A stretch of 64,000 bases of DNA from Athalassotoga saccharophila (GTDB taxonomy: Bacteria > Thermotogota > Thermotogae > Mesoaciditogales > Mesoaciditogaceae), in contig NZ_AP019551.1 in the NCBI RefSeq assembly GCF_009936215.1, positions 1,760,708 through 1,824,707 of the forward strand. The letters run 5' to 3'. Below the pieces are notes generated by a model that was not told the DNA's origin, searched no databases, and saw nothing but the letters and a program-made list of their open reading frames with translations. Of the stretch, positions 1-64,000 are shown piece by piece. The stretch's first letter is position 1, and the number at the start of each line of letters is the position of its first letter. The translations under genes and the position numbers were made by a program.

Positions 1-1057
1 GGCCTGCGTAGGCAGTCGATCCGGCAGGCTCGGCAAAAACACCGCTTTCGCGCGCGAGTTCGATTATGGCATGACCTATTTCTTCGTCCGTTACAGAAAC
101 GAAGTATCCTCCCGATTCTTTGACCCATTTGCATGCCTTCAAAACATCTCTTGGTTTTCCAACGCTTATACTGTCGGCGATCGAATGGGCATCTATATCG
201 ACAGGCTTATCGAAATGACCAGATTCAAAGGTTCTCATGACGGCGTTGGCTCCTTCGGCCTGTACACCGATTATTTGAGGAATCCTATCAGTAAATCCCG
301 CCATCTTCATATCTTTAAATCCTTTGTATATAGAACTGACAACAGTCCCATCGCCCACACTTACAATCGCAACATCCGGCACATGGCCTATCTGGATGGG
401 AACCTCCATCGATCCTGTCTTTTTGCCCTCGAGAAGGTATGGATTTATCGCAGAATTTCTCGTATACCATCCAAATTCTTCTCCTATCTCCATCGAAAGA
501 TCGAAGGCCTCATCGTAACTTCCATCTACGGCCATAACGGTTGATCCGTAAACCAAAAGTTGCGTTATCTTGGCCTCGGGAGCGGTTTTTGGCACGAAGA
601 TAACGCTCTTCATTCCAGAAGCCGCGCTTAACCCAGCCAGAGATGAGGCGGCATTTCCGGTAGAGGCGCAGTAGACGATCTCTTTCTTTAAGGCCTTTGC
701 CTTTGATATCGCCATGGCCGTCGCCCTGTCTTTGTAAGAGGCCGTCGGATTTCTTCCATCATCCTTTATCCACAAATTTGAAAGGCCCAATTTTTTTGCC
801 ATCTCTTTTTTCTCGTAAATCGGCGTATTTCCTATAAAAAGTGGTACTTCGTAATCATTTCTTTCAAGGGGCAGAAGTTCTTTAAAGGCCCAAATACCCT
901 TGGATCTGAGATCTTCCAAAGAAATATCGACCTTTGGATATTTCTCAAAGACAATCTCTAACGTGCCAAGTCTTGGACCACATTTTGGGCAGGTGTAGAT
1001 ATTCTCATCCGGATCGTAAGTGGAACCACAATTTAAACATCTCAAAAAATAACTCAA
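1..1057 (-). CDS. thrC: Threonine synthase (3' end beyond window)
   Basis: This PLP enzyme would convert O-phosphohomoserine to threonine. The translation starts with a zinc-ribbon-like stretch (CLNCG about residues 7-11, CPKCG about 23-27), as in the threonine synthase subgroup with an N-terminal Cys4 finger. The PLP lysine lies in NPTASYKDRA (about residue 110), and the glycine-rich phosphate-binding region follows (CASTGNAA). The reading frame is open from the start codon to the window edge, so about 352 codons are seen and the C-terminus is missing. I chose the TTG at 1055-1057 because a purine-rich AAAGGGGA lies just upstream and the zinc ribbon begins directly after it; there is no in-frame ATG nearby. 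It lies downstream of meaB with a 63-base gap holding its own promoter, so it is probably a separate unit. The family assignment is firm. Confidence 0.93.
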   Translation of the reverse strand, partial: MSYFLRCLNCGSTYDPDENIYTCPKCGPRLGTLEIVFEKYPKVDISLEDLRSKGIWAFKELLPLERNDYEVPLFIGNTPIYEKKEMAKKLGLSNLWIKDDGRNPTASYKDRATAMAISKAKALKKEIVYCASTGNAASSLAGLSAASGMKSVIFVPKTAPEAKITQLLVYGSTVMAVDGSYDEAFDLSMEIGEEFGWYTRNSAINPYLLEGKKTGSMEVPIQIGHVPDVAIVSVGDGTVVSSIYKGFKDMKMAGFTDRIPQIIGVQAEGANAVMRTFESGHFDKPVDIDAHSIADSISVGKPRDVLKACKWVKESGGYFVSVTDEEIGHAIIELARESGVFAEPAGSTAYAG

Positions 1058-1079
1058 TTTTCTATCCCCTTTCTTTTCA

Positions 1080-1108
1080 ATTATATACCAAATAAAATTC
1101 AAATTCCG
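1080..1108 (-). promoter_or_regulatory. Probable promoter of thrC
   Basis: In the 63-base gap between meaB and thrC the minus strand carries TATAAT (complement of 1080-1085), about 22 bases before the TTG start. The -35 region (about 1102-1108) is poor. Assignment rests on the -10 box and the AT-rich setting. Confidence 0.45.
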
Positions 1109-1120
1109 AATAGTCCGATC

Positions 1121-2011
1121 TCATTTGGAGCACAATTTTTTCATGAGTTCTTTTTCTATCTTTTCAATGTCCGTCTCTTCTGAATGGATACTTTGCATTA
1201 TCGTGTCTATCTTTCTTCTTAAAAAAGACTGGGCATGGAAAAAGACTCTCTTTTTTCTTTTTGTCGCAAATGTGCCATCAGCCTTTATCCTTTCAAATCT
1301 CGAATCGAGTGCTTTTATCAAATCCTCCACTCCATCTCCGGTTATAGAATTGGCCAAGATGACCGGAATGTCTTTACCGCCGAACTTTATGATTCCCTCG
1401 AGTTTCGTCTTAAGACTTATCGAGGCCGGATTGTCAGACTTGTTAACAACAAAGATATCGGCTATCTCCATAATGCCGGCCTTCATCATTTGAATCTCAT
1501 CTCCACCGTCTGGAGAAAGCAAAAGCACAACCGTGTCTGCGATATTTGCAACCTCTGTGTCCGACTGTCCAACTCCAACGGTCTCTATTAAAACCATGTC
1601 CATATCGAAAGTCTCAAAAGCGTCACAAACTTCGAAGATCGAAGGAGATAATCCTCCAAGCGCACCGCGGCTTGCAAAACTCCTTATGAAGACATTTTGA
1701 TCCGTTGCGTGAGATTGCATCCTTATTCTGTCTCCCAAAAGCGCACCGCCGCTAAAGGGGCTCGAAGGGTCTACCGCTATCACTCCAACTCTTCTGTTGG
1801 ATGATTTAGAAAGAATGGCATTTATGATGCTCGATTTTCCAACGCCCGGGCTTCCGGTTATTCCAACAACGTGGGCGTCTTTTCTTTGAAGACGGGATAT
1901 TATCCTGTTTGCCGCGACGGGATCACTCTCGCAAATGGAGAGCAACTTCGCGAAAGATTTTCTATCCTTGGAAGAAATGCCATTTATGATTTGAGACTCA
2001 GATATTTGCAT
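1121..2011 (-). CDS. meaB: MeaB/ArgK-type G3E GTPase, mutase chaperone
   Basis: This is a P-loop GTPase that protects and reloads adenosylcobalamin-dependent acyl-CoA mutases. Visible motifs are Walker [10 protein letters not shown] (about residues 53-61), the switch region [16 protein letters not shown], the Walker B/switch element ETVGVGQSD and the guanine-specificity motif NKSD. Length, 296 aa, is close to the single-domain family norm. It overlaps the end of the small mutase subunit by 14 bases and is the last gene of the dnaE-mutase run. That position directly supports a chaperone role for the adjacent mutase rather than the old lysine/arginine transport kinase name (ArgK). Confidence in the family is high; the partner is inferred from the operon. 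Confidence 0.95.
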
Positions 2012-2390
2012 TTTCGAAGTATCCCTTTATTTTGTCGATTATTTCGGATGTGGGCGTCCCCGGGCCATAAACCTCTATAACACCGAGTTTTTTCAACTCG
2101 ATCGCGTCATCTTCGGGTATTATCCCGCCGACAAAGACCGGTATTTTAGATCCCTTCTCCTTCAAAAGTTCGAGAATCTTAGGCACAAGTTTCATGTGGG
2201 CGCCCGAAAGGATTGAAACTCCGAGTATGTCAACGTCCTCATCTATGGCAGTTTGAACTATCTGTTCCGGCGTCTGCCTTATGCCTGTGTAGATGACCTC
2301 CATGCCCGCATCCCTTAAGGCTCTTGCTATGACCTTTGCACCTCTATCGTGACCGTCGAGACCCGGCTTTGAAATGAGTACCTTTATCAT
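1998..2390 (-). CDS. mcmA2: B12-binding small subunit of acyl-CoA mutase
   Basis: A free-standing cobalamin-binding domain of 130 aa. The base-off B12 signature DxHxxG is seen as DGHDRG near residues 13-18, followed by the Rossmann-like SxL (GVSILSGAH) and GG ([11 protein letters not shown]) elements that cradle the nucleotide tail. In animal-type mutases this domain is fused to the C-terminus of the large subunit; here it is a separate gene 13 bases downstream of that subunit, as in many archaea and thermophiles. The ATG at 2390 follows a strong AAAGGAGG. It overlaps meaB by 14 bases. Confidence 0.95.
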
Positions 2391-2403
2391 CTAAATTCCT
2401 CCT

Positions 2404-4056
2404 TTAAAAGATCACCGATTCTTTGTATTCACCGAAGACCTTCCTTAAAGTGTTCGAAATCTCTCCCACGGTAGCGTAAACCTTTACAGCATCTATTATA
2501 GGGTACATCAAATTCTCCGAAGTTTTTGCCGATCTTTCCAAATTATCGAGTTTTTCTTTGACGGCTTTATTGTCCCTTTTGGATTTCATCTCCCTCAATT
2601 TTTCTATCTGTTTTATCTCGAGAGCATCGTCTATTTTCAAAGTCTTACGAGGATTCTTTTCTTCTATGACGAATTCGTTGACTCCAACGATTATCTGATC
2701 TTTCGATTCGATCGCCTTTTGATATTCGTAAGCGCTGTTGGATATCTCCTGCTGGACATATCCAGACTCTATGGCATTTATCATGCCTCCTATCTCGTCT
2801 ATGTGCTTTATGTACTCGAAGGCTTTTTTCTCTATCTCATCTGTGAGCGCTTCGACGTAATAAGATCCACCGAGAGGATCTACAGTTTTTGTGACGCCTG
2901 ATTCATAGGCTATTATTTGTTGCGTTCTTAAGGCTATCCTTACAGAATCCTCGGTCGGAAGGGAAAGCGCCTCGTCCATTGAATTGGTGTGCAAAGATTG
3001 AGTTCCGCCTAACACGGCCGCCAGGGCTTGAATCGTAACCCTTATTATGTTGTTCTCCGGCTGCTGGGCCGTGAGCGTTGATCCGGAAGTTTGGGTGTGG
3101 AATCTCAATTTAAGCGCGTCTGGATCTTTGACGTTGAATCTTTCCTTCATGATCTTGGCCCACATTCTTCTTGCAGCCCTGAATTTGGCAACCTCTTCCA
3201 ATAAATTGTTGTGAGAGGCAAAGAAAAATGACAATCTCTTTCCAAAGACATTCGGATCAAGGCCCGCTTCCATGGCAGTTTTGACGTACTCGATTCCATC
3301 GGCTATCGTGAAGGCAACCTCCTGAACGGCGTTGGCTCCCGCCTCTCTTATGTGATAACCGCTGACACTTATCGTGTTCCAAAGCGGCATCTCTTTCGAG
3401 CAAAATTCGAATATGTTGTTTATTATTCTCATCGATGGCTTTGGAGGGTATATATATGTGCCCCTTGCGATGTACTCTTTGAGAATGTCATTTTGAATCG
3501 TCCCGCGAAGTTTGTCCCTTTTGACCCCTTGTTTCTCTCCAACCGCTATGTACATTGCGAGCAAAATCGAAGCCGTGGCATTTATCGTCATCGAAGTGCT
3601 CACCTTATCGAGCGGTATTCCATCAAAGAGGATCTCCATATCGGCAAGAGAATCTATAGCCACGCCAACCTTTCCAACCTCACCCAAAGAATGGGGATCG
3701 TCCGAATCGTATCCTATCTGCGTTGGAAGATCGAAGGCTATCGATAACCCGCTCTGGCCCTGTTCGAGGAGGTATTTGTACCTCTTGTTGGACTCCTCTG
3801 CCGTTCCAAAGCCTGCGTACTGTCTCATCGTCCATAACTTTCCTCTGTACATCGTGTTTTGAACGCCACGCGTGTATGGAAATTCTCCGGGAAAGCCTAT
3901 CTGAGAATAATCTCCAACGTCCAAAGGAGTGTATAGCCTCTTTACCTCATCAGACCACGTCGTCTTGAAATTCCCCTCTTCGGGATATTTCTTTATCAAA
4001 GACTCCGTTTGCTTTTCCCATGCTTCGTAAGATTTCTTTATCGACTCGTCCATCAT
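2404..4056 (-). CDS. mcmA1: Methylmalonyl-CoA mutase family large subunit
   Basis: The catalytic TIM-barrel subunit of an adenosylcobalamin mutase, normally interconverting methylmalonyl-CoA and succinyl-CoA. At 550 aa it is the usual size for the split form. Visible motifs: WTMRQYAGF near residue 75, the GYDSD segment near 115, an active-site Arg at about 198 before [15 protein letters not shown] with the catalytic His at about 235, and SGSTLTAQQ. The residue matching the substrate Tyr of classical methylmalonyl-CoA mutase (in G-x-Y-x-T-M-Y) reads Gln at about 66, so the acyl group handled may differ; see findings. The start overlaps the stop of dnaE by 4 bases (ATGA), with GAGGAAGG upstream. 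No methylmalonyl-CoA epimerase or carboxylase lies in the window. Confidence 0.92.
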
Positions 4057-7000
4057 CCTTCCTCCTCTTTCAAAGTTTTATCCTCAAGTACTATGTAGAG
4101 ATTTCCTACCTTAAAGATCACCCTGTGATCTTTCATATCCGAAATTCGGGGTATGTATGAATCAACCTCGGACGGATCCTTCAAATAAACATAAGTTTCA
4201 TTCGAAGAACTTACCAATCTCGATAGAATGATATTCCCGTTTTTGACGATGAACTCTCCCTCATAACTTTCTCCTTCCTTCAAAGGCCTATCGTAAGAAA
4301 AGGGAAGTTCATTTTTGCCATCCGTGGCAAAGATAAGGCCATCTTTTTCGAAGACCTGAAAGGTAACCCGTCCGTGGCCTCTTTCCATGACCTTTTCGAA
4401 GTCGTCCCCTTCTCTATCGAACAAAAGGTCAACGTATTGCCTTTGGAGTTTTATCTTTTCGGAAGGAGAATAATCTGGATAATTCTCGATGGGAGGCAAG
4501 GCTTTTCTTTCCTCGCTTCCGAATAACTGTTGCTGGATTATCTTAAGGCCGCCTTCGGAAAGATCCATAAGGCTTTCCATGTTATCTATAAGATACTTTC
4601 TATTCGGATCGGTTGAGTCGAAAGCGCCGCTTAACACGAGAATCTCGAGAGATTTAGAATTAACCCTTTTCTTCATTCTCGAGACAAAATCCAAAAAATT
4701 CTCGAACTTTCCACGTGTCCTTTCCTCCTCGATTATATGACCGAGATTTATTCCTATGCCTTTTATCGCGGCAAAACCCGTTCTCACATTTTTCCCGTCT
4801 GAATAGAAGAGAGTTTTAGATTCATTTATATCCGGCGGAAGGACCTTGACAGACAATCTTTCGAGTTCCCTTTTGTAAATTGACAATTTCGCCGGATCGG
4901 AGATATTCGAATTCATCAAAGATACCATGAAGTTGGCAGTCATTGTGGCCTTGAGATATGCAGTCCACGCGGTTATGTAGGCGTAAGCGACGCTGTGGGA
5001 TTTGTTGAATCCATAGGACGCAAAATTACTTATGTTATCAAAGAGTTTTAGCGCCATATTCTCGCTGTAGCCCTTTGAGATGGCGCCACTTACGAACTTT
5101 TCCTTCAAATCCTGCATGAGGGCGGGGTCCTTTTTCGATATGGCCTTTCTGAAAAGATCTGCCTGACTTTCGGAAAAACTCGCTATCTCCATCGCGATCT
5201 TCATAACCTGTTCTTGGTATATTATCATTCCATATGTCTCGCCGAGGATCTTATCGAGACCGAACTCGTCCTTCATGACAGATCCGCCATGGCGTCGTCT
5301 TATGTACTCGTCCGCTATTCCGGAATATATTGGACCGGGCCTGTTAAGGCTCAAAAGGGCAATTATATCGTCGAAATTCTGGGGGGCTAATTTTTTCGTC
5401 AGTGCGCTGGCCGAAGCGCTTTCAAGTTGAAAGATGCCGGCCGTATTTCCACTCTTGAGAATTTCGTATATTCCTTCATGATCGATGGGAATATTCATAA
5501 GGTCTTCTCTGTTTACCTTTCCACCGAGCGTTTCTTTTATATTCGTAAGTGTCTTTAGTCCGAGAAGATCTATTTTTGTTATCCTAAGATCCGCAAGAGA
5601 GTCCATGTCGAATTCAGTTATCCATCTCTTCCCGTCAAAGGTCATAGGAATAAGATTCGTAAGATCTCTGTCAGAGAGAACAACTCCGGCCGCATGGATC
5701 GTCCTGTGATGGATAAGTCCTTCGAGTTTTAGGGCATAATCGACGAGAACTTTTACATCTTCGCTTTTTGAAATTCTTCGGAATTCCTGATTCTCGTTGA
5801 TTGCCTTTTCGATAGAATCGTATCCCGATACCCTCCACGCAAGATCTTCTATGAGCCTTTCATTTACGCCCAAAGATTTCCCGGCAAGCCTTATGACGGC
5901 CCTCGATCCGAGAGTCCCATAAGATCCGACCTGGGCCAAATTGTTTGTCCCGTATTTTTGAGCAAGACCAAGGATAAGATCGTCTCTTGCACCGTCCTCG
6001 ACATCTATGTCTATGTCTGGATCTTCCATTCTTGACTCATTCAAAAATCTCTCAAAGATCAAATCATATTTTAGTGGATCTATCGTCGTGATTCCGAGAA
6101 GATACGCAACCAAAGAAGAAACAGAAGATCCCCTTCCGGGGCCTATTAGGATTCCGGCCTTTTGAGCGTAATCTATTATCTCGGAGACGGTAAGAAAGTA
6201 CCTGCAAAAGTTTTTGGATTCTATCAATTTCAATTCACGATCGAGCCGTTTTTTCCTATCTTCAGAAACCTTCGAAATCCTTCCTTTGAGCGTCTCGCAA
6301 TCTTTTTCCGAAGAAAAAGGCAATTTTATATCGACGGCGAGATCGTATTCCTCACATTTTTCGGATATTTCAACCGTATTATCAACGCTTTGTGGAAGAT
6401 CTCTAAAGATGACTTTCATCTCGCCGGCCGATTTTAAATAGTACTCATCGCTTCCGTAGGCAACATTTCCGTCCCATTTCATGTTCCTGTTCATCGAGAC
6501 AAAAAGGCCGTGGGCGAGGGCATCTGCCTTTTTCAAGAAATGCACATCGTTTGTCGCGACGATCTTTATCTTAAGACTTTGCGCTATATCAACGAGTGTA
6601 TTGTTAAGCGCGATTTGATCCTTAAGGCCGGTTCTCATTAACTCTATGTAAAAATCCTCTCCAAATCTTTCCCTGTAAGCGCGGGCAACCTCTTTTGCCC
6701 TCTCGATCTCGCCGTTAAGAATGAGGCGTGGTATTTTCCCGCTCATACAACCAGAAAGAACGATGACATCTTTCAACTCGAAGATATCTTTATCATCGAG
6801 AACCTTTGAATTTGCAAGGTTAAGGGCTTTTACAAGAGAAAGATAGCCATCTTTGTTTTTGGCAAGGACTGTAAGGTGGTTCCTCGTCTTTTCGTCTTTC
6901 ACGTAAAGTTCGCATCCTATAACAGGCTTTATTCCGTATTTTCGAGCCGCGGACCAGAATTTGTGCACTCCACCCATTGTACCGTGATCCGTTATGGCCA

Positions 7001-7109
7001 AAGCGTCCATGCCAAGCGATTTGGCCTGATTCATCAGGTCATCTATTCTAACTGTAGAATCTCCGATACTGTACTCGGTATGAAGATGTAAATGCACAAA
7101 TTTATCCAT
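4053..7109 (-). CDS. dnaE: DNA polymerase III alpha subunit (DnaE)
   Basis: A C-family replicative polymerase of 1018 aa. The N-terminal PHP domain begins at once ([10 protein letters not shown], His 6/8/10) and keeps TDHG, GCELYV, the NHLTVLA histidine and NDVHF, the usual metal-ligand set, so it may be an active PHP exonuclease. The polymerase core carries GPGRGSS (about 322-328), the catalytic PDIDID aspartates (about 365-369) and the third acidic motif TEFDMDSL. The finger region YQEQVM and FNKSHS(V)AYA follow, and a helix-hairpin-helix-like segment lies near the C-terminus. I trimmed the start to 7109 because GGAAGGTG lies just before that ATG and the family begins MxKFVHLHxH; the 19 upstream residues look like leader. 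It heads the run that continues into the mutase genes. Confidence 0.96.
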
Positions 7110-7164
7110 TAAAACACCTTCCCAATCAATTTTATAATAAATTTTTCTCAAAGTAAAATAATAC

Positions 7165-7199
7165 ATGGCTTGTAGCAGGTAGCGGGTGGCATGTGGCAG
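7165..7199 (+). repeat. GTAGCAC-type heptamer array, copy 1
   Basis: Five tandem 7-base units in the 207-base divergent gap between dnaE and the ABC ATPase: atggctt, gtagcag, gtagcgg, gtggcat, gtggcag. The same unit recurs in tandem at 38122-38156 and 48061-48095, all in the same orientation. The function is unknown. The rest of the gap holds AT-rich promoter sequence. Confidence 0.75.
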
Positions 7200-7251
7200 A
7201 CGGTAATATAGATAATGTCATGCAAGGATGTTTCAAAAAGGACATTGTACC

Positions 7252-7281
7252 TTTACAAATTATTTCAAAAAAAATTATAGA
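7252..7281 (+). promoter_or_regulatory. Probable promoter of the ABC ATPase gene
   Basis: TTTACA at 7252-7257 and TATAGA at 7276-7281 are separated by 18 bases. They lie about 35 bases upstream of the ATG at 7317, which is preceded by an AGAGGT ribosome site. Confidence 0.5.
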
Positions 7282-7316
7282 ATAAGGTGAGATAATATTC
7301 AGAAAGAGGTAATCCT

Positions 7317-8030
7317 ATGGCCCTCGTAAGTGTCAGAAATTTGAAAAAAATTTACAAAAGCGGCGATCTTTCGTACGAAGCCTTAAAGGGCATGACCTTT
7401 GAAATAGAGATGGGAGATCTCTTTTTCATCTACGGTCCTTCGGGAAGTGGAAAGACGACATTGCTCAATTGCATGTCTGGAATAGACGATGCAACCTCTG
7501 GAGAGATAATAATAAAAAATGTGGATCTCTCAAAATTGCCTGACGATAAAAAGACCGCATTCAGGGCCGAAAACATGGGATTTGTCTTTCAGGAATACAA
7601 CCTTATAAATGTGCTCACTGTCAAAGAGAACGTTGCCCTTCCATTGCTCGCGCGCGGATGGCCGGAGAAGAAGGCAAACCAAAAGGCCATAGATGTCCTG
7701 AAAGAAAATGGCCTTTTGCACGTCGTAGACAAATTTCCATCCCAAATAAGCGGTGGAGAAAGGCAAAGAGTGGCCGTCGCAAGGGCAATTGCCGGAGAGC
7801 CGATGATAGTCTGGGCAGATGAGCCGACCGGCGCTCTCGATACGAAGACATCCTTTATGGTTATGGATTTCATAAAATTCTTAAATGAAAAAAACAAACA
7901 GACCTTCGTAATAGTTAGCCACGACGAGAAGATACTCAAATATGCCACGGCCTACATAAGAATAGACAGTGGAAGAATAGAGAGTTTTGAAAGAATAAGA
8001 ATGCCATTCGAAAAAGTAAAAGAGTTATAA
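7317..8030 (+). CDS. ABC transporter ATP-binding protein, LolD/MacB-like
   Basis: A 237-aa nucleotide-binding subunit of the LolD/MacB/FtsE class. It shows Walker A GPSGSGKTT (about residues 40-48), the Q-loop VFQEYNL, the signature SGGERQRVAVARA, Walker B IVWADEP and the switch histidine in VIVSHD. The class typically pairs with a MacB- or FtsX-like permease that works on lipoproteins, peptides or drugs from the membrane. No permease gene adjoins it; the next gene converges from the other strand and it ends in a shared terminator. It is therefore either monocistronic with a partner elsewhere or a remnant of a larger locus. The substrate cannot be inferred. Confidence 0.9.
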   Translation: MALVSVRNLKKIYKSGDLSYEALKGMTFEIEMGDLFFIYGPSGSGKTTLLNCMSGIDDATSGEIIIKNVDLSKLPDDKKTAFRAENMGFVFQEYNLINVLTVKENVALPLLARGWPEKKANQKAIDVLKENGLLHVVDKFPSQISGGERQRVAVARAIAGEPMIVWADEPTGALDTKTSFMVMDFIKFLNEKNKQTFVIVSHDEKILKYATAYIRIDSGRIESFERIRMPFEKVKEL

Positions 8031-8052
8031 ATCAGGCCTTACGGCCTGATTT
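8029..8052. terminator. Bidirectional intrinsic terminator
   Basis: AAATCAGGCC (8029-8038), loop TTAC, GGCCTGATTT (8043-8052), followed by T residues on the plus strand and preceded by A residues that serve the minus strand. It separates the ABC ATPase from the convergent livJ-like gene, whose stop codon is at 8054-8056. Confidence 0.88.
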
Positions 8053-8053
8053 T

Positions 8054-9157
8054 TTAAGGATTTATAGTTGTTACGTACGTGAATTGACCATTTACGACCT
8101 CATTTACAACTGCGGATTTTATAGCATTTCCACTTGAATCTATCGTTATATATCCTGTAACGCCTTCAAAATCCTTTGTGCTTCTTATCGCCTGATTTAT
8201 CTTTGCAGGATCGGTCGAATTTGCCCTTTCGATTGCATTGACCAAAACGGCGTAGGCATCAAATCCAAGGGCAGCGAAGGCCGAAGGAAGGGTTTTGTAC
8301 ATCTCCTGGTACTTTTTGACGAATTCCTTTCCCAGTTCTGTCGACGGGTGCTCTGCGTTAAAACTTGTCGTGTAATAAAGACCGTTGACGGCGCTACCGC
8401 CTATCGTCACAAGTTGGGGAGCCTCTGCTCCATCGCCGGCAAGTAATGCACCTGTATATCCGAGTTGTCTTGCCTGACGTGCTATGAGTGCTATTTCGGG
8501 ATAATATCCGGGGATGTAAAGCAAATCTGGATGGTGGCTTAGCGCGTCGGTAAGTTGAGCGGTAAAGTCCTGATCTCCCGACTGGTAATACTCTTTGTAG
8601 ATCTTTCCTCCACCATTTGTGAAGTCTTTGACGAAGAAATTGGTAAGACCGACGCTGTAATCCTGGGCCACATCCGTAAAGACCACGGCCGTTTTGGCCT
8701 TGAGGTAATTAAGGGAAAAGACTGCCGCCACATGGCCCTGGAAGGGATCGATAAAGCACACCCTCGATATGTACTGCTTTCCTTGGGTAACAAGCGGATC
8801 GGTAGATGTCGGTGAAAGCATCGGCACATGGGCCTTTTCGGCTATCGATCCTCCTGCCATCGTGTTCGAACTTGCGAGTTCTCCTATTATGGCGACAACG
8901 TTGTTAAGAGAGATAAGCCTGCTGACGACATTTGCCGCTTCAGTTTTGTCAGATCTGTTGTCTGCAAGGATCAAATCAACCTTTTGACCCAAAACTGTTG
9001 GAAAGAATTGCTGGGCCAAAAGTACTCCCTCGTAAGTTTGCTGGCCGAATGCGGAAATTCCTCCCGTCATAGGAAAGGCAACCCCTATCTTTATATCCCC
9101 TCCCATCACAACCAAAGCGAAAAGTGTTAGTACGAGAAACACAAAAACCTTCTTCAT
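8054..9157 (-). CDS. livJ: Branched-chain amino acid ABC transporter binding protein
   Basis: A periplasmic-binding-fold protein of the LivJ/LivK family, 367 aa. A signal peptide is clear (MKK followed by a run of Phe/Val/Leu, cleavage near residues 18-20), then the typical first strand IKIGVAFPMTGG. Later features fit type I Leu/Ile/Val receptors: VDLILADNRSDKTEAANV, the SPTSTDP ligand loop and GFDAYAVLVNAIERA. The start at 9157 is chosen for its AGGAGG and because it begins the signal peptide; the 11 upstream codons are discarded. No LivHMGF permease genes are adjacent. Upstream lies a leader peptide rich in Val/Ile codons and a terminator hairpin, which supports a branched-chain amino-acid role independently of homology. 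Confidence 0.92.
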   Translation of the reverse strand: MKKVFVFLVLTLFALVVMGGDIKIGVAFPMTGGISAFGQQTYEGVLLAQQFFPTVLGQKVDLILADNRSDKTEAANVVSRLISLNNVVAIIGELASSNTMAGGSIAEKAHVPMLSPTSTDPLVTQGKQYISRVCFIDPFQGHVAAVFSLNYLKAKTAVVFTDVAQDYSVGLTNFFVKDFTNGGGKIYKEYYQSGDQDFTAQLTDALSHHPDLLYIPGYYPEIALIARQARQLGYTGALLAGDGAEAPQLVTIGGSAVNGLYYTTSFNAEHPSTELGKEFVKKYQEMYKTLPSAFAALGFDAYAVLVNAIERANSTDPAKINQAIRSTKDFEGVTGYITIDSSGNAIKSAVVNEVVNGQFTYVTTINP

Positions 9158-9180
9158 CTTCAAATCCCTCCTTTGAAATA

Positions 9181-9228
9181 AAAAAGCCACGCTAAAAGCG
9201 TGGCCTGACCGGTTTAGACAGTCAGGCC
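9181..9228 (-). promoter_or_regulatory. Candidate attenuator: two overlapping hairpins before livJ
   Basis: On the minus strand, hairpin 1 pairs GGCCTGAC (9228-9221) with GTCAGGCC (9209-9202). Hairpin 2 pairs GCCACGC (9204-9198) with GCGTGGC (9192-9186) and is followed by TTTTTTAT, a proper intrinsic terminator located before the livJ ribosome site. The arms share three bases, so they compete. The stop codon of the leader ORF lies inside the first arm of hairpin 1. A ribosome finishing the leader would block hairpin 1 and favour termination; one stalled at the Val codons would let hairpin 1 form. The mechanism is inferred; the hairpins and leader are seen directly. Confidence 0.7.
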
Positions 9229-9263
9229 ATCTTTATTATCACCACCATTTTATTTGAATTCAT
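9222..9263 (-). CDS. Leader peptide with Val-Val-Ile-Ile codons
   Basis: A 13-codon ORF, MNSNKMVVIIKMA, starting 30 bases after the predicted transcription start and preceded by GTGAGGAG. GTG GTG ATA ATA sit in the middle, and the stop codon lies in the first arm of the antiterminator-like hairpin. It sits directly upstream of a branched-chain amino-acid binding protein, as expected of an attenuation leader sensing charged tRNA-Val and tRNA-Ile. Confidence 0.7.
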   Translation of the reverse strand: MNSNKMVVIIKMA

Positions 9264-9299
9264 CTTTATTCTCCTCACTCTTATAATTTGATTTCCAAA

Positions 9300-9328
9300 A
9301 TTTTAACATTTAACAATTTTGAAGTCAA
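9300..9328 (-). promoter_or_regulatory. Sigma-70 type promoter of livJ leader
   Basis: On the minus strand TTGACT (complement of 9323-9328), a 17-base spacer and TAAAAT (complement of 9300-9305). The predicted start near 9293 gives a leader RNA that includes the short peptide and both hairpins. Confidence 0.7.
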
Positions 9329-9410
9329 TTAAAAACTCATTAAGGATGTTAAAAGCGATTTAAGAATCACAGACGAATAACTTTCATTCCCTATTTGCCA
9401 TTCGCCAGAT

Positions 9411-9437
9411 TAAAGTTTTAAAAAATTATGCCGATAA
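9411..9437 (+). promoter_or_regulatory. Sigma-28 (FliA) promoter of flagellin
   Basis: TAAA (9411-9414), 15-base spacer, GCCGATAA (9430-9437), an exact match to the flagellar sigma-28 consensus. The -10 element starts a dyad, CCGATAATTAGATCGG, that recurs in nearly the same form at the flaG promoter. Confidence 0.92.
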
Positions 9438-9496
9438 TTAGATCGGATTCCGGAATCCAAACAAGGAAGTAAAAAAGATCACATGGAGGTGGATTT

Positions 9497-10834
9497 ATGC
9501 AGATTAACCAGAATATCCCTGCCCTTCAGGCATGGATGGCTGTGAATAACACGAATAACGCGCTACAGACGACAGTCCAGAGATTGTCCACAGGCTACAG
9601 GATAAACAGCGCGGCAGACGACGCCGCGGGATACGCGATAACCGAAAAGATGCTCGGCCAAATAAATGGCCTCAACACCGCGATTCAAAACTCCCAGAAT
9701 GCCATAAGTTTGATTCAGACCGCATCGGGAGCGTTAACGCAGGATCAGGCAATTTTACAAAGAATGAGAGAACTCGCAGTCGAGGCAGCAAACGACACGA
9801 ACACGACCTCTGATAGACAGCAAATCCAGCAGGAAATGAACCAACTCGTCAAACAGATCGACCAGATAAGGAATACAACCCAGTTCAACACTCAGGTACT
9901 TCTGAACGGAAACCTCAACTACACAGGCGCATCCGGTACGGCAACGCTTGTAAATCCTTCAAGTAACATCGTTTCAGCAACGATATCGGGGTCTGGATCA
10001 AGCAGAGCCGTTAATGTAACGACAACGCTTACCATAAACACGATAACAACCGGAACGGCAAGCGCTCCAAACGCGGTCCAGGTCTATTATAATGGACAAC
10101 TTCTTAATCTCTCTACATCAGCGGCAAACAACCATTCTGCTGGTGCTTATATAACAAGCATAAATTCTAACGAAGTAACGGTCTACATTTCTGGCTCAGG
10201 ACATGCAACCACAGTAGGCATTTCTTTACAAAATATGGGAACTCTTTCTGGTTCAGGAGTTTATACCTCTGCATCGACGGCCGCTTACAGCGTTGTCAAC
10301 ACCGGCGCGGTAAGGCTCGATGCTGCCAACGATCCAACTGGAAAATTAAACCCTGCGAATATGGAACTCGTCTTCCAGGTCGGAGCCAACCAGTCACAGA
10401 CAGTCTCTCTCGGCCTTAACGATATGGGCGCTCAGGCTCTCGGACTTGAATCAACGACACCATCTACAACATTCGATGCACAGGCTGCGACGAACACAAA
10501 CCTTGGAAATGGTTTCTACTCGACAATAGACGTGACAACCCAGGCCGGTGCACAGGCTGCGATCTCCATAATAGACAACGCAAACCAGGTCGTCTCGACA
10601 GAGGCCGCAAAACTCGGTGCGTTGCAAAACAGAATAACTGACATCACGAATAACCTCCAGACCTCATCGACAAACCTCACATCGGCCGAAGGTACTATAA
10701 AGGATGCGGACATGGCGAAGGAACTCATGACTTACTCAAAGCAGCAGATACTCTTGCAATCTTCGATGGCAATGCTTGGCCAGGCCAATGCCAACCCGCA
10801 GCAGATATTGAGACTTTTTACGAACCTTCCATAA
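9497..10834 (+). CDS. fliC: Flagellin
   Basis: The filament subunit, 445 aa. The N-terminal D0/D1 helices are canonical (INQNIPALQAW, LSTGYRINSAADDAAG, RMRELAVEAAND), and so is the C-terminal D1/D0 (LGALQNRI, SAEGTIKDADMAKE, ending near LFTNLP). The middle, about residues 145-330, is a Ser/Thr/Gly/Asn-rich variable domain with no recognisable enzyme motif, of moderate length for a flagellin. A GGAGGTG ribosome site precedes the ATG. It is monocistronic, with a perfect sigma-28 promoter and a following terminator, so it is expected to be a late class gene. The filament cap and FlaG genes lie 6 kb away on the other strand. Confidence 0.97.
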   Translation: MQINQNIPALQAWMAVNNTNNALQTTVQRLSTGYRINSAADDAAGYAITEKMLGQINGLNTAIQNSQNAISLIQTASGALTQDQAILQRMRELAVEAANDTNTTSDRQQIQQEMNQLVKQIDQIRNTTQFNTQVLLNGNLNYTGASGTATLVNPSSNIVSATISGSGSSRAVNVTTTLTINTITTGTASAPNAVQVYYNGQLLNLSTSAANNHSAGAYITSINSNEVTVYISGSGHATTVGISLQNMGTLSGSGVYTSASTAAYSVVNTGAVRLDAANDPTGKLNPANMELVFQVGANQSQTVSLGLNDMGAQALGLESTTPSTTFDAQAATNTNLGNGFYSTIDVTTQAGAQAAISIIDNANQVVSTEAAKLGALQNRITDITNNLQTSSTNLTSAEGTIKDADMAKELMTYSKQQILLQSSMAMLGQANANPQQILRLFTNLP

Positions 10835-10851
10835 TAACGTAGATTTGACCA

Positions 10852-10875
10852 AAAGGGCCGAAAGGCCCTTTCTCC
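10852..10875 (+). terminator. Flagellin intrinsic terminator
   Basis: AAAGGGCC (10852-10859), GAAA tetraloop, GGCCCTTT (10864-10871), then a short pyrimidine tail. The GAAA loop of GNRA type should make it stable. Confidence 0.85.
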
Positions 10876-10906
10876 ATTTTCCATCCGCCTCCAGTTACCC
10901 TTCATC

Positions 10907-10915
10907 TGATATAAT
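10907..10915 (+). promoter_or_regulatory. Extended -10 promoter of era operon
   Basis: TGATATAAT, an extended -10 element, about 17 bases before the era ATG. No good -35 hexamer is seen. The same nine bases occur at the promoters of galE (48159-48167) and the asparagine synthetase leader (38035-38043, minus strand), which strengthens all three calls. Confidence 0.6.
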
Positions 10916-10931
10916 GTCTTTGAGGTGATTT

Positions 10932-11804
10932 ATGAAATCTGGATTCGTATGTGTTGCCGGATCGCCAAGCGTCGGTAAGTCGACGATAGTCAATGCCTTG
11001 GTAGGAGAAAAGGTCTGTATAGTCTCTCAAAAGCCCGGGACGACGAGAAACAGGATAAACGCAATCCTTACTTTAAAGGATGCACAGGTTGTCTTTGTCG
11101 ATACTCCCGGTATTCACAAGCCCCTTCATTTGATGGGAAATTACATGTTAAAAATAGCGATCTCGGCTCTCGAGGGCAACGATTTGATCCTTTTCGTCCT
11201 TTCGGCCTCAAAGGTTGGAAGGTCAGACATCATGGTTGCGCAAAAACTTCGAGACTTAAAGGTTCCGATCTTTGGCGTTATAAACAAGATGGATATCGCA
11301 AATAACGCTATGGTCGAGAAGGCAAGAGATATCCTCAAGAATTTGACAGATGAGATCTTTGAAATCTCGGCATTGAAGGGAGAGACGAACAAACTCCTTG
11401 ATAGGATTATCTCCTTTCTTCCCCAGGGGCCAAAGTATTATCCCGACGATATCGTAACTGACAGGCCACTTTCTTTTATGATATCCGAGATCGTAAGGGA
11501 GAAGATCTTCGAACTCACCCGGGAAGAGATTCCGTATTCGACGGCCGTCGACATAGATCAGATAGAAGATGAAGAGAATCTCACAAGAATTTACGCGACG
11601 ATTCTCGTTGCGAAGGATTCGCAAAAGGGCATAATACTCGGAAAAAATGGTAGAATGATAAGAGATATAGGGACACTCGCAAGAAAGGACATAGAGTACC
11701 TTATCGACAAACATGTCTTTCTTTCGCTGCACGTCAAGGTCAAAGACAAATGGATAGAGGATCAAAAGATCTTAAATCAGATATTCGGAGATGAGTTGCG
11801 CTGA
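10932..11804 (+). CDS. era: Ribosome-assembly GTPase Era
   Basis: A GTPase needed for 30S maturation that binds the 3' end of 16S rRNA. The G domain shows GSPSVGKST (about residues 9-17), PGTTRN (switch I), DTPGIH and NKMD; the SAL motif follows (EISALKGE). The C-terminal type II KH domain has the family's RxEIPYS-like motif (TREEIPYSTAV) and the RNA-binding GKNGRMIRDIG loop. Length 290 aa is normal. An extended -10 promoter lies just upstream. It overlaps the next gene by 4 bases (CTGA), so era appears to head a run that continues through pxpABC to psuG. Confidence 0.97.
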   Translation: MKSGFVCVAGSPSVGKSTIVNALVGEKVCIVSQKPGTTRNRINAILTLKDAQVVFVDTPGIHKPLHLMGNYMLKIAISALEGNDLILFVLSASKVGRSDIMVAQKLRDLKVPIFGVINKMDIANNAMVEKARDILKNLTDEIFEISALKGETNKLLDRIISFLPQGPKYYPDDIVTDRPLSFMISEIVREKIFELTREEIPYSTAVDIDQIEDEENLTRIYATILVAKDSQKGIILGKNGRMIRDIGTLARKDIEYLIDKHVFLSLHVKVKDKWIEDQKILNQIFGDELR

Positions 11805-12553
11805 TAGATCTAAATTGCGATGCGGGCGAAGGCTTTGGAATTTACAATTTTGGCGTGGACAAAGCGCTTTTTGAATATGTAACCTCTGTCAACATCGCGT
11901 GCGGATTTCATGCGGGCGATCCTGTAACGATTGGAAAAACCGTCGAGATGGCCATTCAAAAAGGCCTTTGCATAGGTGCGCACCCTTCATTTCCAGATTT
12001 GATGGGCTTTGGAAGAAGAGAGATGAACTTATCTTTTGAAGAAATAAGAGATTACGTCATGTACCAAATCGGCGGCCTTTACGCCTTTGCAAAATCAAAA
12101 AAGGCAAGGATAACCCATGTCAAGCCGCACGGCGCAATGTACAATATGGCCTTCAAAGACGAAAAGATAGCCCGCGGAATCGCCGAGGCCATCTATCTTT
12201 TTGATCCTTCACTCGTCGTTGTGAGCCTTCCGGAATCAAAACTTCTCTCGATTGCCTCTGATTATGGCCTTAAGACAGCGCGCGAAGGCTTTGCGGACAG
12301 AAATTACAACGACGATGGAACCCTTCTTTCGAGAAAATATCCAAATGCAGTCATAGAGGATCCCGAAGAGATCGCCTCGAGAACGTTGTCCATGGTAGAT
12401 GGAAAGATAAGAAGTATAAGTGGAATGGAGATAAATATAAAGGTAGAGACGATATGCATCCATTCAGATTCTCCTAATGCCGTTTCAATTGCCAAACGCG
12501 TAAGAGAAGAGTTCGCAAAGCATGGAATAGAGGTAATGGGCCTTGGTAATTGA
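11801..12553 (+). CDS. pxpA: 5-oxoprolinase subunit A (YcsF/LamB family), probable CTG start
   Basis: Part of the prokaryotic ATP-dependent 5-oxoprolinase that opens 5-oxoproline to glutamate. Family motifs are IACGFHAGDP (about residues 36-45), GAHPSFPD and VKPHGAMYN. The first conventional start in frame is a GTG at 11855, but this would delete the conserved beginning IDLNCDxGEGFG, which is encoded in frame upstream. The frame opens only at 11795, and the sole sensible initiator is CTG at 11801-11803, overlapping the era stop as CTGA and lying ten bases after GGAG (11787-11790). With that start the protein is 250 aa, the usual family length. ATA at 11804 is a less likely alternative. Confidence 0.9.
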   Translation: MIDLNCDAGEGFGIYNFGVDKALFEYVTSVNIACGFHAGDPVTIGKTVEMAIQKGLCIGAHPSFPDLMGFGRREMNLSFEEIRDYVMYQIGGLYAFAKSKKARITHVKPHGAMYNMAFKDEKIARGIAEAIYLFDPSLVVVSLPESKLLSIASDYGLKTAREGFADRNYNDDGTLLSRKYPNAVIEDPEEIASRTLSMVDGKIRSISGMEINIKVETICIHSDSPNAVSIAKRVREEFAKHGIEVMGLGN

Positions 12554-13166
12554 GGAGATGGGAGAGCGCGCGATCATAGTCAAATTTTCGGACGAAATAT
12601 CGTCAAGTGTTCACAAAATAATCTTGGCGATCGATAGGTTTTTGACAAAATCAAAGCCTCCCGTTGAGTGGATTCCATCTTACACGTCCGTTACCATATT
12701 CTACGATCCAGAAATCATCAGTTGCGAAGAGATCGTCGGAATAATTAAAGAATTCAAGTACGAAGAGATAGAAGAAAGCGAAAAGGAGATTATAGAGATA
12801 CCCGTTGTGTACGGCGGAAAGTACGGGCCTGATATAGAGTTTGTAAGTGATTTGAACGGAATGACTGTAGATGAGTTCATAAAATTTCACTCTTCTTTCA
12901 TCTATGAGGTATGGATGATGGGATTTATGCCAGGCTTTGCATACCTTTACGGATATTCAGGATCGAAGATTCCAAGACTTGAAAGGCCGAGGAAGTCCGT
13001 CATTGCTGGAAGCGTTGGGATGGCGGGGAATCAGTGCGGGATATATCCCTTTGACGGCCCGGGAGGATGGAGAATTATAGGAAAGACAGAATTGAAAATC
13101 TTCGACATACAAAAAATGCCTCCATCTCTTGATCTTGGAAAGAGAGTGAGGTTTATTCCACTCTAA
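12543..13166 (+). CDS. pxpB: 5-oxoprolinase subunit B (KipI-like)
   Basis: Small carboxylase-type subunit, 207 aa, that forms a heterodimer with PxpC. It begins with the family pattern EEMGERAIIVKF and carries the conserved MGFMPGFAYL (about residues 125-134), the RLERPRKSVIAGSVG segment with GxQxGIYPFDGPGGW-type glycine-rich turns, and a short C-terminal end. The TTG at 12543 overlaps pxpA by 11 bases and keeps the family N-terminus; ATG at 12558 is possible but has no spaced ribosome site. In Bacillus the homologue was first described as a sporulation-kinase inhibitor, but beside pxpA and pxpC the metabolic role is far more likely. Confidence 0.93.
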   Translation: MVIEEMGERAIIVKFSDEISSSVHKIILAIDRFLTKSKPPVEWIPSYTSVTIFYDPEIISCEEIVGIIKEFKYEEIEESEKEIIEIPVVYGGKYGPDIEFVSDLNGMTVDEFIKFHSSFIYEVWMMGFMPGFAYLYGYSGSKIPRLERPRKSVIAGSVGMAGNQCGIYPFDGPGGWRIIGKTELKIFDIQKMPPSLDLGKRVRFIPL

Positions 13167-14185
13167 TGGCGCGCCTTGTCGTAATTGATCCCGGAATTCT
13201 TTCGACAGTTCAAGACTCTGGACGTTTCGGTCTTGCAAGGTACGGAGTCCCCCATTCTGGGCCGATGGATTGGATATCATTTGAGATCGCAAATTTACTT
13301 GTCGGAAACAAAAGGGACGATCCCGCAATAGAGATAACGGGCAATTTCGAGGCCATTTTCGAAGGGGAGACATCCGTCTCGGTCGTGCCCGGAAGAATTA
13401 TTTTGAATGGAGAATATCTCGAAAGGTTTGGCACATTCCACGTCAGAGGCGGGGACATTTTGAAGGTCTTAAACGATCGCGGCTTTAGATCATACCTTGG
13501 TCTGAAAGAATTGAAAATCGAAGAGGTGCTCTCGAGCAAATCCACATGTCTGCCGGCAAAATTTGGAGGATTGAATGGAAGAAAATTGATGGCCGGAGAT
13601 GTTATAGAGTGCGGGAATGCGGACATAAAGGATAGAACCTTAGAATGTGAAATGGACTGGATCTTTGGAAATGTCGCAAGAATTGTGAAAGGGCCTCAGT
13701 GGGATCTTTTGAAAAATCCTAACGCTATCGAGTCCGAATATGTAATCTCTTCGGACAGCAACAGAATAGGGTACAGACTCATAGGTGAAAGGTTAAGCCT
13801 CGAATCTTACGAGATCGTTTCGGAAGGAATGACGGCCGGCGCAATTCAAGTGCCTCCGGATGGACTTCCCATCGTCATGATGGCCGATCATCCAATGACT
13901 GGAGGGTATTCCAAAATTGCCAACGTTATATACGCAGATCTTCCAGTTCTCGGACAGAAAAAGCCATCGGACAGGATAAGGTTTGAAATGGTAGATTTGG
14001 ACCTTGCAAGAAGGCTCTATTTCAAATACAAAGAATGGATAAGAGAGATAGAATTTTCACTTTGCAATTCTTTAAAGGATCTCTACCGTGTAAATGTGAA
14101 TGGGAAATATTTTGATGTCGAGGTGAAAGAGATTGACGATTGCGGTGGTTGGAGACATAAATACCGATTACATAATAATGGTTGA
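13166..14185 (+). CDS. pxpC: 5-oxoprolinase subunit C (KipA-like)
   Basis: Biotin-dependent-carboxylase-fold subunit, 339 aa, partner of PxpB. The opening DPGILSTVQDSGRFG...GVPHSGPMD and the later SNRIGYRLIGERL, EGMTAGAIQVPPDGLPIVMMADHPMTGGY-like blocks are hallmarks of the family. The ATG shares one base with the pxpB stop (TAATG). Translational coupling of A, B and C in this order matches the obligate complex. 5-Oxoproline forms spontaneously from glutamine and glutamate at high temperature, so the pathway makes sense as damage clearance in a thermophile; this last point is inference. Confidence 0.93.
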   Translation: MARLVVIDPGILSTVQDSGRFGLARYGVPHSGPMDWISFEIANLLVGNKRDDPAIEITGNFEAIFEGETSVSVVPGRIILNGEYLERFGTFHVRGGDILKVLNDRGFRSYLGLKELKIEEVLSSKSTCLPAKFGGLNGRKLMAGDVIECGNADIKDRTLECEMDWIFGNVARIVKGPQWDLLKNPNAIESEYVISSDSNRIGYRLIGERLSLESYEIVSEGMTAGAIQVPPDGLPIVMMADHPMTGGYSKIANVIYADLPVLGQKKPSDRIRFEMVDLDLARRLYFKYKEWIREIEFSLCNSLKDLYRVNVNGKYFDVEVKEIDDCGGWRHKYRLHNNG

Positions 14186-14984
14186 TCACATTCCCGATTA
14201 CGATGGAGATATAGAAATAGAAGATTTAAAGATAACCGGAGGAGGATTTGGATCGAACACGGCGTATGCTCTCGCCCGCCTTGGCGATGAGGTTTCTCTT
14301 TTCGGATACGCCGGAGAGGATGTAAATGGAGAGATAGCGCTCGGTGATCTCAAAGGATATGTCGATTTGAAAGGGATTGTAAGGTGTGCAAAGACGGGTG
14401 TGTGCTTTAGCATCGTCGATAAAACCGGAGTAAGGCGCCTTATGACGTACAAAAAAGACACGGGCTGTGATAAATCATTCGATATCGAGGCCATAAAGCG
14501 CGCAAAATGGATTCACCTTGCGGGCCTTGACGTTGAAAGGGCAAAGGAACTTTCCAAAAAGGTAAGGATATCGAGTTGGGATCCCGGAATGCCATTTCTT
14601 TCTTCTCTCGACGATCTTGGTCCTTTTAAAAAGATCGAATATGTTTTGATCAACCTAAAGGAATTCGAAATCTTTCGAAAGTTTCCAGAATGGACCTTGT
14701 TCGAAAACCTCATCGTAAAGATGGGAGAGAATGGTGTAAGATATTTCAAATACGGAAAGGTCTTCAAAGAAATTCCCGCATTTCATGTGAAAGTTGTTGA
14801 TTCAACGGGTGCTGGAGATATCTTTAATGCGGCCTTTATCCACTCCATGATCGCAGGATACGATATCTTAAAAGCGATAGAGTTTGCATCCGCTGCGGGA
14901 GCAATCTCTGTAACAAAGATCGGGGCAAGAAATGTTCCGCAAAAAGATGAGATAGAAAAATTTTTAGAAGAGGTGAAAAGATGA
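14133..14984 (+). CDS. PfkB-family carbohydrate kinase, possibly pseudouridine kinase
   Basis: A ribokinase-fold sugar kinase of 283 aa. The N-terminal block VVGDINTDYI, the GGGFGSNTAYALARLG substrate/phosphate region (about residues 35-50) and the C-terminal PfkB signature DSTGAGDIFNAAF with the catalytic Asp (about residue 228) are present. The following gene, overlapping by 4 bases, is psuG. PsuG is usually paired with the PfkB kinase PsuK, so pseudouridine is the best-supported substrate, but this is by context only; ribose or another nucleoside sugar remains possible. The TTG at 14133 has AGGTGAAAGAG upstream and overlaps pxpC by 53 bases. Confidence 0.85.
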   Translation: MTIAVVGDINTDYIIMVDHIPDYDGDIEIEDLKITGGGFGSNTAYALARLGDEVSLFGYAGEDVNGEIALGDLKGYVDLKGIVRCAKTGVCFSIVDKTGVRRLMTYKKDTGCDKSFDIEAIKRAKWIHLAGLDVERAKELSKKVRISSWDPGMPFLSSLDDLGPFKKIEYVLINLKEFEIFRKFPEWTLFENLIVKMGENGVRYFKYGKVFKEIPAFHVKVVDSTGAGDIFNAAFIHSMIAGYDILKAIEFASAAGAISVTKIGARNVPQKDEIEKFLEEVKR

Positions 14985-15880
14985 ACGAGTTTATCGATCT
15001 TTCGTCTAAGGTCAAAGATGCAATCGATAATGGAATTCCCGTTGTATCCCTCGAGTCGACGATAATATCCCATGGTATGCCGTATCCCAAAAACATAGAG
15101 ACTGCCCGTGCACTCGAAAGGATAGTCGAGAAGAATGGGTGCGTGCCTGCCACGATAGCGGTATTAAACGGGAGAATAAAGATAGGCCTGAAGGATGAGG
15201 AGTTGGAATTTTTGGCAAGATCGAAGGATATCCTTAAATTGAGTAGAATGGATCTGCCTTACGCCGTCGCGAAGAAATTGAATGGCGCAACGACCGTGGC
15301 GGCCACGATGCTTTGCTCCCACATGGCCGGCATAAAGGTCTTCGCAACGGGTGGAGTTGGCGGAGTTCACAGGGGGGTGGCCGAGACCTTCGATATCTCT
15401 GCAGACCTTGTCGAACTTTCCAAAACTCCGGTCATAGTCGTCTCGGCTGGAGTTAAATCCATACTCGATATTCCCAAAACCCTCGAAATCTTGGAGACTT
15501 TGGGCGTTACCGTTTTGGGATATAAAACGGATTATTTTCCGTCCTTTTATTCGCACAATAGCGGATCGAAACTTTACATGCGCGCCGATTCTCCCCAAGA
15601 GGTTGCGAATCTCTTCAACGCGAAGTTGAAGATGGGCCTTTCGGGAGGCATCTTGGTTGCAAATCCCATAGAAAAGTCGAAGGAGATACCCAATGACGTG
15701 ATAGACGAAAAGATAAATTTGGCACTCAATGAGGCAAAAAAATTGCATATATCCGGAAAGGCTGTAACTCCATTCTTGCTTTCCAAGATCGTCGATTATC
15801 TTCCCGAAGCGCTCGAGGCAAATGTCGAACTTGTTAAAGCGAATGCCGAACTGGCCGCAAAGATATCTAAATCATTTTGA
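14981..15880 (+). CDS. psuG: Pseudouridine-5'-phosphate glycosidase
   Basis: PsuG splits pseudouridine 5'-phosphate to uracil and ribose 5-phosphate, cleaving the C-C glycosidic bond. The 299-aa protein shows the family hallmarks: VSLESTIISHGMPYPKN near the N-terminus, CVPATIAVLNGRIKIGL, ATGGVGGVHRGVAETFDISADL mid-protein (shown here in parts) and SGGILVANPI. It is the last gene of the era-pxp run and overlaps the PfkB kinase by ATGA, consistent with a two-step pseudouridine salvage pair. A 30-base spacer then leads into a repeat element with a strong terminator. Confidence 0.95.
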   Translation: MNEFIDLSSKVKDAIDNGIPVVSLESTIISHGMPYPKNIETARALERIVEKNGCVPATIAVLNGRIKIGLKDEELEFLARSKDILKLSRMDLPYAVAKKLNGATTVAATMLCSHMAGIKVFATGGVGGVHRGVAETFDISADLVELSKTPVIVVSAGVKSILDIPKTLEILETLGVTVLGYKTDYFPSFYSHNSGSKLYMRADSPQEVANLFNAKLKMGLSGGILVANPIEKSKEIPNDVIDEKINLALNEAKKLHISGKAVTPFLLSKIVDYLPEALEANVELVKANAELAAKISKSF

Positions 15881-15910
15881 TACAAAAAATTCATTGAACC
15901 AAATCCAAAA

Positions 15911-15990
15911 AGGTTCGTCTAAATAAACGAAATACCCCCCTATCCCCCTTAATTATACAAAAGGGCCCCTTATTAGGGCCCTTATTTTTT
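15911..15990 (+). repeat. C-rich repeat element with terminator hairpin, copy A
   Basis: About 75 bases starting CGTCTAAATAAACGAAATAC, then CCCCCCTATCCCCC, TTAATTATAC, and a hairpin AAGGGCCC (15961-15968), loop CTTATTA, GGGCCCTT (15976-15983) followed by ATTTTTTTT. It ends the psuG transcript and can serve the convergent fliD. A second copy on the minus strand at 38181-38251 aligns base for base, with a paired G-to-A / C-to-T change in the stem. Both copies start 20-30 bases after a gene's stop codon, in the same orientation as that gene. Confidence 0.85.
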
Positions 15991-16005
15991 TATATATATC
16001 GATCT

Positions 16006-17865
16006 TTACCGGCTCGGAGATGTAAATGATGCTACCGTACTCGTTATGAGATTTCCCTGACCCGAAAGAGAGGCTATTGCCTGTTCCATCGCCGTGTACT
16101 GGCTTATGTACATCTGTTCCTGCTGCTTTAACATGGTCGCGGTCTGGTATATCTGTTCATTCAAGGAGATCATGCGCGATCCAAGGTACCCTTGATTCGA
16201 GGCATACTGATCTATTATCCCGTTAAACTGGGTGTACTGGTAAAGGGTGTTATCGAATTGCTCTATTATACCCGTGCCAACGGAGGGGTTACCATTCGGA
16301 CTTGTCGGGTTGTTTGCAAACATCTCGTAAACCTGCTGTGCGTTGTTTTGAAGGGCCTGAACGAGTTGGGACGGATCGAATGAAAGCGTTCCGGCCATCG
16401 TCTGGTACCATCCCGATCCAACGGCACCGGTCGTAATACCAACTGACGGGAAGGAATTGTATGAGGAAAGGCCCGGCACCATCTGGTAGACGAGTTTTTT
16501 CATCGATGAGAGGACCTGGTTCAAAATCTGGTTTTGATAAAGCACTCCTTGAGCCGATCCGCTTGTCGTCGCAGAGGCGCTCGCGCTGTTGGTCTGCGGC
16601 GGTTGCTGGTTGTACTGGGTATTTATCCAGTTGACTATGTTGTTGAAAGAATTGACGAAGTTCTGGACTGCGTTGACAGGTGTTTGTGTGTCCTGAGATA
16701 TCGTTAGGGTTACAGGATTTGAAGTGGGAGAGTAAAGGTTTATTATTGCCCCGGGAATTGCGTTTGTGACTTTATTCGTAGAACTCGTGTAGGTCGTCCA
16801 TGTCGTACCGTTATTCTGGCTTACCTCGATCTGGGCATTTTGACCCGTAGTTTGTGTCGCATTTGCCCATCCAAAGGTTGTGAGCACTCCTGTAGGACTC
16901 GACGGGTTCGTTTCGGAGACATTTATCGAAACGGGACCACCAACGTTTGATTTGAGATAGACCTTATCGGCATTTGGATCGTACCATGCCGTCACATTGG
17001 CATTCGAAGAGTTTATCTGTGAGATGAAGTTAGAAAGCGTCTGGGTAGCGCTCACATTTATAGTAAATCCATTTATAGATATACTTCCCGAACTTATTCC
17101 AAGTTGAGAAAGCGTAAAGCCAGTGCTCACCGCACCGAGATGGGTTGTAGAAGAGACCGTCGTATATCCACTCGAGTTCAGAGTCTCCGGAGCGTTTGCG
17201 AGGTATGTGGCCGAAAGGAAGTTCGAGGTATCCGAAGAGGATCCTATGTTTATCACGGCATTTGAATTGCCCGTAAGAACAAGCGTGTCTGTCGAGGCGC
17301 TGTAGGATGCCGTAACTCCAGCGGATGAAGAATTTATGGAATTTATAACGTCATTTAAAGATTCAGTTGAAGGATTGACATTTATCTGAACGCCATTTAT
17401 CGTAAAGAAACCCGCGGTTATTGGAGTCCTTATGTTAAGTGTTGAAAGCGTCGCGGACGGGCTTATGGACTTTCCGACTGTATTTGTGGGATTTATCGTT
17501 GTAAAGGTGGCAAGGTTATCTATCTTTATCTGGTAAGATCCCGGAATCGCGTTTGAGTTCGTTACCACACTCATGTTGTTCGGACTCGAAAGGCTCGCCG
17601 TCGTTCCCAAAAAGGTCGATGGCAGTTCGAGCGTAAGGAGGGACTCACGAAAATTTTCTAACATAGGCTTGAATTGATTTTCGAGGACATTTTGCTCATT
17701 TTGAATCTGGGCAAGTTGGGCCTGCAAAGAATTTAGCGGTTGCTCGGAGACACTCATCATTTGAGAAATAAGAGACTGCCAGTTTATCCCACTTGCGACT
17801 CCCGACATCGATATGGGCATCGAGAGGTAATTGCTTATGTTCAGGTTATTGCCATTTATGTTCAT
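16006..17865 (-). CDS. fliD: Flagellar filament cap protein FliD (HAP2)
   Basis: Caps the filament and drives flagellin polymerisation. The N-terminal FliD_N motif is clear: GVASGINWQSLISQMM with PLNSLQAQLAQIQNEQNVLENQF as coiled coil (shown in part, about residues 21-70). The central region, about residues 90-390, is Ser/Thr/Asn-rich with duplicated segments of the hook-associated IN type (GFTINGVQINVN-like and SISINGFTINVS-like). The C-terminal FliD_C helices (YLGSRMISLNEQIYQT, QEQMYISQYTAMEQAIASL) finish the protein. At 619 aa it is within the family range. It is read after flaG with an 8-base gap. Confidence 0.95.
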   Translation of the reverse strand: MNINGNNLNISNYLSMPISMSGVASGINWQSLISQMMSVSEQPLNSLQAQLAQIQNEQNVLENQFKPMLENFRESLLTLELPSTFLGTTASLSSPNNMSVVTNSNAIPGSYQIKIDNLATFTTINPTNTVGKSISPSATLSTLNIRTPITAGFFTINGVQINVNPSTESLNDVINSINSSSAGVTASYSASTDTLVLTGNSNAVINIGSSSDTSNFLSATYLANAPETLNSSGYTTVSSTTHLGAVSTGFTLSQLGISSGSISINGFTINVSATQTLSNFISQINSSNANVTAWYDPNADKVYLKSNVGGPVSINVSETNPSSPTGVLTTFGWANATQTTGQNAQIEVSQNNGTTWTTYTSSTNKVTNAIPGAIINLYSPTSNPVTLTISQDTQTPVNAVQNFVNSFNNIVNWINTQYNQQPPQTNSASASATTSGSAQGVLYQNQILNQVLSSMKKLVYQMVPGLSSYNSFPSVGITTGAVGSGWYQTMAGTLSFDPSQLVQALQNNAQQVYEMFANNPTSPNGNPSVGTGIIEQFDNTLYQYTQFNGIIDQYASNQGYLGSRMISLNEQIYQTATMLKQQEQMYISQYTAMEQAIASLSGQGNLITSTVASFTSPSR

Positions 17866-17873
17866 TTCTCACC

Positions 17874-18218
17874 TCACACGTGTTTGTCTATGAAAACTCC
17901 CAAAAGTTCATCTATGGCTTTGGCGAGTTTTACAGCCTCTTCTGGCGGGATCTGCCTTACGACCTCGCCACTTTTTTGATCGACTATCTTTATTATTATC
18001 ATGTCTGGATTATTCGTTATTTCGTATTTGAATGAAACCTTCGTTATCTGCTGGAATTGATCGAGTTTCTTTCCAACATCTTTCAAACTCATTTTTTGAT
18101 CATTTTGCCGATCGTTGATATTATTGTCAACAACCGGTTGAACAATGTTTTGATCTTTTTGTGGCAATGTATTATTATTTGCCGGTACGCTATCAGAAGT
18201 AATACCCTTTATGTCCAT
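17874..18218 (-). CDS. flaG: FlaG family flagellar protein
   Basis: A small protein (114 aa) that modulates filament length. The N-terminal half is polar and Asn/Gln-rich without clear structure; the C-terminal half has the FlaG core: VSFKYEITNNPDMIIIKIVDQKSGEVVRQIPPEE (shown in parts here as KYEI, IIIKIVD, VRQIPPE) and a final helix. It sits directly upstream of fliD on the same transcript and has its own sigma-28 promoter. GGAGGG precedes the ATG. Confidence 0.92.
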   Translation of the reverse strand: MDIKGITSDSVPANNNTLPQKDQNIVQPVVDNNINDRQNDQKMSLKDVGKKLDQFQQITKVSFKYEITNNPDMIIIKIVDQKSGEVVRQIPPEEAVKLAKAIDELLGVFIDKHV

Positions 18219-18237
18219 AAATATCCCTCCGATATAA

Positions 18238-18264
18238 TTATCGGCATTTTTAAAAGAAAATTAA
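18238..18264 (-). promoter_or_regulatory. Sigma-28 promoter of flaG-fliD
   Basis: On the minus strand TTAA (complement of 18261-18264), a 15-base spacer and GCCGATAA (complement of 18238-18245). The -10 begins the dyad CCGATAATTATATCGG, one base different from that at the flagellin promoter. The -35 overlaps the TAA stop codon of the upstream membrane-protein gene. Confidence 0.85.
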
Positions 18265-18896
18265 ATCCATCCCAAGTTCATAAGCAAAAGCCAAAAAAAG
18301 CCAATTCCCACACCGGCCGCAGGACTTACAATCCACATCCTGTCGAATTTTCTATACCTTATAAGCCTGTAGACCAACATACCCGCAATGGTTATGGCAA
18401 GATACCACCACTGCAATGCCATTACGAAGATGAAGATGAGGATTCTTTCGAAATTTCCATCCGCGTCATTTGATTTGACATCGATAAGGTTTGATCTTCT
18501 GAAGATGTCTGCGATAACGACGGATGCAATGACAAGACCGAGAAGGTAATTCAAAAATGGAGGCTCTATGTAATTGTGACTTGCAACGAAATCTCCAAAG
18601 ACAAAGGTGAAGATCAAAGCGATCAAAAGATTTAAAAATTCCATTCCAAAATACCATGAGATCTTATCGCTTCTCTTTTTTGCGAGTACGAGTATTGCCG
18701 TTAAAACAACGTATGTGAGAATTGCCATCATTCCGATTGGAAAAACGAGAAGATTGAATGACAGGGCCAGACCTATGAGTACAACCCACAGAATGGCCTT
18801 TTGAATTTCGGACTTGTTTTGACGGTATATCAAAGAATTGTTAGAAAAGCCGTATTCCGAGGTTGTGTAGATAAGTAAAAAAAGATTCGGTACCAT
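18261..18896 (-). CDS. Multi-pass membrane protein of unknown function
   Basis: A 211-aa hydrophobic protein with about six predicted membrane segments (for example WVVLIGLALSFNLLVF, AILTYVVLTAILVLA, LNLLIALIFTFVFG, YLLGLVIASVVIA). I do not recognise a family. The ATG at 18896 lies 56 bases inside the glycosyltransferase gene but is preceded by a very strong AAGGAGGAAAG, so the start is credible. The gene ends in the -35 of the flaG promoter. Being last in a run with a lipid-type glycosyltransferase suggests an envelope role, by context only. Confidence 0.75.
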   Translation of the reverse strand: MVPNLFLLIYTTSEYGFSNNSLIYRQNKSEIQKAILWVVLIGLALSFNLLVFPIGMMAILTYVVLTAILVLAKKRSDKISWYFGMEFLNLLIALIFTFVFGDFVASHNYIEPPFLNYLLGLVIASVVIADIFRRSNLIDVKSNDADGNFERILIFIFVMALQWWYLAITIAGMLVYRLIRYRKFDRMWIVSPAAGVGIGFFWLLLMNLGWI

Positions 18897-20052
18897 ATTC
18901 TTTCCTCCTTTTTTTCGTCAAAGACAAAGTTTCTTGATATATGCCTCTCAACTTAACGGCCATTGTATCCATCGACCAGTACTGATTGACGTAATTCAAC
19001 CCTTCATCTGAAAGTCTCATTCTAAGCGCATCGTCTTTTAAGATCTTTTCCATGTTATCGACAAATGGCTTTACAACGGGCTCGTCCACAAGGAAGCATC
19101 CCTTCCCGCCAACAAGGACATCTCCAACCCCCTCCTTCGCAACTGCAACAACCGGAAGACCGGCAGCGAGTGCTTCGAGAACGACAAGGCCCTGAGTTTC
19201 GGTAACTGATGCAAAGGCAAAGATGTCAGATTGTCTGTAATACTCTATTATCTCATCGCGCGGAAGGTATCCCGTGAAGACGATCTTGTCTCTTATTCCG
19301 AGTTGATTTGCCCTGTGCATGATCTCTATCTTCTCAGGACCATCTCCGACAAGTACAAGCGTCGCATTTTTTATCCTCTTTCTAAGTTCGAGAAAGGCCT
19401 CGAGTATGAAGAAGATGTTCTTTTCCTTTGCTATCCGTCCGACAAAAAGCACGATCTTGTCATCGTGGGGAATTCCATGTTTTTCTCTTATCGAATATCT
19501 TAAACTCCTTTGAAAATTCTTAACGTCTATGCCGGTTGGCAATGTGTAAATTGGCACCTTTACGCCGTAATCTTCGAGTTCTTCTTTTATCTTTTGAGTT
19601 GGAGCGATAACCGCATCGACCATGTTGCAAAACCACATGCTGAATTCTTTGACCGCGTTTTCCGTAGGTCTAAGTGGCATGGGAAGATAGTGTCTGTACT
19701 CGGTAAGAAGCGTGTGATATGTATGAACGTGTGGTATCCCTATCTTCTCACTCAGTCTTATGGCCTGAAAGCCCATGCTGAACGGCGCGTGTGAATGAAG
19801 AATGTCTAAATTTATCTTTGATGAGATTTTGAGTATCTTCTGAGAAAGCGGGACTGCGAACCTGTGTTGTGGTTCGAAGAAGAATTTCAATCCACTGACT
19901 TTAAAGGTGTTCGGCTCTTCATTTGGAACAACGGGGGCAAAGACGTAAACTTTGTCTCCCATGCCTTCGAGATAATTTTTGAAAAGATGTACGGAGGTCG
20001 CAACGCCGTTTATCTGCGGAATGTAGGTATCTGTCATCATTCCCACATTCAC
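18841..20052 (-). CDS. Glycosyltransferase family 4, diacylglycerol glucosyltransferase-like
   Basis: A GT-B retaining glycosyltransferase of about 403 aa. The N-terminal domain opens MMTDTYIPQINGVATSV, the pattern of 1,2-diacylglycerol 3-glucosyltransferases and mannosyltransferases, followed by HSHAPFSMG and HTYHTLLTEYRHY. The donor site shows VGRIAKEKN, LVLVGDGPE and the E-x7-E motif TETQGLVVLEALAAGLPVVA. The likely product is a glycolipid at the cytoplasmic membrane. I place the start at GTG 20052 because it overlaps the preceding stop as GTGA and lies 8 bases from AGGAGG; a GTG at 20061 is in frame but abuts the ribosome site. The specific sugar and acceptor are inferred only from the N-terminal pattern. 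Confidence 0.88.
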   Translation of the reverse strand: MNVGMMTDTYIPQINGVATSVHLFKNYLEGMGDKVYVFAPVVPNEEPNTFKVSGLKFFFEPQHRFAVPLSQKILKISSKINLDILHSHAPFSMGFQAIRLSEKIGIPHVHTYHTLLTEYRHYLPMPLRPTENAVKEFSMWFCNMVDAVIAPTQKIKEELEDYGVKVPIYTLPTGIDVKNFQRSLRYSIREKHGIPHDDKIVLFVGRIAKEKNIFFILEAFLELRKRIKNATLVLVGDGPEKIEIMHRANQLGIRDKIVFTGYLPRDEIIEYYRQSDIFAFASVTETQGLVVLEALAAGLPVVAVAKEGVGDVLVGGKGCFLVDEPVVKPFVDNMEKILKDDALRMRLSDEGLNYVNQYWSMDTMAVKLRGIYQETLSLTKKRRKEYGTESFFTYLHNLGIRLF

Positions 20053-20549
20053 ATAAACCACCTCCTGAACATTATAGAAATTATGGTAAGAAAGACGAAA
20101 TCTCTCATAAGCCTTATAAGAATGGTGTACAAAATGCCCTTTCCTATTATTGCACGGACAAGATAAAACTCAAGGATCACAGACCATACTATCGGGATCG
20201 CAATCAATATGTAATAGAAATGATACATCACTCCGATCGATATGAACCAGCCCGTCAATACATTCGGCATAAGCACGTAAGGAAAGCCCCAGAAGAGATT
20301 GCTTTGCTTTGAAAAGAACATGTGAAGAGAGGCTGAGAATAAAGCGTAAAAAGTTATAAGGCCAAGAATTACAAATGAAAAGCCAAGAAAGCCTCCAAAG
20401 AATGGAATCTCTTTGAAGGTTGGAAAGACGGCCAGAACATTCACGATCCACAAAAGCAATATCGCAAATATGGCATCGTAAGGATCGAAGTGCGAACTTT
20501 TGAAAAATCTTTTTGGCGAGAAGAAAAGATCGAATATTCTGTCAAACAT
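20049..20549 (-). CDS. Membrane protein, possibly Yip1-like
   Basis: A 166-aa protein with about five membrane spans after a short amphipathic start (MFDRIFDLFFSPKRFFK). That opening, a short helix with FSP followed by a multi-span body, resembles bacterial Yip1-domain proteins, but I cannot confirm the family from sequence alone. It overlaps the RNase H gene by 8 bases and the glycosyltransferase by 4, so it is firmly within the run. The function is unknown. Confidence 0.7.
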   Translation of the reverse strand: MFDRIFDLFFSPKRFFKSSHFDPYDAIFAILLLWIVNVLAVFPTFKEIPFFGGFLGFSFVILGLITFYALFSASLHMFFSKQSNLFWGFPYVLMPNVLTGWFISIGVMYHFYYILIAIPIVWSVILEFYLVRAIIGKGILYTILIRLMRDFVFLTIISIMFRRWFM

Positions 20550-20961
20550 CGATCTCGCCTCTTACAAGTCTTACAAGGTGATCGGCCAATTTGTTCTCAT
20601 TCCTTCCATTCCACTCTATTTTGAAATTCATCTTTTCGATCAATTCATCTACATCGCGCTTTATCTTCAAAAGATTTTTCGATCTCACCCTGTACTCGCC
20701 TTTCATCTGTCTTACCATCAACTGGCTATCGCTTAGAACAAGAATTTCCGAATCCGGGAAATTCTTACTTACAAAATCAAGAGCCTTAAAAAGTGCGATG
20801 TATTCGGCCTCATTGTTCGTGATCTTTCCCTCTACAACCTCACAGTAAGCACATTTCAACTTTCCATCTTTTTCAATTGTAAAGGCGATTCCGGCCCTTC
20901 CCGGATTGGGATTCGATCCTCCGTCAGTTCTCACTACCACTTTATCCCGCAACTTTAACAT
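20542..20961 (-). CDS. rnhA: Ribonuclease HI family protein
   Basis: A 139-aa RNase H fold protein that should cut the RNA strand of RNA-DNA hybrids. Conserved acidic residues are visible: the first Asp in RTDGGSNPNPG (about residue 13), Glu in NNEAEYIALFKAL (about 52), Asp in LVLSDSQLMVRQMKGEY (about 74), and the last Asp in NKLADHLVR (about 130). The sequence type matches the reverse-transcriptase-like RNase HI group found in archaea and Thermotogales, which lacks the basic protrusion of the E. coli enzyme. It overlaps the GlmL gene by 20 bases; nearby TTG and GTG codons could also start translation. Confidence 0.9.
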   Translation of the reverse strand: MLKLRDKVVVRTDGGSNPNPGRAGIAFTIEKDGKLKCAYCEVVEGKITNNEAEYIALFKALDFVSKNFPDSEILVLSDSQLMVRQMKGEYRVRSKNLLKIKRDVDELIEKMNFKIEWNGRNENKLADHLVRLVRGEIDV

Positions 20962-22291
20962 CCTCTAAAAGCAATTTCTTCGCGGACTCTGGATCGATCT
21001 GAGAGATCAATCCGCACGGTGCGAAGATGTAATTCGAATCGAAATAAATCTTTGCCTCGGCAGGAGGAAGCAAATTCATCGGATGTTTTGATCTCAGATT
21101 TCTTATCTCATCCAATATCTTAAAATTCCACTTTGATCTGCTAAGCACTCCTCCGGTGCCGAATATGTTAACAATTGCCGTCAAATCCTTTCCTTCGGCG
21201 ATTTCTATCCTTCCCGTCGGGCCGTAAAGGTATCTTTTGTATCCGGCATGTCTGAGAACGCTCTCCGTTGCACAGGCAATGGCCAGATTGACCACAAATT
21301 CTTCCATTCTCTCATTTGAAGGATAAGGCGTTATCTCTTTTAGAAGAGATTCGTAATCTCCGAACTTGTCTTTTATCCATTCGAAGTTTTTGACGACATT
21401 TGAAGCGTTTATGAAGACTCCAAGATCTCCTTCTACCGTCCTTTTCGCAAATGGCTCCGGCGAGACGAGAATCTTTTGAATCTCTGGAGATCCATCCGTT
21501 ACAGAATCAACATCTGTCGTCGCACCTCCTATATCTATGGCAAGAGAATCTCCCATCTCTTTCTGAAGAATTTCAACGGCCTTCATGACGGCAGCAGGCG
21601 TTGGCACTATCTTACCGTAGACATGACCTTCGAGTTTCGACATTCCCGGGCCGTGAATTATGTGCTTTGAGAAAAGATCCTGAATTATCTTTCTGACAGG
21701 CCCCACATTCAAAAGATCGACGCGAGGATAGACATTTTCGGTAATGGTTATATCCTTTCCGTTCTCTTTAAAGATTCTTTCCACCTTCGAGGCAACGGCA
21801 GAATTTCCGGCGTAAAGGAATGGAACATTTATATCGCTTTTGGCAAAAAGTTCTGAATTGTGAAGGGCAGTTTCGCTTTCTCCATTATCTACACCGCCGG
21901 AGATGAGTATGAGTTTTGGTGAGATCTTTTTTACCTCCTCGATCGTTTCATCCGAGATCTTGCCAGCAGTCGCCATCGCAATCACCGCGCCTGCGCCTAA
22001 GGCCGCTTCCTTCGCCGCCTTTACGGTCATGCTGTAAACAAGGCCGTGGACCGTCATTTTCAATCCACCGGCCGCGCTTGAAGAGGCCATCATTTTGTCC
22101 CATTCAAGATGTTCGCCTATCTTGCTTTCAATGGATCTTATCGCGCGATCTATTCCTAAGGTTACATCTCCCTCTTTCACCGTCGTGTAATGCTCGCCCT
22201 GGACTAACAAAGCGGGTTTATCTCCTATTCTAAATCCACTTACAACCGTCGTTGTGCTTCCTATCTCTACCGTTAAGATATCTATCTTCAC
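20942..22291 (-). CDS. glmL: GlmL/MutL-type ATPase (B12 aminomutase reactivase family)
   Basis: An actin/ASKHA-fold ATPase of 449 aa, of the family named GlmL or, misleadingly, MutL; it is unrelated to the mismatch repair protein. Motifs are the phosphate-1 loop VEIGSTTT (about residues 7-14), SSSAAGGLKM, the ISGGVDNG block, the phosphate-2 loop DIGGATTDV (about 256) and the late FGTGGVL. Family members accompany glutamate mutase or ornithine aminomutase and are thought to reactivate them. No aminomutase subunit is in this window, so the client is unknown; the mutase at 1998-4056 has its own MeaB. GTG at 22291 follows AAGGAGAG. Confidence 0.88.
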   Translation of the reverse strand: MKIDILTVEIGSTTTVVSGFRIGDKPALLVQGEHYTTVKEGDVTLGIDRAIRSIESKIGEHLEWDKMMASSSAAGGLKMTVHGLVYSMTVKAAKEAALGAGAVIAMATAGKISDETIEEVKKISPKLILISGGVDNGESETALHNSELFAKSDINVPFLYAGNSAVASKVERIFKENGKDITITENVYPRVDLLNVGPVRKIIQDLFSKHIIHGPGMSKLEGHVYGKIVPTPAAVMKAVEILQKEMGDSLAIDIGGATTDVDSVTDGSPEIQKILVSPEPFAKRTVEGDLGVFINASNVVKNFEWIKDKFGDYESLLKEITPYPSNERMEEFVVNLAIACATESVLRHAGYKRYLYGPTGRIEIAEGKDLTAIVNIFGTGGVLSRSKWNFKILDEIRNLRSKHPMNLLPPAEAKIYFDSNYIFAPCGLISQIDPESAKKLLLEDVKVAG

Positions 22292-22314
22292 TTTATCTCT
22301 CCTTCAAACAGTGT

Positions 22315-22327
22315 TATAATGATTATA
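22315..22327. promoter_or_regulatory. Palindromic divergent -10 region
   Basis: The 56 bases between glmL (minus) and the RseC-like gene (plus) contain TATAATGATTATA, a perfect 13-base palindrome giving a TATAAT on each strand, offset by 7 bases. -35 hexamers are weak on both sides. It may be one bidirectional promoter where the two directions compete. Confidence 0.6.
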
Positions 22328-22347
22328 GCAGAAAGGTGGTGAGTTCT

Positions 22348-22800
22348 ATGATCGAAACTGCGAAGGTCGTAAAAGTCGAAAAGAATTCTATAGTCGTGAA
22401 TGTCACGGGAACGAGTTCTTGTTCTTCATGTGCAATGTCCGGACATTGTGCTTTTACGTCTTCATCAAAGACGATTTTGCCAAAGCCAAAGGATGTTGAG
22501 ATAAAAGAAGGAGATTACGTTGAATTCGAAACGCCAGAGCATTTAAGTGCCACAAAGATCTCCGTTTTGCTGTACGGTATACCTCTCGTTATCGTTATAG
22601 GCGGCACGATGGTCCTTGTCGCTTTCACAAAGATTGGAGATCTCGAATCTCTCGGCCTTTCCGTGATTGGCGCTGGAATTTATTATTGGATTTTGAACTG
22701 GTATACCAGAAGGCATGAAGACAAATATTCTCCATACCACGTAAGAAAGATCGATCCGCCCGCGAATATAAACATCGAAAGGTTAGGTGATCTCAAATGA
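22348..22800 (+). CDS. RseC/MucC family membrane protein
   Basis: A 150-aa protein with a cysteine cluster CSSCAMSGHC (about residues 29-38), then a pair of membrane segments (ISVLLYGIPLVIVIGGTMVLV and GLSVIGAGIYYWIL, the first shown in part here), the layout of the RseC/SoxR-reducing-system family. The cysteines suggest an iron-sulfur or redox site at the membrane. The start at 22348 is set by AAAGGTGGTGAG and by where the family begins; upstream codons in frame are leader. It heads a long plus-strand run and overlaps the next gene by ATGA. Confidence 0.82.
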   Translation: MIETAKVVKVEKNSIVVNVTGTSSCSSCAMSGHCAFTSSSKTILPKPKDVEIKEGDYVEFETPEHLSATKISVLLYGIPLVIVIGGTMVLVAFTKIGDLESLGLSVIGAGIYYWILNWYTRRHEDKYSPYHVRKIDPPANINIERLGDLK

Positions 22801-23432
22801 AATTCATGTGGTTAGGTCATTCTTCTTTCGCCATTGAAGATGGAGGAGTCTTTCTTGTCACCGATCCATTCGACAAAAGCGTTGGATATCCGATTCCAAA
22901 TGTTAAGCCTACCCATGTGACAGAAAGTCACCAGCACTTTGACCACAATGCCCACAATCTTTTGAGAGGAAACTTTGAGGTGATAAAGGAACCAAAGTCT
23001 TACGATTTTGGCACTTTGAAGATCGAAGGAATACCTACCTATCACGATGAAGAGAAAGGTGCAAAGAGAGGAAACAACATCATATTCAAGATGCGTTTTC
23101 CGAGTTCGATAACGGTTGCTCACTTTGGAGATTTGGGCCACATGATAGATAAAGACGTAATAGAAAAACTCAAAGATGTTGACGCGATAATGATCCCCGT
23201 TGGAGGCGTCTTTACAATAGATGCAAAAAAAGCCATAGAGATATCCAACATCCTAAAGCCACACGTGATCTTCCCAATGCATTACATGACAAAGTACGTG
23301 AGTTTTGAACTTGGAAAGTTAGAGGATTTTACCTCTGCCTTTAAAGACGTTGTAAAAGTTAAAGGCATCTTCGAAATAAGTCCCGAAGAGATAAAAAAAT
23401 TCGATCGCAAAGTCATCGTGTTCGAGATGTAG
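22797..23432 (+). CDS. UPF0173-type metal-dependent hydrolase
   Basis: A metallo-beta-lactamase-fold protein of 211 aa. The metal motif HxHxDH appears as SHQHFDH (about residues 42-48), with further ligands suggested by YHDEEKG, HFGDLGH and FPMHYM. The start MKFMWLGHSSFAI is the standard opening of this group, which is near ubiquitous in thermophiles but of unknown substrate. It sits between an RseC-like protein and hpt with a 4-base overlap upstream and a 9-base gap downstream. Confidence 0.88.
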   Translation: MKFMWLGHSSFAIEDGGVFLVTDPFDKSVGYPIPNVKPTHVTESHQHFDHNAHNLLRGNFEVIKEPKSYDFGTLKIEGIPTYHDEEKGAKRGNNIIFKMRFPSSITVAHFGDLGHMIDKDVIEKLKDVDAIMIPVGGVFTIDAKKAIEISNILKPHVIFPMHYMTKYVSFELGKLEDFTSAFKDVVKVKGIFEISPEEIKKFDRKVIVFEM

Positions 23433-23441
23433 AGGTGTTTT

Positions 23442-23954
23442 GTGCAAACATTATACACAAGAGAGGAAATCCATAAACGTATAGTCGAACTCGGAGACGA
23501 GATAACAAAGGTTTATTCTCCGATTACAGATGAGATAATGGCCGTCTGTGTTCTGAAAGGAGCCGTCCATTTTTTCAGCGATCTCGTTTTAGAGATCAAA
23601 TTAGATGTACTTTATTCTTTTGTTCAGGTCTCGAGTTATTCCGGAACCGGAAGCACCGAGAGGGTGAGGGTTAAATCATGGCTTGACGAGAGTATATACG
23701 GAAAGCACATACTTGTCGTTGAAGATATAGTAGACACCGGAGTCACGCTGAATTACATCCTCGGATACTTTTCAAAGTACAAACCCGCAACTCTCAAGGT
23801 TGCCACGCTCTTTGAAAAGAAGGCTCACAGAAAGATAGATGTTCCCGTGGACTTCGTGGGCTTTGAAATAGACGACAAATTCATAGTCGGATATGGTTTT
23901 GATTACGATCAGAGAAAGAGAAACCTTCCATTCGTCGGGGTCGAAAATGCGTAA
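23442..23954 (+). CDS. hpt: Hypoxanthine phosphoribosyltransferase
   Basis: A purine-salvage enzyme that makes IMP/GMP from hypoxanthine/guanine and PRPP. At 170 aa it has the standard size. The PRPP loop is VVEDIVDTGVTL (about residues 94-105), with the flexible-loop SSYSGT and the base-contact DDKFIVGYGFDYDQRKRNLPFVG pattern near the end (shown in parts). The GTG at 23442 is preceded by AGAGGTG. It overlaps the following small gene by 8 bases. Confidence 0.96.
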   Translation: MQTLYTREEIHKRIVELGDEITKVYSPITDEIMAVCVLKGAVHFFSDLVLEIKLDVLYSFVQVSSYSGTGSTERVRVKSWLDESIYGKHILVVEDIVDTGVTLNYILGYFSKYKPATLKVATLFEKKAHRKIDVPVDFVGFEIDDKFIVGYGFDYDQRKRNLPFVGVENA

Positions 23955-24096
23955 AGGTCAGATAGGGATGATCCTTATCTTTTTGCTTTTGATCGTTGCA
24001 ATGGTCGTGATAAGGATTTATTTTGATCTACAAAGCGAGGAAATGGAAATTCAGAGAATGAATATACACAGTTTAATTCAGACTCTCCAGCAGTGA
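23947..24096 (+). CDS. Small single-span membrane protein
   Basis: A 49-residue ORF: a short basic N-terminus (MRKGQ), one hydrophobic helix (IGMILIFLLLIVAMVVI) and an acidic/Gln-rich tail ending LIQTLQQ. The start overlaps the hpt stop by 8 bases, and its stop overlaps the recG start as GTGA. The coupled position and clean topology argue that it is real. Its role is unknown; the type I topology with a helical tail would suit a small membrane partner. Confidence 0.6.
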   Translation: MRKGQIGMILIFLLLIVAMVVIRIYFDLQSEEMEIQRMNIHSLIQTLQQ

Positions 24097-26414
24097 TTAA
24101 TATGCTTTTTGAAGATTTCGTTTACCTTTCAGAAGAATACATACAAAAAACTCTCAATGGAGAGTACAAATCCGATGACTTTGAAAAGTTCATAAGATCG
24201 GCCCTCAAAGACACGCTTGTAACGCCTGATTCTAAAGAAAGATTTGTGGCATTTTGTGAATATTTCTTAGGACTTTCGAATCTGAGTCAGGAAAGAGTTA
24301 TAACCCGTCTCAAAAATGGCCTTACGATGATAGAAAAGTTAAAGAGAGAAAATCTCATAGAATCTCCAAAGCCGGACGGTGAAGTGCTTGATCCAAATGT
24401 GGATGTAAGGTTTGGAAAGAAAATAGGACCAAGAAGGGCAGAACTTTTGCAAAGACTTGGAATATACACGGTAAGGGATTTACTCTATCATTTTCCGAGA
24501 ATCCACGATGACAGAAGAAGGCCTCTGAAAATTTTGGAATTGAAGGCCGGCCAGCAGGTATCCGCAACGGCGCAGGTTGTAAGTGTCGAGAAAAAACGGG
24601 TAAAGAATTTCAAGATAATAAACATGATAGTAACAGACGGATTTTCAAACATGTATCTTGTATGGTTTAATCAGGAATATCTCTACGATTCGCTATCGAG
24701 GGCAAAAAGGATAGCCTTCAGTGGAAATGTGAAGTCTGAATACGGAAAATTCAAGGTCTACTCGCCGGACTTTCAAATAATCGATGATGAACCTCCGAGG
24801 ATATACCCAATCTACGATCTTACCTCGGGAATATCGCAGGGGGTAATGAGATCTTTGATAGAGAACAACATAAAATATGTCAATTACGTAAAAGACGCTG
24901 TGCCCGAAGAACTCATAAAATCGAGGAACTTAATAGATCTCAAATCGGCCATTTACGGAATGCACTTCCCAAAGAGCGAATACCATCTAAAGGAATCAAA
25001 AAAAAGACTCGCTTACGACGAATTTTTCTTTCTCGAGGTATCCAAATTAATGGTAAAGCATTCGATCCAGTCTCAGGGAGGGGTTGCAAAGGAATTCAAA
25101 GGCGATCTTGCAAAAAAGTTCATCTCTTCTTTGCCCTTTAAACTCACGAATGCCCAAAAAAAAGCCATCATGGAGATAGAAAATGATCTCAGAAGCGATA
25201 GAATGATGAACAGACTTTTGCACGGAGATGTCGGAAGCGGAAAAACCGTTGTCGCCGAGATATCGATTTTAGACGTGATAGAGAGTGGATTTCAGGCGGC
25301 CTTTATGGCACCGACCTATGTACTTGCAAGACAGCATTACGAGAGGGTAAAAAAGGATTTTGAAAATTTGGATCTTAAAATTGCTTTTATATCCGGATCG
25401 ACTCCAAATGCTGAAAAAGTCGAAATAAAGAATGGCATCGCCTCAGGAGACATCGATCTTGTCATAGGAACGCACGCGCTCATTCAAAAGGATGTGTTTT
25501 TCAAAAACCTCGGACTTGTCGTGATAGACGAACAACACAAATTCGGAGTCAAACAAAGAGAATCATTGATGTCAAAGGGGAAGGCCGTCGATACGCTCGT
25601 AATGACGGCAACACCAATACCGAGAACTCTCTCAATGACGCTCTACGGTGATCTCGATATCACCCTGATAGACGAGATGCCTTATGGAAAGAAAAATCCG
25701 AGAACTCTCATAGTCAACGAATCAAAAAGATCGGAAGTCTACGATTTTGTAAAGCAAGAGATGGATCGCGGCGTCGGAGTATTCTGGATAGTCCCTTTAA
25801 TAGAAGAATCGGAAAAGTGGGAACTCTCGGCGGCGACAAAGATATACACAGAGTTCAGAGAAGGACCATTCAAAGGGTACGAAATAGGCCTTCTTCACGG
25901 AAGAATGCCTTCCGAAGAAAAGGCTAACGTCATGGAAAGGTTTCTGAATAAATCGGTCCAGTTGCTCGTCTCGACTACGGTAATAGAGGTCGGAATAGAC
26001 ATCCCTCACGCTGGAGTAATGGTCATAGATCATCCCGAAAGGTTTGGCCTTGCCCAGTTGCACCAGTTAAGGGGAAGGGTTGGAAGGAGTGGAAATGAAT
26101 CCTTCTGTTTGCTTTTGACAAATGGATCAGAGGTAGACAGGTTGAGATATTTCGAGCATACATTCAACGGATTTGAACTCGCAGAATACGATTTGAAGAT
26201 GCGTGGCCCCGGAGAATTCATTGGCACCCGCCAGCACGGTATGCCTGAATTCAAGGTCGCGAATTTAATAGAGGATGAAGGAATTTTGATCATGGCCCGG
26301 CAGGATGCGCAAAGACTTCTCGAAAATGATCCCGAGTTGAAAGATCATCCCTTCCTTCTTGAGGAGATAGACAGAAGATATGGAGAGAGAATAAAGTTTG
26401 TGGAGGTTGGATGA
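24093..26414 (+). CDS. recG: ATP-dependent DNA helicase RecG
   Basis: Remodels stalled replication forks and Holliday junctions. It is 773 aa, longer than the E. coli protein because of an N-terminal helical extension of about 110 residues, as in Thermotoga RecG. The wedge/OB domain follows (about 130-330, with IGPRRAELLQRLGI at its start). The helicase motor shows Walker A GDVGSGKTVVA, the DEQH box VVIDEQHKFGVKQRE, motif III TATPIPRT, and motifs V-VI STTVIEVGIDIP and QLRGRVGRS. GTG at 24093 overlaps the previous stop; an ATG at 24102 is an alternative. Confidence 0.97.
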   Translation: MINMLFEDFVYLSEEYIQKTLNGEYKSDDFEKFIRSALKDTLVTPDSKERFVAFCEYFLGLSNLSQERVITRLKNGLTMIEKLKRENLIESPKPDGEVLDPNVDVRFGKKIGPRRAELLQRLGIYTVRDLLYHFPRIHDDRRRPLKILELKAGQQVSATAQVVSVEKKRVKNFKIINMIVTDGFSNMYLVWFNQEYLYDSLSRAKRIAFSGNVKSEYGKFKVYSPDFQIIDDEPPRIYPIYDLTSGISQGVMRSLIENNIKYVNYVKDAVPEELIKSRNLIDLKSAIYGMHFPKSEYHLKESKKRLAYDEFFFLEVSKLMVKHSIQSQGGVAKEFKGDLAKKFISSLPFKLTNAQKKAIMEIENDLRSDRMMNRLLHGDVGSGKTVVAEISILDVIESGFQAAFMAPTYVLARQHYERVKKDFENLDLKIAFISGSTPNAEKVEIKNGIASGDIDLVIGTHALIQKDVFFKNLGLVVIDEQHKFGVKQRESLMSKGKAVDTLVMTATPIPRTLSMTLYGDLDITLIDEMPYGKKNPRTLIVNESKRSEVYDFVKQEMDRGVGVFWIVPLIEESEKWELSAATKIYTEFREGPFKGYEIGLLHGRMPSEEKANVMERFLNKSVQLLVSTTVIEVGIDIPHAGVMVIDHPERFGLAQLHQLRGRVGRSGNESFCLLLTNGSEVDRLRYFEHTFNGFELAEYDLKMRGPGEFIGTRQHGMPEFKVANLIEDEGILIMARQDAQRLLENDPELKDHPFLLEEIDRRYGERIKFVEVG

Positions 26415-26956
26415 TGAAGATAACGGGCGGAAAGTACGCGAGAATGAATATATCTTCGGTTTCGGACAAAAGAACAAGGTACACGCCTGCCATAGTCAGG
26501 GAAGCATTATTTAACATGATAAACGTCGAAGGAATGGATATACTTGAACTCTTCGGAGGAAGCGGGATCATTTCGGCCGAGGCGTTAAGCAGATCTGCAG
26601 GGAGTGTTACGATAGTTGAAATATCCAAAAGTTCATGTGATACAATAAGAAAGAACCTCGAAAGAATTGATGGTAAGATAAAAATACTAAATCTCGACTT
26701 TAGAATAGCGCTGCGCCGACTTGTCCAAAAGCAAAAATTCGATCTTGTCTTTGCCGATCCGCCATTTGGCACTGGATTGCTAATTGAGACCTTTAACGAA
26801 ATAGACAGATATCCAGATATATTGAACAAAGATGGAATTATCGTTATAGAGTCTTTTGAGAAGGAATTGCCTCCCGATCAAGGAAGGACTATATACCTTA
26901 GCAATAGAAAAACTTATGGAGATGTGATTCTAAATTTTTACGAAAAAATGGATTGA
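26411..26956 (+). CDS. rsmD: 16S rRNA guanine(966)-N2 methyltransferase
   Basis: A Rossmann-fold RNA methyltransferase of 181 aa. It begins with the ITGGKYARM pattern and the conserved RYTPAIVREALFNMI block. The SAM-binding loop is ILELFGGSGIISAEAL (about residues 46-61), and the catalytic FADPPFGTG carries the DPPF motif of N2-guanine or N6-adenine methylases (about 116-124). It overlaps recG by ATGA. Confidence 0.93.
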   Translation: MMKITGGKYARMNISSVSDKRTRYTPAIVREALFNMINVEGMDILELFGGSGIISAEALSRSAGSVTIVEISKSSCDTIRKNLERIDGKIKILNLDFRIALRRLVQKQKFDLVFADPPFGTGLLIETFNEIDRYPDILNKDGIIVIESFEKELPPDQGRTIYLSNRKTYGDVILNFYEKMD

Positions 26957-26984
26957 TCGGCAAGGCATAAAGCGGGGGGAGAAT

Positions 26985-28859
26985 ATGAAAAAGTTCATCT
27001 TCTTTATCTTTTTGGCAGTACCCGTTTTGATTTACGGAGTTTCTCTGAATCTAACGGTAAATCCGGTGTTTTTGCTGAAAAACTACACCGTTACCCTTAC
27101 GATGACGGCCTCTCCTCTTTTTGATCCTTCAAATGTGCGCCTTTTACTTTACGATTACTCTTCAAATTCCACCCAAACACTTTACAACCCTTCGGTCTCA
27201 TCAAACGAATATGTATGGAATTACACCGTAACCGATTATTCCGATTACAGGGCCGTGGGAATGGTGATAACTTCTGATGGAACATACCTCTCTAACGTTG
27301 CAACCTTCACAAGCAATATACCGGCCGCAAGCGTTGAATCGACTATTGTGTCAGTGCCATTCATATCCAATTACATGCCATCGGTCTTTAGCGAGATAAC
27401 GAATATAGGATCGAAGATCCTTACCTTTACAGCCTTCTCATCGCCATCTGGTCTTACGATCTCGCCGAATGCGGGCCAGATTGGCCCGGACCAATATGAG
27501 ACTGTAAAGATAACGCCATCCGGGGTATTCTTACCGGGCAATTATTACACACTCGATGCGATGATTTCGACAAATGATCCAAGATCTGGCATGTCAGAAT
27601 ACCTCTTGTCCCGATTCTTGATGGGACCAGACGGTCTTGTTGTAACTCCGGTTCAGGTTTCTTCGACAAGCGTAAGTGTTGGAAGTAACGTTGAGTTTTA
27701 TTTTTCGATTTACCACTCTAACGATGTTGCCATTTCATACGTTTACGCAACCTGGATTACCCCGGGCCAATCTCAGACCTTTAGCCTGTCATCATCCGGA
27801 AATGATTTTGCCTCAACGATTAACATAACCTCTGCAGGTACCTACACGCTATCGCAGATAATAGTCGGGTACAGTTACAAAGGTCAGATCCTTCAAATGG
27901 TTTTTTCGCCGGCCATTCGTGTAAGTGCAACGAATTCACCAAATTCAATGAATATAGAACTTGTAAATGGAACGAATCAGTCTATAATTTCTGTGTCTTC
28001 AAATTCAACGCCTTCCGTGATCGTAAAGGATGGATCGATAATTCAAACGATCCAGATGATAAAAACCGGCCAATTCTGGACGGGCACTTACAATTACACA
28101 AACCTCCCCGGGATCGTCAGTGTAAATGCGGAATTTTCGAATGCTCCATCTATATCGCAAGCCTTCACTAAGTATGAGATAAATGGAAGCACAAACATAT
28201 ATCTCTCTGACAACGGATGGATCACAATACCATCGAATGCCTTTCCATCTGGCGCTATTGTGGCAGTATACACGGGGACTTTCAGTCCTCAAAACAATTA
28301 CGTAGGATACTCAACCTTTAACCAGATCTCAGACAGTGTATCACTTTCATCCAGCGTAACGCCGATCGCATCTTTCACGTATAACCTTTACTTTTCAAGC
28401 CAACTTGTGAATGGGCTCTTTGGAAATGTAAGAGTTTATACCAAGACAGGTCAAACATGGACTCTTTCTCCAATAATTCCGAATGTGGGGATGGAGATAG
28501 CCACCTTCAGTGCGATGGGTGGCACCTATGCACTCGGTATGACAACCCAGATTCAGCCGGGCACCTCTCCGTCTATTCTTTCATTTTACGCAAATCCTTC
28601 AAACGCGGTAGGACCGCACAGCGTTCAATTTTTCCTGACCGTGAACAAAGATTGTTATTATAAAATATACGTATACGATATGAGAGGCCGCATCGTTGGA
28701 TCTCAATCTGGGAGCGTGGTAAAGATAATAGGGAATTTGATCTACACGTTAGATACTTCCTCGATTTCGAACGGCATGTACGTCGCTGTTGTTGGAGTAG
28801 GAAGTTTGCCAAATGTATTCACGCAGTCCAAAGCGATATCATTTGTGGTTTCACGGTGA
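26985..28859 (+). CDS. Large secreted beta-sandwich protein, unknown function
   Basis: A 624-aa exported protein. A signal peptide is obvious (MKKFIFFIFLAVPVLIYG). The body is rich in Ser, Thr, Asn, Tyr and Val with alternating patterns typical of repeated Ig-like or fibronectin-like modules; there is no catalytic motif I recognise. The last ~95 residues (NPSN..GPHSVQFFLT, YKIYVYDMRGRIV, SISNGMYVAVV) resemble the FlgD-Ig-like or type-A C-terminal domains found on exported proteins. GGGGGAG precedes the ATG. The next gene encodes a PorV-like outer-membrane protein, so the pair may act together at the outer membrane or toga; that is inference. Confidence 0.75.
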   Translation: MKKFIFFIFLAVPVLIYGVSLNLTVNPVFLLKNYTVTLTMTASPLFDPSNVRLLLYDYSSNSTQTLYNPSVSSNEYVWNYTVTDYSDYRAVGMVITSDGTYLSNVATFTSNIPAASVESTIVSVPFISNYMPSVFSEITNIGSKILTFTAFSSPSGLTISPNAGQIGPDQYETVKITPSGVFLPGNYYTLDAMISTNDPRSGMSEYLLSRFLMGPDGLVVTPVQVSSTSVSVGSNVEFYFSIYHSNDVAISYVYATWITPGQSQTFSLSSSGNDFASTINITSAGTYTLSQIIVGYSYKGQILQMVFSPAIRVSATNSPNSMNIELVNGTNQSIISVSSNSTPSVIVKDGSIIQTIQMIKTGQFWTGTYNYTNLPGIVSVNAEFSNAPSISQAFTKYEINGSTNIYLSDNGWITIPSNAFPSGAIVAVYTGTFSPQNNYVGYSTFNQISDSVSLSSSVTPIASFTYNLYFSSQLVNGLFGNVRVYTKTGQTWTLSPIIPNVGMEIATFSAMGGTYALGMTTQIQPGTSPSILSFYANPSNAVGPHSVQFFLTVNKDCYYKIYVYDMRGRIVGSQSGSVVKIIGNLIYTLDTSSISNGMYVAVVGVGSLPNVFTQSKAISFVVSR

Positions 28860-28870
28860 GGTGGGATAAA

Positions 28871-29692
28871 ATGAAGGGTGTTATCATCGTTTTACTTTTT
28901 CTTATTCCCGTCGCGGTTTTTTCCGATGTACTCGACACGATCGACAACCCATCTGCCTTTGGCATGATGATGGGAGGCGCCATCTACACCGTTTATGCCG
29001 GGCCCCAATCAATTGCATATAATCCGGCCGGAATTGCCACAGACGATGGTGGTCTCTTCTTTTCTCACGTTGAACATTATCTCGGCGTTATAAGAAATGA
29101 TTTTCTCTCGGCCACAACCAATCTTGGAAACCTTTATTTGGGAGGAGGATTTCAAACAACGAGGGCCATAGACACTGATTATTCCCAGTACAGATTTTAC
29201 GGATCTTTGGCCTACAGGATGAATTCACTCTCGATAGGAGGAAATATAAGTGCCTTTTACGGCACAGACATAATAAATGGCTTTTCTGCAGATTTTGGAA
29301 GCATTTTCAAAATGCAAAATTTCAAATTCGCCCTGACTTTGAAAAACGCGCTTGCGAATATAACTTGGGTTTCATCGACAGTCCAGTACTATCCGGTTGA
29401 GGTTGTTTTGGGAGCCGGGTATGAGAATTCATCTATAAACTTTAACGCTTTTGGAAATATAACATCTGGAGAATATGGAATCGGCCTTCAATACTTCATC
29501 ACTAAGTATTTTTCTTTGTGTGCGGGATACAATGGCACATTCGGTCAAACGGGATCCTTTTCGATTGGAACTGTGATAAATAACTATTTAGGTTTCGATC
29601 TTTTTATTTCTTATACTTTCCTGAATGCCACGAATTTTGGTCAATCTTTGAGTCCATTTACCGTTTCGATGAGTTCTGATTTTGGAGGTTGA
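28871..29692 (+). CDS. PorV/UPF0164-like outer-membrane beta-barrel
   Basis: A 273-aa protein with a signal peptide (VIIVLLFLIPVAVFS) and then the opening typical of PorV/PorQ/UPF0164 proteins: PSAFGMMMGGAIYTVYAG, SIAYNPAGIA, FFSHVEHYLG. The remainder alternates hydrophobic residues as beta strands do and ends in a strand-like segment. The ATG at 28871 is chosen over an upstream GTG because GAGGTGGGAT is correctly spaced. In Bacteroidota such proteins shuttle type IX substrates; here the close pairing with a secreted protein carrying an Ig-like C-terminus is suggestive, but no type IX core gene is seen. Confidence 0.72.
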   Translation: MKGVIIVLLFLIPVAVFSDVLDTIDNPSAFGMMMGGAIYTVYAGPQSIAYNPAGIATDDGGLFFSHVEHYLGVIRNDFLSATTNLGNLYLGGGFQTTRAIDTDYSQYRFYGSLAYRMNSLSIGGNISAFYGTDIINGFSADFGSIFKMQNFKFALTLKNALANITWVSSTVQYYPVEVVLGAGYENSSINFNAFGNITSGEYGIGLQYFITKYFSLCAGYNGTFGQTGSFSIGTVINNYLGFDLFISYTFLNATNFGQSLSPFTVSMSSDFGG

Positions 29693-29695
29693 ATT

Positions 29696-31966
29696 TTGAA
29701 GGTTGACAGAAAAACTCTTGAAGAACTTGAATTTTACACCTTTTTGGACACGATAAAGTCTCTTGCATTTTCTCCTTACGGAAGAAAGTATTTTGACAAA
29801 ATGAATTTCGAAGAAAAATACGACGAGGTCTACGAAGAGGTCAGAGAAATAACCGAGATCTTCGATGAAATCTCCTCTGTTCTCTATCCAGTTGAAGATG
29901 TCGAAAAATCTTTGAAAAGTGTAATGACTGGAAAGAGGATAGATTCAAAAGAATTGATCGATTTCTCGAATCTTTTCAAACTTTCAAAAAGAATTTCGAC
30001 GATCATTGCAGATAAGCCACATCTAAAGGATCTTGCCGTAAGCCTTACTCCCTTCAATGGTTTCATAGAGTACTGCGACAGAACTTTTAACCCGGACGGG
30101 ACGATAAAGGATACTTCCTCGCCGGAACTTATGAGAATAAGAAAAGAGATAAGATCGATCGAGCACGAAATAGAGGAAAGAATAAAAGCACTTATAGCCG
30201 AAGGCACAAAATCTGGCATCATCTCCGAAGGACTTGTGATCCAGCGTCACGACAGGTATGTGCTCCCAATCGATGCTTCCAAAAGATCCGCTGTAAAGGG
30301 CATAATACATGGCCAGTCTTCGACGGGCCTGACATATTACATCGAGCCGGAAGAGATGATAGAGTTAAATGATGCGCTCGCGATAGCAAGATCAAAAGAA
30401 TCGATAGAGATATCCAAAATAATGGATACCGGCATAAAGATGATATCCAAAAATGCGAGTTCGATAATATCGCTCATGGAAAATTTCGAGAAATTTGACG
30501 CGATCTACGCAAAGGCCTCTTATGGGATCAAAAATTCATGTGTCATTCCGTCAATAAGGGAAGACGGTGTGATAAAGATAGAAAGGGGCCGTAATCCTTT
30601 GATAGATGAAAGTAAAGTGGTACCGGTAGATGTAGAAATAAGAAAAGAAGACAGGGTTATAATAATCAGTGGACCTAACATGGGAGGAAAAACGGCTTTC
30701 TTAAAGACTATCGGCCTCTTTTCTCTGATGTGTGCGCTTGGCATACCCGTGCCGGCCAGCAACGGAACAGAACTTTCCATCTTTGACGCCATATATTCAG
30801 ACATAGGGGACAATCAATCGGTAAAAAATGAATTGAGCACCTTCTCCGCAAGGGTGATAAGAGAAGATGAGATATGCAAATTTGCAAATGAGAAGACTCT
30901 CATTCTCATCGATGAAATAGGAGAAGGAACGGAGCCTTCAGAAGGATCTGCCTTTGCAAAGGCCATAATAGAAATACTCATATCCAAGGGTGCAAAGGTC
31001 TTCGTCACAACCCATCTGCCAGATCTCAAAAGCCTTGCATACACATTATCTATGGTCAGAAATGCCTCTGTCGGATTCGATATCGAAAAGATGGCTCCAA
31101 CTTACAGAATACATATGGACATGCCCGGAAGAAGTAGAGCACTCAAGATAATCGAGAGGATTGGTGTCTCCTCCGAAATAATAGAAGGTTTCAAAAAACA
31201 TCGATCCACGTCATTTTCAAAAGAAGATCTTCTAATAGAAGAGTTGCAAAGTCGCATCAGTGAATACGATATCAAAATATCGGAGATAAACAAAAAGATG
31301 AAGGAATTAAATGAAAAAGAAATCGAATACGAAAAAAAGTTCGAAAAACTAAAGGCAAAAGAGTTGGCCGCGCTTTCTGAAGAGATAAGAAAACTCTCAG
31401 ATGAAATCTCAAAGACGAAGAAAGAATTGGAAGAGGCAATTCACGATTTAAGATCTTCAAAAGAAGAAAGCGAACTTGCATCAAGAGTTAAAAAACTCAA
31501 CGATTTAAGAAAAGAGATAGAAAATTCGATGATGGAAAATGCCTTTTCTCAAAGCGAAGGGTATGCCCGTATAAAGGGCACAAATGTTATCGGAAAAATA
31601 AAATCCCTCAAAAAAGACACAGTCGTTCTCGACGTCAACGGATCAAATGTTGAGATATCCAGCAAAATGATCGAGATGTACACAAAGCCTAAAACTCAAG
31701 AAGAAAAGATCTACGTGAAGGAAGAAAGGGTTCCAAACGAGATAGACGTACGTGGCATGACCGTTGAGGAGGCCATACCCGTTGTTGAAGAATTCATAGA
31801 ACATGTGATAAGATCGAATTCGGTTGGATTTATAATTCATGGCAAAGGAACGGGAAAACTTGCGAATGGGATATGGTCATTTTTAAGATCAAAACATGTG
31901 AATTTCAGAATTGGGCGTGAAGGTGAAGGTGGAACCGGAGTTACCGTGATAGGAGAGGACAGATGA
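29696..31966 (+). CDS. mutS2: MutS2 (Smr-domain MutS homologue)
   Basis: A 756-aa MutS-family ATPase without mismatch-recognition domain, implicated in suppressing recombination and rescuing collided ribosomes. Core motifs: Walker A SGPNMGGKTAFLKT (about residues 325-338), GDNQSVKNELSTFSA, Walker B LILIDEIGEGTEPSEG, and VTTHLPDLKSLAY. A Lys/Glu-rich coiled coil (about 510-610) leads to a KOW-like segment and the C-terminal Smr nuclease domain (EIDVRGMTVEEA, IIHGKGTGKL, GEGGTGVTVI). The TTG start follows TTTGGAGGT. It overlaps the next gene by ATGA. Confidence 0.96.
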   Translation: MKVDRKTLEELEFYTFLDTIKSLAFSPYGRKYFDKMNFEEKYDEVYEEVREITEIFDEISSVLYPVEDVEKSLKSVMTGKRIDSKELIDFSNLFKLSKRISTIIADKPHLKDLAVSLTPFNGFIEYCDRTFNPDGTIKDTSSPELMRIRKEIRSIEHEIEERIKALIAEGTKSGIISEGLVIQRHDRYVLPIDASKRSAVKGIIHGQSSTGLTYYIEPEEMIELNDALAIARSKESIEISKIMDTGIKMISKNASSIISLMENFEKFDAIYAKASYGIKNSCVIPSIREDGVIKIERGRNPLIDESKVVPVDVEIRKEDRVIIISGPNMGGKTAFLKTIGLFSLMCALGIPVPASNGTELSIFDAIYSDIGDNQSVKNELSTFSARVIREDEICKFANEKTLILIDEIGEGTEPSEGSAFAKAIIEILISKGAKVFVTTHLPDLKSLAYTLSMVRNASVGFDIEKMAPTYRIHMDMPGRSRALKIIERIGVSSEIIEGFKKHRSTSFSKEDLLIEELQSRISEYDIKISEINKKMKELNEKEIEYEKKFEKLKAKELAALSEEIRKLSDEISKTKKELEEAIHDLRSSKEESELASRVKKLNDLRKEIENSMMENAFSQSEGYARIKGTNVIGKIKSLKKDTVVLDVNGSNVEISSKMIEMYTKPKTQEEKIYVKEERVPNEIDVRGMTVEEAIPVVEEFIEHVIRSNSVGFIIHGKGTGKLANGIWSFLRSKHVNFRIGREGEGGTGVTVIGEDR

Positions 31967-33648
31967 TCTTTGGACTTGATATTGGAACGAGAACTGTTGT
32001 TGGAATACTGGCCGAAGAGATCGAAAATGGAATAAAGGTAGTCGATTTTGAGGTTGTTGAGCATGAAGAAAGGGCCATGCTCGATGGACAGATAAATGAT
32101 GTACCGAAGGTTTCTTCCGCCGTCTTAAAGGTAAAAAAAGCCCTTGAAGAAAGAAATAATGTCGAACTTGTGGAAACTTCGACGGCCGTTGCCGGCAGAT
32201 TTTTAAAGACCATAACGGGCACGGCGACAGACAGAATACCATTCTCAAAAATAGACGAAAATTACCTCAAATCTCTTGAATTCAAAGCCCTTTCTGATGC
32301 GATAGAAAAAAATCAGGGCGGGCGCGATTATTGCGTTGGATATTCCGTTCTCCGTTACACTGTAGATGGAGAAGAGGTTAGAAACCTCATAGGCCAGTTT
32401 GGAGAGGATGCCTCGGTAAGCGTTATCGCGGCCTTTTTGCCGCAGAGAATCGTCGAGGCACTTTTTTCCGTCATGGAACTTTCACATTTGACGGTGAATT
32501 ATCTCACACTCGAGCCCATGGCGGCCATGAATCTTGTGGTACCGGCAGATCTGAGAAGGCTTAACCTTGCACTTGTAGATGTTGGGGCAGGCACTTCAGA
32601 CATAGCGATAAGCAATAACGGTGCCATAACATCTTACGGCATGATACCTATGGCCGGTGATGAGATAACCGAAAAGATATGCGATGAATTTCTTCTTTCC
32701 TTTCAGGACGGAGAAAAGGTTAAGAGATCTTTAGATCTCGAAAAGATAAGCGTTGAAAATGTGCTCGGAATTCCGATCGAAATAACGAGAGAAGAGTGTC
32801 TGAAGGTTACAGATTCAGTTGTGGATACTATAACGGAAGAAATATCGAAGGCGATAATGGACATAAACGGAAAAACTCCGGCCGCCGTCATGATAGTTGG
32901 CGGTGGCGCAAAGGTGCCGCACTTCGTTGATATGCTTGCCGAAAAGTTATCCCTTCCAAAAACAAGAATCGCTCTCAGAAATGTCGAAAACATATCTTTC
33001 ATAAAAGACCAAACGAAAAAACTCAAGGGAAGCGAATTCATAACGCCTGTGGGAATTCTTTACTCGTCGAGATTCAACCTTGGAAAGATCTTCAAAAGGA
33101 TAACTTTAAACGGACAGCCAGTCCAGATAATGAATTTAACCGGAAGGGAGGATGTCTTCCAGACGCTTATTCAAGGCGGGTTCGACGTGAAAAAGATGAT
33201 AGGGAGTCCGAGCAACGGCATAACCTACACGCTAAATGGCGAGGTACGCATAGTAAGCGGAGAATTGCCGGATCCGGTCGTGAAAATAAACGGGAAAATT
33301 GAAAGTTTAAAAAGTACAGTCAAAGATGGAGACATTATAGAGATAACGCCTTCAGATGGACATTCTAAAGCCTTAAAGGTTTCGGACATAGTCAAACCTT
33401 TAAAAATAAAAATAGATGGAAAAGAAATAGAATTATTTCCACACGTAAAAATAAATTCAAAAGATGCGTCCTTGGACGATATCATAAATGACGGAGACAC
33501 AGTTGAGGTCAAAAAAGATCTCACGATTGCCGATCTTTTTGAATTTCTCCATTTCACTCTCGATGGATTGAAAGTTTTTGTGAACGGTAAGGCAGTTAAC
33601 GAAAGTACAGTTCTCAAAGAAAATGACGAAGTACGGGTCGAAATATGA
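31963..33648 (+). CDS. FtsA/PilM-like actin-fold protein with C-terminal beta-grasp-like repeats
   Basis: A 561-aa protein whose first ~370 residues have the actin-ATPase fold of FtsA/PilM: phosphate-1 GLDIGTRTVVG (residues 4-14), connect-1 region, phosphate-2 LVDVGAGTSDIAI (about 207-219) and the adenosine motif VMIVGGGAKVPHF (about 310-322). The C-terminal ~190 residues contain two or three segments of ThiS/MoaD-like style (VKINGK, VKDGDIIEITP; IKIDGKEIEL, INDGDTVEV; VFVNGKAV, LKENDEVRVEI). Classical FtsA is ~410 aa and ends in a membrane amphipathic helix, which is not evident here. A cell-division or envelope scaffold is plausible; it is not assigned a symbol. Confidence 0.8.
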   Translation: MIFGLDIGTRTVVGILAEEIENGIKVVDFEVVEHEERAMLDGQINDVPKVSSAVLKVKKALEERNNVELVETSTAVAGRFLKTITGTATDRIPFSKIDENYLKSLEFKALSDAIEKNQGGRDYCVGYSVLRYTVDGEEVRNLIGQFGEDASVSVIAAFLPQRIVEALFSVMELSHLTVNYLTLEPMAAMNLVVPADLRRLNLALVDVGAGTSDIAISNNGAITSYGMIPMAGDEITEKICDEFLLSFQDGEKVKRSLDLEKISVENVLGIPIEITREECLKVTDSVVDTITEEISKAIMDINGKTPAAVMIVGGGAKVPHFVDMLAEKLSLPKTRIALRNVENISFIKDQTKKLKGSEFITPVGILYSSRFNLGKIFKRITLNGQPVQIMNLTGREDVFQTLIQGGFDVKKMIGSPSNGITYTLNGEVRIVSGELPDPVVKINGKIESLKSTVKDGDIIEITPSDGHSKALKVSDIVKPLKIKIDGKEIELFPHVKINSKDASLDDIINDGDTVEVKKDLTIADLFEFLHFTLDGLKVFVNGKAVNESTVLKENDEVRVEI

Positions 33649-35627
33649 GAATAAAATATTTTCCGGCAACGTTGGATGGACTCGCAAGTGCCGTTGCGTG
33701 GAAGTACCTCCATCCTTCGTCGAGAATCGCACTCGCTGGTGAAGGCTCGGAAGAGGTTAAAAATTTTTCTCAATACGAGAAACTCGAAAAATATCCCCAA
33801 AAGCAAATAACAGAGGAAGAAAAGTGTTATACCTCTAAACTTGTAAGAAAAATAGAAAAGATAAAGATAAAGATTTCATCTCGAGACGCACAGTTGTTTG
33901 CTTTTGCCATATATTCAAAGACTCATGCGTTGCTTAGTCCACACGTTAGCGTTGATGACATCCTCGCACTCGCCTTTTGCGTGAAGAAGGGTGCGATTTT
34001 ATGGGGATTTTCACAATTTTTAGAAAAAGGAGATCTCACAGCGGCCGAGATAATGACAAGCCCTGTAACCTCGGTAAAGATAGACACATCCCTTTCACAG
34101 GTAAAAGAAATAATCGAAAAAACGAGTTTAACGGGTCTGCCGGTATTAGACAAAGAGGATCGCGTAGTTGGGATGATAACAAAAAAAGATGTAGACAGAG
34201 CATTGAAGGCCGGAATCGAAGATCTTTCGATGGCAATGAGCATTCCTCCTGTGACGGTGAATTTGAAAGATCCGGCAAGTAAAGTTGGGGAATTGATGGC
34301 AATTCACAACATAGGAAGGATCCCCGTTCTCGATGAAGAGGGAAAGATCGCGGGAATAATAACGAGAAGAGATCTTGTCAGGGCAATGGTTGACAGAACA
34401 TATTACGAAAAAAGATTGAGTATAGAGGGCAAGATCGAAAATATCATCTCTCCAAAATTACTTTCTATTCTCAAAGATATTGGAGATTTCGCATCTTCAA
34501 AAAAGCAAAAGATTTACGCTGTCGGAGGTTTTGTAAGGGACCTTATAATGTCAAAGGAAAGTTTAGACGTGGACATAGCGATCGAGGGAGACGGCATAGA
34601 GTTCGCAAAGGAATTTGCAAATCAAAAAAAGGTGAGATGTCTTACATATCCCGAATTCGGTACGGCGACGATAAAATTCAACGGAATTTCGATAGACATA
34701 GCAACGACGAGGACGGAATACTACGAAGAGCCCGGAACTTTGCCGAAGGTGGAAAGATCGAATTTAAGGCGTGACCTTTACAGAAGGGATTTCACGATAA
34801 ATGCCATGGCAATGGATTTAACTCCGCAAAATTTTGGGGTTATAATAGATTTTTTTGGAGGACTTGAAGACATAAAAAGAAAAGAAATACGAGTTCTCCA
34901 CACTTTAAGTTTTATCGAGGATCCGACAAGGATCCTAAGAGCGTTAAGGTATGTCGGAAGGTTTGATTACAAATTGTCTCCGAACACGGAAATACTCCTT
35001 TTAAAAGCGATAAAGGGAGGGTATTTATCATCGGTAAGCCCTTCCCGCATAAGGGCGGAACTTGAAAGATCGATGGAAGAAGAAAGGGCCGCTCAGATAT
35101 TTTCCCTTTACCAAAATTATGGAATATTCTCCGCGCTCTTTTGCGATTCTCGAATCGATTTTGAAAGGTTTTTCTCCATTGCAAGATCAGAAAACTTTTC
35201 AAAGACGAATAAATTGTACGCGATGATCCTTTTGATTTTAAAAAAATGTCCTTTAAAAAGAGCAATAGAAACGATGAAGATGTATGGAATGCCAATGAAA
35301 ATCGTCAATTCATTTTCATTGCTTCAGGACACGAAATTTCTTTCCTCCATTTCAAATCCAAAGAGCAAATTTTCACTCTACAATACCTTAAAGTCTTTGC
35401 CATTGGAAACTTTGCTCGCTCTTTCTTACGATGAAGAAGAAAGGGTCTTTGAATATTTTGAAATATCGAAGGTAAAACTCGAAAAGATCAACGGGGCAAT
35501 ACTTAAGAAAATGTACGGACTTGAAGGAATGGAAATAAGAAAGACGCTCGAGAAAATTCTCGAGATGAAGATCAACGATGGAACAGATGAGGAGGAAGCG
35601 CTCAAAGTGGTGATGAATAAAAAATGA
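33645..35627 (+). CDS. tRNA nucleotidyltransferase (CCA/A-adding) with CBS pair, reduced DHH region
   Basis: A class II poly(A)-polymerase/CCA-adding-type enzyme of 660 aa that matures or repairs tRNA 3' ends. Domains: an N-terminal ~135 residues resembling a shortened DHH region (TLDGLASAVAWKYLHP, DDILALAFCVKKGA), two CBS motifs (about 140-265: IMTSPVTSV, GLPVLDKEDRVVGMIT; IPVLDEEGKIAGIITRRDL), then the nucleotidyltransferase head AVGGFVRDLIM, DVDIAIEGDG (catalytic Asp pair about residue 306), RRDFTINAMA, and the body FIEDPTRILRALRY. Full-length relatives of the DHH-CBS-PAP type are ~850-900 aa with complete DHH/DHHA1; here most of that part is missing. Whether it adds CCA or only A cannot be read from the sequence. 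Confidence 0.88.
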   Translation: MRIKYFPATLDGLASAVAWKYLHPSSRIALAGEGSEEVKNFSQYEKLEKYPQKQITEEEKCYTSKLVRKIEKIKIKISSRDAQLFAFAIYSKTHALLSPHVSVDDILALAFCVKKGAILWGFSQFLEKGDLTAAEIMTSPVTSVKIDTSLSQVKEIIEKTSLTGLPVLDKEDRVVGMITKKDVDRALKAGIEDLSMAMSIPPVTVNLKDPASKVGELMAIHNIGRIPVLDEEGKIAGIITRRDLVRAMVDRTYYEKRLSIEGKIENIISPKLLSILKDIGDFASSKKQKIYAVGGFVRDLIMSKESLDVDIAIEGDGIEFAKEFANQKKVRCLTYPEFGTATIKFNGISIDIATTRTEYYEEPGTLPKVERSNLRRDLYRRDFTINAMAMDLTPQNFGVIIDFFGGLEDIKRKEIRVLHTLSFIEDPTRILRALRYVGRFDYKLSPNTEILLLKAIKGGYLSSVSPSRIRAELERSMEEERAAQIFSLYQNYGIFSALFCDSRIDFERFFSIARSENFSKTNKLYAMILLILKKCPLKRAIETMKMYGMPMKIVNSFSLLQDTKFLSSISNPKSKFSLYNTLKSLPLETLLALSYDEEERVFEYFEISKVKLEKINGAILKKMYGLEGMEIRKTLEKILEMKINDGTDEEEALKVVMNKK

Positions 35628-36697
35628 AAAGATTCATCATTTACGGACTCGTAATAGGACTCGTCTCGGCCGTAACGATATACCTGCTTAATTCTTTTGG
35701 CGGAGGGATAAATTTAAAACTCCTCGATGATTTTTTTCTAAAATCATGGTGGGGATTCTTTGGCGTAGTTTTACTTTTGGTATCATGGATAACGGATGCC
35801 ATCAACACGTATATCCTCGTTAGAGTTTCAAAATCAAAGATAAGTTTTTTCCAATCCTTAAAAGCCACTATCATTTCAAACTTTTTTGGAATGATAACTC
35901 CTTCTTCAGTCGGCGGTCAGCCAATGCAGATCGTCTACATGAACAAAGTTGGAGTCTCACCCGGCATTTCAACCTCAATCATCGTATTCAAATTCATAGC
36001 GTGGCAAGGGGCAATAGAGATAATGGCAATATTCGGTCTTGGAAGGGCTCTCATCTTACTCGGTAGCGTGCCTTCGGCCACTTCCCTTGCGATTATAGGA
36101 TTTTCGATCTCGACGGCGATAATAGTTTTGATGATCCTCTTCAATTTCAACAGGAGCGTTTACAATCTTTTCTTCAGAGCGATAAGAAAGGTAATATCGA
36201 TCTTCACTTTCAGCAAAAAGTTAAGACCAAAAGTAGAAAATTTACTCGAAAAATTTGACGGTGAGATAGCAAAGTACGCGACAAGTGCAAAAGCATTCTC
36301 TCAAAAACCTCATATTTTGGTTTTGGTCTTTTTGCTTTCCATCATCTCAAGTGGTGCTGGTTTAATGCTTGTTTTTCCAATAGTCTCCTCTCTTAACCTC
36401 TTAGGCGGAGATCTTCAAAGTTTTATCGATATCTTTGCAGTTCAGGCACTCGCAACGCTCATAATTTATTACTCTCCAACTCCTGGCGCTACAGGAACGG
36501 CCGAAGGAGAGTTTTATCTGTTTTATTCAGCCTTTATACCAGCAAAATACATCGCAACGATAACGATAGAGTGGAGCATTTTGAGATATTTCATGCCACT
36601 TTTAATAGGCTTTGTGGTTGTAATAATAGAATCTTTTAGAGGTATGAAACTTACAAATCAAGAAAAAGATGTTATAATAAATGAGAAATCGCAATAG
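35624..36697 (+). CDS. YbhN/UPF0104 family flippase-like membrane protein
   Basis: A 357-aa integral membrane protein with about eight spans, of the lysylphosphatidylglycerol-synthase transmembrane-region family. Family marks are NFFGMITPSSVGGQPMQIVYM (about residues 87-107; shown as FFGMITPSSVGGQP) and SPTPGATGTAEGEFY near residue 285. Proteins with this domain move lipids or lipid-linked products across the membrane; the substrate is unknown. It overlaps the tRNA nucleotidyltransferase by ATGA. Confidence 0.88.
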   Translation: MKRFIIYGLVIGLVSAVTIYLLNSFGGGINLKLLDDFFLKSWWGFFGVVLLLVSWITDAINTYILVRVSKSKISFFQSLKATIISNFFGMITPSSVGGQPMQIVYMNKVGVSPGISTSIIVFKFIAWQGAIEIMAIFGLGRALILLGSVPSATSLAIIGFSISTAIIVLMILFNFNRSVYNLFFRAIRKVISIFTFSKKLRPKVENLLEKFDGEIAKYATSAKAFSQKPHILVLVFLLSIISSGAGLMLVFPIVSSLNLLGGDLQSFIDIFAVQALATLIIYYSPTPGATGTAEGEFYLFYSAFIPAKYIATITIEWSILRYFMPLLIGFVVVIIESFRGMKLTNQEKDVIINEKSQ

Positions 36698-36709
36698 GAG
36701 GTTTTTGAA

Positions 36710-43716: not shown

Positions 43717-44890
43717 TTTTGTCCTCCAAGCATAAATTCAAAATATCCTCAAATCTCTCTCTCTTTCTTATAAGGATAAGTTTCTCTCCATCAAAGGCCA
43801 CCTCGGCCGGCCTTAGAGAAAGGTTGTAATTTGATGCCATCGAGTATCCGTAAGATCCGACATCATGTATGACCGCAAGATCTCCGGGGCGTGGGGTCCT
43901 TATTTTTCTCGATCTTGCAAAGATATCTCCGCTTTCGCAGATCCTTCCTCCTATGTCTGATATCATCTCTTCGCCATCATTTAAGATTTCTATCTCATGG
44001 TAAGCATCGTAAAGAGAGGGTCTTATCAGATCTGCCATAGAGGCATCGAGTATCACAAAATTTTTGTAAGGATTCCTCTTTACCTCTGTAACTTTCGAGA
44101 TCAAGTAACCCGCAGATGCAGTTATGAACCTTCCAAGTTCGAAATAGATGGGCACGTTAAAATTCGACAGCAATGGAACGATCTTTTTTTTGTATCCTGC
44201 GAGATCCATCTCCGTTCCATCTTTTTTGTAATCTATGCCCCACCCTCCGCCGACATTCAAAAATTCGAGTTTTATTCCCTGTGATTTTACAAATCTCTCT
44301 ATCGATGAAAAGGCTTCAATGAATGGATCTATCTTTGTTATCTGCGATCCTATATGGCAGTGAAGACCTGCCAGCCTTAAATTGGAAGGCAAAGTTTTTA
44401 TAACTTCCTTTGCCGTCTCAAAGTCCATTCCAAATTTGTTCTCTTTCAATCCCGTCGATATATGAGGATGGGTCTTTGGATCTACGTCCGGATTTATCCT
44501 TAAGGCGATTCTCGCGTTTTTATTTCCAAATTTGGCGATTTCTTCTTTTGAATCGACATTTATACACAAAGGGTTTTGCGCAATGTAAAACTCGAGATCT
44601 TCCATACTTTTTCCATTTCCATTTACTATTATCTCTTCGGGTCTAAATCTTGCAAAACGAGCCATTTTGTACTCATTGATCGAAACCACATCGGCACCGA
44701 TACCGTAAGAATGAATGAACCTCAAAAGGTAAGGATTCGAATTTGCCTTCATCGCAAAGAAGATCTTAAAATCAAGAGAATTTAAGGTGTCCTGTGCTAA
44801 CTTTATTCTTCTTTGCATTTCACCGAGATCGTAAAGATAAAGCGGCGTACCGTATTCACGGGCGGCCCGAAAAAAAATATCTCTATTCAT
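43703..44890 (-). CDS. lysA: Diaminopimelate decarboxylase
   Basis: PLP-dependent fold type III enzyme (395 aa) making lysine from meso-diaminopimelate. It begins AAREYGTPLYLYD; the PLP lysine is in KIFFAMKANSNP (about residue 47). GLHCHIGSQI, the glycine loop VGGGWGIDY, and GRICESGDIFA with the substrate-contact Cys complete the signature. It overlaps rdgB by 8 bases and ptb by 14. No lysine-responsive leader is seen because the gene lies mid-operon. Confidence 0.95.
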   Translation of the reverse strand: MNRDIFFRAAREYGTPLYLYDLGEMQRRIKLAQDTLNSLDFKIFFAMKANSNPYLLRFIHSYGIGADVVSINEYKMARFARFRPEEIIVNGNGKSMEDLEFYIAQNPLCINVDSKEEIAKFGNKNARIALRINPDVDPKTHPHISTGLKENKFGMDFETAKEVIKTLPSNLRLAGLHCHIGSQITKIDPFIEAFSSIERFVKSQGIKLEFLNVGGGWGIDYKKDGTEMDLAGYKKKIVPLLSNFNVPIYFELGRFITASAGYLISKVTEVKRNPYKNFVILDASMADLIRPSLYDAYHEIEILNDGEEMISDIGGRICESGDIFARSRKIRTPRPGDLAVIHDVGSYGYSMASNYNLSLRPAEVAFDGEKLILIRKRERFEDILNLCLEDKNENF

Positions 44891-45446
44891 ATTTTATCCC
44901 TCTAAGAAATTCATATAATTTCCTGAAAGCCTTTGATCTATGGCTTATCATATCTTTTTGAGAAGATGGCATTTCACCGAATGTTTTGTCAAATCCTTCG
45001 GGAATGAAGATGGGATCATACCCGAACCCTCCGTTACCACGGATGGAAAAGGCTATACTTCCCTCAACAACACCTTTAAAAATATGCGGGGTGCCATCGT
45101 AATAGACGGCAACACATACAAACCTTGATCCTCTCTTCTCGATCGGTATGTCTTTCATCATCTCAAGAATTTTAGAATTTTTAGTGAAGTAATCTGCCCC
45201 TTCCATGAATCTCGCCGAATGTACACCCGGAAAATTGTCAAGCGCGTATATCTCAAGTCCAGAATCGTCTGCCACGGCCGGACCATAAAGTTCATAGGCA
45301 GTCTTAGCCTTCTTTACGGCATTTTCCTCGAAGGTTTTTCCATCTTCCTCTACCTTTAAATCCTTCGGTATCCATTCGATATCATTGATAATCGATGATA
45401 TCTCTTTTATCTTATTCGGATTGGAAGTCGAGAGTATTAACTTCAC
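44883..45446 (-). CDS. rdgB: XTP/dITP pyrophosphatase (RdgB/HAM1)
   Basis: House-cleaning nucleotide pyrophosphatase that removes deaminated purine NTPs, 187 aa. Motifs: STSNPNKIKEI (residues 6-16), the DDSGLEI acidic loop (about 70) with GVHSARFMEG, GNGGFGYDPIFIPEG and SHRSKAFRKL. Overlaps the Lon-like gene by 4 bases and lysA by 8. Confidence 0.96.
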   Translation of the reverse strand: MKLILSTSNPNKIKEISSIINDIEWIPKDLKVEEDGKTFEENAVKKAKTAYELYGPAVADDSGLEIYALDNFPGVHSARFMEGADYFTKNSKILEMMKDIPIEKRGSRFVCVAVYYDGTPHIFKGVVEGSIAFSIRGNGGFGYDPIFIPEGFDKTFGEMPSSQKDMISHRSKAFRKLYEFLRGIKYE

Positions 45447-47863
45447 TCTTCATCTTCTCCATCGTCAATAGATCCGCGATCCATCATCTTTCTCGATTTT
45501 TGCCTGCTTGTCTTTTTTCTCTTTGGAGATTTTTTCTCTTCCATCTTTGAAATTCTCTCTATCTCTCTGACGACAAGGTAATTAACGCTGTCTTTTTCGT
45601 AATTCATTCTTCTGTCCAGTTTTCCGGCCTTTTTGCCCATTGCCACCTCTATGGCCTCGTCGACATTCGTGACAGTCCATATATGGAACTTTCCTTCTTT
45701 AATCGCTTCGATGACCTCGGAATCGAGTACAAGATCGTTGACATTTTGGGCAGGAATTATGACTCCTTGATCTCCCGTAAGACCCTTTTCCTTGCATACC
45801 TTGAAAAATCCTTCTATTTTGTAAGGAACACCCCCAACGGGTTGAACCTCACCATTTTGGTTTATAGATCCGGTTACGGCCAAAGATTGTTTTATTGGCA
45901 CCTTTGAAATGGCCGAAATGATCGCAAGAGTTTCGGCAACGGACGCACTGTCTCCTTCTATTGTAGAATAGGTCTGCTCAAAACTCACCGTCGCGGCAAA
46001 GGATAGTGGATGCTTGGTTGTGTATTTGGCATTTAAATAATTCGAAATTATGAGTACTGCCTTTGTGAAGATCTTTCCTGACATGTTAGATTCTCTCTGT
46101 ATGTCTATGACTCCCGTATCGCTTAGATGGGTCTTCGCGGTTATCCTTACCGGCATTCCAAATGGATAATCTCCTCCCTCTATCACGGTAAGGCCATTTA
46201 TCTGACCGACCTTTTCTCCCGAGGTATCTATCATTATCTCGTTGTTTTTGAAATACTCCAACATCTTATCGGCCTCGAGAGAGAGCCTTCTTCTCATGGA
46301 TTCAAGTGTACGAATAACGCTTTCCGCGTCTATCATTTGCTTGTTCATATTTCTCGCCGTCTGGTCACTTTCGACGAGTAAAGAGATTATCTTGTTCGCC
46401 TGAGTCGAAACCTTCGTCTTCTTTTCGATAAGCCTCATTCCGTACTTTATTATCTCTCTTATTCCGCTCTCATCGACATGGAGCAAATGTCTTTTATCGA
46501 TGACAGACTTCAAAAGTTGGAGATAATAATCGATGCCGTTTTTTGAAAGATCAAGTTCCCAGTCGAATGGCGCTTTTATCTTAAAAAACTTTCTGAAATC
46601 TGCATCATACATGTAAAGCAGATCGTATATCCACGGTTCACCAACCATTATTATCTTTACGTTGGCCGGTATAGGTTGTGGGTTCAAAGTTACCGTTATT
46701 CCGTAGCCAAGATATTCCTGAATATTTTCTATCTTAAGCATACCGCTGTTTATGAGTCTCTTCGTTGCGTCCCACGATAATTCGGACCTGAAAAGGTCTT
46801 CGGCGTTGAGTATCATGAACCCTCCGTTGGCTCTGTGAAAGGCCCCCGGTCTTATGAATTTGAAATCGGTCTGGAGCGTTCCCATCGTCGCGTAATATTC
46901 AATCTTCCCAAACAGGTTCGCGTAGGTTGGATTCAACTCCTCTACAACCGGCGCTCCCTTGGTCTGGGAATTGTCTATGACTATATTCACATCGTATCTC
47001 GATAAGAACTTTTCCTTGTCCTGATCACTTCTTAAAAGATCGAGGTTGTCGAGAATATCATTTTTTACGGATTTTAGAAATTCAATTGCATTTTCATTGT
47101 CGGAAAATTGATCGCCCATTTCCTCAAAAATCGGATCGATCGCAAATTTTGCTATCTCTTCGTCGAGTTTGTCTATTTTGTCCTTGAATTCATTGTCCAA
47201 GAGTCTTGATTTGTGAAGGGTGCCATCTATGAGTTTTTTCAATTTTATAACATTCTCTTCGTAAAACTTTTTCTGATCCGCGGTCAAATTTTCAAACTCT
47301 TCTTGGCTTAAAGGTTTACCGTTGGCAATCGGTATGGTCATAATACCGGTTGGACCAACCTGAACTGAAAATCCGAGTTCCAAAGATTTTTTGTTCAAAT
47401 TGTCCCAGAGTTCTTTTCTTTTGGAAGCATATCTGCTTTCTATCTCGCTTTTTTTCTTTGAATAATCGTTGCTGTCAAATGCCCTCTTTAACGCTTCCAG
47501 GATCTCTTTTTTCATTTTCGACATCGCGTTTTTGAATATCTGGGCCTCGCCCGGATTGAAGGAAAGCGCTATCGGCGCGAAAGGATTGGAAAAGTTGTAG
47601 ACATAAACCCAGTCCTTTGGAACTGGCATTTGAGACACGATCTGGTTCAAAAATTCGCGGATAAATGTGTGGCGTCCGCTACCCGTCGGTCCTGAAACAA
47701 AGATGTTGTAATTTTTGTTGTCCAAATTTATGGCATTCTTCAAAGACTCGTAGGCTCTTATTTGATGATCGAATTTTGCTTCTATCTTAACTTCTTCGGT
47801 GGACTTTGGCAATTTGAAATTTGAAAAATTTATTTCTACCTCGTCGGCTTTAAGTTCTTTCAC
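45443..47863 (-). CDS. Lon-like ATP-dependent protease (COG1067 type)
   Basis: An 806-aa soluble AAA+ protease of the Lon-related (LonB-like) type. The ATPase Walker A is FVSGPTGSGRHTF (about residues 53-65), and a long coiled-coil insert follows. Walker B and sensor regions include GGFMILNAEDLFR and KIIMVGEPWIYDLLY. The C-terminal S16 protease domain carries the catalytic Ser in EGDSASVAET (about 662) and the Lys in VGGVPYKIEGFF (about 705). The tail is Lys/Arg-rich, then acidic. I start at GTG 47863, seven bases after AAGGAGG; the frame is open further upstream through the tRNA gene but that cannot be protein-coding. It heads the eight-gene run and lies only 40 bases after the tRNA terminator. 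Confidence 0.92.
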   Translation of the reverse strand: MKELKADEVEINFSNFKLPKSTEEVKIEAKFDHQIRAYESLKNAINLDNKNYNIFVSGPTGSGRHTFIREFLNQIVSQMPVPKDWVYVYNFSNPFAPIALSFNPGEAQIFKNAMSKMKKEILEALKRAFDSNDYSKKKSEIESRYASKRKELWDNLNKKSLELGFSVQVGPTGIMTIPIANGKPLSQEEFENLTADQKKFYEENVIKLKKLIDGTLHKSRLLDNEFKDKIDKLDEEIAKFAIDPIFEEMGDQFSDNENAIEFLKSVKNDILDNLDLLRSDQDKEKFLSRYDVNIVIDNSQTKGAPVVEELNPTYANLFGKIEYYATMGTLQTDFKFIRPGAFHRANGGFMILNAEDLFRSELSWDATKRLINSGMLKIENIQEYLGYGITVTLNPQPIPANVKIIMVGEPWIYDLLYMYDADFRKFFKIKAPFDWELDLSKNGIDYYLQLLKSVIDKRHLLHVDESGIREIIKYGMRLIEKKTKVSTQANKIISLLVESDQTARNMNKQMIDAESVIRTLESMRRRLSLEADKMLEYFKNNEIMIDTSGEKVGQINGLTVIEGGDYPFGMPVRITAKTHLSDTGVIDIQRESNMSGKIFTKAVLIISNYLNAKYTTKHPLSFAATVSFEQTYSTIEGDSASVAETLAIISAISKVPIKQSLAVTGSINQNGEVQPVGGVPYKIEGFFKVCKEKGLTGDQGVIIPAQNVNDLVLDSEVIEAIKEGKFHIWTVTNVDEAIEVAMGKKAGKLDRRMNYEKDSVNYLVVREIERISKMEEKKSPKRKKTSRQKSRKMMDRGSIDDGEDEE

Positions 47864-47902
47864 GTCATCGCCTCCTTGAAAAAAGTTTATCATAAAACCA
47901 TT

Positions 47903-47929
47903 CGAAAAAAAATAGCCGGTTACCCGGCC
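47903..47929 (-). terminator. Terminator between tRNA-Gln and Lon-like gene
   Basis: On the minus strand GCCGG (47928-47924), loop GTAA, CCGGC (47919-47915), then TATTTTTTTT. The stem is short (5-6 pairs), so readthrough into the protease operon is likely; no separate strong promoter fits into the 40 bases before that start. Confidence 0.8.
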
Positions 47930-47931
47930 TT

Positions 47932-48005
47932 TGGTTGGGAGAGGAGGATTCGAACCTCCACCGGCGGATCCAGAGTCCGCAGTCCTACCGTTAGACGATC
48001 TCCCA
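47932..48005 (-). tRNA. trnQ: tRNA-Gln (anticodon CTG), CCA encoded
   Basis: Complete cloverleaf on the minus strand: acceptor TGGGAGA/TCTCCCA, D arm with GTC/GAC stem around TAACGGTAG, anticodon stem GCGGA/TCCGC with loop CTCTGGA (anticodon CTG, reads CAG), variable CGGT, T arm GGAGG-TTCGAAT-CCTCC, discriminator A and genomic CCA. The U1-A72 pair is typical of bacterial tRNA-Gln. Confidence 0.97.
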
Positions 48006-48021
48006 GTGCAAACACGAAAAT

Positions 48022-48050
48022 ATTCTATCACAGATTTAAAAACATTTCAA
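48022..48050 (-). promoter_or_regulatory. Promoter of tRNA-Gln
   Basis: On the minus strand TTGAAA (complement of 48045-48050), 17-base spacer, TAGAAT (complement of 48022-48027). Transcription would begin near 48015, about ten bases before the mature tRNA. Confidence 0.8.
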
Positions 48051-48060
48051 GAGGAATAAG

Positions 48061-48095
48061 ATAGCACGTATCATGTGGCAGGTAGCACGTAGAAA
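48061..48095 (+). repeat. GTAGCAC-type heptamer array, copy 3
   Basis: Units atagcac, gtatcat, gtggcag, gtagcac, gtagaaa, followed by an A-rich stretch with attgaaaatcg that echoes the sequence after copy 2. It lies between the divergent tRNA-Gln and galE promoters. Confidence 0.78.
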
Positions 48096-48158
48096 GATTA
48101 AAAAATTGAAAATCGAAGATCATCGCCCCTTGCCGATCAACGTTTCATGAGAAAATCG

Positions 48159-48167
48159 TGATATAAT
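48159..48167 (+). promoter_or_regulatory. Extended -10 promoter of galE run
   Basis: TGATATAAT about 30 bases before the ATG, with no clear -35. Identical to the elements at era and the asparagine synthetase leader. Confidence 0.65.
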
Positions 48168-48197
48168 TTTTTTGAGAAAATCGCGGAGGTAAAAACC

Positions 48198-49130
48198 ATG
48201 TCTGAAAAAATTTTGGTCACAGGCGGAGCAGGTTTTATAGGATCGAATATCGTCGATGAATTATTGAATATGGGCTATTCCGTGACGGTTATCGATGATC
48301 TTTCAAGTGGGACAATGGAAAACATTTCCAAAAGTGTGAAATTTTATCAATGCGACGTTCGGGACCGTCAATCTTTAGAGAAGGTTTTCGAGAATGAGCG
48401 CCTGGAATACGTGATCCACACGGCTGCACAGATATCAGTTTCAAAATCCGTAAGAGAGCCACTCTACGACGCGCAGGTTAACATCATAGGAATTATAAAC
48501 TTGCTTGATCTATCCGTGAAATATGAAATAAGAAAGTTTGTCTTCTCTTCCTCGGGAGGGGTAATGTACGGAGAAAATCCAAAAATCTATCCAACGCCTG
48601 AAAGTGTGTGCCCTGACCCAATCTCTCCTTACGGGATAGCAAAACTCGCGTCCGAGAAATATTTGAAATTTTATTCAAAAGAATTTGGATTGAGATTCAC
48701 ATCTCTAAGATACGGCAACGTTTACGGACCCAGGCAAAATCCCGACGGGGAGGCTGGCGTTATAGCGATATTTGCAAAGAAAATGCTTAAAAACGAGCCG
48801 GTAAAGATAAATGGCGATGGAGAATACATAAGAGATTACGTATACGTAAAAGATGTCGTGAATGCCAATTTAAAATCTTTGAATGCCGGTGATGGAGAGG
48901 TTTTAAATATAGGAACGGGAACGGGAAAAAGCGTTAACGACGTCTTTAGAGTTCTCAAGGAAAGAATAGGTTACAAACTCGATCCCATCTACGGTCCACC
49001 GAGGCCGGGAGATCTGAGAAAAAGTATTTTAGACAATTCAAGGGCAAAAGAGATTCTCAAGTGGGAGCCGATGTACGACTTTGAAAGGGGAATATCAGAG
49101 ACCGTTTCTTACTTTGAAGGAAGGAAATAA
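48198..49130 (+). CDS. galE: NAD-dependent epimerase, UDP-glucose 4-epimerase-like
   Basis: Extended short-chain dehydrogenase of 310 aa. The NAD loop is VTGGAGFIGSNIVDEL (residues 7-22), and the catalytic Tyr/Lys are in SPYGIAKLASEKY (about 144-156) after the SSGGVMYG serine. The C-terminal half has RYGNVYGPRQNP, VNIGDGEYIRDYVYVKD-like and GPPRPGDLRKS motifs of sugar-nucleotide epimerases. UDP-glucose/galactose is the best guess; a GlcNAc or uronate substrate is possible. GGAGGT precedes the ATG. It starts a plus-strand run continuing to the window end. Confidence 0.9.
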   Translation: MSEKILVTGGAGFIGSNIVDELLNMGYSVTVIDDLSSGTMENISKSVKFYQCDVRDRQSLEKVFENERLEYVIHTAAQISVSKSVREPLYDAQVNIIGIINLLDLSVKYEIRKFVFSSSGGVMYGENPKIYPTPESVCPDPISPYGIAKLASEKYLKFYSKEFGLRFTSLRYGNVYGPRQNPDGEAGVIAIFAKKMLKNEPVKINGDGEYIRDYVYVKDVVNANLKSLNAGDGEVLNIGTGTGKSVNDVFRVLKERIGYKLDPIYGPPRPGDLRKSILDNSRAKEILKWEPMYDFERGISETVSYFEGRK

Positions 49131-49131
49131 T

Positions 49132-50427
49132 TTGCAGGGAAGTTTATGGGAAGATGAGCCGCTTGCTATAAAAGTAAGGCCTAAAACGCTTGAAGAGTTC
49201 ATAGGACAGAAAGATATTCTCTCCGACGGTATGCCGTTGAGGGAGGCGATTCTCAACGACAAACTCTACAGCGCCATTCTGTACGGACCCCCCGGAAGCG
49301 GCAAAACTTCTCTTGCCGAGATAATAAAACACTACACGAAAAAACCATTCAAACATATAAGCGCCGCAAATCAAGGGGTCGGAGATTTGAAACCTATCAT
49401 AGAAGAAGCGAGTGAGTTATTCAGTAGAACCGGCAATCCAACTATACTCTTTGTCGATGAAATTCACAGGTTCAACAAATCACAGCAGGATACACTTTTG
49501 CAGTCCGTCGAATCTGGATCGATTATACTCATAGGCGCTACAACGGAAAATCCGAGTTTTGAAATAAATCCGGCTCTTCTTTCGAGATGTCGTGTCTTTG
49601 TTTTCAAACCTTTTTCAAAAGAAGATATAATCGAAATAATAAAAAGGGCCATAAAGGGTGAAGAAATTCGATTTGATTCTGAATCGATGGAGATGATAGC
49701 ACAGTTAAGTGGAGGAGATGCAAGAACGGCCCTTAACATGGTCCAAGAAGCGCTTGTGTGGGCAAAAAACAGGAAGATAGACTCTATCTCTTCATCTCAG
49801 ATAGAATCCGTACTTCAAAGAACTATTCCAAGATACAGAAAGCGCGCAGACGAACATTACGACTTTATCTCGGCGCTCCACAAAAGTATGCGTGGAAGCG
49901 ACCCGGACGCGGCCGTATATTACCTCGCAAGAATGTTAGAGGCAGGCGAAGATCCGCTATACATAGCGAGAAGGGTTGTAAGGTTTGCGTCCGAGGACAT
50001 AGGCCTTGCGGATCCTAAAGCATTGAGCATAGCGATAGATGCGTATCAGGCCTCCCACTTTATAGGAATGCCAGAATGTACAACTGCTCTTGCCGAGGCA
50101 GTTATATATTGTGCAGTGGCACCGAAAAGTAACGCGGTCTACGTTGCCTACACAAAGGCCGCCAACGAGGCGCGGAACAATCCTTTTGAAGAGGTACCGT
50201 TAAAGATAAGAAATGCTCCAACTGCTTTTATGAAAGAAATGGGATACTCGAAAGATTACGTCTATCCACACGATGTTGAAGGCGCTTTTCTCGTCGAAAA
50301 TTACATGCCAGAAAGGCTAAAGGGACATGTTTTCTACAATCCAACAAACAGAGGCCTCGAATCAAAGATAAAAGAGAAACTTCAAAATCTGTGGAAGGGA
50401 TTTAAAAGATGGGAGGAAAAAAATTGA
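49132..50427 (+). CDS. rarA: Replication-associated recombination protein A
   Basis: AAA+ ATPase of the RarA/MgsA/WRNIP1 family, 431 aa, acting at stalled forks. It begins PLAIKVRPKTLEEFIGQ, then Walker A YGPPGSGKTSLAEII (about residues 45-59), Walker B ILFVDEIHRFNKSQQD, sensor IGATTENPSFEINPALLSRC in parts, and the C-terminal tetramer domain (RGSDPDAAVYYLARMLEAGEDP-type segment, PPKSNAVY-like APKSNAVY). The TTG at 49132 follows AAGGAAGG and directly succeeds the galE stop; the frame extends further up only as overlap with galE. Confidence 0.95.
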   Translation: MQGSLWEDEPLAIKVRPKTLEEFIGQKDILSDGMPLREAILNDKLYSAILYGPPGSGKTSLAEIIKHYTKKPFKHISAANQGVGDLKPIIEEASELFSRTGNPTILFVDEIHRFNKSQQDTLLQSVESGSIILIGATTENPSFEINPALLSRCRVFVFKPFSKEDIIEIIKRAIKGEEIRFDSESMEMIAQLSGGDARTALNMVQEALVWAKNRKIDSISSSQIESVLQRTIPRYRKRADEHYDFISALHKSMRGSDPDAAVYYLARMLEAGEDPLYIARRVVRFASEDIGLADPKALSIAIDAYQASHFIGMPECTTALAEAVIYCAVAPKSNAVYVAYTKAANEARNNPFEEVPLKIRNAPTAFMKEMGYSKDYVYPHDVEGAFLVENYMPERLKGHVFYNPTNRGLESKIKEKLQNLWKGFKRWEEKN

Positions 50428-51305
50428 AGAAGGTACTCTTTTGGTCTATATTGATTGCCGTCATCGTCGCCCTTTATTTTTTTCTCAGAGACACGTTTTC
50501 CGGGCATCTTATTCTCGATCCTTACCTTATAAATACGTCCTTTCTTCACGTTAAATGGTATGGCGTCATAATAGGTTCTTCCGTCATCGTGGCATATTTA
50601 ATCGCTCGAAGTCAGTTGCTGCACGAAGGCGTCAAAGAGGATGAATTCATAATCGCAATGGTTGTAACTATTCCCTTTGCGGTAATAGGTGGAAGGCTTT
50701 TTTATGTGGCCTTTACATGGAACGAATACTTCAAATATCACGTAAATCAGATACTCGAACCATGGACAGGCGGTATGGCAATCTTTGGAGCCTTAATCGG
50801 GATGTTCTTTGGGGGATGGCTTTACCTCAGATTAAACAGGAAGGCTTCTTTCACATACCTTCAGGCAATGGATGCCGTCGCAATGGTCTTGCCATTTGCC
50901 CAAGGAATGGGAAGGTGGGGAAATTTCTTCAATCACGAAGCCTATGGGGTCCCGACTAACCTACCATGGAAGATGTACGTTCCGCCCGATTACAGAATGC
51001 CGGGATATGGACAGTACGCATTCTTCACGCCCACATTTTTGTATGAGGCAATAGGAGATTTTTTGATATTTTACATACTCTATAAATTCACAAAGAAATA
51101 CAGAACGAAGTACGGTCAGACCTTTGCGCTTTATCTCATACTTTATCCAACCCTGAGGATATTCGTCGAATCTTTAAGATTAGATAGTCTGTGGTTTTAT
51201 TCTTTAAGAATAGATCAGGTTGTGCCGGTGATATTCATAATATCCGGAGGCCTGATCTTTGGATATCTAAAAAGGAAAGAGTCATTGGCCGGAGGCTCTC
51301 GATGA
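50424..51305 (+). CDS. lgt: Prolipoprotein diacylglyceryl transferase
   Basis: Seven-span membrane enzyme that attaches diacylglycerol to the lipobox cysteine of prolipoproteins. The Lgt signature GRWGNFFNHEAYG is clear (about residues 155-167), with ISFxxxHVKWYG-type N-terminal pattern (FLHVKWYGVIIG), GGRLFYV and the later FLYEAIGDF. The TTG at 50424 is six bases after GGGAGG and overlaps the rarA stop (TTGA); an ATG at 50409 is in frame but has no spaced ribosome site. Its C-terminus overlaps polA by 4 bases. Confidence 0.95.
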   Translation: MKKVLFWSILIAVIVALYFFLRDTFSGHLILDPYLINTSFLHVKWYGVIIGSSVIVAYLIARSQLLHEGVKEDEFIIAMVVTIPFAVIGGRLFYVAFTWNEYFKYHVNQILEPWTGGMAIFGALIGMFFGGWLYLRLNRKASFTYLQAMDAVAMVLPFAQGMGRWGNFFNHEAYGVPTNLPWKMYVPPDYRMPGYGQYAFFTPTFLYEAIGDFLIFYILYKFTKKYRTKYGQTFALYLILYPTLRIFVESLRLDSLWFYSLRIDQVVPVIFIISGGLIFGYLKRKESLAGGSR

Positions 51306-53932
51306 ACCTTTACATCTTTGACGGGACTGCCCTTGTGTACAGAGCATATTACGCCCTTCCTCCGCTTTCCACCTCTGACGGAAAGCCAACCGGGGCCGTC
51401 CTCGGCGTTGCCAAAATGCTTTTGAAATTCATAAAAGAAAGGGTAAAAGAGGGAGATTCTATCATATTTGTCATGGACTCAAAAGAACAAAATTTCAGAA
51501 AGACGCTTTTTGAGTCTTACAAGGCCAATCGAGCGCCCGCCCCATACGACATGATTTCCCAGATCTCTTACATCGAAAGATTAGTTGAGGGCCTGGGTAT
51601 GCCAATATTAAAAGGCACCGGATACGAGGCTGACGATGTCATAGCAACGCTTGTAAAAAAGTATTCTTCAAAATTTGACGGTGTCTACATCGTAACGGGA
51701 GACAAAGATCTTCTTCAACTCGTCGGAGGAAATGTTAAGGTTTTGAGGTTCGCGTCTCTTGGAATTTCAGACCTCGTTGAATACGATGAAAAAATGGTCA
51801 TCGAAAGGTATGGACTTAAACCATCCCAGATCGGAGATTACCTTGCACTCGTCGGAGACGCATCTGATAACATTCCCGGCGTTAAGGGAATAGGAGAGAA
51901 GAGTGCTACAGAACTTTTGAAAAAATATGGAGACCTTCAGAACCTCTACGATCATCTCGAGGAAATACCCCAGAGATATTCAAAACTGCTTGTCGATGGA
52001 AAAGAGATGATGAAACTCTCTAAAGAACTCGTAAATCTTTCCTACGATGTGCCTTTAAATTTAGAAATATCGCCATACAAAGGTCCGGATAGATCAAAAC
52101 TTTTATCGATCTTCAACGAGTTAGAACTCAATTCTTTAAAATCGGAGTTTGATCTCTATGAACACACGTCAAACGTGAATTATGTAACCATCGATTCCAA
52201 AGAAAAACTCCAAGAATTGATCTCAAATCTCATTAAAAAGTCTTTTGTAGCCTTTGACACGGAGACTACCTCTCTCGATCCATTTGAGGCAAAACTTGTT
52301 GGTTTTTCTCTGTGTGATGGAGATCAAAGTTATTACGTGCCAATAAAACATAAGAATGGCAAAAATGTCGATAATGGTCTCGAAATTTTGAAATCTTTTC
52401 TTGAGAATGAAAATGTCAAAATAATAGGTCAAAATCTCAAGTACGACCTTGAAATTATGATGAATAATTCCTCAAAATTCAAGCCTTATTTCGACACGAT
52501 GATAGCGGCATATCTTTTAGATCCAAATGAAAGAAAATTTTCTCTTGAAGAACTCGGAATGAAATATCTGAATTACTCAGGGATATCTTACGAAGATATA
52601 ACAAAGGGGAAGAATTTTGAAGAGGTTTCGATAGAAGATGCGACAAAATATTCGGCCGAAGATGCAGATATGACTTACAAACTTTACAACATTCTCAATC
52701 AAAAATTGATAGAAGAGGATTTAATGGATGTTTTTTACAAAATAGAGATGCCTCTTGTTGGAGTCCTTGCGAGAATGGAAATGAATGGTGTCTACATAGA
52801 CAAAGATTTCCTCAAAAGTCTTTCTGAAAGTTATAATCACAAGTTAAGAGACATAGAATCTCAAATTTACGATCTCGCAGGCGGAATGCCATTCAACATA
52901 AATTCTCCAAAACAACTTTCTGAGGTTTTATTCTCAAGGCTCAAATTAAAGCCGAGAAAGAAAACATCGACGAGAGCCTTTTCGACTGATGCCGGGGTTT
53001 TAGAGGAGATGAGAGATGAACATCCGATAATTCCACTTCTATTAGAGTACAGAAAATATTTCAAACTCAAATCAACTTACATAGATGCCCTTCCGAAATT
53101 GGTCAATCCAAAAACGGGACGTCTCCACACTTCCTTTAACCAGACAGGCACATCGACGGGAAGACTTTCAAGTAGCGATCCAAATTTGCAGAATATACCC
53201 TCCAGAAATGAAGAAGGACTCGAGATAAGAAAGGCAATACGCGCCCAAAACAAGGAATGGAAGATAATCAGTTTTGACTATTCCCAGATAGAATTGCGCG
53301 TGTTGGCACACATGAGTGGCGACCCGGCACTCATAGAGGCATTCAAATCAAATTACGATATCCATGCAATAACTGCCGCAAAAATATACGGTGTAAATCA
53401 GGAAGATGTAACTTCAGAGATGAGAAGAATAGGCAAAATGGTGAATTTTGCCGTAACTTACGGAGTGAGCGCTTATGGCCTTTCAAAAAGGTTAGGAATT
53501 CCTGTGGAAGATTCGGACAAAATAATAAAGAATTACTTCGCAAGTTACCCGATGGTCAAAAAATATTTGGACGATATAGTAAACTTTGCAATTAAAAATG
53601 GATACGTTGAGACGATCTTTGGAAGAAAAAGAGATATTCCAGAATTGAAAAGTTCAAACAGGAATGTTTTCGAAGAGGGTAAAAGGATGGCGATAAATGC
53701 TCCGATTCAGGGAAGTGCCGCCGATATAATAAAACTTGCCATGATAGATATAGATCAAAAGATCTCATCGATGAGATCGATGATGATACTCCAAGTCCAC
53801 GATGAACTTGTTTTTGAAGTTCCTCAAGAAGAAATCGAAGAGATAACGAAGATCGTCAAAGATTCAATGGAAAATATAGTCAAGATGAAGGTTCCACTTA
53901 AGGTGGAAATAGAGTTGGGGGAAAGTTGGTGA
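51302..53932 (+). CDS. polA: DNA polymerase I
   Basis: Repair polymerase of 876 aa with all three domains. The 5' nuclease opens FDGTALVYRAYYALPP and includes ADDVIATL and DASDNIPGVKGIGEKSA. The 3'-5' exonuclease motifs are intact: FDTETTSL (Exo I, about residue 315), NLKYDLE (Exo II) and YSAEDADMTY (Exo III), so proofreading is expected. The polymerase has GRLSSSDPNLQNIP (motif 1), DYSQIELR (motif A), RRIGKMVNFAVTYG (O helix) and the HDE of motif C (QVHDELVFE). The ATG at 51302 overlaps the lgt stop. Confidence 0.97.
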   Translation: MNLYIFDGTALVYRAYYALPPLSTSDGKPTGAVLGVAKMLLKFIKERVKEGDSIIFVMDSKEQNFRKTLFESYKANRAPAPYDMISQISYIERLVEGLGMPILKGTGYEADDVIATLVKKYSSKFDGVYIVTGDKDLLQLVGGNVKVLRFASLGISDLVEYDEKMVIERYGLKPSQIGDYLALVGDASDNIPGVKGIGEKSATELLKKYGDLQNLYDHLEEIPQRYSKLLVDGKEMMKLSKELVNLSYDVPLNLEISPYKGPDRSKLLSIFNELELNSLKSEFDLYEHTSNVNYVTIDSKEKLQELISNLIKKSFVAFDTETTSLDPFEAKLVGFSLCDGDQSYYVPIKHKNGKNVDNGLEILKSFLENENVKIIGQNLKYDLEIMMNNSSKFKPYFDTMIAAYLLDPNERKFSLEELGMKYLNYSGISYEDITKGKNFEEVSIEDATKYSAEDADMTYKLYNILNQKLIEEDLMDVFYKIEMPLVGVLARMEMNGVYIDKDFLKSLSESYNHKLRDIESQIYDLAGGMPFNINSPKQLSEVLFSRLKLKPRKKTSTRAFSTDAGVLEEMRDEHPIIPLLLEYRKYFKLKSTYIDALPKLVNPKTGRLHTSFNQTGTSTGRLSSSDPNLQNIPSRNEEGLEIRKAIRAQNKEWKIISFDYSQIELRVLAHMSGDPALIEAFKSNYDIHAITAAKIYGVNQEDVTSEMRRIGKMVNFAVTYGVSAYGLSKRLGIPVEDSDKIIKNYFASYPMVKKYLDDIVNFAIKNGYVETIFGRKRDIPELKSSNRNVFEEGKRMAINAPIQGSAADIIKLAMIDIDQKISSMRSMMILQVHDELVFEVPQEEIEEITKIVKDSMENIVKMKVPLKVEIELGESW

Positions 53933-54399
53933 TGGGAATGTACAAAAGGGTGTTAATAACCGTTGATGGTTCGGAAATGTCGAAAACGGTTTTTGAAAGA
54001 GGCATAGAGATAGCAAAAAGGGAAGGATCTCAGGCATGCGTGATAGCCGTCGTCGATACAACAACGATGTACAACCTTGCCACGGCGGGTGAGATGAGCC
54101 CTTCATTTTTAAATATTCAATCGCAAATAATAAGAGAACAGGAACTCGCGCTTAAAAAATTCATCTCCGAACTCAAACAATACTGTGATTATGGCTTTGA
54201 CGAAGAGATAAAGACCGGTGTTCCCGGCAAAGAAGTGATCTCTTACGCCGATCAATGGGGGGCCGATCTCATTGTCGTTGGAAGTTACGGAAAAGGTGGA
54301 TGGATCTCCGAGTTCTTGTTCGGTACAACGGCTGAAAAAATCATAAGGACGGCAAAAAGTGATGTACTTGTCGTAAAATGTAAAGGTGAAAAGAAATGA
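53932..54399 (+). CDS. Universal stress protein, UspA family
   Basis: A 155-aa single-domain Usp with the ATP-binding pattern G-x2-G-x9-G-(S/T) seen as GSYGKGGWISEFLFGTTAE (about residues 120-138) and an opening KRVLITVDGSEMS. ATP-binding Usps are cytosolic stress or energy-status proteins. The ATG at 53932 shares its first base with the polA stop; an ATG six bases further is possible. It overlaps miaB by ATGA. Confidence 0.9.
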   Translation: MGMYKRVLITVDGSEMSKTVFERGIEIAKREGSQACVIAVVDTTTMYNLATAGEMSPSFLNIQSQIIREQELALKKFISELKQYCDYGFDEEIKTGVPGKEVISYADQWGADLIVVGSYGKGGWISEFLFGTTAEKIIRTAKSDVLVVKCKGEKK

Positions 54400-55676
54400 A
54401 GGTATTTTTCAAAACTTATGGCTGTCAGATGAACATTCACGACAGCGAAATAATGAAAGGCCTGCTAAAGGAAGCGGGACATGAGATCGTCGATGAAATA
54501 AAAGATTCAGATCTGGTCGTCATAAATACCTGTGCAGTCAGGGGAAAATCTGAAAACAAAGTTTACAGTCTGATAGGAAGATTGAAAAAGGCCGGCCATA
54601 AAGTCGGAGTGACAGGATGTGTCGCGCAAGGCATGCCGGAAAAACTCTCCAACTATGGTGTCGAATTCATACTCGGAACGAGATCGATAAGTTCGATCGT
54701 CAATGCAGTCGAAGGTTTGAAAAAGATAGATCTCGAAGATCATATATTAGATATAAACTCACAAACACCGGCACTCAGAGATCAAAAAAAGCACGCGTGG
54801 ATCAACATAATAGCGGGATGCGATAAGTTCTGCACCTACTGTATCGTTCCTTACACACGCGGAAGAGAACTTTCAAGACCAATTTCAGACATTCTAAATG
54901 AAGTTAACCTACTCGCAAAAGACGGATACAAACAGATAACCTTCCTTGGACAGAATGTTGATTCTTACGGGAAGGATTTAAAAGATGGTACATCTCTTGC
55001 AAAACTTCTTGAACTTTCTCAAGCCATAGATGGAATAGAAAGATTATGGTTTTTGACCTCTTACCCTTCGGACATAAGTTTTGATCTGATAAGGGTCGTT
55101 GGCAATTATCCAAAGATATCGAAGAATTTTCACATACCGGCCCAATCCGGCAGTGACAGAATACTTAAAAAGATGAACAGAAGGTACACAAAGAAGGAGT
55201 ATTTAGAAATCGTCGAGAAAATAAAGAAAGAGGTAGAAAATTCCTCGATAGGCGGAGACATAATAGTTGGATTTCCCGGTGAAAGCGACGAGGATTTTGA
55301 AGAAACCCTTGATCTTGTAAAAAAGGTCAGATACATCCGTCTCAACGTTGCTCCATACTCGCCAAGACCGGGGACGGTGGCCGCAAAATATTACAAAGAC
55401 GATGTACCTTTTAACGTTAAAAAAGCGAGAATGTCAAGGTTGAATGAGATCCAGCATTCCATAGAAAAAGAATTGAATGAAGTTCTCATAAACAAAGAGG
55501 TAGAAATAATGATAGAGAAGACGACGGGAAAGATTTCTTACGGAAGAACGATAGATAACAGGATGGTCGCAGTTGAAGGGTTCATTCCCGAGGGAGAAAT
55601 GGTAAAGGTAAGGATAGAGGACTTTAAATCCGGTACTTTATACGCATCGAACGGGAGGGTGTCGATCTTTGCCTGA
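54396..55676 (+). CDS. miaB: tRNA methylthiotransferase MiaB
   Basis: Radical-SAM enzyme (426 aa) adding the methylthio group to i6A37 of tRNAs reading UNN codons. The N-terminal UPF0004 cluster domain has KTYGCQMN and NTCAVRGKSENK plus a third Cys (TGCVAQGMPE); the radical-SAM CxxxCxxC is GCDKFCTYCIVP (about residues 142-153). The TRAM domain occupies the last ~65 residues (GRTIDNRMVAVEG). The set of eight-residue patterns (FLGQNVDSYG) fits MiaB rather than MtaB or RimO. It overlaps mutS by 8 bases. Confidence 0.95.
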   Translation: MKVFFKTYGCQMNIHDSEIMKGLLKEAGHEIVDEIKDSDLVVINTCAVRGKSENKVYSLIGRLKKAGHKVGVTGCVAQGMPEKLSNYGVEFILGTRSISSIVNAVEGLKKIDLEDHILDINSQTPALRDQKKHAWINIIAGCDKFCTYCIVPYTRGRELSRPISDILNEVNLLAKDGYKQITFLGQNVDSYGKDLKDGTSLAKLLELSQAIDGIERLWFLTSYPSDISFDLIRVVGNYPKISKNFHIPAQSGSDRILKKMNRRYTKKEYLEIVEKIKKEVENSSIGGDIIVGFPGESDEDFEETLDLVKKVRYIRLNVAPYSPRPGTVAAKYYKDDVPFNVKKARMSRLNEIQHSIEKELNEVLINKEVEIMIEKTTGKISYGRTIDNRMVAVEGFIPEGEMVKVRIEDFKSGTLYASNGRVSIFA

Positions 55677-58068
55677 TCTCACGCCCATGATGATCCAGTA
55701 TTCAAACATAAAGGCACGGTATCCCGATTGCATTCTTCTATTTAGACTCGGGGATTTCTACGAAACATTTGACGATGATGCAAAGTACGTCTCCAAAACC
55801 CTCGGTCTTGTCCTTACACGCCGTAGCGATCATCCGATGGCTGGTATTCCTTACCATACGCTTAACCTTTATCTAAAAAAACTCGTAGAAAATGGAAACA
55901 AGGTTGCCATCTGCGATCAACTCGAAGATCCGGCCCTCGCAAATGGAATCGTAAAGCGAGATGTCACAAGGATAGTAACTCCCGGCACGATCATAGAAGA
56001 CGATGTTCTAACGCCTGCAAACAATTATATTGCCTCATATTACAAAGGTAGCATCGCGCTCGTAGACATATCGACCGGAGATTTTTTTGTAGACTCAAAT
56101 GAAGATGCGATAGGGAAATATTCTCCAAAGCACATCATTCACAACGGTGAGATTGGAGAGATGCCAGGGGTTTTCATCGAAAGGGTCGAAGACTGGTACT
56201 TTGATTCTAATAACGCCGATGATCTTTTGAAATCCCAATTTGGTCTTGAAGATCTTTCATTTCTTGAACTTTCAAAGGAGGAAAAAACGGCGGCAGGCGC
56301 TGTAATAAAGTACTTGCAAATGACACAAAAACATTCACTTGTGAATCTAAAAAGACCACTTAAATTGAGAAAAAAAGACAGGATATTTTTAGATATGCTT
56401 ACCGTCTCGAATCTGGAATTGATAGAATCAAATTCTATCTCTCTTTATTCTCACATGAACAGAACCGTAACAAGAATGGGCCATAGGGTATTGAAAAGAG
56501 AAATACTCTCTCCGCTTTTGGACGGAGAAGAAATAGAGAGAAGGCTTGATTTAGTCAATTATCTTTTCGATGACCGAAAAAGTCTGTCGAATTTAAGAGA
56601 GATTCTTTCGAATGTCGAGGATGTAGAAAGAATCGTATCGAGGGTATCCTATTCAGCGGCAACGGCGTCTGACCTCGTCGCCTTAAGGAGAAGTCTTGAA
56701 ATTTTCGAAGAGATAAATGAATGGATAAGGATAAATCCCGTCTTTAACTCTTTCATACTCGATCCGATTTACGAATTGAGAGATCTTCTAAAAAGATCAA
56801 TCGTAGAGGAGCCGGAAGGAGAGATAGGCGATGGAAAGACTATAGCGCCAGGGTTTTGCAAAGAACTCGATGAGGCAAGATCTGTACTCTACGATGTGGA
56901 CGGTTACGTTAAAAGATACGAGGAAAAAGAAAGAGAAAGAATGGGCAATAAAGTTAAGGTCGGTTACAGTTCTATATTTGGATATTACGTCGAGATATCG
57001 AAGGGATACAAAGGAGATATACCAAAAGAATATGTAAGAAAACAAACTCTTGTCAATTCAGAAAGGTATACAACTCCTGAATTGAGCGAACTTGAAAAAA
57101 AGGTACTCCACGCAAGCGAGAAGGTAAAAGCGCTGGAAAATGAATCTTTCAAAAAAATATGCGATGAGGTGATCAAATTCAAAGATATGATAATCTCTAA
57201 CGCTTCAAAAATAGCCTTCTTGGACATGATAGAGTCTTTTGCCTACCTCGCGATTCAGGAAAATTACGTGAGGCCAAAGTTCGGATCAATTCTGAGAATA
57301 AAAGGTGGCCGCCATCCAATTGTGGAGCAAAGGGTTAAAGAATTTGTTCCGAATGATCTTGAAATTTCGGAGAAAAACAATTTCATCATCCTTACAGGTC
57401 CGAATATGTCCGGAAAGTCGACATTTATACGTCAGATAGCACTCATATCCTTGATGGCGCAGATGGGAAGTTTTGTGCCGGCAAGTGAAGCGGAATTGAA
57501 ATTATTCGACAGGATTTTCACAAGGATAGGCGCAAGAGACGATCTTGCATCGAATAGAAGTACTTTCCTCGTTGAAATGTCAGAAGTTGCGACGATTCTA
57601 AATTTTGCCACTAAAGATTCTCTTGTGATTCTCGATGAGGTTGGACGCGGCACAAGCACCTTTGATGGCTTAAGTATAGCATGGGCAGTCTCGGAGTATA
57701 TATCTCAGAAGATAAAGGCTTTCACGATCTTTGCAACGCATTACAACGAACTTTCAGAACTTGAGAAGATGTACCCAAATATTTCCAATCTCACGATAGA
57801 GGTCGTGGAAAGGGATAAAAAAGTCTTATTTTTGCACAAAGTCGTGCGCGGAATGGCTGACAAAAGTTATGGCATAGAGGTCGCAAAGATAGCGGGAATC
57901 CCTGATCCAGTTATAAAGAGAGCCTATGAGGTGTCCGAAGCGATAAGTTCTGCAAGTCATATAGAAAAGGGAGTAAGATTTTTAACGTCTGGAGAGGTTG
58001 AAAGCGTAAAAAAACGCATAAAAGTCAGCGATCAAATAAGTTTTTTTGATAAAGGAGGAATAAAATGA
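55669..58068 (+). CDS. mutS: DNA mismatch repair protein MutS
   Basis: True MutS of 799 aa with the mismatch-reading motif present: [10 protein letters not shown] holds the Phe-x-Glu (FYE, about residues 27-29). Domain II connector, lever and clamp follow, then the ATPase: Walker [15 protein letters not shown] (about 576-589), the ST(F) loop [12 protein letters not shown], Walker [17 protein letters not shown], and ATHYNEL. The TTG start overlaps miaB, with GGGAGGGTG upstream. MutL is not in the window. Confidence 0.97.
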
Positions 58069-59024
58069 AAAGAATAGCCGTTATGACAAGTGGCGGGGAT
58101 GCCCCGGGCATGAATGCCGCTATAAGGGCAGTTGTTAGATACGGAATAAACAAAGGTCTTGAAGTTTACGGTATCATGAGAGGATATGCAGGTCTTCTGG
58201 AGGATGACATAAGGCTCCTCAATTTTGTCGATGTCGGTGGAATAATGGAAAAAGGCGGAACAATATTGAGAACGGCAAGATGCGAGGAGTTCAAAGTTGA
58301 CAAAGGACGCAAAGAGGCTTACAAAATCCTCAAATCTCACGAGATAGAAGGGATAGTGATCATCGGCGGAGATGGAAGTTTGAACGGCGGTGCCTTGGTG
58401 GCATCTGAAAGCGATGTGAAGGTTGTCGGCATCCCTGGAAGTATAGACAACGATATTTCGGAGACCGACACGTGTATAGGCGTTGATACCTGTTTGAATA
58501 CGGTTGTGGAAAATATACAAAAATTAAAGGATACGGCATCTTCGCACGAAAGGGCCTTCATAGTCGAGACTATGGGAAGAAATTGCGGCTACATTGCGCT
58601 CATCTCGGGGTTGACGACCGGCGCAGAGGCGATAGTTATACCCGAGGTAAAGGTGGATTATCAGACCCTTGCGGATAAATTGCTTGCCGGCAGAAAGAGA
58701 GGAAAGATAAATTCAATAGTAGTGGTGGCAGAAGGCGCTGCCAGCGCTTACACGGTCGCAAGGCATCTTGAAAATAAAACCGGATTTGAGACGCGTGTAA
58801 CGATCCTCGGCCATATACAAAGGGGAGGATCGCCAACCGTTCAAGACAGGTTGCTTGCCTCGAGGATGGGATCATTTGCCGTTCAGGCACTTTTAGATGG
58901 CCAGTCCAATGTGATGATAGGAATTCAGGGAACACAAATGGTTGCCGTAGATCTCAACAAAGCGTTGCAGAAGAAAAAAGAACTCGATCTATCGCTTTAC
59001 GAACTTGCAAATACATTATCTTAA
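58065..59024 (+). CDS. pfkA: ATP-dependent 6-phosphofructokinase
   Basis: Glycolytic enzyme of 319 aa. ATP dependence is read from the active site: [11 protein letters not shown] near the start, GGDGSLNGG (Gly at the position that is Asp in PPi enzymes, about residue 104) and PGSIDNDI (no Lys at the PPi-specific position). The sugar site shows [11 protein letters not shown] and ILGHIQRGG. It overlaps mutS by 4 bases and is followed by pyk, the same order as in Thermotoga. Confidence 0.97.
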
Positions 59025-59037
59025 GAAGGTGAAAAGG

Positions 59038-60453
59038 ATGAGGAAAACGAAGATAGTCTGTACCATTGGGCCGGCAACGATAAAAAAAGAAATGCTTGAA
59101 GCACTTGTAAGAAATGGAATGAATGTGGCAAGGCTTAACATGTCACACGGTACCCATGAAGAAAAGGCCCAAACCGTTGTGGACATAAGAGAGATAAGAA
59201 AAAGACTTGGGATGCCGGTTAGCGTTTTGATGGATATAGAAGGTCCAAAACTAAGAACTGGAAAGTTAAAAACAGAATACGTCGCATTAAAGAAGGGATC
59301 AAAACTTGTCCTGACCACAGATGATATCCTCGGAGATGAAAACAAGATATCCGTAAGTTATGAGGGCCTTCCATCCGATGTAAAGGCCGGAGACACGATT
59401 TTACTCAACGATGGACTTATAAACCTTAAAGTTATCTCGACGACCGGAAAGGAAATAGTAACTGAGGTGGTAAATGGAGGAGAGATAACCCATAACAGGG
59501 GAATAAATGTCCCCGGCGTCGATTTGAAGGTCCCGACCCTTACAGAAAAGGATATGAAAGACATAGAACTCATAGCGAAGGTAAAGCCGGATTACGTTGC
59601 CCTTTCATTTGTAAGAAAGCCCGAAGACGTAACTCATCTACGTGAGATTTTGAAAAGTAAAGGATTCGACGATCCCAAGATAATATCAAAGATAGAGACA
59701 AAGCAGGCCCTCGACAATCTCGAAGCCATCTTAGATGTCTCAGATGGTGCAATGGTCGCAAGAGGAGATCTCGGAGCCGAGATACCTTCCGAGGATCTCC
59801 CGATCGCGCAAAAGAGGATAATAAAGTTGTGCAACGATCGGGCCATACCCGTCATAACGGCAACCCAGATGTTGGAATCGATGGTAGAGAATCCAAGACC
59901 GACACGTGCCGAAATAACGGACATCGCAAATGCCGTGCTCGACGGAACAGATGCTGTTATGCTTTCTGAAGAAACGACGATCGGAAAGTATCCACTTCAG
60001 GCAGTTCAATTCATGGACAAGATAACGCAAAAAGCGGAAAAGTACCTTGAACTTTCGGAAAACACAAGAGCATCGATCTTGCAAAAGAACAAAAATATAA
60101 GCGACGCCATAGCGTATTCATCGTGGCATTTGAGCATAGAACTTGAAACATCTGTCATAATCGCGTCGACCTTTTCTGGCTACACCGCGAGGCATGTCTC
60201 AAGATTCCGTCCATCTGCCGTCGTCTTTGCTCCAACTCCAAAGGAGGAAACGTATCACAGGATGTCTCTTATCTGGGGCGTTGTACCTACACTCATAGAC
60301 AGGGTCGAATCAACTGACGAGATGATAGAAAATTCAATAAGAGAATTACTTGGAATGGGCCTTGCAAGTCCCGGAGAGAATGTGATCATAACTGCAGGCA
60401 TCCCTTGGGGTTTTTCGGGCACTACAAACCTCATTCAAGTGCATAAAATTTAG
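59038..60453 (+). CDS. pyk: Pyruvate kinase
   Basis: A 471-aa TIM-barrel enzyme making ATP and pyruvate from PEP. Motifs: MRKTKIVCTIGPA, NGMNVARLNMSHGTHEE, the active-site IISKIETKQALDNLEAI (shown in part) with catalytic Lys, GDLGAEIPSEDLPIAQK, and TATQMLESMVENPRPTRAE in part. The regulatory C-domain is present. Start trimmed to 59038, where AAGGTG is spaced and the family begins. A 13-base gap follows pfkA. Confidence 0.97.
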   Translation: MRKTKIVCTIGPATIKKEMLEALVRNGMNVARLNMSHGTHEEKAQTVVDIREIRKRLGMPVSVLMDIEGPKLRTGKLKTEYVALKKGSKLVLTTDDILGDENKISVSYEGLPSDVKAGDTILLNDGLINLKVISTTGKEIVTEVVNGGEITHNRGINVPGVDLKVPTLTEKDMKDIELIAKVKPDYVALSFVRKPEDVTHLREILKSKGFDDPKIISKIETKQALDNLEAILDVSDGAMVARGDLGAEIPSEDLPIAQKRIIKLCNDRAIPVITATQMLESMVENPRPTRAEITDIANAVLDGTDAVMLSEETTIGKYPLQAVQFMDKITQKAEKYLELSENTRASILQKNKNISDAIAYSSWHLSIELETSVIIASTFSGYTARHVSRFRPSAVVFAPTPKEETYHRMSLIWGVVPTLIDRVESTDEMIENSIRELLGMGLASPGENVIITAGIPWGFSGTTNLIQVHKI

Positions 60454-60464
60454 GAGGCGTGATA

Positions 60465-62222
60465 ATGGAAAGCGGATCTGAAAATGTCGTATGGAATTTG
60501 GGCGATCTTTACTCTTCCGTCGAAGATTTAAAAAAAGACGGTGAAAAACTCTTAGAGGAAAGCAAATCATTCCACCAAAAATTTTCAGACAATCGAATTT
60601 TTGAAGATAAAAATCTGATGAGGCTTTCCATTGACACTCTTGCAAATCTTTACGACAAACTCGGAAAGATCTCTCAGTACGCATACTTGAGATTTGCCGA
60701 GAATACCGTCTCAGACGAGACGAAAAAGATAATCTCATGGGTCGAGAACCTCGAAACGGAGGTTCAATCAAATCTCATCTTTTACAATATCGCGATATCA
60801 AAGATGCCGGACGAACTTTTCGAGAAGGTAAGACCCTTCCTTGGAGATTACAAACATTTTCTCGAATCTTCAAGGAGGTTTAAAGATCATCTGCTCTCGG
60901 AAAGCGAAGAACAGATAATCGTCCACAAAAATTCCACCGGTTCAAACGCATTTGTAAGGTTTTACACTCAGTTGACCTCAACTTACAAATTCAGGGTAAA
61001 GTTAGACGGCAAAGTACAAACCCTTAACGGAAGCCAATTAAGATCTCTGAGAACACATCCTGATCCGCAAATAAGAGAGATGGTAACCTCCAAACTTTTC
61101 AAAAGATACAGATCAAATGCGCTCGAGATAGAGAGTGCTTACAATGCCGTGGCCAAAGATTACGATGTTGAATCGAGATTGCGCAGATATCCCTCTTCGA
61201 TAAGCATGAGAAACCTCGAAAATGAAGTGTCAGACGATGTTGTTGAGACGCTCATAAATGTCACAACGAAAAATAATTCCCTTGTCGGCAGATATTACAG
61301 GATCAAATCTAAGTTGATGAATCAAAAACTCAGATTAAGTGATATATACGCGCCAATTGGAAATGTTCAAAAAAAGTTCACGTGGGATGAGGCAAAAGAC
61401 ATAGTAAGAAGGGCATTCTACGATTTTGACGAAAGGTTCGGAAAGATAATAGATGAATTCTTTGAAAAAAGATGGATACACGCATCCCCAATGCCCGCAA
61501 AGGAAGGAGGGGCATTTTGCTCTTACTCAACGCCGAAGACACACCCTTATGTCCTTCTTACCTTTACGGGACAGATAAAGGATGTGATGACGCTCGGTCA
61601 TGAACTCGGCCACGGCCTTCACGGCGTACTCTCGTCAAAGCAAAATGTGCTCCAGTACCATACTCCTTTGACGATGGCCGAGACCGCTTCAACCTTTGCC
61701 GAGATGCTTTTGATGGATTACTTCCTCGAAAATCTGTCTCAAAAGGAGATCACACCATTCATCGCTTCAAAACTCGAAGACCTCTTTGCAACGATGAACA
61801 GACAAAATATGTTTACGAGATTCGAATTAAGGGCCCACGAAAAGATATCAAAAGATGGTGCAACATTTGAGGAACTCTCGGACATTTACAACGATGAACT
61901 TCACGAAATGTTCAAAGATTCGGTTGAATACAATCCGGAGTTTAGATGGGAATGGTCCTCGGTACCTCATTTCTTCCACACGCCATTTTACTGTTACGCT
62001 TACGATTTTGCGCAGTTGCTTGTCATTTCCCTTTACGCAAAGTACAAATCTGGAATGGCAGGTTTCAAAGAAAAATACGCGAATCTGCTCTCGGCGGGCG
62101 GATCTGATAGCCCAGAAAAACTTTTAGAGCCCTTTGGAATAAATCTGTCCGATCCATCCTTCTGGCAGGGCGGATTCGATTACATCGAGGAAAATCTGGT
62201 AAAGAGGATTGAAAGATCATGA
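60465..62222 (+). CDS. pepF: Oligoendopeptidase F (M3 family)
   Basis: Cytosolic zinc peptidase of 585 aa. The HExxH motif is TLGHELGHGLHG (about residues 383-394), with the downstream third ligand Glu in MAETASTFAEML. The M3B-type N-terminal helical lid begins VWNLGDLYSS. ATG at 60465 follows GGAGGCGTGATA; an upstream GTG is too close to the ribosome site. It lies 11 bases after pyk and overlaps the PPi-PFK gene by ATGA. Confidence 0.94.
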   Translation: MESGSENVVWNLGDLYSSVEDLKKDGEKLLEESKSFHQKFSDNRIFEDKNLMRLSIDTLANLYDKLGKISQYAYLRFAENTVSDETKKIISWVENLETEVQSNLIFYNIAISKMPDELFEKVRPFLGDYKHFLESSRRFKDHLLSESEEQIIVHKNSTGSNAFVRFYTQLTSTYKFRVKLDGKVQTLNGSQLRSLRTHPDPQIREMVTSKLFKRYRSNALEIESAYNAVAKDYDVESRLRRYPSSISMRNLENEVSDDVVETLINVTTKNNSLVGRYYRIKSKLMNQKLRLSDIYAPIGNVQKKFTWDEAKDIVRRAFYDFDERFGKIIDEFFEKRWIHASPMPAKEGGAFCSYSTPKTHPYVLLTFTGQIKDVMTLGHELGHGLHGVLSSKQNVLQYHTPLTMAETASTFAEMLLMDYFLENLSQKEITPFIASKLEDLFATMNRQNMFTRFELRAHEKISKDGATFEELSDIYNDELHEMFKDSVEYNPEFRWEWSSVPHFFHTPFYCYAYDFAQLLVISLYAKYKSGMAGFKEKYANLLSAGGSDSPEKLLEPFGINLSDPSFWQGGFDYIEENLVKRIERS

Positions 62223-63340
62223 GAGTGCTCGTTGCCCAGTCAGGCGGTCCAACAGCCGTAATAAACGCATCCCTTTCGGGTGTTATAAGAGGTGCAAAGT
62301 CTTTAAAATTCGAAATTTACGGTGGCCTTTACGGAATCGAGGGAATTCTCCAGTCAAAGATAATACCGATCGAAATGGATGACAAAATGCTTGAAATACT
62401 TGATAAAACTCCGGGCGCCTACCTTGGATCGTGCAGATACAACCTGCCCGATCCTCCTCATGAAGTCTACGATAAACTCTTTGAAATCTTCGAATCCAAC
62501 AAGATAGACGCCTTTTTGTACATAGGCGGAAATGATTCGATGCAAACGGTGTGGAAGATATACAAAGAGATAGAAAGAAGAAAATCACACGTAAAGGTTG
62601 GTGGAATACCAAAAACGGTCGATAACGATCTTGTCGGCACCGATCACTGCCCGGGCTTTCCAAGCGCCGCCAAATTCTTAAACGTTGTAGCCTCAGAGTT
62701 CGTTATAGATTCAAATGTTTATTCAAAGCCTTCAATATGTGTCATAGAAACTATGGGAAGGGATTCGGGATGGCTTGCGTCCTCCTTGAAACTCTCCGAA
62801 AAAATCGTCAAGGGTTTAAAAGTCATAACCTATATTCCAGAAAGACCCGTTTCAGAAAGACTTATTTTAGATGAGGTTTACGATCTGAAAGATAATCCTT
62901 TGCTTGTATCAGTTTCTGAAGGAATAAAAGACAAAGATGGCCAGTATTTCTATACGACAGGCTCAAAGGATGCCTTCGGAAATGTAAAACTCGGTGGATC
63001 TGGAGAGAGAGTCGCAGGGATAATAGAAAAAATCGGAAAGGTTAAATTCATCAACCCATCCTTTCTTCAAAGATCCGCCTCTCATATCGTATCTTCGATA
63101 GATGTCAAAGAGGCAATAATGGTAGGATTCGACGGCGTAAAGGCACTTCAATTTCACAACGGATTTTTTGTCTCAATCGAGAGAATAGATAACGATAGAT
63201 ACAAATCCCAAACCAAGATCATCCCAATAGAAGAGGTTGCCGGAAAGATAAAGACGATCCCGCTTGATTTCGATGATGAGATGGTAAAATCTTATGTAGA
63301 GCCTTTGATCGATGAATTACCAACGTATGCGTGGAGGTAA
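62219..63340 (+). CDS. pfp: Pyrophosphate-dependent 6-phosphofructokinase
   Basis: A 373-aa phosphofructokinase-fold protein. The phosphoryl donor residues are of PPi type: YIGGNDSMQT has Asp where ATP enzymes have Gly (about residue 104), and GGIPKTVDNDL carries the Lys diagnostic of PPi-PFK. The opening VLVAQSGGPTAVINASLSG and ETMGRDSGWLA fit the same group. It would work reversibly with glycolysis and gluconeogenesis, alongside the ATP enzyme encoded 3.2 kb upstream in the same run. Confidence 0.95.
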   Translation: MRVLVAQSGGPTAVINASLSGVIRGAKSLKFEIYGGLYGIEGILQSKIIPIEMDDKMLEILDKTPGAYLGSCRYNLPDPPHEVYDKLFEIFESNKIDAFLYIGGNDSMQTVWKIYKEIERRKSHVKVGGIPKTVDNDLVGTDHCPGFPSAAKFLNVVASEFVIDSNVYSKPSICVIETMGRDSGWLASSLKLSEKIVKGLKVITYIPERPVSERLILDEVYDLKDNPLLVSVSEGIKDKDGQYFYTTGSKDAFGNVKLGGSGERVAGIIEKIGKVKFINPSFLQRSASHIVSSIDVKEAIMVGFDGVKALQFHNGFFVSIERIDNDRYKSQTKIIPIEEVAGKIKTIPLDFDDEMVKSYVEPLIDELPTYAWR

Positions 63341-63343
63341 ATT

Positions 63344-64000
63344 TTGGGAATAATACACACAATCCTTAACTCTTTGAGCGATTTTTCTGTATGGGCAATA
63401 AATTCTGCCGGATATATAGGGATTTTCTTTACAATGATCCTCGAAGGCTTTTCAATACCTCTTCCAAGCGAGGTCATATTGCCTTTGGGCGGCTACATCG
63501 CATCGAAGGGAAGTCTCAACGTACTTGGCGTGGTATTGGCGGGATCTTTAGGCGGTACAGTCGGATCGGTGGCGCTCTACTACGTTTCGATGTTTTTTGG
63601 TAGAGGCTTTATAAAGAAATGGGGCAAGTACGTCCTCATCTCCGACAAACATCTCGACTCCATGGAGCGGTGGTTTAAAAATTACGGTAACTTCACGGTC
63701 TTCACAACAAGGTTGCTTCCAATCGTGAGAGGCCTTGTCGCAATTCCGGCCGGCATTTCAAAGATGAATATATGGAGTTACACACTCTACACCTTCTTGG
63801 GAAGCCTTATATGGGCATTGATCCTTGTGTATTTCGGATTCCAGTTGGGACTTTCTGGACTTAACATGGATGTGATATGGCTTATCGTTCTAATACTTGT
63901 TGGAGTTACATTTGGAATATACTTCGGATACAGATTTTTGAAAAGGTATGTCTTGCTTTTTACGATCATCGTGAACGTGATTCTGTGGTCCTTTCTTGGG
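63344..64000 (+). CDS. DedA family membrane protein (3' end beyond window)
   Basis: Reads to the window edge for 219 codons from a TTG preceded by GGAGGT. The SNARE-associated/DedA signature is seen: EGFSIPLPSEVILPLGGY in part (about residues 37-53), GSLGGTVGSVALYYVS, the FGRGFIKKWGKY segment with conserved FxRxxPxxRG as FTTRLLPIVRGLVAIPAG in part (about 117-134), and further membrane helices. DedA proteins take part in lipid-carrier (undecaprenyl phosphate or phospholipid) translocation. The C-terminus is not visible. Confidence 0.9.
   Translation, partial: MGIIHTILNSLSDFSVWAINSAGYIGIFFTMILEGFSIPLPSEVILPLGGYIASKGSLNVLGVVLAGSLGGTVGSVALYYVSMFFGRGFIKKWGKYVLISDKHLDSMERWFKNYGNFTVFTTRLLPIVRGLVAIPAGISKMNIWSYTLYTFLGSLIWALILVYFGFQLGLSGLNMDVIWLIVLILVGVTFGIYFGYRFLKRYVLLFTIIVNVILWSFLG

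Follow-up and report, generated by a model that had tools for sequence, protein, structure and literature searches.

The livJ locus and its leader

The DNA analyzed here, a window of 64,000 nucleotides, comes from Athalassotoga saccharophila NAS-01, a bacterium in culture whose source is a hot spring. The genome is closed, with 2,044,999 bases in three circular contigs, of which the chromosome takes up 1,957,762 bases, and the strain grows at 55 °C and pH 6.0 (PMC7163026). On the minus strand of the window lies a livJ gene whose product is predicted to be a periplasmic branched-chain amino-acid binding protein and which the leader described below would control. The earlier note had called this gene an orphan, and its surroundings agree: the neighbors are a convergent ABC ATPase gene and a divergent flagellin gene (plus strand, from 9497 onward), and the real livJHMGF operon, whose livJ is 75% identical to that of the window, is located elsewhere in the genome. 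The leader lies between the flagellin gene and livJ and consists of the following features, listed with livJ itself in the order of transcription.

9300–9328, minus strand: promoter, TTGACT (9328–9323), 17-nt spacer and extended −10 element TGtTAAAAT ending at 9300
9271–9275, minus strand: Shine-Dalgarno sequence AGGAG of the leader ORF, recognized from the sequence, 7 nt 5' of the leader ATG
9222–9263, minus strand: predicted leader ORF MNSNKMVVIIKMA, 13 codons plus TGA, ATG at 9263–9261
9201–9229, minus strand: hairpin 1, the putative antiterminator, arms 9229–9219 and 9211–9201, from folds, scan and covariation
9180–9206, minus strand: intrinsic terminator with U-tract, stem 9206–9184, from scan and covariation
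about 9166–9174, minus strand: livJ Shine-Dalgarno sequence AAAGGAGGG, recognized from the sequence, livJ ATG at 9157
8054–9157, minus strand: orphan livJ, 367 aa, Pfam PF13458 (E 3.6e-48)

The codons GTG GTG ATA ATA of the leader ORF occupy 9245–9234, with the putative sensing codons GTG GTG ATA at 9245–9237, and the TGA (9224–9222) sits inside the 5' arm of hairpin 1. A TTGACT-17-TAAAAT promoter upstream of the ORF, the 13-codon ORF with these four codons, a first hairpin whose arm holds the stop codon and a second hairpin acting as intrinsic terminator had all been proposed, and all are present on the minus strand, at the coordinates given. The overlap of the hairpins had been put at three bases and is actually six (AGGCCA, 9206–9201); the competition expected from it turns on the GCC/GGC pairs of the terminator foot. 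The promoter has 10 of 12 matches and is the sole promoter-like site in 8000–9600. Because this only match lies upstream of the leader and the gap between the terminator and the livJ ATG is about 23 nt, it is improbable that a livJ transcript begins beyond the leader.

Related leaders within Athalassotoga

LivJ homologues are present in 50 of the 61 genomes searched, two of them in the A. saccharophila genome. Among the livJ upstream regions, a leader of this type was found only at the window livJ and at an 84%-identical livJ in another genome of the genus (G002), where the leader peptide reads VFKKILLENLVVIINMA and both the VVII core and the stop context are kept. The string GTGGTGATAATAAA[G/C]ATGGCCTGAC is identical in the two leaders, and the ORF start, the loop and the surroundings have diverged; a search of the 61 genomes with this string, allowing up to three mismatches, returned only those two livJ sites. 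Inheritance of the leader together with the livJHMGF operon was considered and rejected, the operon livJ being without such a leader in every family genome examined. The livJ leader itself is documented in two genomes only, a weakness of the attenuator reading. In a third genome of the genus (G003), a broken livJ interrupted by stops lies close to the end of a contig (L045, about 6091–6641, minus strand) and is possibly the remnant of an orphan livJ.

A weak DNA match to the livJ leader promoter led us to a second site in the A. saccharophila genome, before a dppB-type permease gene. This dpp cassette has the same promoter, a leader peptide MTLTMYFKQFVILKT, a hairpin and a terminator, and it occurs in all four genus members, the other leader peptides being MTLTIDFKQFVILKKKT (G003), MITDNVFKKFVVINTKA (G002) and MRKNSFWKLVMIRSKT (G001). 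Downstream of it lie genes for dppB, an oligopeptide ATPase, a family-5 solute-binding protein and OppC, and the cluster further contains two amidohydrolases, another binding protein and an amino-acid permease. In other genera of the same family, dppB is present and this leader is absent. The cores of the four dpp leaders are V-I-L, V-I-L, V-V-I and V-M-I; aligned with the two livJ leaders (n = 6), they give the core V-[VIM]-[IL], with all changes at codon position 1 or 3. Leader codons not conserved as Val, Ile or Leu in relatives would, according to the earlier note, have refuted the attenuator; the alignment shows them conserved, with one Met. An SD-like sequence and a start codon were found for all six predicted leader ORFs (two livJ, four dpp). 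Since the six sequences are homologous, the codon evidence among them is not independent, and by our own estimate random changes in the leader core would keep an aliphatic residue about two-thirds of the time.

The promoter is nearly invariant over 33 bp in the six leaders. Its −35/−10 spacer contains a direct repeat, TGTTAA-rTGTTAA (9322–9306 in the window; 11918–11934 in L040 at the dpp site), also nearly invariant, which may bind a regulator or be left over from duplication. The promoter pattern with the TGTTAA repeat occurs at just two sites in the A. saccharophila genome, livJ and dpp. A covariance model of the leader retrieved exactly the six genus sites and nothing convincing elsewhere among the 61 genomes, and both sites in the A. 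saccharophila genome precede uptake genes. Matches of the model in other families at E 0.3–0.9 were taken as chance. One match at E 0.02, in G006, is a separate leader before an aspartokinase gene and not a clear relative; it has its own leader peptide MTKKTSCIDFISFNKKQVKYSPGGRANA, a CCCGGTGGA hairpin and a GGGCCACATC terminator (L096, about 1655–1490, minus strand) and is likely another attenuator in the family.

Both helices were proposed by RNAalifold on the six leaders. Across the alignment, 98.9% of the cells are paired and six pairs have both sides changed. The covariation score was reached by none of 500 shuffles, and the signal was lost when the partners were slid. This covariation of both helices supports the structure rather than proving it, six related sequences being few. 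The same alignment bears on a riboswitch or protein-binding RNA switch, in which an amino acid or a regulator would bind the leader RNA directly and the short ORF would be incidental. Such a switch would fit the well-conserved promoter spacer and helices, and uncharacterized livJ-associated RNAs have been proposed as riboswitches in Streptomyces (PMC11109978), whereas here hairpin 1 is a simple stem, its loop varies in both length and sequence, and the codons are the sole conserved unpaired core. That unpaired stretch has T at each second codon position and reads V-[VIM]-[IL], and an Rfam scan of the window matched tRNA only, with no T-box and no amino-acid leader family at the gathering score. 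We regard a switch of this kind as improbable.

The arrangement itself was set against chance with an unsupervised, codon-blind scan for a terminator whose 5' arm has three or more bases in common with an upstream hairpin, combined with an SD-preceded ORF of 8–40 codons ending at the upstream hairpin. The window gave one match, the livJ leader, and 100 dinucleotide-preserving shuffles gave none. Applied to the fetched loci, which amount to about 456 kb when overlaps are included, the same scan returned only the livJ/dpp leader family and one Kosmotoga-type leader. Folding energy by itself is unremarkable for the livJ leader, and about 5% of random short ORFs contain four I/L/V codons in a row. 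Given these runs and a modest folding z-score (only −2.2), it is the arrangement and its conservation that carry weight, not the codons alone.

Other candidate attenuators came up alongside. On the minus strand of the window, at 38004–37924, there is a leader ORF, MSKFLNLISKINNNNNNNSIGIGRLG, that includes seven Asn codons; it is accompanied by hairpins that fold strongly (z −5.1) and by a terminator-like stem, followed by a 302-aa ORF at 37847–36939, presumably a relative of AsnA/asparaginyl-tRNA synthetase. The Asn attenuator mentioned in the earlier note appears on these features to be real, and together with the branched-chain attenuator proposed for dpp it lends support to the idea, raised there, that this organism makes general use of attenuation for amino-acid control. 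In two Kosmotoga-type genomes (G035 and G021), LivJ-family genes are preceded by a leader with hairpins, located at about 2772–2627 of L036 (minus strand) and about 1330–1480 of L039 (plus strand). Its peptide has FVMNMYWYIFGR conserved, encoded by Tyr, Trp, Tyr, Ile and Phe codons, and the leader suggests an aromatic-type attenuator on a LivJ homologue.

Stall geometry and the proposed switch

We modeled the consequence of a stalled ribosome by partition-function folding of the free RNA beyond the ribosome footprint, which was assumed to cover 15 nt, beginning with the first base of the codon in the P site (and so reaching 14 nt past it). For the window copy, the probability that the terminator foot forms was 0.26 when the A site held the first Val codon, 0.27 when it held the second and 0.69 when it held the first Ile, and it was 1.00 once the ribosome had advanced to the second Ile or further, the stop included. 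A temperature of 55 °C alters this geometry little, and the livJ and dpp leaders of G002 behave like the window copy. In the model, a stall on either Val clearly favors the antiterminator and a stall on the first Ile is intermediate, and the fourth codon (Ile in livJ; Lys, Asn or Arg in dpp) lies too near the hairpin to act as a signal. The proposal that the Val/Ile codons are the signal is consequently narrowed by the modeled geometry: it stands for the two Val codons and in part for the first Ile, and the second Ile drops out.

Antiterminator and terminator are mutually exclusive in the window livJ, G002 livJ and G002 dpp leaders, and this exclusion is weak in the other dpp copies. In the dpp leaders of A. 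saccharophila, G001 and G003, an A·C mismatch weakens hairpin 1, and at equilibrium the terminator is modeled even with a stall at the sensing codons; these copies may need kinetic control, or they may be weak switches. Such behavior would suit a partial terminator of constant strength, accompanied by a small ORF whose translation sets a constant read-through or helps supply ribosomes to livJ, with no amino-acid response, as would the near-equal energies of the two hairpins, from which partial read-through is expected in the absence of any signal. A terminator of this kind leaves unexplained why aliphatic codons are kept at one distance from the hairpin, why the stop codon of the livJ pair is kept within the hairpin arm, and why the codons match the transported substrate, and we hold it to be as improbable as a riboswitch. 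Least probable of all, a transcription factor acting at the shared promoter through the TGTTAA spacer repeat, with the leader minor or decaying, would account for the almost invariant spacer and the two-site restriction of the full promoter pattern, but the leader ORF and helices are kept via compensated substitutions, unlike a decaying part, the shared promoter may merely reflect duplication of the cassette, and such a factor and attenuation do not exclude each other.

As the earlier note had proposed, the leader is, in our judgment, very probably a ribosome-mediated branched-chain amino-acid attenuator on livJ. From its anatomy and conservation, the helix covariation, the modeled geometry and, as described below, the absence of ilv biosynthesis genes, we infer ribosome stalling, termination in vivo and a response to amino acids, as follows. 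RNA polymerase would start near 9293, and a ribosome would then initiate the leader ORF. With ample amino acids, the ribosome would reach the TGA and cover the 5' arm of hairpin 1, so that the terminator folds and stops transcription near 9180. A shortage of Val, or to a lesser degree of Ile, would stall the ribosome at GTG GTG ATA; hairpin 1 would then remain and take the GCC of the terminator foot, and livJ would be transcribed. Hairpin 1 should also form in an untranslated leader, which by fold alone would make ON the default state, and no stable upstream hairpin that could serve as an extra pause/protector (1:2) hairpin was seen in the folds of either livJ leader. The homologous cassette would control the dppB-type peptide-uptake cluster of the same genome.

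Uptake targets and comparison with known systems

No match over the cut-off was found for AHAS (ilvB), IlvC or IlvD in the A. saccharophila genome or in G001–G005, and ilvB, ilvC and ilvD are present in 14 of 14 control genomes. Because the A. saccharophila genome is closed, this absence is not an assembly gap. From its gene content, the host is predicted to require an outside supply of branched-chain amino acids or peptides, and its cells seem wholly dependent on imported branched-chain amino acids. Both cassette targets, livJ and the dppB-type cluster, serve uptake, and the absence of the biosynthetic genes ilvB, ilvC and ilvD would explain why the attenuator sits on uptake genes, a placement that the earlier note had called less common. 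We lean, with some reserve, toward a history in which a cassette of ~150 bp was duplicated within Athalassotoga to form a small regulon, free of a trans-acting regulator, over a branched-chain binding protein and peptide uptake, in a host that appears unable to synthesize these amino acids, an untranslated leader being read through by default. An attenuator that a binding-protein gene and a peptide-uptake cluster share through copying would be a testable case of a cis-acting regulon arising by duplication, and it would extend peptide-leader attenuation to the uptake genes of a deep-branching Thermotogota lineage. Our literature search, a weak one with most subscription journals outside it, found no peptide-leader attenuator described for livJ or for Thermotogota.

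For the liv genes of E. coli, Oxender and co-workers reportedly proposed premature termination at livJ linked to leucine supply. That termination is said to be Rho-linked and is not known to rest on a leader peptide with an intrinsic terminator. The tie between termination and leucine supply is a likeness to the Athalassotoga livJ leader, and the link to Rho is a difference.

Regulation of amino-acid transport by a leader RNA is known from Lactococcus, where the methionine transporter of an auxotroph is under riboswitch control (PMC7058034). The T-boxes of Firmicutes resemble the mechanism proposed here in sensing uncharged tRNA and in controlling transport genes by antitermination, but they bind the tRNA directly through a long structured leader. 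We take the Lactococcus riboswitch to be a T-box. In a 2008 survey, T-boxes numbered none in Fusobacteria/Thermotogae (PMC2494555). The Streptomyces livJ motif (SRC-36-2), a candidate riboswitch, likewise precedes genes for binding proteins of the LivJ type (PMC11109978); it differs in that ligand binding would act on the Shine-Dalgarno sequence, and neither a leader peptide with its stop in a hairpin nor a terminator is described for it.

Closer in layout are the attenuators predicted by comparative analysis in Actinobacteria for trp and leuS, with candidate leaders for ilvB (PMC1262725). Likened by description only, they share with the Athalassotoga case a leader peptide followed by antiterminator and terminator hairpins, and they differ in belonging to another phylum and in having biosynthetic or tRNA-synthetase targets. 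The ilv and leu attenuators of enteric bacteria control biosynthesis and have an extra pause/protector hairpin that causes termination when the leader is untranslated. Branched-chain-rich leader peptides are found there before ilvGMEDA, ilvB and leuABCD (PMC6123439). The Athalassotoga leader resembles them in its branched-chain codons and in a choice between antiterminator and terminator that would be coupled to translation, whereas it has two hairpins only, would be ON by default and precedes uptake genes. The type of switch is known; its targets, uptake rather than synthesis genes, are unusual.
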